Shown here piece by piece: positions 1 through 64,000 of a DNA stretch of 64,000 nucleotides. How positions within the stretch are numbered: position 1 is the stretch's first letter; the number at the start of each line of letters is the position of its first letter. Source of the DNA: Buxus sempervirens (lineage: Eukaryota; Streptophyta; Magnoliopsida; Buxales; Buxaceae); assembly GCA_947561395.2 (NCBI GenBank), contig OX387187.1, forward strand, positions 43,755,253 to 43,819,252. Reading direction: 5' to 3'. The notes below the pieces were generated by a model that was given only the letters and a program-made list of their open reading frames with translations, ran no database searches and was not told the DNA's origin. The position numbers were made by a program, and so were the translations under genes.

Positions 1-831
1 AGGAGTTCTGGGAAATTCACTTCCAATTATTTTGAGATATGTGATAAAATACAGCTTTTCATATTCTATCACTTTTAGCAATTATTTTGTGCCTTATGCT
101 GCTACAGTACACAATTCCCGTACTTGTGTGCCTATTTAAGAATACTAACTGGAATCACCAAATCTGTCATTGGATAATGAATTAAGCTTTCCTATAGGCA
201 GTTATGATTTCTAAATATTCAGATAGAAACTCAATAGCAGTTGAAGCAAGGCACTAAAATTTGTGTTTCACAAAAATTTCACAAGTTGCAAAAGGTTTCA
301 AGATGAGATTCAAGGGAGATACCAATTTGGAAAAACATGAAAAACAGAATGTTATCATTCTTGATGTCTATTTGAATCAATGCAGTATAAATTGACTCCA
401 TTATTCCAGCTTTAACATATTCAAATAATGTAGAACCTAATCCCAATAAACCAGAACAAAATTTATGTCTTCTTCATTCTAATATCGAAGGCAAACTGAT
501 ATAACTGAAATAAAAGAGAGGAAAAATTAGTATGTCATAAATGCGTTTCACAATGGATTAACAAAAGATACCACCCTAAGCTCTCAAAAAATATTCAACT
601 GTTATAACATGTATTGATATTACAATTGCAAAAGCAAAACACTAAATAAATCAGGTAACTAATTTAAAATAACATATAAAGCATCATGCTGTATTAAAAA
701 TAGTACTACCAGAATTCTAGCAAGATGGAAAATTAAAAATAAGTTCTGAGTAACTGAAACTTACCAAATAAAAAATAAAGAATATAGAAATTTTTTGGTA
801 ATAAAATTAGGAAATTGATCGTAACATATAC

Positions 832-3435
832 CAGGTAGTTTTCTTGGTTTTCTCAAAGGAACAAATTTTGCTCCAATATCAAGAGCGATAGGTGGGCCAA
901 ATATAAACCCTCGAGCTTCAATCCCTAACAAAATGAAAGTAATGTCATTTTTCAGAAAATGAAAAAGTAACAAAAATATTGCCCATCTTAACAATGTGGA
1001 TATCTTAGGATCAACTAAAGGAAATAGTAATAGAATACAGTGGTAAGATTCCAGCTGGAGGAAATAAAATCAAATTTTACAACCACAAAAAAAAAAAATT
1101 ACAGCTCATACAAATTCTATACTTGTATTCCACAACACCCAAGAACATAGTCTAAGCTATGATATCAATTGGGACGTATTTTATAAACAAGATTTGACAG
1201 GCAAATGACAGATCAACTAACACAACATATAATGATATAAAAAGACAATTTTGGTAGACTTGATCGTAGTTGTATTGCAAGCTGTGTAAAAATCATTAGA
1301 GATCATCAGACATCTTTTTTCCAGTAAAATATTCGGAAAACAACTAGGAACATCATATTTTACCATATTTTAAGAAATTAAAAAATATCAAAAGAAACAT
1401 TAAGCAAACGAATGGAAATATAAGGAAATAATATCCCCTGTTTCCAACCAGCAAGTCATTTTCTGAGCAGGGAGAGCTGCCACCTCCCTCCCTCCCAAAA
1501 GTCACTTTGGGAGGGAACTATATTTTCAACGGATAGCAGAACTGATCAGGGAGTGAAATTTCCACTAGTGGGCTATATTTTCAATGTATAGCAGAACTAG
1601 ATATGGATTATGATTAATCTAATCAAACATGTTGACATTATATATATCCGTGTGTGTGTGGTTCTTCTATACATTGAAAATATAGCACACTAGTGGAAGT
1701 TTCCCTCTCTCAGAATGATATGGTCAGGCAGACAGCATTCATATTATTGGCGATACGGTCTTTGCATCTCTTGATTACATGCACTCTTTTCATGCATCCT
1801 TTGATTCCCATTTTTCTTTTCTTTTTGTCTATATATATATATCTATATGTCAACATGTTCGACTAGATTAATCATAATCCATATCTAGTTCTGATATACA
1901 TTGAAAATATAGCCCACTAGTGGAAGTTTCACTCATCCATGATTTGGTAACAAGCTCATTTCTGAGTTTGACACAATGATCCTACATGTCTACATTGCTT
2001 TCTAGGCATGGAATTCATAAGTATCTCGCATCCATATCCTATAGAAGTATGTCACTGACAAGCTCATTCCTGAGTTTGATCAGATTATTACTATTCTCTA
2101 ATGCGTTAAATATAGAATATTAAATTAGATTTACTTAAATTATTCTATCTTCATAGGAATATAAAGATATGGATACTTTTAAATGTATTATTTTATCACG
2201 TTGTTCTCCAACTAGTGATGTTAATCGATAATCTTCTCTACAATTATGTCATCAGATATTCAACAATCTAAGCACAAGGTGTACATAACAGCTCACAAAT
2301 AAATAGGGATGCTTGAAATGCTTATGTGACACCGACAGCCTTAACTTGATTAAATATCCAGAATTGTTTTAAAATTTCAATAGCAAATCAGAAAATAATG
2401 AGAAGAAACCAAGAATGTAGAAAGCTCCAAATGTAAAACTAAACAAGTGAATCAAATAATGAAATCCATCGCTAACTGTCTTCCCAGCAATAATTCATCT
2501 TTTGAAGTACCTAGCATCACTCAAATCTAAACAGAAAATAATGGATAAGAGAAAAGTGGAAGAAAGTCTATAAACAAAGTCATCCAACAGTGCAGTGGGA
2601 ATTGCACACTTAATGGAGCCAAATTCGGCCACAGAAGAACTCCATATCAGATGGGCCCACCCCTTACAAGGTGGGAAACAACAATCCACCACCAAACATG
2701 CAAATAGGATCACAGCAAAAGAGTATTGTGAGCCGTTCAACTCTTCACAGCTAATACTCGATAACACTCCCCACTAACAGAACTCCATAGTCAAAATATA
2801 ATCACTCAAAATCACATTCGCCGCTAAAAAAATGTCCCTTAAAAATATTCAAAAAGGCAACCATAAAGTTCCTCAGTGGCAGTGATGAAAAGAAAGAAAT
2901 ATTTTCTGTTACTCTTAATTTGCTTTCTTCAAAATAATGGACCCACCACCCGTATGAATCGAAAGTAAATAAATATGCTTTATTGTAACTGAATCTACTC
3001 AGCCATCACCAATAAAGTCTAACTACTCAGGGGAAGAGAGAGAAAGAGCGTAGGTCCCGACCTGCAACTACCGTTATGTTCTTTCCTTTGTATCGCTCGA
3101 CGAACAAATCGACCGTGTCTTTGAACGCCTTCGGATCAAGTAGCAGAGTTGTGATGTCTTGAAACATAATCCCTACCATTGCAGAAAACAAAAACACATA
3201 AACAGAATGGCGAAAAAAGCTTTCCACTGCATTGACAGATAAACTAAACGGAGAACATGATTCATGTAAAAGAAAATAAAAGAAAACAAAGAAACTTGCA
3301 TTTCGACATTTTTCTTTTCTTGTGATTAAAAGAGAAATGTAGGTTTAAACAACCTGGTTTGGGAAAATCAGGAACGACTCGTATTCTTTCTTTGATGCCA
3401 TGGATTCGATGATCTTCACCCTTGCCAGCAGACAT
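832..3435 (-). CDS. APT1: Adenine phosphoribosyltransferase, first three coding exons (3' part outside window)
   Basis: APT salvages adenine with PRPP to give AMP; plant forms also convert cytokinin bases to nucleotides. Coding exons on the minus strand are 3435-3354 ([14 protein letters not shown]..., start ATG at 3435), 3172-3062 ([13 protein letters not shown]...) and 924-832 ([20 protein letters not shown]...KLPG). All three junctions are phase 1 with GT-AG borders, and the joined frame stays open. The sequence matches plant APT from VVPDFPKPG through GIEARGF and PLRKP. The PRPP-binding loop (VIDDLIATGG-type) and the C-terminus would lie in exons to the left of base 1, so the gene is cut by the window. 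Intron 2 is large (925-3061) and holds an inverted-repeat element. The first 831 bases look like intron 3; I found no further exon there. Family is certain; the gene symbol is by homology. Confidence 0.93.
1551..1934. mobile_element. Inverted-repeat (MITE-like) element in APT intron 2
   Basis: Two arms of about 90 bases, 1551-1645 and 1845-1934, are near-perfect reverse complements. The arms contain CACTAGTGGGCTATATTTTC followed by an ATGGATTATGATTAATCTA block. A third partial copy (1660-1705) and a fourth degenerate copy (1503-1540) of the arm lie in or beside it, so the locus is a composite fold-back. The CACTA start would suit the CACTA superfamily, but no clean 3-bp target duplication is visible, so the class is open. 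Confidence 0.65.
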
Positions 3436-4724
3436 TGCAGACGAAACAGAGCAGAACAAGAAAGTGCTCTCTCGCTCTCTCCGCGCCTTTCCGGCTACGT
3501 TGAGTGGTTTCAACTTTCAACAGTTCTTCTCTGCAACACAGAATCCAGAGCGCGAAAACGGAGAAAGCTCAGTTTGGAAAAGAGAGGGAAGAGACCATGG
3601 AGAGAGAAAGAGAGAGCGACTGGAGAGGGTAAAGAAGGAAAAGCATTCTATTTATAGAGAGAGAGAGTTTTTGGTGAGAGCTCTCTGCACGAGGAGAGAG
3701 GAGGAGAGAGATGAAATCGCCTCGAGGATGTAAGAGGATCGGTAAAATCGGGGATTACGATCCTCTCTCTCTCTAGCATGCCTTTCCTTTCCTGCTGTGT
3801 GGGGTTTGGCGCGCATCGTGTAACTTTAAAGGACCACTATGCTCATGCCTTCTTTAAAATTCCGAATATATCCCCATCCATGAAAGAGGAAATCTTGCCG
3901 TGCGTTTTATCGGGTCGGGTAAAAAAGAGGGAGTGGCCCACGAATCCGCGATGGAAAAGGGCCTTTTTATCAGAATTGAGAGGACAGCATGATTGCTTTG
4001 CTACGGTCTCAATTACACTCTCATGGGGAGTATGATTGTTAATGGACCCTTTCCTTACTTCATAAATTTGGACCATTCGATTGGTGGGACCAGCTGTTGG
4101 CTTTGATGAGGCCTAAATCTTGTTTTGAGGATCTCAGGCCTGTCTGTACCGGGAACCGGACAAGGCCCCATTTGGACTGTACCCTTTAATGCCTTTGGAT
4201 TCAAGCGAAGAGAGAACATGTTTTCATTAGCATCAAGCTAAGTTGGTTGTGACATTTTTTATTGGGTTCAGGTAGTTGGGATGGATTGATGAGAAGTTGA
4301 TCAACTAGCCAAACCGTAAATCATTGCAACAGTAGAAGGTTATCCTAAGGTATTTTATTAAAGGAGATAGAATCCAAGTATGAACTACAATATCAACTAA
4401 AATGCACATGAATTGGCAGCCAATCAAAGTTTTCAATGTTCTTTAATCTGTAATAATAAACGTGTAACGTCAATGAGAGTGAAGAGTGATACTCTTTCTA
4501 TGGCCCATAGGTTTCAGGACAAAAGAGGAGGACTGCCATCACATAATCACTCCTAATTATCAACCCCATTCCTTATATATATTGATCGATACACATATAT
4601 GACATAAGTGTATGAGTGTGCATGCGTGTGGAAATGGCCATTTCTACCCCAAGCTTATAATTGGACATCACCCTCATGCATGACGATGTTATCTAGCCAT
4701 CTCCGTAGAAGAAATCATCTATTA
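3436..4724. other. APT 5' UTR/promoter and spacer to the WRKY gene
   Basis: Upstream of the APT start codon lies purine/pyrimidine-rich DNA with GA/CT runs (3590-3780), typical of a plant core promoter and leader. The rest up to 4724 is low-complexity spacer. The open frames here are short and match nothing I recognise. Confidence 0.4.
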
Positions 4725-4905
4725 CCTTTCCCTGAAACGGCCCCTGATGCGATCATGAGATGCTATCATGTGAAGCATCTCACGGTTAGTGTTTTGTCAT
4801 GTGAATCCCACTCGAAAACATTTAAAACAGTGAAAAAACACTGACAGTGAGATGCTCCACATGGGAGCATCTCACGGTCGTATCAGGGATCGTTTCAGGG
4901 AAAGG
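4725..4905. mobile_element. MITE with ~60-bp terminal inverted repeats
   Basis: The left end CCTTTCCCTGAAACG...CCCTGATGCG...GAGATGCT is mirrored by the right end when read on the minus strand (CCTTTCCCTGAAACGATCCC...GAGATGCT). The element is 181 bases with inner GAGATGCT/AGCATCTC repeats. No clear target duplication is seen. A related, interrupted copy flanks the element at 16735-17968. Confidence 0.65.
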
Positions 4906-5282
4906 AGACAGACGATTTCATTCGTCACAATTAGCCTTTGCAATCCCCATTGATGTTGGATTGATGAGGTAAGAGTCTACAGCCCAGAGAGACAATGCCG
5001 TAGTCAATTCTAAAAATAAAACAAAAGAAAAGGATTCTAGGACATTTGATTCAGTCCGAGACTTTTATTTTTATTTTTTTCCCTTCTCTTAACAAATTAC
5101 TGGTGTCTTCCTTACAGAATGCATAGCAGCAAAACATGTACTTAATGAGAATTTTCTCCACATGAATGGCAGGTTACGTGTTCTGCAAGTGCTGATTCCC
5201 ACAAAAGCGGGAATTAAGAAATGCTGAATTAGCCTGTCATGAAAGGAGATAAGGACATGCCTCACTGGATGCAACCTAAGGT

Positions 5283-8200
5283 TCAGTTTATGGTGTTTGG
5301 TGCCGCCAATGCAATTGCAAGGTGGTTGTGGGTACCTTGGTATGTCACAACAAGCAGGGTAGGGTCCTTCTGACATCTTTCTACATGCTTCCTTGCAGGA
5401 CATCCCCTTATGCTGCTGCATCTGTAATAACTCCTGTAAAGTGAAGCATGAATTTTACATCATCACTGTTATCAGTTGTTAAAGCTAACTCAAGCACAAT
5501 CATTTACAATGACATCAAGAGAGGATACATTCAGTGATTTCAAAATTCAATTAGAATGGGATAAGGGATTGAACTAATATCAAAATCCCATCACACTCTT
5601 TCAGGCCTTTCAACCAAACAATTTGACCTCACAGGCTACTTCTGCTGAAGCACCAAGTTTTCTTGAAAATTCTACCTAAAATTTCTGATAAATAAAGGTA
5701 GAATGCCTATTGGAATTTTTATAAGAATCCATTTGATTCAATCCCCACCACTTTCTTCAGTCTGATAATCAAACACCAACTTTACATTCTCCATTTGTGG
5801 CCAATAAGTTACATGAGAAGTCAAGAGTATCAAGTCAGGGTGGAGAATGCAAAAAAGACATCCTTTCCACCGCTTTTTGTAGTTACTCAGCAGGGAACTT
5901 GAGCGTACATTTTGACAGATCCTGTGAAGGAGATCAACCATGCAAAACAAATTAACCTGATTAAATGCATACTTCTGTATGGACACTTGACTGTATCATT
6001 CTTCGGAAAGAAAAGCAAATCAGAACAACCAGATCAGGCCGGCCAAAAGAATTACTTGATGGGAACCATCCGGAGAAGATTCCCAGATTCCATAGTTATG
6101 TGAAGTGTTGACCACATTTATGCAGATAAAGATGGTTCTTCCACTGCCTTGCCTGTTGCATTCCTTAACACAAAGCAATCTTTCGGGTACCAAAAACAAT
6201 CACACTGATACCTAAATATGAGAAGATCCAGCAATTCTCAATTTATACGTGGATTCATCCACAGTTAATTTCAGAAAGCGGCAACTTGTAGCATAATTCT
6301 CACAAATAACTTACATAGGTACTTAATGGATCATGGTATACACTTAAATAAGAAAAAGTTGACTTCTTTTTTTTTTCAAGGTAAAATTTTTTCCATGGGA
6401 ATACAAATAAATTTAAACCATCTTGTCTATGCAGAACAAATAATTCTATCGGTAGAATTGCTCGACTTGAAGAAATGAAGTGACCCATTGAAGCAGGTTT
6501 ATAACATAGCTATGTTTCCTTTTTCAGATCAATGCAGAAGGATAGGAAGGACCAGGATAAATATCCATACCTTGGATGTGGAGACCCTTTAATAGGCTTT
6601 TGCCCATATTTCCTCCAGGAGAAATTATCAGGAGGTATGTCTGCTACTTTGTCACTTGGAGCAGGGACTTTAATCATTCTTTTTATCTTCAATTTCCTAC
6701 TAATGGCGAGAAAAAGAAACGAGCTAATTGCAAATTGGATAATAACAGAGCTATCGTGCAACTTACAACATTCTGTAAAATAAATGATATAAGAATCAGA
6801 AGAAGAAAACTATAAGAAATTTATCACTTCAACATGTGACCTGGTTATCTTCTACTCCAATATGAGTTGCAGACGTCCCAAGTCATAATTGCCATTTTAA
6901 CGTTTGATCATCACAAAACACCACTGACAATATATTGAATCACATAAATGCACACCAGCAACCCAGCAGAAAAAATGTTACTTGCAATAGCTTAAAACTG
7001 CTTCACAAGTTTAAACTAGAGTTTGAAATAACAACTTTAGAATCTATCATCTTGAAGAAGCTTGCCAAGAAAAACTAGAAAGTGGAAAAGTTTACATAGA
7101 GTAGATTAAAACCATTTCATAAGCTTAAATAAGAGTTTGATAAACAACTCTAGAATCTATCATCTTGAAGAAGATTTCCAGGAAAAACTAAAAAGACACC
7201 CATCCTGATTATTTATGATGGGTCTGTTTTCGATTTTGGGGGGTTTTCTGGTTTTTGTGAAGTGAGGGTTTGCTGTGTGCGGGAGAGTACTCTAAATTTC
7301 TTTTGTTGATTTAATGGAGTCTTACTCATCTTCTCCACCCTTTGTAGGCTCAATAGCCAAACCACGTAAATCAAAGTCTTTTGTGTCCTTGTGTTTGTCT
7401 ATCTCGTTTGTTAGTTTCTCAGCAAACACAAATCAAACCTTTGCTCAGAAGATGACAGGGAATATTTCAGAGGAAAGTACCAACCAATGCAGATTGAATA
7501 ACAACAACCACTCTGGTACAAGAATAGGCGAAAGAACCAGAAAAATACTGAGAAAAGGGAAAAAAAATTTACAGCGACCGTTAGATAGGATTTTTAAAAC
7601 AAACACTAACCTTCGCTTTGGGTAGCGACATCCTCTTGCTCCAGTTGAGTTCAGCAATCTTGTACTTGCCTCTTCACTTATCGTTCCACAGTTTCTTTCC
7701 GAAGTTAACACAGAATAATTGTCGCCAGAGATTAGAATTTTGGATTTTGACTCATGAATGATCTGGTTATCCACTCTATTTCCAGCCATAATGAATGAAG
7801 AGGCGAAAGAGTGTGCCGAAGAATGGGTACTGTTAATTTCAGTATAGCAGTGGCGTAGCGCTGGAATCTGGATTGGACTATAAAATTTGAAACTGTTGGT
7901 GGGCATTAAAACAGGTGTTCTCTGAAGATGATTGAGCTTCACCATTTTTGAGGGTGGAGGAATACAGGAACTGAATGTTTCAGGTGAAATATTGGGATAG
8001 TCCACCAAATTTCTGGGGTTGAAGTTTGTGAAGTTTGGCACGGGACCCTTCTTGATTCTCTTGCAGTTCAATAACTTTGACTCATCAAGGAGGGAAATCA
8101 GTTTTCTGAATTCAGTTACAGCATCATCAGTGATCAAGCTCATTTCCTGGATACTTCTAACCTGAACTTGACCAGAAATACAGTTAAGCAAGTGGTCTGC

Positions 8201-8287
8201 ATATCTGAAGCTGCTTTGAGCAGCTTCATGGACTTTTGAATCCCATGTTGGTAACACAGAAACACAGCTACGAGATGCTTCCTTCAT
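5283..8287 (-). CDS. WRKY transcription factor, group IId-like
   Basis: Three exons: 8287-7611, 6696-6571 and 5433-5283, with phase-2 junctions, giving 317 aa. It is a DNA-binding protein predicted to recognise W-box (TTGAC) promoters in the nucleus. Residues 253-259 are WRKYGQK. The zinc finger is C273-x5-C279-x23-H303-x-H305, a group II spacing. The domain is interrupted exactly at the conserved Arg268 intron. The N-terminus carries the HEAAQ element (20-24) and a [11 protein letters not shown] stretch (57-67), matching the calmodulin-binding C-motif region of group IId. A basic CRYPKRRK segment precedes the domain. Oddities: after HPR it reads SYYRCSS, where IId proteins usually have GYYKCSS, and the protein ends only 12 residues after the last His. 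The start at 8287 is the first Met of the open frame; an upstream exon is not excluded. Confidence 0.92.
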
Positions 8288-9700
8288 GGTGTAAATGGAA
8301 GATAAAGTACAGTTTCAACTGAGCAACATAAATACCTGATAACAACTCAAAGGGGAGGTAACAGAATTCCAAACAACTCTCCAGGACCAAACAACAGTGT
8401 AAAGCCATCTTTATCAGTTGAGTGTGATCTCTCTTATTAATTAAAGCAGCCATTATATCGCTATTTGCCAACTGCTACATATAACAAACCAGAGAACAAT
8501 TCATAATCTGCTAATTCTGGGAATCAACGGATTAGACAAAAGCCATCTAAGGAGATTTGTTTTCATTTACAGAATGGACTACAACTACCACCCGCCACCT
8601 TATATGCGAAGGTGCCTTCTTCATACCTCGCTCCATCCAAAGTTCGATTGAATTATAATATGAAATTCTTCCAAATGAAGACGATTTAGGCTCCACTTAG
8701 AAAGAGGGAAGACAAGGAATAGAACTTAAGACAAATAAGCCGAGAATTTTGGCGTAGAAAGGAAGGAGAGTGGTTGCATTCCATGTGTAATTTTGTGTTA
8801 TATAATTCCGTTATAAACTAACATGTAGTTTAATAACATTAGTCGTTAGATGATAAAAGCTCCGGTAAAACCAAAGAAAGGGTGCCCCTTGGTTTTTTAT
8901 TAAATGAACATTATTTAATCAACTGCCATGTCACACAAGTAGATGACCCAGAAAGGAGTGCCACATCATCATGACAAATCAGCTAAATGGGTAACAATTT
9001 TACACTTCTGTTGTCAGTTTTTCCATTTTCCTACCATACTGTCATAAAAAAGCCCATGAAACACAGCCCATCAAAATGGGCACCAATCAAATTATCCATA
9101 ATAATTTTTATCACACCACTTATTAATCTCTTATTTTTTTTTTGGTAGTGACTTATTAATCTCTTATTACCAAGAATCCTTTGTTAACTGGGCTTTAATG
9201 GCAGTTGTCAGTTCGCTTCAACCTTCCACATGAAATGTAGAGAACAAAACTTACGAGAACATCTGTTAAGATCCCAATTTTCTCTTCTAGGAAGAAACCC
9301 CATAAAGTTTCAGTGAATCAGACTTTGGTGTCCAATGATCAAAAGCCACCTGAAAAATCCAGCACTCTTTACTGACTAATCTGATGAGCAAAGATGCTGA
9401 TTAATTTAGATTTACTCATGTACAGCAACAGAAATCAATTTACATGGTCCTCAACCTCTGATCAGTATCCAAGTTCTATTCTGAATTTCTAATTCAAAGA
9501 GATGAAAGCAAAAGAGAAAAAAAGCATGACCTTTTGTGGCATGACTTCAAGATCAAGAATGATTAATTGACAGATGAAAGCATGTCGTTAGCAGATACAT
9601 TATACAAAATCCGTGAATATGAACTAGTAATTATTTCTGGCAAATCAAACAAGCCATCCAAGTAGTTCAGATACATTGTGTTGCCAACTTGTAGTAAAAC
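8288..9700. other. Spacer between WRKY promoter and DUF863 gene 3' end
   Basis: AT-rich, without a recognisable gene or strong repeat. The part near 8290-8800 should contain the WRKY leader and promoter; the part near 9200-9700 should hold the 3' UTR of the DUF863 gene. Confidence 0.4.
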
Positions 9701-12700
9701 TCATGCATAATATCGTCGACCAACATAATTAAGTCTTGACCTTCTGCCCCTCACTGGTGAACACCAAGTCTCTCCATCAACATTTCTGGATCGGTTCTTC
9801 CTGGACTCCATTGATTTAATAATTTCCCCCATAACAAGCATGTCTTCAAAAATTTCATGCCTGGAAAGAGACATCAAACCAGGCAATACGTCTCTCTGGA
9901 AATCTTTGAGCCTCCTCCCCCTTTTCAACCTAAATATGCACTCCTTTTTCTCTGTTTCATTTATGTCCATGGGTATCGACGACACATCAAAGTCACCCAC
10001 ACTGCTTTCTGTTAGCCTCAACACAATTGACTCATAAGAATCTGAAGAACACTCAGGCAGCTCACTCTCTTTGTTTTCCAACTCGTTTGAATCAGTCTTT
10101 GAAACACACCCTTTGGAAGATTCTAAACTTTCTAAAGAAATGAGCATGAGAGACTCAGCTGCCCTTTCAACCAATATTTCCATTCCAAATGCCTCTTCTG
10201 CACCATTTTGACTCTGATATTTCAAATCGGTGAGTTCAAATGATTCCAGCTTTGCACCACTGCTATAGCCAGTTTCCTCAACAGGGTCCTGCTCACCCGG
10301 GCGAGTTTCTGTAGCTTGAGACCCCAACTGAGTAGTAACTGAGTCCTCAAAGCCAGAAAGATTCCCCTCTGCCAATTTGTATCTATCTTCTTTTCCAGAT
10401 TTGAAGTCCTCTATACTGCTTGAATTGTTGGTCACACAACTGGTCTTTCTTGCTGCAAATGATTCTTTGCAGTATCCACTTTCAGCCACATCACATTGAA
10501 AGGGACTTGAAGATACTGTATCTTCTTCACTCTTTTTACACATAACTTTTCTAGTTTGTACATCTTCAGTTTGGGTCAAGTCAACACTACCCAATGATGC
10601 GTGGAAAACATTACCTACTATGTTTGAAATGGGACTTGAAGCTGAATTACCAACTTCATTATCCTCAGATGAAACACCATTTGGCAGTCCCAATGACAAG
10701 TACACACTAGGCTTGCATTGTTTGACATTCCTGTAGCCAAAGTCTTCACAGAGTTCAGCATCATCCACTGGCAGAGACTCAAGATCTATACGACCCAGTT
10801 CACTCTGACTATTTCCTCCAACCACTGCACATCGAGGCCAGGTTTGCATCCTACAATCTGTCAAAGAAGAAGATGCAACATTATCCTTTTGAGGCCTAAC
10901 AGAAGTGTCGTCTGAGTCAGTGCTTAATTTTTTCCAGCAAGCTGCAACATCCCAACTCCTTTTGTGGGAGTAGTTAGTGAATGCCTCAACAAAAACTGGT
11001 GACCTAGCAGTTGGAGGATGGATCACTGATGGATTATCTGAAAAACAGGACAATTCCTTGTGTTGAATTCCATTAGAGTCCACATGAGCTGCATTGCATA
11101 AAGAAGATTCTTGCTTGCTGGTGACAAGACTAACAGGTGGCCTACTAGCACGGCATTCAATGAATCCTGCAGAAACAGCATCAAAGACAGAAATGCATTA
11201 CAACTAACGTTACACTTCATAAAATAATGAAGCCCTGGTTAAGGTTAAGATTCCACAAACATGTCCTTGTGCTATCCTTTAAGCTTTGTTGAAAATGTAG
11301 GATATCAAATAAGTCTTCCGTGATGTATGAGAGAGTAAGACCACAGTAATTGTTAAGGTTAGAATTAGCATGCCATTTCTATAATAAGTCCAGAATGAAA
11401 AACTCACCTGTATCTACATTGACAGACTTCCGCATTTTGCAACATTCATTGTAGTCTACATGGGAGCAACAAGCAAACGGCCCTTGACTTACGTCTTTTG
11501 GCATTTTTCCTGAAAAGCTCGATTCAGATAAGACAGGAATTTGCACCCCATGCTTATCTCCAGAATAGTTAGTTGAAGCTTCAAACGTGAGAGAAGAGAC
11601 TGATCCAGCAGTCCTCTTCGATGAACTTTCAACGGATTGTTCTAAATCAATAACATCTGTTATACCCAAAGAAGTCTCCTTGTTGTACCAAGTTCTACCA
11701 CAATCTACTTGCTTACTTTTGCCCTCTTCAGTATTCAAGGAAAGTTTTACCTCCTCTGGTTCAGAAACATGAATGCTGGTGGGAAATTTTTTTGGTTCTT
11801 CGCGTACTTTGGGAGATGACAAAAAATTCCTGCTCTCAGGAAGCTCGGTACTAACACAACTGATGTACATATCTGCAGGAAGTTGCAGGTCAATAGCTCT
11901 TTCTTGAAGCCTAGAGCAGGTTCCTTTGTGCTGCAGTGATGAGTTCTGATTGAACATTTGCATTGAACCCACCTGTAAACCATTCTTTTGTGGATTAAAA
12001 AAATTCACAGAACCACAAATAATCATCATTTGCAAAAAATAAAAAATAAAAATAAAAATAAATGTTGGGCCCGAAATGATAAGAATCATCCCCCCTGGTC
12101 TCTGCTGCAGACATGCATACAAGGAAGTAGACTGGGATGTCGTCCTATGGTTCTACAATGAGTTCAAATTTTTTTACTATCAAGTTTGCTTCATTTTTAA
12201 TAAGCTAAAGTAAAACATACTGCAGAAAACATGCATAATACACCATTATTCATTTAATAGAGTTTGATAGTTGGCTCACGACATCTCCTCCAGGCCTGTG
12301 ATAGATGCTTGGTTCTATAAGCCCAGTGTATGCAGCATCAGTATGCTTGATGCAGAGAGGATGGTTTCTTACTTCTCCATGGCCTACATGTAGTATTGAT
12401 GTGAATAAATTGGTTGAATCGGCTAGCTTTATTTACCATGGACAATGTGAAAAAGGTTTTCTCTTCTGCCAGTGCCTGTTTACGTGATGGCAGCAAGGTT
12501 GACTGAGCAGTTTCTCTCCATGATGTACATTGGTCAAGCTGTTTCCATTTGACTTCCTCCATTAAGGTCTTCTGTATTTTGTACAAACGGTGAAGTTCAT
12601 GGACCTGCAGAACAATAGTAATCAGATACCCATAAATTAATTAAATGAAAAGGTATTCTGGTCACTAGGATTTCCTGATCAGGGTTTTAAATCTCGGCCT

Positions 12701-13348
12701 ATACCTGTACTTACCTGTACTGGCCGACCCCGGTACCACAAAATACTGGTAAATACCAGAATTTAGTGTAACTACCGGCCGGTAATTGCCCATACCAGCC
12801 TTCCAGATTTAAAAAGCCTGTTCATGATTCTCCTTTAAAGCAGTCCAACCAGTCTAGAAAGAGGACAGCTCAAAATACAAAGCACATATTTTATACTTTC
12901 TCATATTTTATCTTGAACAAAAGGTTAAGTTGGTTAACAATTAACAGACATGATAGTCAGGCATGGACACGAGGAAGGTTGCACCAACAATCAAATTGTA
13001 AAGTTGGCCTACAGGCATACCACATCTACACATGAATGTATGCCTTTGCCCATCAAAGACAAACAAGTCTGGACTTTAACAACACTACATGTATGCTTCA
13101 AGTGAGACCCGGATAGAAAGTCCTCCTACCTGCGTCCTAAATATGGCCTCATGGTTGAGTATTTTCTGCTTTACAATCTCTTTAAGCGAATCAGTATATC
13201 TCTGCACAGAACTTGGATTAACATCATCTATTGTAAGCATGCTGTCTAATTGAGACTCAAGCAAAGTATCAGCCCTCAGATCAGATCTTTCTTCCTTTGG
13301 CGTTGCTGAAGTGTTCCACAATCTTTCAACAAGTACTTTAACCCCCAT
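9701..13348 (-). CDS. DUF863 plant-specific protein
   Basis: Four coding exons: 13348-13130, 12604-12437, 11972-11408 and 11166-9701 (stop TGA at 9701), 805 aa in one frame. The family (Pfam DUF863) is plant-specific with no established biochemical role. Diagnostic parts are the N-terminal helix LNHEAIFRTQ|VHELHRLYKIQKTL (about 63-88) that spans the first coding intron, the ERAIDLQLPADMYI motif, SHKRSWDVAACWKKL, and the C-terminal block RGRRLKDFQRDVLPGLMSLSRHE followed by VRGRRSRLNYVGRRYY at the very end. The middle is serine-rich and low in order. The end of exon 2 is the weakest border: I used ATG|GTAAAT at 12437 because it keeps phase 0, but AGA|AGTAAG nearby at about 12380 is an alternative donor. 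The ATG at 13348 sits just inside an acceptor, so the leader is spliced. Confidence 0.88.
12680..12820. mobile_element. Small MITE in DUF863 intron
   Basis: The left end CAGGGTTTTAAATCTCGG is mirrored at the right end (CAGGCTTTTTAAATCTGG on the minus strand). The core contains GGCCGGTA and TACCGG repeats. It is 141 bases and lies in the intron after the first coding exon. No clear target duplication. Confidence 0.5.
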
Positions 13349-26691: not shown

Positions 26692-26998
26692 CTTTTGTGA
26701 ATCGCCAGAATTACTTTATTCAAATAGTTTTTTGTGAACCGCTTTGATCTACCATAATTGACAGGAATAGAATTGTCTGCAATTCTTGCTTGAATTGATT
26801 GTTGTTGAGGTGCTTCCAGGTTGATCATCCACGGCTATTATTTTTCTAAGTAAGCCCCACGCAAAACACTCATTAAAAAGTGAAACACATGAAAGCATCC
26901 CACTTATCCGGCAAGAATTCAAGAAAGTGAAATATGGTACATGTAGGAGTATGATGACGACGTGTAAGCATGTTGGACCAACAAGTCAATCAATTCAC
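26692..26998. other. Spacer after tRNA-Gly
   Basis: Nothing recognised beyond the immediate upstream region of the tRNA gene. Confidence 0.3.
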
Positions 26999-27218
26999 TT
27001 CCTGTGGATCCTTAATCTAGACCCCTTACGTGAACCCCTCTTCGGATCCTTCCATGTGTTCTATTTGAACAAAGATTTCAGAGCATAGGGATTAGGTGGG
27101 ACCCATGCCCATCCACCAATTTTGTCTGTAGCTTCCTCAGTCACTTTTGTCGTACAGTACACGTGGAGGGATCCAAGGAGGAGTTCACGTAAGGGGTCCA
27201 AATTAGGGATCACAGGAA
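26999..27218. mobile_element. MITE with ~63-bp terminal inverted repeats
   Basis: The left arm TTCCTGTGGATCCTTAATCT then CCCCTTACGTGAAC...GGATCC is mirrored by the right arm on the minus strand (TTCCTGTGATCCCTAATTTG, CCCCTTACGTGAAC, GGATCC). The element is 220 bases. Both arms contain an ACGTG core. No clear target duplication. Confidence 0.65.
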
Positions 27219-28473
27219 AGCGAACTGCAAATCTTCCAGCCCGAGGCTACATGTGATATGGCCTGGGGAGTCACCCAATCGGCTGTGGGCGTGGGCCCCG
27301 ATGTTTGTGTTTGCCTGTTTGGGCTTATGGTAGAGGTAATTCCTTTTCCGCGTGAAGAGAGGCAAAATCCGGGCCTTTTAGCTGTTGCTCGTATGACTGG
27401 AGGAGCATTTTCTGGCCTAGCAATTTTGATCTTTATTTCGAAATCCTAAAACCTTTTGTTAAATTTATTAGAATTTCTAAAAAAAACTATAAATTATTAT
27501 TATATTTAAATAAAATTAAAAAATGTGAGTTTATCACTAAAAAATAATTTTCTTTAAAACAACCATTTTATATAACAAAAAAAAAATTCATCTTTACAAT
27601 TTATAATAACGATATTATGTTCACTTATTTTTAAACCATGACCATATAAAACAAGCCATAATCCAATATTATATCTCTTAATAAAACCTAAAATTAATAT
27701 CCGGAGAACTTTCTAAAATAATTATTAGAAATCCATTAAAGAGAATACATAAGTTTTATTCCATGAATTAAAATTTTATTCCAAGAAAACACTAAGAAGC
27801 GCACAAAAATCTAAAACAATATTTATAAATTCATGAACAACAATATTAAGCTTTAAAAAACATTCCTTTTAATTCAATTATTTTTAACGCTTAAAAATTC
27901 AATAAAATAAAATTTTTAGGTTCCATGAAGGTAAAATCTCCACGTGAAATGCACCAGGCTTACTAAGTAATAAATTGCACGTGCCTCCAGCTAATAGATA
28001 ACTTTCAGTATGACGTGTTGCAAAGATGTGGCGGGGCACATGAGGATCACCACCTCCGGCTAAAGAAACAAGCGGCGCACTCTTCGAGGTTTGTGCGAAG
28101 GTAATTCGGTGTAATTGTTAGCAACATCAAGGTCATATAATTTATAATTAATGTACGTTTTCTACATGCGGCGATCCTTATCACTAGCTAATTCACTATC
28201 CAAGTATCCATACATGAGATCACACCGGTCACCAAAGGTCCAAGACTCCAAAGCACTCTGGTTTTTTAAAATATATCAAAAGTATTCCCATTTTACCCCT
28301 GTCAGCAACCTTTTGGAGCCGAGATTCCTCCCTCTCACGCTCTCAGCTCTGTCTTTTTAAGTTCCGAGTTATCTTCCTTTCCCTCCCTCTGTAAAACCCT
28401 AAAGCGTGCTCCTACTGTCTGTATGTCTTCCAGTTTTTGATCACTTTCTTCTTTCGATTTATCAAGCATCACG
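27219..28473 (+). promoter_or_regulatory. AT-rich spacer and promoter of the BAG7-like gene
   Basis: 27430-27930 is extremely AT-rich and featureless. The proximal part has several ACGT-core sites: CACGTG in TTGCACGTGCC near 27978, TCCACGTGAAA near 27940 and ATGACGTGTTG near 28010. Such sites bind bZIP factors. The last resembles, but does not match, the unfolded-protein-response element TGACGTGR (here TGACGTGT). The regulatory meaning is inference. Confidence 0.4.
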
Positions 28474-30424
28474 ATGAGCATGTTTAGGAGAATCGACATT
28501 TTCGAATCGTCGCCCCCTCTCTTCATCAGGGAAAGCTCCATTTTCAAACCCCGAGCCCTAACTTTAGCCCCATTTGCGGAAGAAGATGAGCTGGATTTTG
28601 CTCTCGATCTCTTAAACCCCAACCCTAATCCTCTCCCTCTACAATGTTTAGTCCTTCCGCCTTGCTCTCCCTTCGAAGTGTTCAACACTGCTACGGATCT
28701 CATCCAGATCGAGAAAACCCCGTTTTGTTCGTCTTACATGAGGGTCCAGCGGCGAAGCGGGGTCGATCATTGCTTACAGAGTCTCAGCGATCGGGTCTCT
28801 GCTCTCGAGCTTGGACTTGATCGAGTCGTGAATGCCAAGGCCAAGAATCGTGACCGGAAGTACACATGGACGGCGGAGATCAAGGATCCGGAGGAGAACG
28901 GCGTCGAACGCAAGTACAAATGCGTTGCGGAGATCAAAGGGGGGAAGAAGGACGGTGAGAATAACTACAAGTGGATCAGCGAGATCAAAGGAAAGGGGAA
29001 AGACGCTCCGTACTCTCAAACCTACACCTTCAAGGCCTCAACTTCTCCTACTGAAGAATGCAGCAAACCTGTCAAGTCCAAGAAGAAAGACTCGAAAAAC
29101 TCATCTGGCGGCACTCGTGCAATTCAGATTGAAGAACCCGTCGATCAAGGGGCTATCTTTCTGAGACAGGTAAGTTTCTTAACCAAAATAAACGGTTCAG
29201 ATTTTCTTGTAAGCGGAGGAATGTCTTGTGTTCCCACAGTGTCCACGTTATGCTCTGATAATTACCTTGTGACGTGTATGTTCTCTGTACATGATCGTAA
29301 CTTGGAAGGCTTTTGCGAAAAGAGTTGGAGCTGATGCCAATGGGAAGGGAAAGAAGAAGGAATTGTCACCCCAGGATGCGGCGATGTTGATACAGATGAG
29401 CTTTAGGGCTTATCTGATCCGTCGATCACAGGCCCTTCGTGCGCTTCGGGATCTGGCCATGAAGAAATCCAAGTTGAAGGAGCTGAGGCAGTTATTCAAC
29501 AACTTCTCTTATCGCCGGCGCATTGTTCATGATGCAGAGGAGCGGCAGAAGTTCTCTGAGAAGATCATTGTCCTTCTCATAGCTGTTGATCAAATAGAGG
29601 TATTATGATCTTCACGTCTTTCTAATTAAGCTAATGAAGGATGCTGCATTTGCTGTCTTCTCTTGGGAAGACCAAAATGCATAGGATAACTTATATGCAA
29701 TCGAGTAATTTTTAAGTGAAAATTTTCATCTGTGCTTTAATATTTTGAGTTCCAAAAGTATGCAATGCTTGCAAGTTATAATTTTGAAGGTTTGTTTAAT
29801 CTTCACTAGCAGTGTCCTTGGGAAACTGTTCCACAGAACAATACTAATTTTTATATTTTTGAAGGCCTTAAGAGATTTTCTTGACAGTTAGTCGAAGACA
29901 TTGTTTCCAAGGTCACTTTTTCCCAATCGAATGGGATTGATTTTGTTGTCCGAATCCAGGGGATCTCAATCAAAAAAACGAGAACTTGTCATTCCACCAG
30001 GCTTGTCTGATCTGCTGGTGTTCGTTGGTGTGTATTATTCAGAGGGTTCTTTACATTTAGCATTGTGTAAAATTTGTTTCAACTTTTTTTGTCACAGAGG
30101 ATGCTCAATTTTCAGTTGTGTTGCCAGTTCTTGCTGGAAATGGGGATATTTTTAAAAAATATTTCTTTCATATGTGCTAATTTGGAAAAAATTTCTCAGG
30201 GAGCTGATATTATGGTTCGTGCGGCAAAGCGGTCGATGGTGGATGAGCTGGAGGCAATGCTGGATGTGGTTGATCCCCAGCCTCCTGGGAAGTTTGGTTC
30301 AATGAGGAGGAGGAAGTTTGATCTGCCTGAGGGAGGCATCCAGAAGGAAATTGCAGCAGGTGTGGCAGAGGTGGTCCAAATGATCAACCAACAGGAGAAT
30401 GGAAGTTTCGAAGTCTGTCTGTGA
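28474..30424 (+). CDS. BAG7: BAG family molecular chaperone regulator 7-like (IQ + BAG domains)
   Basis: Three exons in phase 0: 28474-29169, 29309-29599 and 30200-30424, 403 aa. BAG proteins bind the Hsp70 ATPase domain through a three-helix BAG domain; Arabidopsis BAG7 is the ER/UPR-linked member. The N-terminus MSMFRRIDIFESS...LIRESSIFKP and DELDFALDLLNP match BAG7. Residues 133-200 hold three imperfect copies of KYxWxAEIK-type segments rich in Lys. An IQ calmodulin motif lies at 260-271 (IQMSFRAYLIRR). It leads into the BAG domain (about 272-360), which ends with KRSMVDELEAMLDVVDPQPPGK. The exon 2 acceptor is an unusual GGAAG|GCT, the only site that avoids an upstream in-frame stop at 29270. 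Length is slightly under Arabidopsis BAG7. I see no clear signal peptide. Confidence 0.92.
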
Positions 30425-32109
30425 GGAGGACGCTCTGAGTGTGGCTGATAACCCCTTCTTGATATGTCGTTTGTAATCTTAAGGCGTGTGTGTGTGTTAA
30501 TCCCGAAATATGTAGTAGGTGTGAGCTCACCACAATTTGTTAGAACTCTTTGGAGAAGCAATAGTCTATGGACTCACTGGCTTTCACCCTATCAGGTAGA
30601 ATTCTTTGGGTTTATCTCCAGATCATCGTAGGTTTTGAATGTGGTTAAGACAATTGAAAAGAACAAAAAAATTAATATCGTGATAACTTATTTCTGTAGT
30701 TTTTAATTGGGGCAATTCCTTCATGCATGTTTTTCATCGATTTGCATGTGGCTTTTTCTTTATACTGCGTTTTTTTTCCTATCTTTGATTGGTAGAAATG
30801 CAGTTTTTTTTTTTAATCTTTAGTTTGTTTTGGACGAGTTAAACTTAAAATATTTTCCATTATGATGGTCATTATCATTTCTGTAAACAAGTGATTAGAA
30901 AATTCAGCTTCTGCATGTCCAGTTGTCCATACATTCCTATCAGTTTTCAGGAAGAGGGCATGGAATTTAAGTAACGGCAAAGGGAACCAACCTTGATGGC
31001 AACATGGGCCTTCTGCTGGAGCTTTTCATGACAGAGACGTATATTTTGGAGAGCTGGACGTGGATCTTCATGGTACCGGGAAAGTGATGGATGCGGTATG
31101 CGAAAAGTATTCGCGTTTCTGGTATCTAAAATTTTTCCGATTCCGGTGGCTACTGAATTGTATACCATCAGATACCCACTGGATTCTGTAGGGGTGGGGA
31201 TGGGTCTGTAACTAGGCGGGTTGGGCTCAACCTTAACTTGTCTTGAACCCTGTTTACGTTGTTTTACCAAGTCCTATCCATTAGGAGCGTGCAGCGGGGT
31301 TGCCTCTTTAACCCATCTTATTGCCATCCCTATCTAAGGGATATGGGGATGGCTTTTGGTTTAACCCGAAAACCGAAAGCGCAGAAGTTATGTTATACTG
31401 AAACACCATGAAAGAAAGGCAGATTAGATTTTGTTGTTCTTCAATCGTGGAACTGCAAAATGAAATAAGAGAAGGAAGAAACCGTTGAGAGATACGGAGA
31501 TTTGTGGGGTTGGGGGATCGAACTCCAGCGAAACTAATGGCACACAGTCAGGTGTCATTCTGTCAATTTCTCGGTGATTCTGCGACGTGCACGTGCAGTG
31601 CTGAATCTCGATCATAGGAAAAACCAAAAAAGGCAGATTAAAGAGGAAAGAGAGAGAGATAGAGGAGATGTTTCGAGGAAATTTCCACGAAGAAACCTTG
31701 GATGGATTAGTACACAGTCGAAGCAGAGTTATTTGGGTACCACCGGCATGCTCGTAGCGGAAACACGTCTGCGAACATTAGGCTGTCATGCCACGGCTGC
31801 AACCTTGTGCACGTCAGAGATTGTCCCTCGTAGGAATCTAGAGAAATAATCCTGGTGGTGATGATAAACACCATTTCTCTTGACGGTTTTGCAAAATTCT
31901 GGTGCGCTAAATACTGAAATGGTAAACAAAGTTTGATGTGTATCACCTCGTTTGAGCAGTTTTGCGGTGGCTGAGGAATGAGGATGACATTGGATTTTCC
32001 CTCACACCGGCGGGAAAGATTGTCTGATTTTCTGCCTGTATAAGGTGTGGACTTTTGATTACACATTTACGCCACTAAAATTTCTTTTTATTTTATAGAA
32101 AAAGGTATA
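30425..32109. other. Intergenic region downstream of BAG7-like gene
   Basis: No supported gene. A minus-strand frame at 30947-31270 and a plus-strand frame at 31574-31849 are open but match nothing I know. A possible hAT-type MITE lies near 31189-31336 (TAGGGGTGGGGATGGG against TAGGGATGGCAATAAG on the minus strand), weakly supported. Confidence 0.3.
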
Positions 32110-32490
32110 TTTATTAATTATAATTAGCTTGATACAGACCCGGGGTTGAACGACCTGATGAGTCATCCATTACCACCCCTCTCAACGACACACGGACGTC
32201 ATTCAGCCAACGAGGAAAACACTTCACAGCAAAATTTGCCACTCTATCAGCTACCATATTGGCCTCTCTGAACACACTGACCACCCGAACAGATAAGAAC
32301 AAACGACGCATGGATCTGGCTTCTTCTACGAGGTTGTAGATCTTCCCGGGGGAGAATAATCATTGCAAAGATAGTTCACGATTAACCTTGAATCACTTTC
32401 AACCATCAACCTATTGCAGTTTAAGAATAACGCCAATCGGATTCCTTCAACAAGGGCATGGGCCTTTGCAGCAATGGAGTTTGTGGCGTA
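32110..32490 (-). pseudogene. LINE RNase H-domain fragment with frameshift
   Basis: The minus strand reads SIAAKAHALVEGIRLALFLN, then MVESDSRLIVNYL, then after a one-base shift in a C run near 32350 PGKIYNLVEEARSMRRL and FREANMVADRVANFA. This is the RVT_3-type RNase H domain of plant L1-like elements, with the catalytic ESDS and the terminal ADxxANFA motif. It is a dead, 5'-truncated copy. Confidence 0.8.
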
Positions 32491-33620
32491 TCAACAAAAG
32501 GGTTTGGGTACATACCTGATAACAGTATTACCATAACTTAATACGAGATCCCTGGATCTTTTAGGATAGGAACATCGGTCTACGATCTTTCTATCCAGCT
32601 CTAGTTTTTTCTAGTGTATTCTTGACAACAATTTTGGGATTCTTATTTATACTTCATCTCTATCTTTAATTATTTTGCACACTACCATAATAAAATGGAT
32701 CGGTCAACCACACATGAGACCCATACCACCCACAAGACAACAAGAACTTGTAACGTAATCTGTAAATCAAATGGATTAATTGTATATAGCTATAGCATTC
32801 CATTTGTTTCATGTTGCATTTATTGTGGCGTATCAATGGAGTGTAACCTCACACATGGTCGAAAGAACACAAAATACACAGCATATCAATGTGGATTTTA
32901 GCTAAATTTTGTATGAATTTTTTTTTGGGGGGATTTGGGGCCATCGCCAACTAAAATATAACAAACACTTAGCTACAATTTCATCCGTTCAGATCCTGTG
33001 GAGTTCCTATCTACACTTTTATTTAGAAATTGTTCCAAGCACCATCCAATTTTTACATCATGTACTCCTTTTTTTTTATACACATGTCAATATATTGTGG
33101 AGACTCCAAATTAAAATGCAAATAAAAGCAACACAGGATCTTAATTTAAACATTTTCACCAAAAGCTGACGATTTTAGCTTTGATCTTCACTATGGCATG
33201 AGTCGGGCCTGCATGAACCATGGATAATAGACTTGGATTTATATATATGAATGTACCGTTATCCATGCGACATTGAGGGCAACAAGGAAAGCCAGCAACT
33301 GTTTGACTGTTGCTTAAACCAGGAAATACGTCTTAAACGTTATTGTTTATTTATTTTATTTTAATAAATATCTAAGCGTTTACTTATATTATATAAACAA
33401 AATTTTCAGTTGTTACATTTTGTTGCTCCCTTTTTTTTCCCCCAAATTGTCCCTAAAGTATGAAGGAATGGTAACGGGTGGGTTTTGACCAACTCTAACC
33501 TGCTCATATAAGTGTTTAGCACATGGTTTGAGGCCTCACTCATGCGGTAGAAATTTTGTTCATATCAGCAGTTTTTGTCGTAGTGCTTATTATATTCCAT
33601 AGTGATGTTTGTTTCGTCCT
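32491..33620. other. Intergenic, no feature recognised
   Basis: AT-rich DNA with only short unrelated open frames. Confidence 0.3.
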
Positions 33621-33623
33621 TAA

Positions 33624-34600
33624 GTCTATGTTTGTTTCACCGAAAATTGGGGGAACAAAATATTTTCCTGAATTTAAACATTTTCCGGTTGTTTGTTTCA
33701 TGGAAAATTAAAAAAAGAGCAGAAAATATTTTCAAATACACCAGTAAAAGGTTGGAAAATAACTTCCGCCAATTTATTTTCCGTCGCGGAAAAAAGGCAT
33801 CGAGAACAAGCTCGATACCTTCAGTTAACGTTTCTGACATGGCTTCAAACTTCGTTTGTCCCCGTTCCTTGATCAAGCACTAAAACTGCCATTTTTGTCT
33901 GGAATCAGCTTCCATGGAGCTTCCAGTAGCTCTCTTGTCTACTTCTCTTCGATCCTCTTTGCCTTCTTCATCTTTGAGTCAACCTATTGTGTTGTTCGAT
34001 CAGATGCGCTGCGTAGATTGATCATCTAGGTTTTCGTGGAGTGTTGCCAATGGTGTAGAGCCGAGGAAAGTAATCAAGGTTTCTGTGAGGTCAAGCTTGG
34101 ATATGGCGGGTCCGGTTCTCAAACAAGTAACGGAGATGAGCAAAGACACGTTCTGGCCCCCGCCCTGTATCTGCTGGAGCCTAATGCTGGAAGAACGGTT
34201 GGAGCCTGTACAGATCTTTGCCATGTGTCCCTAATTTATTATTTACTACAACCAAATTAATAACTGCACACGAGTTATTGACGTAATTGTTGAACATCTT
34301 CTCCTTCACCCACGACTCCGTTGCTTCTCGGGATTTTGGTTGGTGGTTTTTGTAAATTTGATACAGTTCAACTTTACTTCTGATATATTTAAAAGTTTAG
34401 GGATTACAATATAATATTAACTTTTCACCTTTCCCTTATTTTTTAAATTTTATTTTAATTCCACCCTTTAAGCCTGCCTGATAGAAAGTTCGTGAAAATT
34501 ATCTTCATTTTACATCCAAACATACAAAAAAAAAAACAGAAGATGGAAATTTTTTTTTTTGAAAAAACAGAAAATATTTTCCACTGAAACAAACAAAGCC
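33624..34600. mobile_element. TAA-flanked TIR element carrying a thioredoxin f fragment (Pack-type)
   Basis: The left end GTCTATGTTTGTTTCACCGA and the right end read on the minus strand (GGCTTTGTTTGTTTCAGTGG) are terminal inverted repeats continuing into GGAAAATATTTTC-type subterminal blocks. TAA flanks both ends (33621-33623, 34601-34603), as in PIF/Harbinger/Tourist insertions. The 977-bp element has no transposase. Its middle (33914-34230) is a copy of the 5' coding part of a thioredoxin f gene, with higher GC than the element arms. Confidence 0.68.
33914..34230 (+). pseudogene. Captured 5' fragment of plastid thioredoxin f
   Basis: From the ATG at 33914 a Ser-rich, transit-peptide-like stretch (MELPVALLSTSLRSS...) reaches RCVD and an in-frame TGA at about 34019. 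The same frame continues through SSRFSWSVANGVEPRKVIK, then VSVRSSLDMAGP and VTEMSKDTFWP. Plant thioredoxin f has the same order at the end of its transit peptide and start of its domain (VSVRSSLE-AGP-...-VTEV-KDTFWPIV). About three residues between AGP and VTE are lost, and the homology decays after 34160. The WCGPC active site is absent. It is not functional as a thioredoxin. Confidence 0.7.
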
Positions 34601-34603
34601 TAA

Positions 34604-36520
34604 ATTTATCAACATGACCGAAATTTTTTGCTCGTACCGATCCAATTTAACTGGTTGCTTTCAATTGGTATAAGTAAAAATTTTCTTATGGCGGTAAGTT
34701 TAAGGCATAAAAAATGAGTGGAACCAGCCCTTGTTTCATTAATTTTAGTTCAATTTTGATGGGCATTAATGAGAATTTCATTTATTTAGTAAATTTAGAG
34801 GTAATGTTGGTGGAACAAGACTCTGCCGCCAATTTTGGGTCAATTTAGGCAAATATATACACGCGATTATCTGTGAGCCATATATGTGTATAATTGTATT
34901 TGTATATAGCGTCCGTGTCTCTCTAGCCTCCCAGATGGAGTGTCGTGTTCCTAAAAAAAATTATTATTGTAGAGTTGGGATCCTTTATGAAGCTTTAGCC
35001 TTTAGATTGTCAAAAATAAATAAGAAATGACGCAGCAGCACCCTAATGTACAGTGCGCTACACCATACCAGCATCTAACGGAGCAGTAGTCAACCTGCTC
35101 ATCAATATGAGCCGTCGTCCTCGTCGACTTTATTGCCCAAATCTTAGAGGTGCAGTGGCATTAATAAGGCGCCGCACATCGGATCAAATAGTCAAAGATT
35201 GATGCATCAATGTCAAAGATTGATGCATATCGAGTCTTTCCAATGCGTAGGACATAGGCAATCAATCTCTTGTATGGGCAGCAAGGCCTAACTTCAGCCT
35301 TAAATGTTTTTATTTTCGGTTTCAAAGGGCATGCGTCAGCGTAATACTCCAGATCCAGGCCCCGCTACACATCAATAGGCTTATGAGGGCTCACACTGAG
35401 TCTTGACAAATCCGAGTCTACCCCACCCAATTTTTGTGCTCGAAAGTCTGGACCCAATCTACCCCCAAAATTTTATTTCTTGTATTTATAAGCATACAAA
35501 ATGAATTTGTGTTATATATGTATTTGTATGCGCGCGCGCACACAATGAAACGTATACATAAGTAGGTAATAGGTATGCGTGTGTGGATATATTGCGGAAG
35601 ACTAAAATAGGCTTGGAGAGGTCTCACTTGGCTTGTAATTTTTCTAGGGTTTCTCTTTCATAAGCCTAAAATAGCAAAGCGCATAAGGATTCAAGTTTAA
35701 AAGACGGATGAAAAGACAGTACTTTGAATGGCAGCGGCAGGTGCTCCTCGCTCTGGTGGACTGAAGTGGCATCTTCTCGATCGTTGGCTGCAAAGAATCT
35801 CGCCGTGTTTATGATATAAAAATACATTATCTGAACTCAAAACTTAATGAAATTACGTATTCTATACCTTCCTCCGTAGGAGTTAGATTGTGAAGAGACC
35901 AGCCTAAGATTTAACTCTCATGTTCGGATACATTGAGAGAGACGGAACCGTTAGATAAAGACCGGAGATGATACGAGCCAGACAGCAGCATTGAATCAAT
36001 CGCGTCACAACGAGCAAAAGGACTGAAAATCTTAGAGCAGCTGTGGTCCCCTTCTCTGCTCTCCTCTGAGTCTCTGACTACGATTTTCGCCGGTACCGAA
36101 TCCCCCCTCTTGTCCGGATTTTCGCGGCAAATATCCTCTGTTCGTCTATCCGGAAAGACGGATACAAAAACATTAAAGTATAAGAAAGCTGCAGTAAAAT
36201 ACGGAGTTGGATGATCACCCATCAATAATTGTGGACTGAAACGATAGCGGATAGCCAATCGATAGATCCATATTCCCAAATTCCAATTCCTCATAATTCG
36301 TATGTATTTTTAAAACGAAAGGTATATAAGTTTTTTCCTTTATATTTCCTATAAAAATTATGTGCTTTTATATAATAATAAATAAGAAAAAGGTGTCCTT
36401 TTGCTGTAGATCAAGATATGCCCAACAATAATCTCTTAAACGATTAACGAAATTTGTTTGAGGTTAACCCTTTATGTCATTGGAAGAATGTATTTGAAAC
36501 TAAACTTTACTATATATATA
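34604..36520. other. Intergenic region
   Basis: No gene recognised. A short near-duplicate TCAAAGATTGATGCAT occurs twice at 35192-35229. A minus-strand frame of 127 codons (35911-36294) is unmatched and is not called as a gene. Confidence 0.3.
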
Positions 36521-36690
36521 TATTTTTTTGGAACACGGGGTATCTAAATTGCTTACCGATTAATCCATGCAAGATCCTGCAACTCACATAGCTCAGGTAA
36601 GTTTAAGATTAATAAGCGTTATACAGATAGCCTCAAAGAATTGATAGCACCTAAGACGTTTTGAACCTAGGACGTTGGAATGAACACATG
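36521..36690 (-). mobile_element. tRNA-derived SINE, 5'-truncated copy
   Basis: On the plus strand it runs TTTTTTTGGAACACGGGGTA...GATCCTGCAA...AGACGTTTTGAACCTAGG. The minus strand therefore has a box B-like GGTTCAAAACG and ends in A-rich sequence. The same order is found at 50305-50525, where the head is also present. Confidence 0.5.
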
Positions 36691-36743
36691 TCAATACACA
36701 TGCCATATATTAATATAATTATACGGTAGTCCAAAGGTTTAAG

Positions 36744-37130
36744 GGAAATTTAATTTTTAGTGGTATTTTATCAAACTATTTAAGATTTAATTGGTAAAGT
36801 TTTGAGTTTTAACTTTTAGTACATCTATCAAAATAATTAATTTTTAATGTCATTTCATTATTATAAATCAACTATTCAAAAAATGCCCTTACGTCACTTA
36901 TCCAAATGACTTGTACAAGTTTAAAATGGCTTGTACAAATCAATTTATTGCTTGTACAAGTCTCGGAAGTAAATTGTATAAGGGTATTTTTGGAAGAATT
37001 TATCCATTATCGTGAAATGGCATTAAAAATTAATTATTTTGATAAAAGTGTATTAAAAGTTAAAATTTAAAACTTTACCGACTAAATCTTAAATAATTTA
37101 ATAAAGTATCACTAAAAGTTAAATTTCCCC
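36744..37130. mobile_element. Mutator-like MITE, copy 1
   Basis: The ends GGAAATTTAATTTTTAGTGG and GGGGAAATTTAACTTTTAGTG (minus strand) start long inverted arms of about 150 bases that include GGTAAAGTTTT and TTTTAACTTTTA. AGGTTTAAG lies directly on both sides (36735-36743 and 37131-37139), a perfect 9-bp target duplication as made by Mutator-type transposases. Non-coding, 387 bp. Confidence 0.82.
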
Positions 37131-37139
37131 AGGTTTAAG

Positions 37140-38330
37140 GTACGCCAGACCCATCCCGTCCAATTTGAGTTTATACATTTTATGCCTATTTAACCTCCCA
37201 TTTTGCAGCCTGAGCTGATGACCGCTTAAGGGTATTGCGGTAAGGTAGCTTAACCGGAAGGACGGGCTTGAATGGTAATTAACCCGTCCCTTGTATTTGG
37301 AATCCTGCCTAGTTATAGGCACTAGGGAGGGACGACTGGAGAGGTCTCCAAGAAAATCGTGTAATAAAAGAAAGCTAGGAAAAATATTGTCAATCTTATC
37401 TTAATAATGGCATTTGTTTACAGAGTTCTGGTGCGGATTAGATATCAGAATTTAGAAGAGAAAATCCAGTGAAAGAATAAGGGAGTAGATGACATGAGAC
37501 GACGCGCCTATGCCCGGTGTTTCACTGAACTATACTGGGGCTTGGTGTTCCAAACAAAAAAAAAAAAAGGTCAGAGATGGCTACAGCTGAAGGCTCCACA
37601 TTCCAAGATCCTTATTTTTAGATCCTCCATCTCCGCTTCCTCTCTTTCTTTCGTCTTCGTCTTCGTCCCTCTTTTTAACCCTGTACTCTCTCTCTCTCAC
37701 ACTCTTTTTTTTTGTTTGAAAAGAAATTTAATTTCTACTTTTGTTGTCGCATGCGAACTCCTCGGTCAGCCGACGCCACGACCTCCGTGCCTTGAGACGT
37801 GCCAAAAATTTTCAAAGGGCTACAAGATCTTTTTCTTTTTCTACGCATGCTTAATCTTTCAAAAGTAATAAATAAGTAGCTTATGAGTAGCATTGTACGA
37901 GAAGGAAAAAAGACGTAAGAGATTCTATTTCATTAAAATCCATTATTTCTAATGCGTTGTATGAAATGATTCATAGAGGGAGAGAGACATTGAGATTTGA
38001 GAGAACCCCCATTCCCTAATCCCCATCTTTAATTAAACTTGCTAGATTCCAATCAATGTAAAACAATAGTTGGTAACAGTGGTAGCCTCGTTAATAGTAC
38101 CTTACCCTTCAAAAAATTTCATTTTGTCGCCCACACCAAAAGAACTCCCACAAAATTGCTCTCATCTAAGAGGTGGTAACCTAGTTTTACCAGCTGGCTC
38201 GCTAGTTATCTAATCTTGTAAGTTGGCCAGTTTTTTACGTTTTTAAATTAACTAATAAGTTGGACAGTTGTTCAGAGTTATCATGTTTACCTTAATCCAT
38301 TTCTTCCTTATTCTCACCTGTGTTTAACAT
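37140..38330. other. Intergenic region
   Basis: A CT-rich stretch at 37620-37720 and A/T runs; no gene or strong repeat recognised. Confidence 0.3.
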
Positions 38331-38336
38331 TGCTTT

Positions 38337-38530
38337 GTGCTTTTGTACCTTTTAGACCGTGGTGGTGGATTAATAAGTTGTACCTTTTGCGGGTTAACTG
38401 TTAATGAATTAAATCTGCTACATTTTCATTTCTTACTTCTAAAGAAAATAGAAATCCGTCACATAATCAGGGAAGCCAATACTTTAGCAGACATGCCGGC
38501 AAATTTTGCAATAGAACAATATTTATGTTT
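38337..38530 (+). pseudogene. LINE RNase H tail, third copy
   Basis: The plus strand reads KKIEIRHIIREANTLADMPA then NFAIE, the same terminal RNase H motif as at 19227 and 32110, here on the opposite strand. The upstream part is decayed. It is followed by a GC-rich repeat (GGCGGCACCGGCGGCGTG near 38565) that probably belongs to another element. Confidence 0.6.
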
Positions 38531-39867
38531 TTGGTTAGGAACAAGGTTTTAAGTTTTGGTGGCCCTGGGCGGCACCGGCGGCGTGCCGCCGAAACGCCGG
38601 AAAAATTTTAATGGCAAAAAAAAATAAAAATTTATGTTTTTTTAGATTTCGGCGAAATTTCGACGGAACGCCGCCCGTTTCACTAAAAAAATTACATTTT
38701 TCGCCCGTTTCGGTCCGTTTCGGTAGGCACGCCGAACGTTTCGCTCGAAATTTCGGTCCGTTTCACCAACGATACAAATTAACGATTTCCCCCAGCGACT
38801 AAGATCCAAGAGGATCATTTTGGCAGACCATTGCCGGTATAATAAACATTTAAGAAGTTCTTAATAAATTTAGCAAATACCAAAACGGGAACAGGGACGA
38901 AAGTTAAGAAAGGCTACAACCAAACACTATTTCCAAGCTTGTACATGTTGTCAGTTCTTTTGGTAAATGTTGTATAGGTTTGTGAGGACTTGCATTTAAG
39001 TAAATGGAAGGCTTGATCTTAAGATTTGTAAAATCAGCACTGGTGCATGATTTCCGGTGCAGTTATATTCCCGTGCAGCCGTGCTCGAGCTTCTTGTTTC
39101 TTCACCTTTTTTTTTTGAAAAATCTTTATAATATTTCCTTTCGGGATTCAAATCCTCAAAATTATCATTGGTGAACTTTTGACCAGCAAGAACACAGTGA
39201 ACCATTTAAATGCCTTCCACTTGTATCAAAGGGCGATATGGACATGACGAGGACCACATCCACTCTTGCCGATTTTAGGAGACAAAAAAACGGAGGTTTT
39301 TGAAACCCTAATGGGCTAAACCATCTTCCATTAATTTTTTACCGACTTCTTTTTCACCGAGAAATGAGAAAAGTCACCGTCTTTGGTCTTGTCACGTAGC
39401 GAAGAAGGAAGGGAGGGATAGACGGGCCAGGCAGCTAAGCTTTTAAGCTCCATGTGGTTAGGCGTTTAGGGTTTTGGGGAGTTGGGAGACTGAGATTAGT
39501 AAAAGAAGATGAAAGTTGAGATTTTTTTATTTTGATTTTGTCTTTGAGTTTTCAACACTCGTAATCGTACCCCACTTTAAATGAGGCCAAATTCTCTCAC
39601 TTCCTGTTCCTTCATTGGCAGCAGTAACAGTAGGAGCAGTTGCAGGCGCCGTTTCCCTTTTCCTACACTTCCTTCTCTTCTCTCTCCCCTCTTTTGTACT
39701 GTACCAGTACCCGTTCCTCTCTCTCTCTCTCTCTCTCTCCGTGCAAAGCCTATTTGTGGGTGTGATGGCTATTCTCTCCGGTCTTAATAAACCGTGAGTA
39801 CTAACTAGTTCACTTCATCCCCTCGCTTTCTTCCTTCCATCCTAACAATCAAAGAAACAGAAGAAAA
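38531..39867 (+). promoter_or_regulatory. Repeat remnants, then promoter and leader of the PLATZ gene
   Basis: 38540-38770 contains repeated GTTTCGG/CGCCG blocks of an unclassified repeat. From about 39550 the sequence becomes CT-rich, with an uninterrupted (CT)n run at about 39717-39740. This is a usual plant leader or promoter context just upstream of the PLATZ start codon. Confidence 0.4.
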
Positions 39868-40915
39868 ATGGTGGGTTCTTCTTCGGCTATTCCGCACTGG
39901 CTTGAATCCCTTCTGGGTGATAAATTCTTCAATCCTTGTTTCATTCATGAGTCTTCGAAGAAGAACGAGAAGAACATCTTCTGTTTGGATTGTTGCACCA
40001 GCATCTGCCCTCACTGCGTGTCTCCTCATCGTTCTCACCGACTCTTGCAGGTTTGCACAAATTAAAGCAAAGCGAATGCAACAAATTTCAATTTTAGCTG
40101 CGTATGAAATTGTCTCAACTACTATTTTCTTGTTTCAGATACGAAGATACGTTTATCACGACGTTGTCAGGTTGGACGATATCGAAAAATTGATCGACTG
40201 TGCCTTCGTTCAAGTACGTATCAACCCTTTTGAGGAAAACACAGAAAAGAGGAGAAAACGTAGAACTTCTTAAACCTCTTCTTATCTCTTGTCTTTGAAA
40301 ATCTTGGGTTTCTTTGTTTGCTACAGGCCTATACCACGAACAGCGCGAAGGTTGTGTTTTTAAATCAAAGGCCACAGTCTCGACCATTCAGAGGATCCGG
40401 CAACATCTGCAGCACATGCGACAGGAGCCTCCAAGACCCATACTTGTTCTGCTCTCTCGCTTGCAAGGTCAAGAACCTAAATTTAACCTTCAAAATCAAA
40501 ACCCCATCACTTTCTTTTCAGTATTTGAACAATTTTCCTTTGATCATCACAGGTTCATCACCTGTTGAGGAGCGAAGGTGGACTGTCCAAGTACCTCTAC
40601 AAGTGTGAATTCCTTCCGTTACCGGAAGGAGGAAAAGGGGATAGCTTTTGCGATCTCGAAGAGGGGCAAATGACACCTGACTCGGTCCTTGAATCGCCTA
40701 ATTCATTGAGGACGTCTTCTGGGTCCAGTGCAAGTGGGGTTGGCGTGGATTGCAAGACTCTTGCTTGTACTGCAACAACCGAGTTCGTGAGAAAGAAACG
40801 AAGCAGCATTTCTGTTACTCGGACGCCGTGTCGGCCGACGTGCTCACTTCCGTCCGACGTTGCCGTCAATCTGAACCGGCGAAAGGGTATCCCGCAACGA
40901 TCGCCGCTTTATTGA
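39868..40915 (+). CDS. PLATZ zinc-binding transcription factor
   Basis: Four phase-0 exons: 39868-40050, 40139-40213, 40327-40467 and 40553-40915, 253 aa. PLATZ proteins are plant-specific zinc-dependent A/T-rich-DNA binders acting in the nucleus, and some modulate Pol III. The N-terminal half has the family order PHWLESLLGDKFFNPCFIHE, FCLDCCTSICPHCVSPH-RSHRLLQ, IRRYVYHDVVRLDDIEKLID, then VVFLNQRPQSRPFRGSGNIC, CDRSLQDPYLFCSLACKV and a YLYKCEFLPLPE tail. The Cys/His zinc ligands are present. The C-terminal 100 residues are Ser/Thr-rich and end IPQRSPLY, typical of the family. The four-exon structure is also typical. The start Met fits known PLATZ N-termini. Confidence 0.95.
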
Positions 40916-43357
40916 ATCGTGCAGGAGGAAGTGACGAAGAGAGATGTAGGGAGGTTGGGGCATAACTGGTATTTGAAGGTTTCTGCTGCTTTTGCCATCT
41001 TATTGTTTTTGTTTCTGCGTTTATCTCGGATGGAAGATGCTACCTCCCAATTTTGTAGAGGAAAATATTGTATTTTTTTTTCGATTTCATGTCTCTATTT
41101 AAAACATATTTGCCATTAATTTCAGCTCTAGCAGAGATGACACTGTTCTATCCAATGTATCTAATAGAGTTACAGGTTAAATTTAGACCAAATTATTATG
41201 GTAGGTTATTATGAGTGTAAGTTCTGTTTTGGTTGCTTGGGAAATTGAGTGGGAAATGGTTGGATGTCTTGGTGGTAATTACTCATTTTAAATGTTTTTG
41301 CCTTTTCCATACAGCTGTAGCAATTCGAGGGGGAGAAAAGATGGCAAGAACAGCTTTTATCTAATTGGGGGGCACAGGTTGTGATGCAAATTGGGACTCT
41401 AAAATCCATAGAAGTAAAGTATGACCCACCTACCAGAGAGAAACCCTAGAATTGCAGACCCAAGAGCTCCCCTTCTCATTTGAATCCATGTTTCCTTCTT
41501 CCCAAGAACAGGATACTGACAAGATAAAAATGGTGGTTTTAATTATATATAATGCTTCCCTCTTCCCCACTAGCTATAGCTCCTCCTTTTGGGAAGAAGA
41601 AAAAAGTGCTTTAATCTTCTATTCTAAATCAATTAAAACACTTAACCTAGCTCCCTGGTAATCATAATTGCTCCCCAAGACCATTGATCAGAACAAACAG
41701 TGTGCCTGTTATAGAAAAGATATGTTTAATAATCCCGTTTTGATGGGATTTCATTTAACTTTAGAGCAGAAGCTGATGATAACAGACCGGGCTCTCAAAA
41801 TATCATTTTTACAGAAGAAGACTCAATGCATGGAATGGGTGTGATAATCTCCAAATCTTTAATGAGTGAGAAAGTACTTTGAAAAGTTGAGGCATGGGTT
41901 GGTTTGATTTTGGGGATGAAGGCATTGAAGGCAACATTAAGAATTTGAGATACGGTATCTTTAGAAGTGTCCGGCTTGTCCCTCTTTAGAGGGGAAATAT
42001 TCCATTTGACTCTTGTGGTTTGAGAGATATTTCTATGCTTTCTTTACTTTATTTTTTCATTATCATTCATTAAACTTTTTATTTCAGATTTTCCTTTTGT
42101 TAAATCATTTTCACATTTAGAATTTCGGAGTGACTCACCTGCAGTGTTAGCACAGGTGTTGGACATGTATTGATCCAAGTGCTCTGCATGTTGCCACGTG
42201 GGAGGAGACGCATAGATTTTGTAATTGGAGTAAGTGGAGGTGTTCGTCTGACCGTGTTGCTTTCCGGGTCTTCATGCGTCCTGACAAAATGGACCACAGT
42301 AAAGGTTGACGGTCTGCAGATATAAGCAGTAAACAAATCCAAACCTTGGTAGTGGGCTTAGACCCTTGGTAGTGGTGCCATATATTGACCCGGCCCTTTT
42401 AAATTTTGGGCTTGAATTTTGAGGACCTCTAGCCTACTTGACCTGATTCGTTTAAAGCCCAAAAATATTAGAGCCAAACTTGGGCTAGGCTGGCCCGGTT
42501 TGGGTTTGGACTTCTAATTTTATTTTAGAGCCTGGCTTGGGTTTGATTGTAAGGCTTGGAAACCGGCTAGGTTAGGGTTGGACATGCACAAGGGTTTTTA
42601 TTTTTATTTTTATTTTTTATTTTTTTTTGTGGTTTTGGGTACATCTGATACCGAGCATTCTCCCTGAATATTGACGAGGATTCGCTTTGCCATTGTCGCA
42701 TGTTACACCCTTTGAGCATACATACATGTGATATCATTTGTAGCGGTCCAATCCAGCGAAGCTCACACGATTTTGTCCACAAAGGGCGCTTCACTAAGTT
42801 AAGTGTTCTTTTTGACTCTTTTACCTTATTGGATATTCATCCATTTCCTATGTAGGCGGGGATGTCACATTTGTATACACAATGATGACAAATGGTGGCG
42901 GTTAATTGGTTGACATGGTCTCACCTGTATTAATGATTAGGATTTAGTAATTCATAAATCGGGTTATGAGACAAGCTTTCCACCCAAAAAAAAAAAAAAA
43001 AGGTTATGAGACAAGCTTAGAGTCCTAAGTGGCTGAAAGTCCAACAATCGAGCTCAGTCTGGTTATCAAAACACTAGCATCCACACACTGATTCTTTTGA
43101 CACTCCATCGGCCCATCCAAACCCTCTCATGACTAACAGAGCAGACACATTTCTTCTCCCTTTTTCTGTCTCTTTCGGTAAGATACGAAGTAACGACTGA
43201 AACATCTTTTCCCGCCAAATACTCGAACGACATGTCTCACCGTCGTTTTAAGTAACAACTCCTCTGATCCTTTTCTTTCCCTCTCTCTGCCTCTTTACGG
43301 ATCGATAAGGACCAAGAAACGCTATCACCACAAAAGAACGAGGAGACAGCTTCCAAA
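40916..43357. other. Intergenic region between PLATZ and DOG1-like genes
   Basis: 40916-41150 should be the PLATZ 3' UTR. 42360-42600 has recurrent GGGCTTG/GGCTTGG and CCCGG words suggesting an old repeat. 42980-43000 has a poly-A run flanked by a short duplication of GGTTATGAGACAAGCTT. No gene recognised. Confidence 0.35.
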
Positions 43358-44265
43358 ATGATGAAAGCCGTAGGTCGGTCCTCTCTCTCTCTCTTTCTCT
43401 GCCTTCTTTTTTCTTTCGATGCGTCTCCTTCTTTTATTTTCTGCAAGAAGGCTAATCGTTTAAACCCTAATTCCCGCTTATCCCTTGGCGGAATCCCACC
43501 ACAGCCCGCATTGGCCGGAAGAAAAACTCCCGTCCCTTCAAGCATTATTACGAGCAGTGGATTGACAGTCTCAAGAACATCCTACTCCCGCTTCTTCGCC
43601 GCTCCATGTTGGCCTACTCGGCCAATCTCCTCACCACTCACGTCGAGATGCTGCACCACCATTTCCAGGCCTACTATGAAACCCTAGACCTTGCTGCTTC
43701 CCATGATGTTGCACAACTCCTCTACCCCGACTACCGCAATTCCCTTGAAAAGCCGTTTCTTTGGTTTGGGGATTTCCATCCCAATCTCTTCACCACCCTC
43801 CTCAGATCGTTTCTTGACGATGAATCCGACGATTGCGACCATTATGACCACTCCAACAAGAGCATGCAGTTCATTTTGGCATGGAAGAACCCTTCTAAAG
43901 CTCTTATAACCCAGATTGAACAGATCGAATGTGGCCTTCGGCTCATGGTCCCTTCTCTGATTGCCCGTGCAAGGACGGCCCAGAATGCATTTATCGAACG
44001 GCTGGCGGCAGATTGGATGAGTTGCCAAGCAAGAAAGGAGGCATCTAAAGCCATTGGAAAGACAATGATGTCTCACATGGATGAGCTCATGAGTTGTTTC
44101 TTGGACGCCAACAGGCTTCGGAGGAGTATTTTGACAGAGATAATGGGTGCCACGGACGTCTATCAAGCAGCCCTTTATCTCGAAGCACTTGCCGAATTCT
44201 TTGTTGGGTTCAGAGATACTGAATTGCTTGGTGAATTTAAACAATTCAAGGGGCTTCTCAGATGA
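43358..44265 (+). CDS. DOG1-domain protein, INAPERTURATE POLLEN1-like
   Basis: The open frame with the DOG1 domain (Pfam DOG1) runs from about 43470 to the stop at 44265. It starts with FKHYYEQWIDSLKNILLPLL and continues LLTTHVEMLHHHFQAYYETL, FLWFGDFHPNLFTTLLRSFL and ALYLEALAEFFVGFRD. Length and the single DOG1 domain fit INP1-like proteins, which act at pollen aperture sites. The first in-frame Met (43606) would cut the domain. I therefore propose a 16-nt first exon, 43358-43373 (MMKAV), a 131-nt pyrimidine-rich intron ending CCACCACAG, and exon 2 at 43505-44265; phases fit exactly and give 258 aa. The donor (GTCGGT) is weak. Alternatives are a missed upstream exon or translation from 43606. 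The INP1 assignment is less sure than the domain. Confidence 0.8.
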
Positions 44266-46080
44266 CGGCCTGGGATATCAATTTCCTTTTCTTGGTCTTT
44301 GTTTTCCTGTGACCCCAATTTGATCAGCAGCTCATTTTATCGTCGCTGCTCTTTGGATTTCCAAGAATTTAAGTGAACAGAGGGTCTCCAGATATTGAAT
44401 CATGGGTTAGTGTATTTCCGCTCTTCTAATTGTATTCTGCTTCTATCAGTTGTAATTGCAAACTCTTTTTTCTGTCTTGAATTGGTCATATCTTATCATG
44501 GCTCCCGAGTAAATTTTTTTATTGTCTGAAATTTGCTGCCTGATAAAGAATTAAAAGATTTAGATAATTAGTAATCATCAGTAGTTGCCTACTTCTTCCA
44601 TCTAATTTCTGCTGTTCTTGTGAATGCTCTTCAAGAAATGAAGCATTTTGATCAGCTTCTCTTATAGCCTCGGGATATTATGCATCGGTGATATAAAGCT
44701 TGATGGAATAGGTGATGGGATTATTTATGAAAAGCATTAATCAGAGAACAGTTATATCATTAAAGAAAACCTGATATATCATTTAGGTTGAGTTGAAATT
44801 GAGAAACCCCTCTAACTAAGGTGGCTTGGCCAACATGAATGCAGGGCTAAAATACTAACCCTGTCACCGATCACTATATAATAAGACTTCAAGACTCCAA
44901 AAACTCATTGTATGTCACAGTTTTCTGTTTCTCATGTGGGCTTAAAGATGCATCAAGGTCTCATACATGCATAATATAGCTTCATTTGTATAAGCTGTTC
45001 TTAAAACATAAAATCAAACATTATCTGGATTTGTTAAGGCTCATTCCAATAGTATTGGGCAAGCTACCGCAGGAAAAAGTCTGGAGATTTAATTTAAAGC
45101 TACTGTACAAAACAAGCTACAGATTTAGTGTAAAAATTTACCATAAGTAACTGCATTGTGGTTGGAGATAAGGGCTTCACAGTCAAAGATACACCACAAA
45201 ACCGTCAAGTTATTACTAACTGGGCCTTTCAATGGAGGCTGCTTTGAGTGGCCACAACTGTGTATGGGAATCTTGTTTTTGAGCACGAGAAGCTGACCTA
45301 GTAGATGTAGCTTTTGTTTATAGGCTTGGTTCTTTTTGGGGTGAGTTCACCAATTTCGATACCACCTGTGTAGTTTAAAGGTTTGGTCTGTTTGTAGAGA
45401 GGTGGGGTGTCTAGTGTAATATCAGTTCCTCCTTGAGACCATTAATCTGGTCCATGCCTTGTATATTTTGTTCATCAATGGATATCTTACTTAGCTTCCA
45501 AAAAAGAACTAACTGCATTATGGTTACTTTGTGCAGAAACCGTTTAATAAGCTTGAAGAGTACTATAAATCAGGCTTCATGAGAAGCCCACAGTGCCAAT
45601 AGCTTTTCCCCATCTTTTGGATGTTGGCAGCTGAAAAAAATTTATCAGCTTTATATACTTTGGAAAAATAAACCTTCTAACTTGGACTGAATTGTTTGTC
45701 ATCCATGAATATGTTTAAACAATATATATAACTAAAGTATTTATGCTTCTAATCATTTTTATCTCATCATCATAAAATTCTACAGTAGAGTCAGCAGTGT
45801 AATCAAAAAAGAAAAAAGAAAACATAAAGGGAAAGAAAGAAAGAAGAAGGGCTCACAGTATAAAAAATGCTAATGATACCTGAGCATTCACATTACATAT
45901 TAACCAATACTGAAGTAGAACTTCATTAGCACATACATTACAGTGAGTACACTTATTTGTACCTTGCGTTATATGTCCTCATCGCCATTATATTCACAAA
46001 TAAATTAATCATAAGAATAATAAATACCTTATCCCAACTAGTTAGCTTATGCATCCTCCAGTTCTTTCTGATCGCTTAAG
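44266..46080. other. Intergenic region
   Basis: The first few hundred bases should be the 3' UTR of the DOG1-like gene. The rest is AT-rich and holds no gene I can recognise. Confidence 0.3.
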
Positions 46081-46089
46081 TGGTGCCAT

Positions 46090-46500
46090 CTTGAATTTGT
46101 TTTAGCGCCTTTGTACTTTTTAGTTTGATGTATCAAGCCTGTCAACCAAAGTAATTCCCCTTTTTTAAAGTTGTTTTAACCACCCATTGTTATTCTTCCC
46201 ATACTCTAATATTGGATGCGTTCACTTCTGATCCTTCTTAGCCTTTCTATATATCCATCTTAACGTTCTCATCTTAATAAGTTTTTTGTTGATTTTCATT
46301 AGTCCGATGTCCTGCTTGGTTGATGGTTCATAGTTTCTCCCGTAAGTCTTTTGTTTGGGTTTATATTTCAGCTTGAATTGAGTGCATAATATCACATTAC
46401 ATTTTAGAAGTACCTTTATGCTTGATCCATCCATCTCCAATTCTATTTGTTACTTGCTTCTCATTGTCATTCTTATTACGCGTAATTAATCATTTTCGAA
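46090..46500 (-). pseudogene. LINE reverse transcriptase C-terminal remnant
   Basis: The minus strand gives VTNRIGDGWIKHKG, then YKPKQKTYGRNYE and LIKMRTLRWIYRKAKKDQ. These correspond to the HRIxAGWxKW, LYGSECW and MRMLRWMCGHTRKD blocks of plant LINE-1-type polymerases. Stops and frame changes occur throughout. It is a dead fragment of a different LINE lineage from the RNase H tails. Confidence 0.65.
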
Positions 46501-46871
46501 TAGAATCAGTTACTGGAAATTCTTGCCTCTTGAAACTTCTTAGTGCTTCAATCCATTCTTGTTGGTAATAAATTTTCATACCATATAATTAGGATGCTTT
46601 TCGCATTAACTAAAGATATTTTTATTTGTTTTCAGTTGATCAATTGCAGCCTGTTTGATCTCTGCCAATTATTTTGAAACCTTCTGATTTGAGTATATCT
46701 TCCTACAACCTACAATTCTGGAAATACTATGTGAAGGATATACACTTTGGCATCTCCTTTTTTGTCAACTCACCCAGAGGTGGTCAAAAACTCATTTTGT
46801 CAGAAAATTGTATTCTGAATCCAGTGCGAAGCTTTTTTACATTTCTCTGCGGCCAGTGTTAAAAACAAATA

Positions 46872-47209
46872 GGAGAATTAACTTTTAGTGATACTTTTTG
46901 AATATAATTAAAATTCAGTCAGCAAAGTTTTAAGTTTTAACTTTTAAGAAACCTTTATCAGAATAATTAAATTTTAGTGACATTTACTATTACAAACCAC
47001 CTCTTCCAAGAATTCCCTTTTATCACTCAATCGAATGGCTTGTGTACAATGTTGATAGGACATGCCATTTTGGTATAAGGGCATTCTTGAGAAAATTATT
47101 TGTTTCTAATAGTAAAATATCACTAAACTTCAATTATTTTGGTAAAGTTTTGTAAACAATTCTGACTGAATCTTATTTATTTTCAAAAAGTATCACTGAA
47201 AGTTAATTT
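46872..47209. mobile_element. Mutator-like MITE, copy 2
   Basis: Same family as 36744-37130: ends with TTAACTTTTAGTGATACTTT on both strands and internal GGTAAAGTTTT/TAACTTTTA arms. Flanks AAACAAATA (46863-46871) and AAACAAATT (47210-47218) form a 9-bp target duplication with one change. Confidence 0.75.
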
Positions 47210-47218
47210 AAACAAATT

Positions 47219-48438
47219 CAGTTGACTTCCTCGATCAATTGAAAAAAAAAAGAAGAAACCACCTTTTTCTCACCTATTAAAGCTTAATTATAGATAACGT
47301 AGGTTTATCTTCAAAAGCATATCTGCACCATGCCTCATGCGTGTCTGAATTTTGCAAGCTGCAGAGGATGGTAATGTATGTTAATTAGTTTATATAAATC
47401 GATGCGCTATGCATGGATTACTTTAGTTTGAGAAGGCGCAGATTAATCCCACTTGAGGCCCGTGTTAATGCTGTTTTATTTATACGTGTATTAATATTAA
47501 TTGGGAAAGATTCATAGAGAAGGCAAATCCCATCTTATCCAAAGCTACATATCGCTTTAGCAGATGGAAGAAGATTAATCAACCACTTCTTATTATATAT
47601 CCACTTGTACTTCAAAGTGATTTCCTCTCCACGTACCCCCTCTGAAGTGAGAATCAGCAGAACGTGCTCAGGGCTGCTTAGAGAAGGATGAATCGAATCG
47701 CAGGGAAGATAACCTAAAAATGTCCAAGTTGTAATATATTCTGACGTAGAGCATAGCATAATTCAGAGAGGCCAAGTTCTTTATCGTGTGCTTCTTTCTT
47801 CTTGGTCTTCTCTCATATATATATGGTGGAGTCCAACTGGCGGGGTGTGGTGGCTGTCCGGTTTTCATGGAGGAATTAGTTTTTTTTTAAGTCGTAACAA
47901 GGTTTTTCAAACAAGAAATTGACAACTAATCGTTCTTGAATGCTTGAACGTTGAACTGATCGGATTGATGAAAGCTCCACACAACCTGTCATCAACTTCT
48001 CAACATGTCATCTTGTGGTTGTATCTTCTTCTCACATGGAATCAATGCAGGCACAAGCCTAATTAACATATAAAACATGGACTTCCTGGGTACCACGAGC
48101 TAGTCTTAATTATTTGTTAGTTGGTTACTTTCTAAACGCAGGGGTTAACATTGATGTGCTCGTTCTTTGATGGGAGAAAACGACCTTTCGCTCGAAGATA
48201 GAGACGGGTTCTTCAGGCCTGCATGTCTCCGAACTCCTCTCGCTCTCTATCGCAATCTCTCAACCGTGTCGTCAGCGCCGACACACGGTGGCTTTCCCAT
48301 CAAAGCCACGTCTTCGACACAGATTCCTTTTTCATATTAAGTAGACACGTCAGGACGTCAAATCGTGGTGTGACCAATGATTGAAGTTGGGCTTCGATCG
48401 CGCTCACATATAATTATTTAATTTGTTACGTCTCTTTC
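47219..48438. other. Intergenic region
   Basis: No gene or repeat recognised; open frames are short and unmatched. Confidence 0.3.
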
Positions 48439-48663
48439 CTTTTTCTTTTTATTTTGTTCGTTTAGATGCGTTTTCTGTGGAGCTAGAATCCGGTGGTTCC
48501 GTAAAGAGTTTGTCCTTTCTGTTTTGTTTTGTTCGTTTAGAAGCGTTTCCTGTGAAGTTAAAATCCGATGGTTCCGTAAAGACTTTGTCCTTTCTGTTTT
48601 ATTTTGTTCGTTAAAAAGCGTTTCCTGTGAAGCTAAAATCCAATGGTTCCGTAAAGAGTTTGG
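48439..48663. repeat. 75-bp tandem repeat, three copies
   Basis: Three units start near 48439, 48514 and 48589, sharing TTTTGTTCGTT(T)A, GCGTTT(T/C)CTGTG(G/A)AG and GGTTCCGTAAAGA. The 75-bp period is a multiple of three, so an open frame persists through the array (RLDAFSVELESGG then RLEAFPVKLKSDG). There is no other sign that it is coding. Confidence 0.85.
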
Positions 48664-50304
48664 ATGTATGGGCCCTCCTCACATGGGCATCCATCGTGCG
48701 TTTCACATTGGCTCGAGACACCAGGTGAAACGCTCTCGAATGAAATAGGTGTTCAACTTGGTTTGATTAAAAATTTAAAATCGAAAACGAATGGCGCACA
48801 CCTATATTTTGGTTTAGGTTAGGTTTCATAGCCCACCTGTGGTACACTTTTATAAACCGAATTAAGTTTAGTACGGATAAATTGAACCAAAACCCAGCTT
48901 ATAAAAAATATGCTTTATTAAATTGAAGGGAATGAACCCCACATACATATATATCATTCGGTTTTCGGATTCAAGTGTTAGTTCTTAATTTGATTCGATT
49001 TGGTTTTGTATTAACAGTCATAAATCTCAGTATGGTCTTCGGTTGTAAATATGTTATAAGTAAAAGGAATTGAGAACATCCATGAATTTGAATTATGTCC
49101 ATTAAAACAACTTTGCTTCTCAACCTTTTTGTACTTCTTCATGACGAAAGTTCGCGGAAATTGGTTTCTTAGGCAGATTTCAATGCGTCTTTGTCTCTCG
49201 CTAAAGGAAAATTTTTGAGCGAGTTTGATAAAATTCTAAGTGGGATTGGGTTGGTTTGGTTCCTTTCATATCAAGCTTTAGTATATTCTAAACGTAGAGT
49301 ATTTCAGACAAAACGTACAAAGCATAACTCAATCCCTTTCAAACCATATAATTGGACTAACCCACACAACTTCCTTCTAACATAATAAATTTTAATATGT
49401 CTTTATGTATGTCATGGATGACGTGTCATATGTATTAGGTAAATTATTTTATCGCAAATTCAATAGATTTATATTCTCAATAGAAGATTATTTTGTTGCA
49501 GTAATTAAATAATTTTTATTTTTATTAAATAAAGAGAATTCTTTTGACATTTTGTTTTCCTTAAAACTAGTGGATATATATATATGTGCATATTGCACAT
49601 TATAAGGTCTTAACCTCTTCTGAATATTTAAGAGTTTGAAACTATCTGTATTTGATGATACTCCTTTAGAAGATAAAATTCAATAAAGTAAAAGATGTTT
49701 TTATAGTTCCCATACATCAAATTAGAATCCTTTATATTCTCTTTATATAATAATATATATTAAACACTAAGCTTTTATTTTGAAATTACCTACGCCTCAT
49801 ACCTACCCACACTAAATGACTTTTCCACATACACTATTGCACTTCCCACCAATATTATTAGCATAATATAATTGAACAGTTATAGTAAATATGTTAAAAA
49901 AAAAAAAAGAAAAAGGAAAAAGGAGTATACGCAGGTTTGGGTTCGAGACTCAAGGTCACAACCGTAACACCAGAACCAGTCAGATCAACAGCATCCCATT
50001 CAGTAAGGTTTGTCGTCGTTACTTGTTGCAACTGCGTCGAACCTACATGTGAGCGGTGGCTAGTGGGGTCGCAATTGCATCATACGTGTTCGAGCCATGC
50101 ATGAAATAGCAGCTTCACTTAGTCTATAAAGGACTTAAATCAGGTGGAGCCACTCCAGCTGCGTCAAGATTTCCTTCTCCAGAGGGCCTACAAACACGTT
50201 ATTTTGTAAATTGTACTAGTTGAACCAATTTGAGTGACATGGGAAGCGAAGTTGCTTCAGCGACCCGGACCTAAGAAAAGCTATAAACCGGAGGGTTTTA
50301 GTCA
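48664..50304. other. Intergenic region with a possible second SINE type near 50040-50110
   Basis: AT-rich. At 50050-50100 GGTGGCTAGTGGG (box A-like) and GTGTTCGAGCC (box B-like) stand about 35 bases apart, as in a tRNA-derived SINE head, but ends are not defined. 48740-49030 is rich in GGTTTGG/CGGTTTTCGG words of an unclassified repeat. Confidence 0.3.
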
Positions 50305-50525
50305 AAAAAATTTTTTTGAAACTCAGGATATCCGAACCCGTTTATGCTGCTCTGTCTAGTCTATGAGGGTTCATGGAAAATCCTACAATCCATATGGTCT
50401 GGGTAAATCTAAGACCCATAAATCTTATGTAGGTAGTTTGATAACATCCAAAAGGTTTTAAACCTGAAACCTTAAAGAGAGTACACCCAAAGCCCTAAGC
50501 CTTGACCGCCATGCCAACCATTTTT
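50305..50525 (-). mobile_element. tRNA-derived SINE
   Basis: On the minus strand the head GGTTGGCATGGCGGTCAAGG (box A region) is followed about 50 bases on by CAGGTTTAAAACC (box B region). The body then ends in an A-rich tail near 50305. The 3' part matches the copy at 36521-36690. Both are oriented on the minus strand. Confidence 0.55.
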
Positions 50526-51002
50526 TTAATTCGACTTTAGGCGATAAAAATCGCCGAACTCAAAAAGGACTTGACAATTGACCAACCGGTTTGAAGTAAT
50601 TATCCGGTCGTCGTGTTTATCTAAAAGTTGTGCTCCTTGTCGCGCCCTCAATATCCATTATCCACTAACTGCCAAAGGCAAATCCGACCGGAGACCTTGC
50701 TTTGACCGGATAAAGCTGAGCTGCGTGTGGGGGCTTCACTCCACCTCAAGCACGCAAACCTAGAAAAGCAGGATCGCTTCTTTGGCTCCCCGTCCCCGCA
50801 TCAAACACAAGACCGATTTACGCACGTGAGAGTGAGCCTCACTCGTGCGCCGCGAACGATCTATTCGGGCCTGCCGCTACAGTTCCCGGATTCCGACTTT
50901 GGAAAACGAACCTTTCACACTGGTCACCGTCACCGACGAGCAACAGCTATTTAATAGAAAACGACGGAGGCGGCAGATGGGTAGATGGATCCGAGTCATC
51001 CG

Positions 51003-51750
51003 ACCAGTGTTTAAAAACTCGGATAGGTCTAGTAATTCGGAACTCTACTGATCATTGCAACTCGGTGATTCGGCACTATAAAAAAAAAAAAAAAAAAAAA
51101 ACTCGGTGATTCGGACATAGTTACCAGCTTGTCATTACAAAATTATTATTAATATTTTAAATAATAAAATAATAAAAAATATTTTATTTATATGAAAACT
51201 TTCAAAAAAAATATACGAAAGTTAAATAAAAGTTAACAGTTTTAATATTAATTTACAAGCAAAAAATATAGTTTATAAACCTAAAAAAAGAATAATTATA
51301 TAAAACTAAGTAATATATTATAAGTTGAAATTTAGATTTGATGATTTATTTTAAGATAGTTATAGATTTGAGTAGTTCTTATTCTCCATAATCTATAAAA
51401 AAACAAGATATCTTTTGTTCTATACACTATCGAAGATTACATTGAAAAAGAAACTTCTCATAACTTTTAAATAAACGGTTCCACTATTATAAGAAATAAA
51501 AATATATATTGAAAATTCTATATTAACATCTACAATTGAGGGTTTTTTTAATCAACCGTCTATTAGGAAAGTATTACAAGCTTGTAACTCGGACGGTTTT
51601 CCAAAAAAACTCGGATGACTTTTTGGAGAAAATCGCCCCGATAAACTCGTGAAATTCTGGTCAAACTTATCTTAGTTTTTAGGGCGAGTTTACCTATCCG
51701 AGTAACTCGGCCGTGTATTCCGAGTTACCCGCTGGTTTTAAAACAGTGGT
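51003..51750. mobile_element. Inverted-repeat element rich in ACTCGG motifs
   Basis: The left end ACCAGTGTTTAAAAACTCGG and the right end on the minus strand (ACCACTGTTTTAAAACCAGC then AACTCGGAA) are imperfect inverted repeats. The arms hold repeated AACTCGG; the middle is nearly pure A/T. A 21-nt A run lies at about 51081-51101. No coding capacity and no clear target duplication. Confidence 0.5.
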
Positions 51751-52009
51751 CCAATCTTGCATGGCGGGCCCTTCGTCACGTGACAAACGTTTGGTTGAAT
51801 CACAGGTGGCGAGGCAGGGATAGGCCACAAACGTGTCCAGACACGAGTCAGCCTGGTTTACAAGGTTTTTCTTTGTGGGGCCGGTGGGTGGGACGACGAC
51901 AGAAAGCGAGCAAGTTTGGCGGTTTATTTTAGGCCAGTTATGACTTAAAAAAATATAAAAAAGGGGGCAAAAAGGTTCGCCGTTTTGTAGTTTCTGTTGG
52001 CACTTAAAA

Positions 52010-53478
52010 GTGTCCGAGTCGATAACCGGAGGTGACTTCTCTTCTTCTTCGGCAACGACGTTCTATAAGTACCACAACACTCATATCGTCCTCACTTCTT
52101 CTGCTTCTACAGTGTATTGTACATTTGTACCATTCAAGTCTCTCTCTCTCTCTCTCTCTCGTTGTCTCTACCATTGCTGCCAAGGTGCTCTTTCCTCTCA
52201 CCATCATTCAGTCTTTTCTTTCTCTCCTCTTTTCGTAGAATTTTTCATGGATTGTTTAGGGGTCCAATTTCAGGTTCTCTTTGTAATTCCTGTCTGGACA
52301 TCTTAAAGGAGGCTGTTGGACTGTGGTCTCATTGATCAGGGCAGCACTCTATAAGGTCTGTCATACCTTTTTCCTTTTTCTCTTTATTTGAAACGATTTA
52401 GGTTTCATAGCCGATGCTCTTCGATTTAATCTCAGGAACCGAGAGTTCTGATTTCTAACCCTGTTCTCATTGGAGAGCTCAATTGATTTTTAACCATTGA
52501 TTTTTTTTTCGTTTCTCGTTACGTTTCTTTTTTGTTTATGGAGTTGGAAGCATCGAAATTGTGAATTTAAGCTAATTTTTTATCCCACTCAGAATCCAAT
52601 TACGATCTTCCTCTCTTTTATTTTCTCTCTTGTAGAATGTAATCAACTCGTTTTGGGAAAATCAATGTGTTGCTTCTCGGAAAGCATACTCTATTAGTTT
52701 TTCAGCCATGACGAAACGATGGCGACATAAAACCTCAAGTATCTTTTGTGTATAGTAAATTTTGATCTGATGTGATGTATTGTTTGTTTGCTGTAATTTA
52801 CATCTAAAAATCGTGGGCAATTTTCTTAAACAAGTCACAATCAGGTTGGTTCATAACCTAACGTAGCAGAGAAAAATCCAGAGATTGACTAAACGCTTCA
52901 ATTCAATTAGATTCCATTGGTGGTGTTACCAACCAGGTCGAGGAATTTATAACCATATCCAACTGATGCCAAAGGCTGCCTAGACTCTATACTATTGCTT
53001 TATAAAGTTATATATCCTTTTGTATGTCCACAAATCTTATGCTTGTCTGGGTTACTGTAATAGACTTATGAAAACTACTGATTCTTGGCGACACCTGAGT
53101 ATATATTATATTATTTTTTTGCATTTTATGTGTCTTATTACTAACTACTTTGAATAGGTTATGCATCAGATCCTGATTCTTAATGCACCCATGCTCCTTC
53201 GTGGGCTCCTAACTTCCGTTTGAATGTGATATTTCTTTTTCGTCTGCTCTGAGGAGTTGGAATATTTGTGTTCATTCCCGACTATCCCTTTGTTATGGTT
53301 GAACTTCCACCATATATCGACTCTGTGGGCCAATCTTGAACACCCTGCACTGTTTCTTAGTTTTTTCCTCTATAATTGACACTTTTCTTTTTTTTAATTC
53401 GTTATTATTTATGTATTAAGTTTCTACGGTTGAGGTTTTTCTCCCCTTTCTGTGTTTTTTTTTTGGGATTTGGTGGTT

Positions 53479-53521
<43 letters not shown>

Positions 53522-54513
53522 TGTATATATTATTATTATTATTATTTTTATTGTTTTTTGTTTCTGTTGTGGAAGGGGTGTGATTGGGGCTGGGTTGGGG
53601 GAATTGTTATTTTTGTTACCTTAGCGTGTGATTTGGATAGTTAGAATACACTGAATATGGTTTTTAGATTTTATTGGGACCTTTTAGTCTTCATAAAATT
53701 TTTTTTTTGGGCAAGATGGGTTAAATTGAAGAATTAATATTTCATCTGGAAATTTTTTTTGAAGGTTATTGATGAATTGAATAAGAAATTTTGGAAATAG
53801 TACTTTTGCAAATATACAAAACACTTTATCTCTATGTATAGATGTGTGAATTATACAATCTTAAAATACTGAGAAAAATAACTGTGATATCTGAAATTTA
53901 TGTCTACCCATGTGTCAAAAATCACTCTAGGACAGAAAATGATGCCAGGTCAGAAAATATTGACAATTATGGACTAGGTACATTTTTGAAACTAGTGTTT
54001 TGGAGCTCATGAACATTTTGTCCTCAACTCCTTTATTTTTCTTTGTGAATTATTATCCAACTATGCATATTGTTTGTCATATTAGCCAACACTTGGGCCC
54101 CTTTTTGGCATGTATCATGCAGAAAGTAGGAGAAATCTAAGGAGATCAGGAAGCTCTGCCACTTTGAAGCGGGTCTTTCTGCAAATTTTGTCCAGCTACC
54201 GGATATAAATGCAGATTGGCTTAAGAGATGAGAAGGTATTGACTCAAATGGACTGAATTTTTGTTTCCCTGATCTTGAACCTACATTGGCTTTTCATTCA
54301 CATCCTTGTGGTCATCAGTTTTGAGGAAGTCTGCACTGGATGGACCGCTCACCCAACAGCAGTGACAAGAAAACTATGAAGAGATGGTTTTTCATAGACA
54401 AAAGGGTTGGGTAAGGAATATCTGAGGCAAAAACCATAGCTTGGATCAAGCAGCTCTTGAATATTACGCACTTTGTTCAACTGTTTCACACCTGTGCAAG
54501 TAGTCCGGATCCA
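52010..54513 (+). promoter_or_regulatory. Promoter and probably spliced 5' leader of the TPP gene, with a uORF
   Basis: A CT-rich leader with a (CT)n run lies at 52139-52160. It is followed by an ATG at 52247 that opens a 19-codon upstream frame (MDCLGVQFQVLFVIPVWTS, stop ending 52306). A leader intron is likely, because the coding start is 2.2 kb away: a candidate donor is near 52355 and a candidate acceptor GGTCATCAG near 54318. The span also holds a (TA)n run (53482-53517) and T-rich intron-like sequence. Exon borders here are inference. Confidence 0.4.
53482..53517. repeat. (TA)n microsatellite
   Basis: About 18 TA dinucleotides followed by TTTTTG and a (TTA/ATT)n tract, in the presumed TPP leader intron. 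Confidence 0.9.
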
Positions 54514-56769
54514 ATGGACGTGAAATCAAACCGTGGTGCTCCCGTTCTCACTAATCCTCCACCAGTAAGCCAATCAATAATAGGCATTCGTTCTAGTCTG
54601 TTAGCTTATTCACCACTGGGAGCAGCCTTCACTTCTCCATATCTAACAATTCCAAGGAAGAGACCTGGAAAAGTTGATGACATCCATTTCAAAGGTTGGC
54701 TCGATGCCATGAGAGCCTCTTCACCTCCTCGCAGGAAGATTTCCAATGATTTTAATGATAAAGATGTATCTGATAGTATTGATGTTGCTTATAGCTCTTG
54801 GATGGTATGCTTCCTTCTTTATGATATTTCAAGGGGATTTTTCACTGAAACTTCGTGAAGGTGACTTTCTTACCATTTTAGTTGTTTCTATTTTGCAGCT
54901 TGAGCATCCTTCAGCACTAGCCTCTTTTGAGCAAATAATAAGTCATGCAAAGGGCAAGAAGATAGCATTGTTTCTGGATTACGATGGGACTCTTTCACCA
55001 ATCGTTGATGATCCTGATCGTGCCTTCATATCAAACTCTGTAAGCATCTATCATGTTATCTTTGGCAACTTAAACGGCTAGAGCACATATTTGGTGTGAA
55101 AAATATTTTTGCTTTTATCCCCTTTCCTTCATGTTATTATTGAAGCATATTAACTTGGCAGATGCGTTCTGCTGTAAGAAATGTTGCAAAGTTCTTTCCA
55201 ACAGCAATCGTTAGTGGAAGAAGCCGTGATAAGGTATTTGGAAGATCCTTCTCAAGTGATATTCTAGGAATCTTGCAAAGTTTTTTTCACAGTTCATCAT
55301 GTGTTTATCTAGCTATTTTCTTCTTCAAGGTATTTGATTTTGATTACACATTCCAAAACCCCTCTGCCCTTCTGTTGATCCAGGTATATGAGTTTGTAGG
55401 ACTAAGGGAACTCTATTATGCTTGTAGTCATGGAATGGATATCATGGGACCGGTCAACCTCTCCGCGTCTAATGACCAACCAAATACTATCAGGTTTACT
55501 GACAAGAAGGTAAAATATGCTGCTAGCATACTATCATAAAACCCGATAATCATACTAAATAAGTACATATATAATCTTTTCCAATCTTCATACTGATCTG
55601 AGTTCTTTTCAACTTTAGGGTAAGGAAGTAGATCTGTTCCAGCCCGCTAGAGAATTTTTACCTATGATTGACGAGGTATGTAAATTTTCTTGACTACAAG
55701 GTGAAAAAGCAAGTTTTTGAAGTTAGACCACCACAAAGGGATTCTTATTATCTATTTTGGTCAGGTTTTCAAGTCTCTTGTTAAGAATACTAAAGGAATT
55801 AAAGGAGCACAGGTTGAGAATAATAAGTTTTGTGTGTCTGTACATTATCGTAATGTAGATGAAAAGGTATGGGATTCTGTGAGCTCAACAACATGATTTT
55901 GTTATTAAATTCTTTGATGAATTACTTATGTTGAACTTGATATCTGTTTTTTTTACTTTGAGGATTTCTTTTATTGGCTCCATGCTTTCAGAATTGGATC
56001 ACAATTGCACAATGTGTTTATAATATTATAAAGGAGTATCCATGCCTGCGATTAACTCATGGACGGAAGGTATGTTACTGAGCCTATTCATGGAATGAGT
56101 TTGGGGTTTTTGTCATTTTTGTAATAAGTTTGTTGCCCAAATTCCAACTCTTTGATCTGCTTTATGTTTACACAGGTTTTAGAGGTTCGTCCTGTGATTA
56201 ACTGGGATAAAGGGAAAGCGGTTGAGTTTCTACTGGAATCACTCGGTAAGCAACTGGCTTTCCGATTCAACTCTGAAACCTCTTCCAAAAGATTTTTAAT
56301 AATGTTCTTTTTTCTGTTTAAAATAATAATAATAAATTGGTGCAGGGTTGAGTAATTCTGATGAAGTAGTTCCCATATATATTGGAGATGACAGAACAGA
56401 TGAGGATGCATTCAAGGTAAAAACCTGATAAAATCAAAGTCATTGTCTAGTGAGTTGTTTATTTTCCTCCATGTATGCTACATATCAAATTGCATAATCT
56501 ACATAACCAGGTGCTGAGGGAGGGAAATAAAGGTTATGGCATCTTAGTATCTTCAGTGCCTAAAGAAAGCAATGCATGTTACACTCTCAGGGACCCATCA
56601 GAGGTACGAAGTTTCTGGTCCTTGTAACCTGTTTGAGATGCAAGATTTAATTTGTATGAACCCCCAGATGTGATCGCGAAGGGGAAATCATTGGTTACAT
56701 TAATTTTTCTTGAAGGTCATGGAATTTCTCAAGGCCTTGGTGAGATGGAAGAAGCTGAGTGCATTGTAG
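54514..56769 (+). CDS. TPP: Trehalose-6-phosphate phosphatase
   Basis: Eleven coding exons: 54514-54804, 54899-55039, 55162-55233, 55384-55509, 55619-55675, 55765-55866, 55992-56069, 56176-56245, 56346-56416, 56511-56603 and 56716-56769. They keep one frame and give 384 aa, the usual plant TPP size. The enzyme removes phosphate from trehalose 6-phosphate, a sugar-status signal, and belongs to the HAD superfamily. Motif I is LDYDGT (nucleophile D124, acid D126). SGRSRDK (162-168) is the motif II region, and [11 protein letters not shown] (326-336) holds the metal-binding acidic residues. [17 protein letters not shown] and the CHYR-type SVHYRNV are also family blocks. The N-terminus [15 protein letters not shown] matches the conserved start of plant TPPs and decides the Met at 54514. 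All catalytic motifs are intact. Confidence 0.96.
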
Positions 56770-58309
56770 ATCCGTGGAGGAAAGAGGGGCATATGTACAG
56801 TAATTTAGAAACTAGGGCGGCATCATATCAAATAATCCACAAGGTGGGCCGAAGCTGCGGATGCCCCATAGATTTTTCTGAACTCAGTTGTCTCATAATG
56901 TGCTTCCTGTCCAAAGCAAGCTCGCTTCCTCTCCGCCTTCTCTCTCCTAGGCTGCAATGCATGATCATCAATGTTCAGTTTTATAAAATTTTCCTAAAAA
57001 CACAGTTAGCAATGGTGGTTGTCTTTCCTGGCATGGGAGCATGCGGCATTCATCTGAAGGGGAGTATGCGGCATTCGTTGTAGTACACTTGTCATATGAA
57101 GCTCCCAAAAAAGTGCATCTCATTCATTCTTTGCTATGACTGCTCTGATTGGTTCGTTCACTCACAAAATTCATTGAAAGAGAAAAGAAAACAAATTGTT
57201 TTCAGTGAAGGAACCAATTATAACGACTGCAGCAACGTTGTGCTGTAAACAATGTTCAAAATTCCAGAACCGATTGATGGAATCTATCTGCTACAAGTTT
57301 CAAGCGATGAAACACACCTCTCACTTGATGGAATCTATGATGATGCATAGATCTCGGTTGGAACAAGAAGAAATAAATTTAGAAGCAAAACAATTTTACT
57401 CTTTTAGCAGCAAAAATTTTGACCCTAATTTATTTTAATTACGGTCAAAACAAAAATCCTTTCTAGTCTAGGTTATTATAAGTAACTCATTTTTCTACCT
57501 CTTCCACATTACCTCTCATTGCCTTATTCCCGTGCGATTAATCCCGTGCGGTTAATCTCTTCTTTCCGATTGTAAGTTTTTCACGATGTTCTTCGTGCAT
57601 TGATGGGCTTTAAACGCTGAACTAGAGAGTAGAGACGCTGCGTCGAGCTTCGATATGATCGTTTCAGAATTCATATACTGTCCATATTTTGGCTGACTCA
57701 GAAAGTTAATCTCATAATTTCGCACTTTCGTCCCTTCTTTTTTAGTCGAATTAGGTTCTTTACTTTCTATTGAGGAAGTTGAATTGTCGGCTAATCTCTC
57801 TTACTGTGAATTCCTCTGCTTCTCGATTCGGTATTTACTGTAAGTCCTGAACTTTTCCTCTGTTAGTGTACAATTCTGTTTTCGTACGGGATTATATCAA
57901 CGAAGGTTTTGTTGCTTTTAGGGTTTTGTGGAAACTACTTTGACAGATTCACGGTATCATGAACAAGAGAGAATTATAACTTCAACTATCCAATTTCTTT
58001 TGCAAGTATCATTTTTTTCTTCTTTAAACCTGTGATTTATCTGTCCGTATATAAGAATAAATGAATTGATCGTATCTTTGAGAAACAATTACGGGTTCAC
58101 AGGCTCCAGTCTAGTCTGTATATGAGTACACGAATTGTATCCGGTCGGGAACACGAACGTGTTATCCAAATCGGCCAGGGTTGGCTATATGAACTTTTTT
58201 TTTTTTTGGGGTCTTCACGGCCTGTCAGAAAAACCATATCTTTGATGGCATTATAATTATTTATACCATTTCAAACAAACTCCATGTTGAGGTGTACAGT
58301 GCACCAACC
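56770..58309. other. TPP 3' region and spacer
   Basis: 56770-57150 should hold the TPP 3' UTR. A doublet GTGCG(A/G)TTAATC at 57533-57556 is the only local repeat noted. No gene recognised. Confidence 0.3.
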
Positions 58310-58528
58310 ATCAGTAGAGGTGCACAGCCTTTTTTATTATATTAGTGGTGTCACTACACAACCCAATAACTGTAGCATGGAAGTAGGGGTGGGGTTTAAA
58401 CTTGAAAGTAGAAAGAGTGGGTATAGTTTGGGATTATTTTGTGAGGGTAATATTTGAAAAGAAAAATTAAGAGGGCCAGAATGTGGGGGGAATATTCTCC
58501 CCAATTGGCTTTACTAATAGTATATAGA
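58310..58528 (-). mobile_element. Repeat copy B, possible Helitron 5' end
   Basis: On the minus strand it starts A|TCTATATACTATTAGTAAAG and continues CCAATTGGGGAGAATATTCC, then TTTAAACCCCACCCCTAC and GCTACAGTTATT. It is colinear with copy A at 18569-18760. Class is tentative. Confidence 0.45.
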
Positions 58529-58689
58529 TGGTAGTTGCTATATTGAAGATTTTTTTCTTTCTTTTTGAATGGGTTATATTGAAGATTTTTTTTTTCTTTT
58601 CAAACGGGTTATATTGATTGTTTATCTTAAAAATGACAATACATGGAAATAATAGTTCAATATTAGGGCTGTTCGGCGGGCCGGCCCAG

Positions 58690-58778
58690 GCACGCTTGGG
58701 GGCTTTCTAAATAAATCCTTAATTCAGATGATCAACCACTACTAGATGTTGATTGTTTTCCCTTTCTTCTTTCATTTA
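58690..58778 (-). pseudogene. 3' part of a split hAT transposase gene
   Basis: The minus strand from 58778 reads NERRKGKQSTSSSG, a stop, then SSELRIYLESP. This resembles the SELxxYLxEP block that follows the DUF4413-like region of plant hAT transposases. It is in the same frame as the fragment ending at 63625 once the inserted element and one TTA copy are ignored. It is decayed by stop codons. Confidence 0.5.
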
Positions 58779-59289
58779 GGCTCCGTTTGGATACCGAGAG
58801 AATGCAAGAAAGACATATGAGAAAAGAAAGTGAAAGAAAAGTGAAGTAAAAGAAACTGAAAATTAGTTTTCTTGATACTGTTTGGATGTCGCGAGAAAAT
58901 TTTATAGTTTTAATTGAAAATCTGGAATTTTGTGTTTGGATAGCAAGAAAGTTAATAGAAAGCTGAATGCAATTTCCAAGTCTACCCTCACGGTCAATTT
59001 TGGCACTTGGGTTGTCAGTTGGTCTACAGATGCACAAATGAACTTCGGCTTGGCTCTTTAACTATGTTGTGCACGCCAAAGCTCAACTCACACTTGTTAA
59101 CTACATGTTGGAAAAAAAAAAACAAAAAAAAATTTGAGTAAAGAAAAGGAGCCTCAAGCTGCGCTCATGTGAATGGAGTCAAGGTAGCTTTGCTCACCAA
59201 CAGTCCTAGTGATTTGGAAGTGATAAAACTAGGTCACCTTATTTAAGTATGGAAAGAATTCATTATCTTTACTTCTCATTTTAAATCAA

Positions 59290-59910
59290 TTATTTAAGTA
59301 GTGATTTTAAATCGAATGAGCATGCGGCCATCACATTTTGTGATGGCCATGACTTCCTTCCCCTAAAACGTGGTAAATACTCTTCTGATACTTTCACAGG
59401 GATATGTGTACCATCAATTGCACCCACACAATCCTGAGAATTGAAAGACATTCAATGTAATATCCTATATATAGCTTCAAAATTATGAGCAAATTTATAT
59501 GAGTAAGTACATAATAATACCTTAAAATAAGGATTCATCCTCAGATTGTCTTGTATCTCTCTTGGTGTATCGAGACCAGGAGACTTTATAAATTGATCGT
59601 GCATTCCAATTATTGCATGCAAGACAATATTAAAATACCGACTTATTGTCTCTCCGGAACGTCGGAAATATGTCTTACATGCACGATTTTTAACATTGTG
59701 TGCAACTATGTGCAGGAACATTGCTACTTGTTCTTCCACATTAACATGTACGGTATCATGAAGCCTACTCGTTGCTCTAAGAACATGTACAAACCTATCA
59801 AAGGATTCTATGTTCATTCGTAAATTGTTGAAGCAATCTTCATTATTAAGCATTAAATCTTGAATGAATTGCCTACTCGTTAAATAACGATTTCGAGCCG
59901 ACAACACCAA
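59290..59910 (-). pseudogene. PIF/Harbinger transposase, C-terminally truncated
   Basis: Exon 1 (59910-59521) has the family N-terminal block (LRMNIESFDRFVHVLRAT, VNVEEQVAMFLHIVAHNVKN and FRRSGETISRYFNIVLHAI). After an 87-nt intron (AAG|GTATTA ... CTCAG|GAT), exon 2 (59433-59290) gives CVGAIDGTHIPVKV and GRKSWPSQNVMAACSFDLK. The Asp in AIDGTH is the first residue of the DDE triad. The frame then meets a stop and homology ends, so the second Asp and the Glu are missing. The accessory Myb-like protein of Harbinger elements is not seen. Confidence 0.82.
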
Positions 59911-61376
59911 CCTTCAGCTCAGGCTTATTAACTACGGGAGCTCCTTTTTATTAAGCTTAGGCTCGACTCATGAGCCTAATTATTAGCATAAAGCTTGACT
60001 CATCAAGGCAATTATGAGCTTAAACTACACAAGCTTAATTAACAACCCTACTTTCCCCCAACTACCAGCTGGACAACCCCTCCTTTACTTAAGACTACAT
60101 GTTGGTTTGGTTTGGTTTATTTTAACCGAAGCTTCAACCCAAAACAGAACAGAACCAAATGATTAGAAGCCCAACCTAAAACACAAAGATTATTGCTTTG
60201 GGCTAGTTGATTTTCAATTTGAACTAACACAAGTTGCAACTCTACCAAATACCACAATTTTACTTGAACGAGCACTAGAAAAGTTGAGGAGAGGGAAGGA
60301 GAGAAATACAAGGCCTTTCTGTGATTCTTATTGCTCAAGGAAAATCATATGACACAATCTATAGAGATTTATTGGTTCGTTTGGACAATAACTGTGTATC
60401 GACTGGATATATTAATATCATTGAGTACATATATTATGGGGCACTAACTAGGTGAAAATAATGGGCAATAAGATAAGAATTTTCACCTGTTCTTTTGGAT
60501 CCTTTTGATTCTTTGTTGTTGCTATTGTCTTCTGGAAACTCTTTATATGATACTAGCTCTCACCTGCCATGCCATGCAGCTGGCGATAATCTACATAATT
60601 CTCCCACCTCAGAGGCGAATTGGACACTCGAACTGATTTAATAACACCTAAGCAAGTGGGTAGATTACCCACTTTCAGCTGTATTGGAACTGTCTCTGAT
60701 ACTCTACTTGAGGTTTGCCCTCACACTACGTTCAAGAATAAATGGGGAAAACAATGAGAGAGAGAATTAGGAAGCATCGACCTCTCCACATGATCTTGTG
60801 ACAGTCAAAATGCATTCCACAAGCATTAATGTTTACAAGATTTATTTGAACTACATCTCTAAAAGTTGTTAGTGATAGCTCCTAGATTATTTGAGATATG
60901 GTGTGATACAATTTCCTTAGAGAGGTTGGGCTCTCTTATGCCACCGGGCTTAGATAATTTAGTTCCTAGAATAAAGCATTATAAATTATATATTCCGTAA
61001 CTTCCAACATGCATCGATTAAATCCCACAGTGCTTATAAGATTATAAGAGAACATATATAGAGTATTCCGTTGCAATTAAGCTGTAAAATTACATCCCAT
61101 ATACTCGTCCATGTCACAGTATTTGTAGTGTTCAAATTTAAAAGTTCAATTTCCCACTACATGTAACAAAGCAGAGACAAAACTATGTCAGCTGTGCAAA
61201 ATAGTTTAAATACAGGGTAGAAAATTTTGTTAAAACAGAAAACAGCATAGAGAAATTTCAGTATAAAATCAGTAAAAAGGAGAGGAAAATCTGAATGCAG
61301 GCATTCAGATTATTTCGTCTAGACCAATTAAGGGATGAAACAGTTTAGATGGTTTGTACAGGGTACATTCTCATAC

Positions 61377-61517
61377 CTGACCTCCTAGGTCCCAAAATAC
61401 AAGTTTTGTTTTTGATGCTTCAATATGACCAATATTAAGTCCAACAGTTGGAACAATCCGGTCTGGAGGAAGGCCTTCTAAATTTGAGTAAAGTGCCTTC
61501 AGCTTCTCCAATAAAGT
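61377..61517 (-). pseudogene. Stranded exon of ARF-like GTPase GB1/ARFRP1
   Basis: A 141-nt, phase-0 exon bounded by ATGCAG| and |GTATGAG encodes TLLEKLKALYSNLEGLPPDR, then IVPTVGLNIGHIEAS and LVFWDLGGQ. It matches the exon of plant ADP-ribosylation-factor-related GB1 between GxDKAGKT and PGLRSIWEKYYEE. The switch I threonine (PTVGLNIG) and the switch II DLGGQ are intact, with no stops. The exon with the P-loop and the downstream exons with NKQD were searched for by eye on the minus strand within the element and not found. It therefore cannot make a GTPase alone, but the splice sites remain. Confidence 0.8.
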
Positions 61518-63298
61518 CTGCATATATGTAGATATCTAAATGAGCAAACCTGAAGTTTCTAAAGACATGCTTATAGAGAACAGTTAATTAACCAACACAA
61601 AAGAATAAAGAAGAAATGTATAAAGGAGTGCAATAGAGAATAAATATTTAGTTTAAGACAAAATGCTGCTCATACAGATATACAGAAGTTATGTAACTTG
61701 AGATGCATATTTCAGCAAAAATTTTCTATTATCAATTGGAATTTTGTCATTAACCATGCTGGTCCATAAAAAGTGCAATGAAAAATGCAAAACTTGATAT
61801 TCTCTACATCATCATCTGTATACATTTTTAAAATATAGTCTGTAAGCAAGATGCACAAAATATAAATTTTCAGCTATATTAGGATACCAAAACAGAATTC
61901 ATATTCCCTAACATAACTAACAAAAATAAGGCATCTTCTTGTATTATTACTATCATTGTCAGTGTCAAAAATGTCATTGAAAGAATGGAATAGTCCAATG
62001 TAAAATCAAATAAAATTATATTCAGAAAGAAACAATTCAATTTCTGCAAATTGGGTCAAACTTTCACTTTCTTGAAAGCTACAGCTGAGGAACCCTGCAA
62101 AGGAACTCCACAAAAAGTCAAAAAGGCGTTCTAAAAAAAGGAACAAACAAAATATAAAACAGAGGGAATCAAATTAAATCACAGTAGGAGAGGTCAGAAT
62201 CCTAACACAAGTTGCGAAATCCATTAAATCAAGAAGAAGAAAGAAAGAAATAGAAATGAGAATCTCATAAAGATTGGCAAGAATTAATAATTTCTTTGAG
62301 AAAAGAAGAGAATCCAAAGTAGAGTATGGAATCCAAATGAGAGAGAGAGATGAGTAACGGGTATTGTGAATTTGAGTCTCAGAACCAAAAGCCTTCTTAG
62401 AAATGATTAGTAATACAGTTTGTTAAGATTCCAGAAGAACCAAAGATTCTTTGAAGAAAGGGGAAATAGCAGACACGGAAGTATCGAAATTAGACAAAAA
62501 GTGTTAGATGGTATTGTAACAAATAATTTATTAAAACAAAAGTAAGAGATGCTCTAAAGAAGCAATAAAAAAGAAAAAATTAGCCAAAATTGGCAAAAGG
62601 GTTTAAGAAATGTTGCATGGGGAGCACAGATTCGTCCAAAGAAAACCACAATTAAAGACTTAAACAATAGAAATATTCTATTCGAAAAGGAATGTTCAAG
62701 TGGTTAGAAATTGAAAAATCAGTGGCGAATTTCTGAAGAACTTCAGAAGAATCAAAACCAAATATCATCACATGCCCATCAAAGAGAATTAATAGAAACG
62801 CCAAAAAAATTTAAAAAATACCAAGTAAATCACCCCCAAAAAATATTGATAAAGAAATTAATAACAAACCAGAATTCTGAACACAAGAATATACCGTAAA
62901 AGAAAGAGAGAGAGATCTAATAATAAACCAAAAAACTGAAGAGAGCCGTGCTAGGGTTTATCTTTTCTGAAAAAAAAACATTCGTTTCTTTTCTTTTTCA
63001 GACTAATAAGATCTAATTTCCAAGTTCTCTTCACTATCAATTTGATTTGTGTGAGGCATACAACGAAGATTTAAGGGAAAGCAGAAAAAAGGAGAAAACA
63101 ATTGGGAAGAAATTGTACTTACCGAATTGGTATTCAAGTTGACGCCTCAAACAATGAAGATAGATACGAACAAGAGCTCATGTGCAGAAAAACGCAGATA
63201 GCGTTGATGAAGATGGTCTTCCAAAAGATAATGCTAAAACAGAGCTCCTATGCAATGCATAGATTGTCTTTCAACGCTGAAAAGTATAATGATAGAAC

Positions 63299-63438
63299 TA
63301 TGTGCGCGGAGGTCTCCCAACAGATAAAGCTTTAACAAACGATAAAATTGGACCTCGAAGAAGTTCGGTTGAAAAAGAGAACCGTTGAAGAAGGGTAATG
63401 TTGGGAAGCTATGTGCGCGGAGGTCTCTCAACAGATAA
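63299..63438. repeat. Subterminal direct repeats near right end of the Harbinger-type element
   Basis: CTATGTGCGCGGAGGTCTC followed by (C/T)CAACAGATAAA occurs at 63299-63328 and 63409-63438, 110 bases apart. Weaker copies (ATGTGCAGAAA...GGTCTTCCAAAAGATA, CTATGCAATGCATAG) lie at 63179-63275. Confidence 0.8.
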
Positions 63439-63624
63439 AAGCGTTTCTCACGACGCAAAATCCGATCTCAGCGTACATGAAAAAAAAACCACGGTTATCA
63501 TCTTTTTTTTTCTTGAGAAATGATGGGCCCCACAATTTCTCGGTATCCAAACGCAACCGATAAGCAAGAAAAGCCTATTTTCTTTTCTTTTCTCGCATTC
63601 TCTCGGTATGCAAACAAGGCCTTA

Positions 63625-64000
63625 AAGAATTTCAAGGGAAATTATCTGGTAGTACTAATTGGGTTTGAGTATGACCATGTGTACTACTGCTAGTATCATA
63701 TTCACAAAAAAGTATTTCTAATAGGGTTCTTATTTTACGTATATCTATTTGAAAAAAAGAATTTATATTCTCATTTATTCCATCTATTAAGTCTTTCATT
63801 CTTAATTTAATCCTAGGGTCCATTGTAGTAGTTAAACAATATAAATTAGGCATATTTTGCCAATATTTTAAAATTTTAGCTTCCATTGCAGGGCAAATAT
63901 CCTTAGCAATGAAAATTTTTTTATATTGTTGAAAATAAATACTTATTTGATATAAACAAGTTAAAATACTCGGAGATATTGGGTAAAAACCGCTGATAAA
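63625..64000 (-). pseudogene. hAT transposase fragment, 5' part of the split gene (continues past the window)
   Basis: The minus strand is open from the right edge to a TGA at 63632-63634. It reads ISGFYPISPSILTCLYQISI, then IAKDICPAMEAKILKYWQNM, LYCLTTTMDPRIKLRM and LEILFCEYDTSSS. This is the MxxKFxKYW...LDPRxK region of plant hAT (RICESLEEPER-type) transposases, in the DUF4413-like segment before the dimerisation domain. The coding frame resumes at 58778 on the other side of the inserted element. Confidence 0.72.

Follow-up and report, generated by a model that had tools for sequence, protein, structure and literature searches.

Within the window (the whole stretch of DNA analyzed here, 64 kb), one exon on the minus strand comprises 47 codons of GB1/ARFRP1, an Arf-like GTPase. 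Read on that strand as TLLEKLKALYSNLEGLPPDRIVPTVGLNIGHIEASKTKLVFWDLGGQ, it contains no stop codon, is preceded by AG and followed by GT (Table 1). It is 141 nt long and in phase 0-0 (judged by eye from the parental exon borders) and extends, in terms of the usual motif names, from just past the P-loop through DLGGQ. The exon matched the Pfam family Arf (PF00025; E = 4.1e-5) and, in a tblastn search of the window, an Arabidopsis GB1 protein with 83% identity (E = 1.1e-20). This identity, together with the parental gene described below, is the basis for the name GB1/ARFRP1. All other matches of this GB1 protein within the 64 kb had E values of 1.5 or higher, and tblastn of the 10 kb beyond the window yielded no GB1 match at E values up to 1. 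A functional GB1/ARFRP1 gene would encode a complete GTPase with all G boxes; only one of the six parental exon blocks is present here. Matches of the exon to PDB entries (ubiquitin chains and others) were discarded, since they either added up from very short repeat matches or concerned unrelated chains.

The exon is enclosed by terminal inverted repeats (TIRs) and flanked by TTA on both sides, which together with coding features of related copies identifies the surrounding DNA as a PIF/Harbinger element. The TIR arms of the window copy (58771-58811 and 63589-63629, 41 nt including some flank) are 83% complementary; those of the fullest copy of the family, on contig C11, are 92% complementary over 37 nt, likewise including flank. 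At either end, the 3-bp target-site duplication reads TTA in the window and C11 copies and TAA in a copy on contig C6. In the C11 copy (∼8.05 kb), a Myb/SANT-like ORF is present (Myb_DNA-bind_3, PF12776, E = 9.6e-22), and the transposase is represented by three open segments, of which segments 3 and 2 matched DDE_Tnp_4 (PF13359; E = 1.1e-12 and 1e-7, respectively); the boxes IDGTH, DAGY, and ERAFG occur in the open transposase segments. No Pfam match was obtained for segment 1 of C11 or for the two transposase remnants of the window copy, the transposase piece of which is 99% identical in DNA to C11. The Myb ORF is deleted from the window copy, which is non-autonomous through deletion; at its second deletion join (59896-59900), a short microhomology is present. 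Adjoining the right end, a second TIR-like motif is found at 63533-63552, and the element's own 5′ end contains a 31-bp direct repeat (63298-63328 and 63409-63439, 97%), which the C11 copy has too.

Table 1. Features of the PIF/Harbinger element in the window.
Feature	Position	Strand	Basis or remark
Left target-site duplication, TTA	58776..58778		Empty site
Entire PIF/Harbinger element (4843 bp), derived by deletion from a family member of ∼8.05 kb (C11 copy)	58779..63621		TIRs, TTA, empty sites
Left TIR	58779..58811	+	Inverted-repeat search
Left (3′) element end	58779..59282		97% to C11 copy; first 121 bases also match C4, C6, C3, and C1 copies
Deletion scar with short filler; ∼2.8 kb of internal sequence missing (Myb ORF and remaining transposase)	59283..59299		Comparison with C11
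PIF transposase remnant (parts of segments 1 and 2, IDGTH box)	59300..59900	-	DNA match to C11
5-bp overlap marking an ∼390-bp deletion relative to C11 and C4; removes transposase ORF start	59896..59900		Comparison
C6-contig piece	59896..60476		C6:54627051 onward, 90%; full piece ∼750 bp in C11 and C4
Esterase-upstream piece	60527..61263	-	C4:8176018-8176760, ∼90%
736-bp piece of GB1/ARFRP1 covering exon 2, the last part of intron 1, and the first part of intron 2	61264..61999	-	92% to C9:45687337-45688072
Captured GB1 exon 2	61377..61517	-	47 codons, 97% to parent; three synonymous differences and one Arg/His
PLATZ-gene piece, from inside first intron seen	62002..62907	-	C8:47211462-47212381, 93%
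Own right (5′) element end	62908..63621	-	Matches many other genome places
Right TIR	63589..63621	-	Inverted-repeat search
Right target-site duplication, TTA	63622..63624		Sequence

A preliminary description of this stretch had reported the exon with its frame and both splice sites, enclosed by TTA-flanked TIRs, and both statements are borne out, the first by sequence, Pfam, and tblastn, the second by the complementary arms and the TTA on either side. Its remark that the exon sits alone is correct insofar as this is the sole recognised captured coding exon in the element, and incorrect in that three other host-derived pieces were captured too.

Parental GB1 gene and insertion site

The genome (676.5 Mb, 247 contigs), which its gene content suggests to be that of a plant, was searched with the exon DNA, and seven places were obtained. 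One of these lies in a complete GB1 gene (C9:45685271-45690857), with six exon blocks in order, which is located on the same contig as the window, ∼1.87 Mb away; the other six of the seven are near-identical single exons inside elements. With the full-length GB1 protein as query, 18 matches were obtained: five of the parental blocks, the six copies that consist of a single exon, and seven matches at 35-44% identity, which are read as other Arf-family GTPases. The same genome search returned no second gene with GB1 exons.

The homology between element and parental gene runs across both intron borders (four differences in the 141 positions of the exon, 54 in the 595 of its flanks), and a 736-bp match to the GB1 gene of the same genome is no chance likeness. 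Because both exon and introns are included, it was DNA, and not mRNA, that was copied. That the exon is a retrocopy or an exon-shuffled cDNA is ruled out by the parental intron sequence found on both sides of it, and no further exon adjoins it; such an origin has virtually no probability. The earlier reading, according to which a PIF/Harbinger element captured a genomic GB1 fragment and not a retrocopy, therefore stands: the parental introns were copied along, and the genome check for a parental GB1 yielded one complete gene, with 92% identity over exon plus flanking intron. GB1 exons just outside the element, or the lack of any other GB1 locus, would have told against that reading; no GB1 exon was found outside the element in the window or the next 10 kb, and another GB1 locus exists.

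Correct splice borders and an intact frame are also what would be seen if the exon were the leftover of a GB1 gene native to this place and broken or interrupted by the transposon. However, neither the 64-kb window nor the next 10 kb contains another GB1 exon, the complete gene stands 1.87 Mb away, and the same fragment occurs in five further copies on other contigs. The insertion site itself points the same way. When the two flanks were joined at one TTA (240 bases, with the join at 120) and used as a query, all 40 scored places (688 candidates) matched from position 38-41 to 240, straight across the join, at 89-93% identity. In 39 of these 40, the span was 200-204 bases, and in one 197, with nothing of element size in between, as read from the match coordinates. 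This uninterrupted match indicates that the element landed inside another repeat. On the strength of the GB1 searches of genome and neighborhood and of the empty sites, a GB1 gene in place was rejected, and we leave next to no room for it. The repeat around the PIF element has at least 40 other copies, and the right flank (63635-64000, minus strand) contains a piece of a hAT-type transposase (PF14372).

Further host DNA and sister copies

Host-derived DNA, GB1 included, makes up ∼2960 of the 4843 bp of the window element (61%), and its four pieces trace to four contigs. In the source gene of the PLATZ piece, the downstream exons matched PF04640 (4.5e-8 and 1.2e-18), and the upstream exon reached 22.6 bits for a B-box, just below the Pfam cut-off of 24.1. 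The esterase source stops short of a SASA carbohydrate-esterase gene (PF03629, 1.7e-74), ∼45 bp before its first ATG as counted from the ORF. Two ORFs near the source of the C6-contig piece had no Pfam match. For GB1, PLATZ, and esterase, the direction of copying from source to element is plain because the source lies within or next to a gene; for the C6-contig piece, this direction is assumed. The pieces are joined directly, 2 bp apart, or at a few bases of microhomology, the exception being ∼50 bp of filler at 60477-60526. Shorter matches elsewhere in the cargo searches resemble other repeats. The window itself also contains PLATZ-like frames at 39809-40912 (plus strand), by their motifs presumably a PLATZ transcription-factor gene; the matches of the captured intron include the PLATZ gene on C8, not this locus.

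The GB1 piece is present in six copies of the element on six contigs, namely, in the window and on C11, C4, C6, C3, and C1; these were located via the GB1 exon, and the count is of members that contain it. PIF transposase DNA was also found in each of the six, and the co-occurrence of the two indicates that the capture preceded the spread. The C11 and C4 copies are 98.8-99.3% identical to the window copy. In the stretches analyzed, the right ends of the C4 and C3 copies were not found, and the C1 copy is without the left terminal bases. In C1, C3, and C6, the GB1 piece is shorter, and comparison of these copies with the PLATZ, esterase, and C6-contig sources gave no match except for a 42-bp stretch of low identity in C1; the three extra host pieces mark the branch formed by the window, C11, and C4 copies. 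The C1 and C3 copies contain parts of a PPR gene (DNA matches of 82-95%; PPR_2 in C1 at 2.1e-10, positions 4912-5433 of the stretch analyzed); at the source, C6:46.42 Mb, this gene is open over 518 codons. Capture seems to have happened repeatedly in this PIF/Harbinger family.

A partial copy on C14 (C14:8373984-8374748) begins approximately where the C4 copy stops (element positions 62718 and 62738, 20 bp apart). It was considered whether the two belong to a single element, each half on a different contig, as their meeting near the same element position would suggest; against this, the C14 half is more diverged from the window copy (96.5-96.7% identity) than the C4 half (98.7-99.3%).

Fate of the captured exon

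From the lack of stops, the preliminary description had concluded that the capture was recent or that the exon is under selection. Neither part is sustained: the capture predates at least six copies, and the exon is broken by frameshift, stop, or truncation in five of the six. Those on C11 and C4, the nearest sisters of the window copy, each carry one single-base deletion, at different positions; the C6 exon contains a stop, and the C3 and C1 exons are both truncated and interrupted by a stop, with a second one in C1. When 141 bp received four random substitutions (substitutions only) in a simulation, 86% of the sequences remained stop-free. Between the window and C3 copies, the exon diverged as much as its flanks (5 of 96 and 20 of 294 positions, respectively; Fisher p = 0.81). 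None of the four codons changed between the C11 and C3 exons is synonymous, although these counts are very small; the corresponding Fisher test of synonymous versus other changes (p = 0.02) was run with an exon count of five in place of the codon count of four, and the p value, being slightly too small, is left out of account. Relative to the parent, divergence is lower in the exon than in the flanks (Fisher p = 0.014 for the counts given above), which speaks against pure neutrality; a difference in this direction would be expected from constraint on the parental exon.

Could the exon nevertheless have been recruited, that is, spliced into a transcript of the element or the host, with selection preserving it in the window copy? 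Its open frame and canonical splice borders, its length of 141 nt in phase 0-0, its location upstream of the transposase in the same orientation, and its being closer to the parent than the flanks are would all fit. Yet the different deletions in the two nearest sisters, the stops in the other three copies, two of them truncated, and the equal divergence of exon and flanks relative to C3 are at odds with it, the transposase start is lost from the window copy, and stop-freeness is expected by chance. Based on the broken copies, the divergence, the codon changes, and the simulation, selection on the exon was rejected, and recruitment is very improbable. The open frame of the window copy needs no selection as an explanation. 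The exon would thus be passive cargo that decays without visible constraint, its intact frame reflecting short age and luck.

For the transposase, stops were found in the segments of the C4, C6, and C1 copies. Between C11 and C3, the pair without a synonymous codon change in the exon, summed counts of synonymous among changed codons are 12 of 25 for the transposase segments and 11 of 15 for the Myb frame; between C11 and C6, the count is 22 of 49 over all four segments, a weaker constraint on the transposase. Judged by these codon counts, the element lineage appears to keep some constraint while single copies decay.

Origin of the chimeric element and known precedents

DNA was copied from particular loci, the resulting chimeric element stands at six places, and one copy later underwent internal deletion. 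We are highly confident of the explanation as a whole, namely, that a transposase-encoding PIF/Harbinger element captured the GB1 piece and then spread, with the exon as passive cargo. The stretch that such an element copied from GB1 into its 5′ region spans 736 bp and includes exon 2 and the adjoining intron borders. Breakage within the element may have been followed by interrupted repair, in which the polymerase switched to ectopic templates at short matches, and by re-ligation. The chimeric element then transposed to at least six places, as is seen from the shared fragment, the different sites, and those TTA or TAA duplications that could be read; the empty sites add to this for the window copy. 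The branch of the window, C11, and C4 copies contains the PLATZ intron, the esterase upstream sequence, and the C6 piece, and two copies of the other branch contain the PPR-gene pieces; the window copy is an internally deleted descendant.

The capture step itself was probably template-switching repair, which is favored because pieces from four contigs stand in a row. A gap-filling model with microhomology is described for animal elements in passages of PMC8277862, and short microhomology, as that model predicts, is present at some of the joins; these may be compatible with end-joining or with fusion of neighboring elements as well. Such a fusion, by which host DNA between two insertions is mobilised as one unit, is proposed for Pack-TYPE elements in parts of PMC8903248, and the second TIR-like motif by the right end could be a trace of it. 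It would, however, require separate trapping events for pieces from four contigs, and no TIR remnant was seen at the joins inspected by eye. We consider fusion unlikely, and template switching remains the preferred capture step.

The captured block lies wholly upstream of the transposase, and the PLATZ, GB1, and esterase pieces are in transposase orientation. There is a slim chance that the block replaced the 5′ regulatory region of the element, with the esterase-upstream piece as promoter and the GB1 exon and its splice sites as part of a 5′ leader driving the transposase in C11-like copies. If true, the transposon would have rebuilt its own promoter from parts of host genes.

Capture of host fragments by a PIF element is a known kind of event, and no new gene is involved. 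A direct precedent, with the same arrangement, is provided by the Pifvine-3 elements of grapevine, in which the 5′ region is often long (up to 3.5 kb) and in most cases matches host sequence, exons and introns included; in some cases, captures are common to several copies, and transposition is thus not blocked (Benjak et al. 2008, PMC2528002). Passages of the same paper report mostly TAA or TTA duplications and both ORFs in that family. The six copies described here likewise form a multicopy PIF group with transposase and shared 5′ host exon and intron sequence; of these, the transposase alone was found independently, the copies having been located via the GB1 exon. The host sequences and the genome are different from those of Pifvine-3, and the likeness is one of arrangement; a further difference is that in the present case each source is traced to its locus, and joins and an empty site are documented.

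Pack-MULEs combine pieces of host genes, introns included, in one TIR element; they belong to the Mutator superfamily and produce 9-bp duplications. The present element is like them in its host pieces and introns within TIRs and differs as a PIF element with 3-bp duplications. Gene capture by MULEs is also described in parts of PMC2528002. Pack-TYPE elements, among which Pack-PIF is named, are defined in passages of Gisby and Catoni 2022 (PMC8903248) as non-autonomous; the likeness consists of a TIR element with target duplication and coding-gene fragments. The term Pack-type, which the preliminary description had applied, is apt insofar as a fragment of a host coding gene, the GB1 exon with its parent located, lies between TIRs. 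Under the strict definition, which demands non-autonomy with no match to a transposase, it is not: the window copy retains ∼600 bp of transposase, and the family carries the enzyme, with open segments in C11. Turmoil-1 of Caenorhabditis elegans is described as having likewise incorporated two protein-coding sequences (transduplication; PMC2572040) and differs in its animal host and in having the captured sequence within its inverted repeats. In the literature searched, the term Pack-PIF was found only in PMC8903248; among the papers listed, judged by title and start of abstract, none concerned this capture of ARFRP1, and passages of a 2026 review (PMC13317346) do not mention Harbinger.

Most steps of a capture can be read here in one genome, from source loci, joins, and empty sites to differing captures in sister copies and decay of the cargo. 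Captured DNA also occurs in a family still carrying transposase, beyond stripped derivatives. The case is also a warning that selection should not be read from an exon in a transposon being stop-free and splice-ready, and such exons may be annotated as genes. Small RNAs directed against the genuine GB1 gene could, moreover, arise from cargo that is 97% identical to it.

Elsewhere in the window, frames at 54415-55536 (plus strand), ∼3 kb left of the element, resemble, by a motif, trehalose-phosphate phosphatase, and a tandem array of ∼21 copies of a 20-bp unit (73% matches) occupies 17158-17587.
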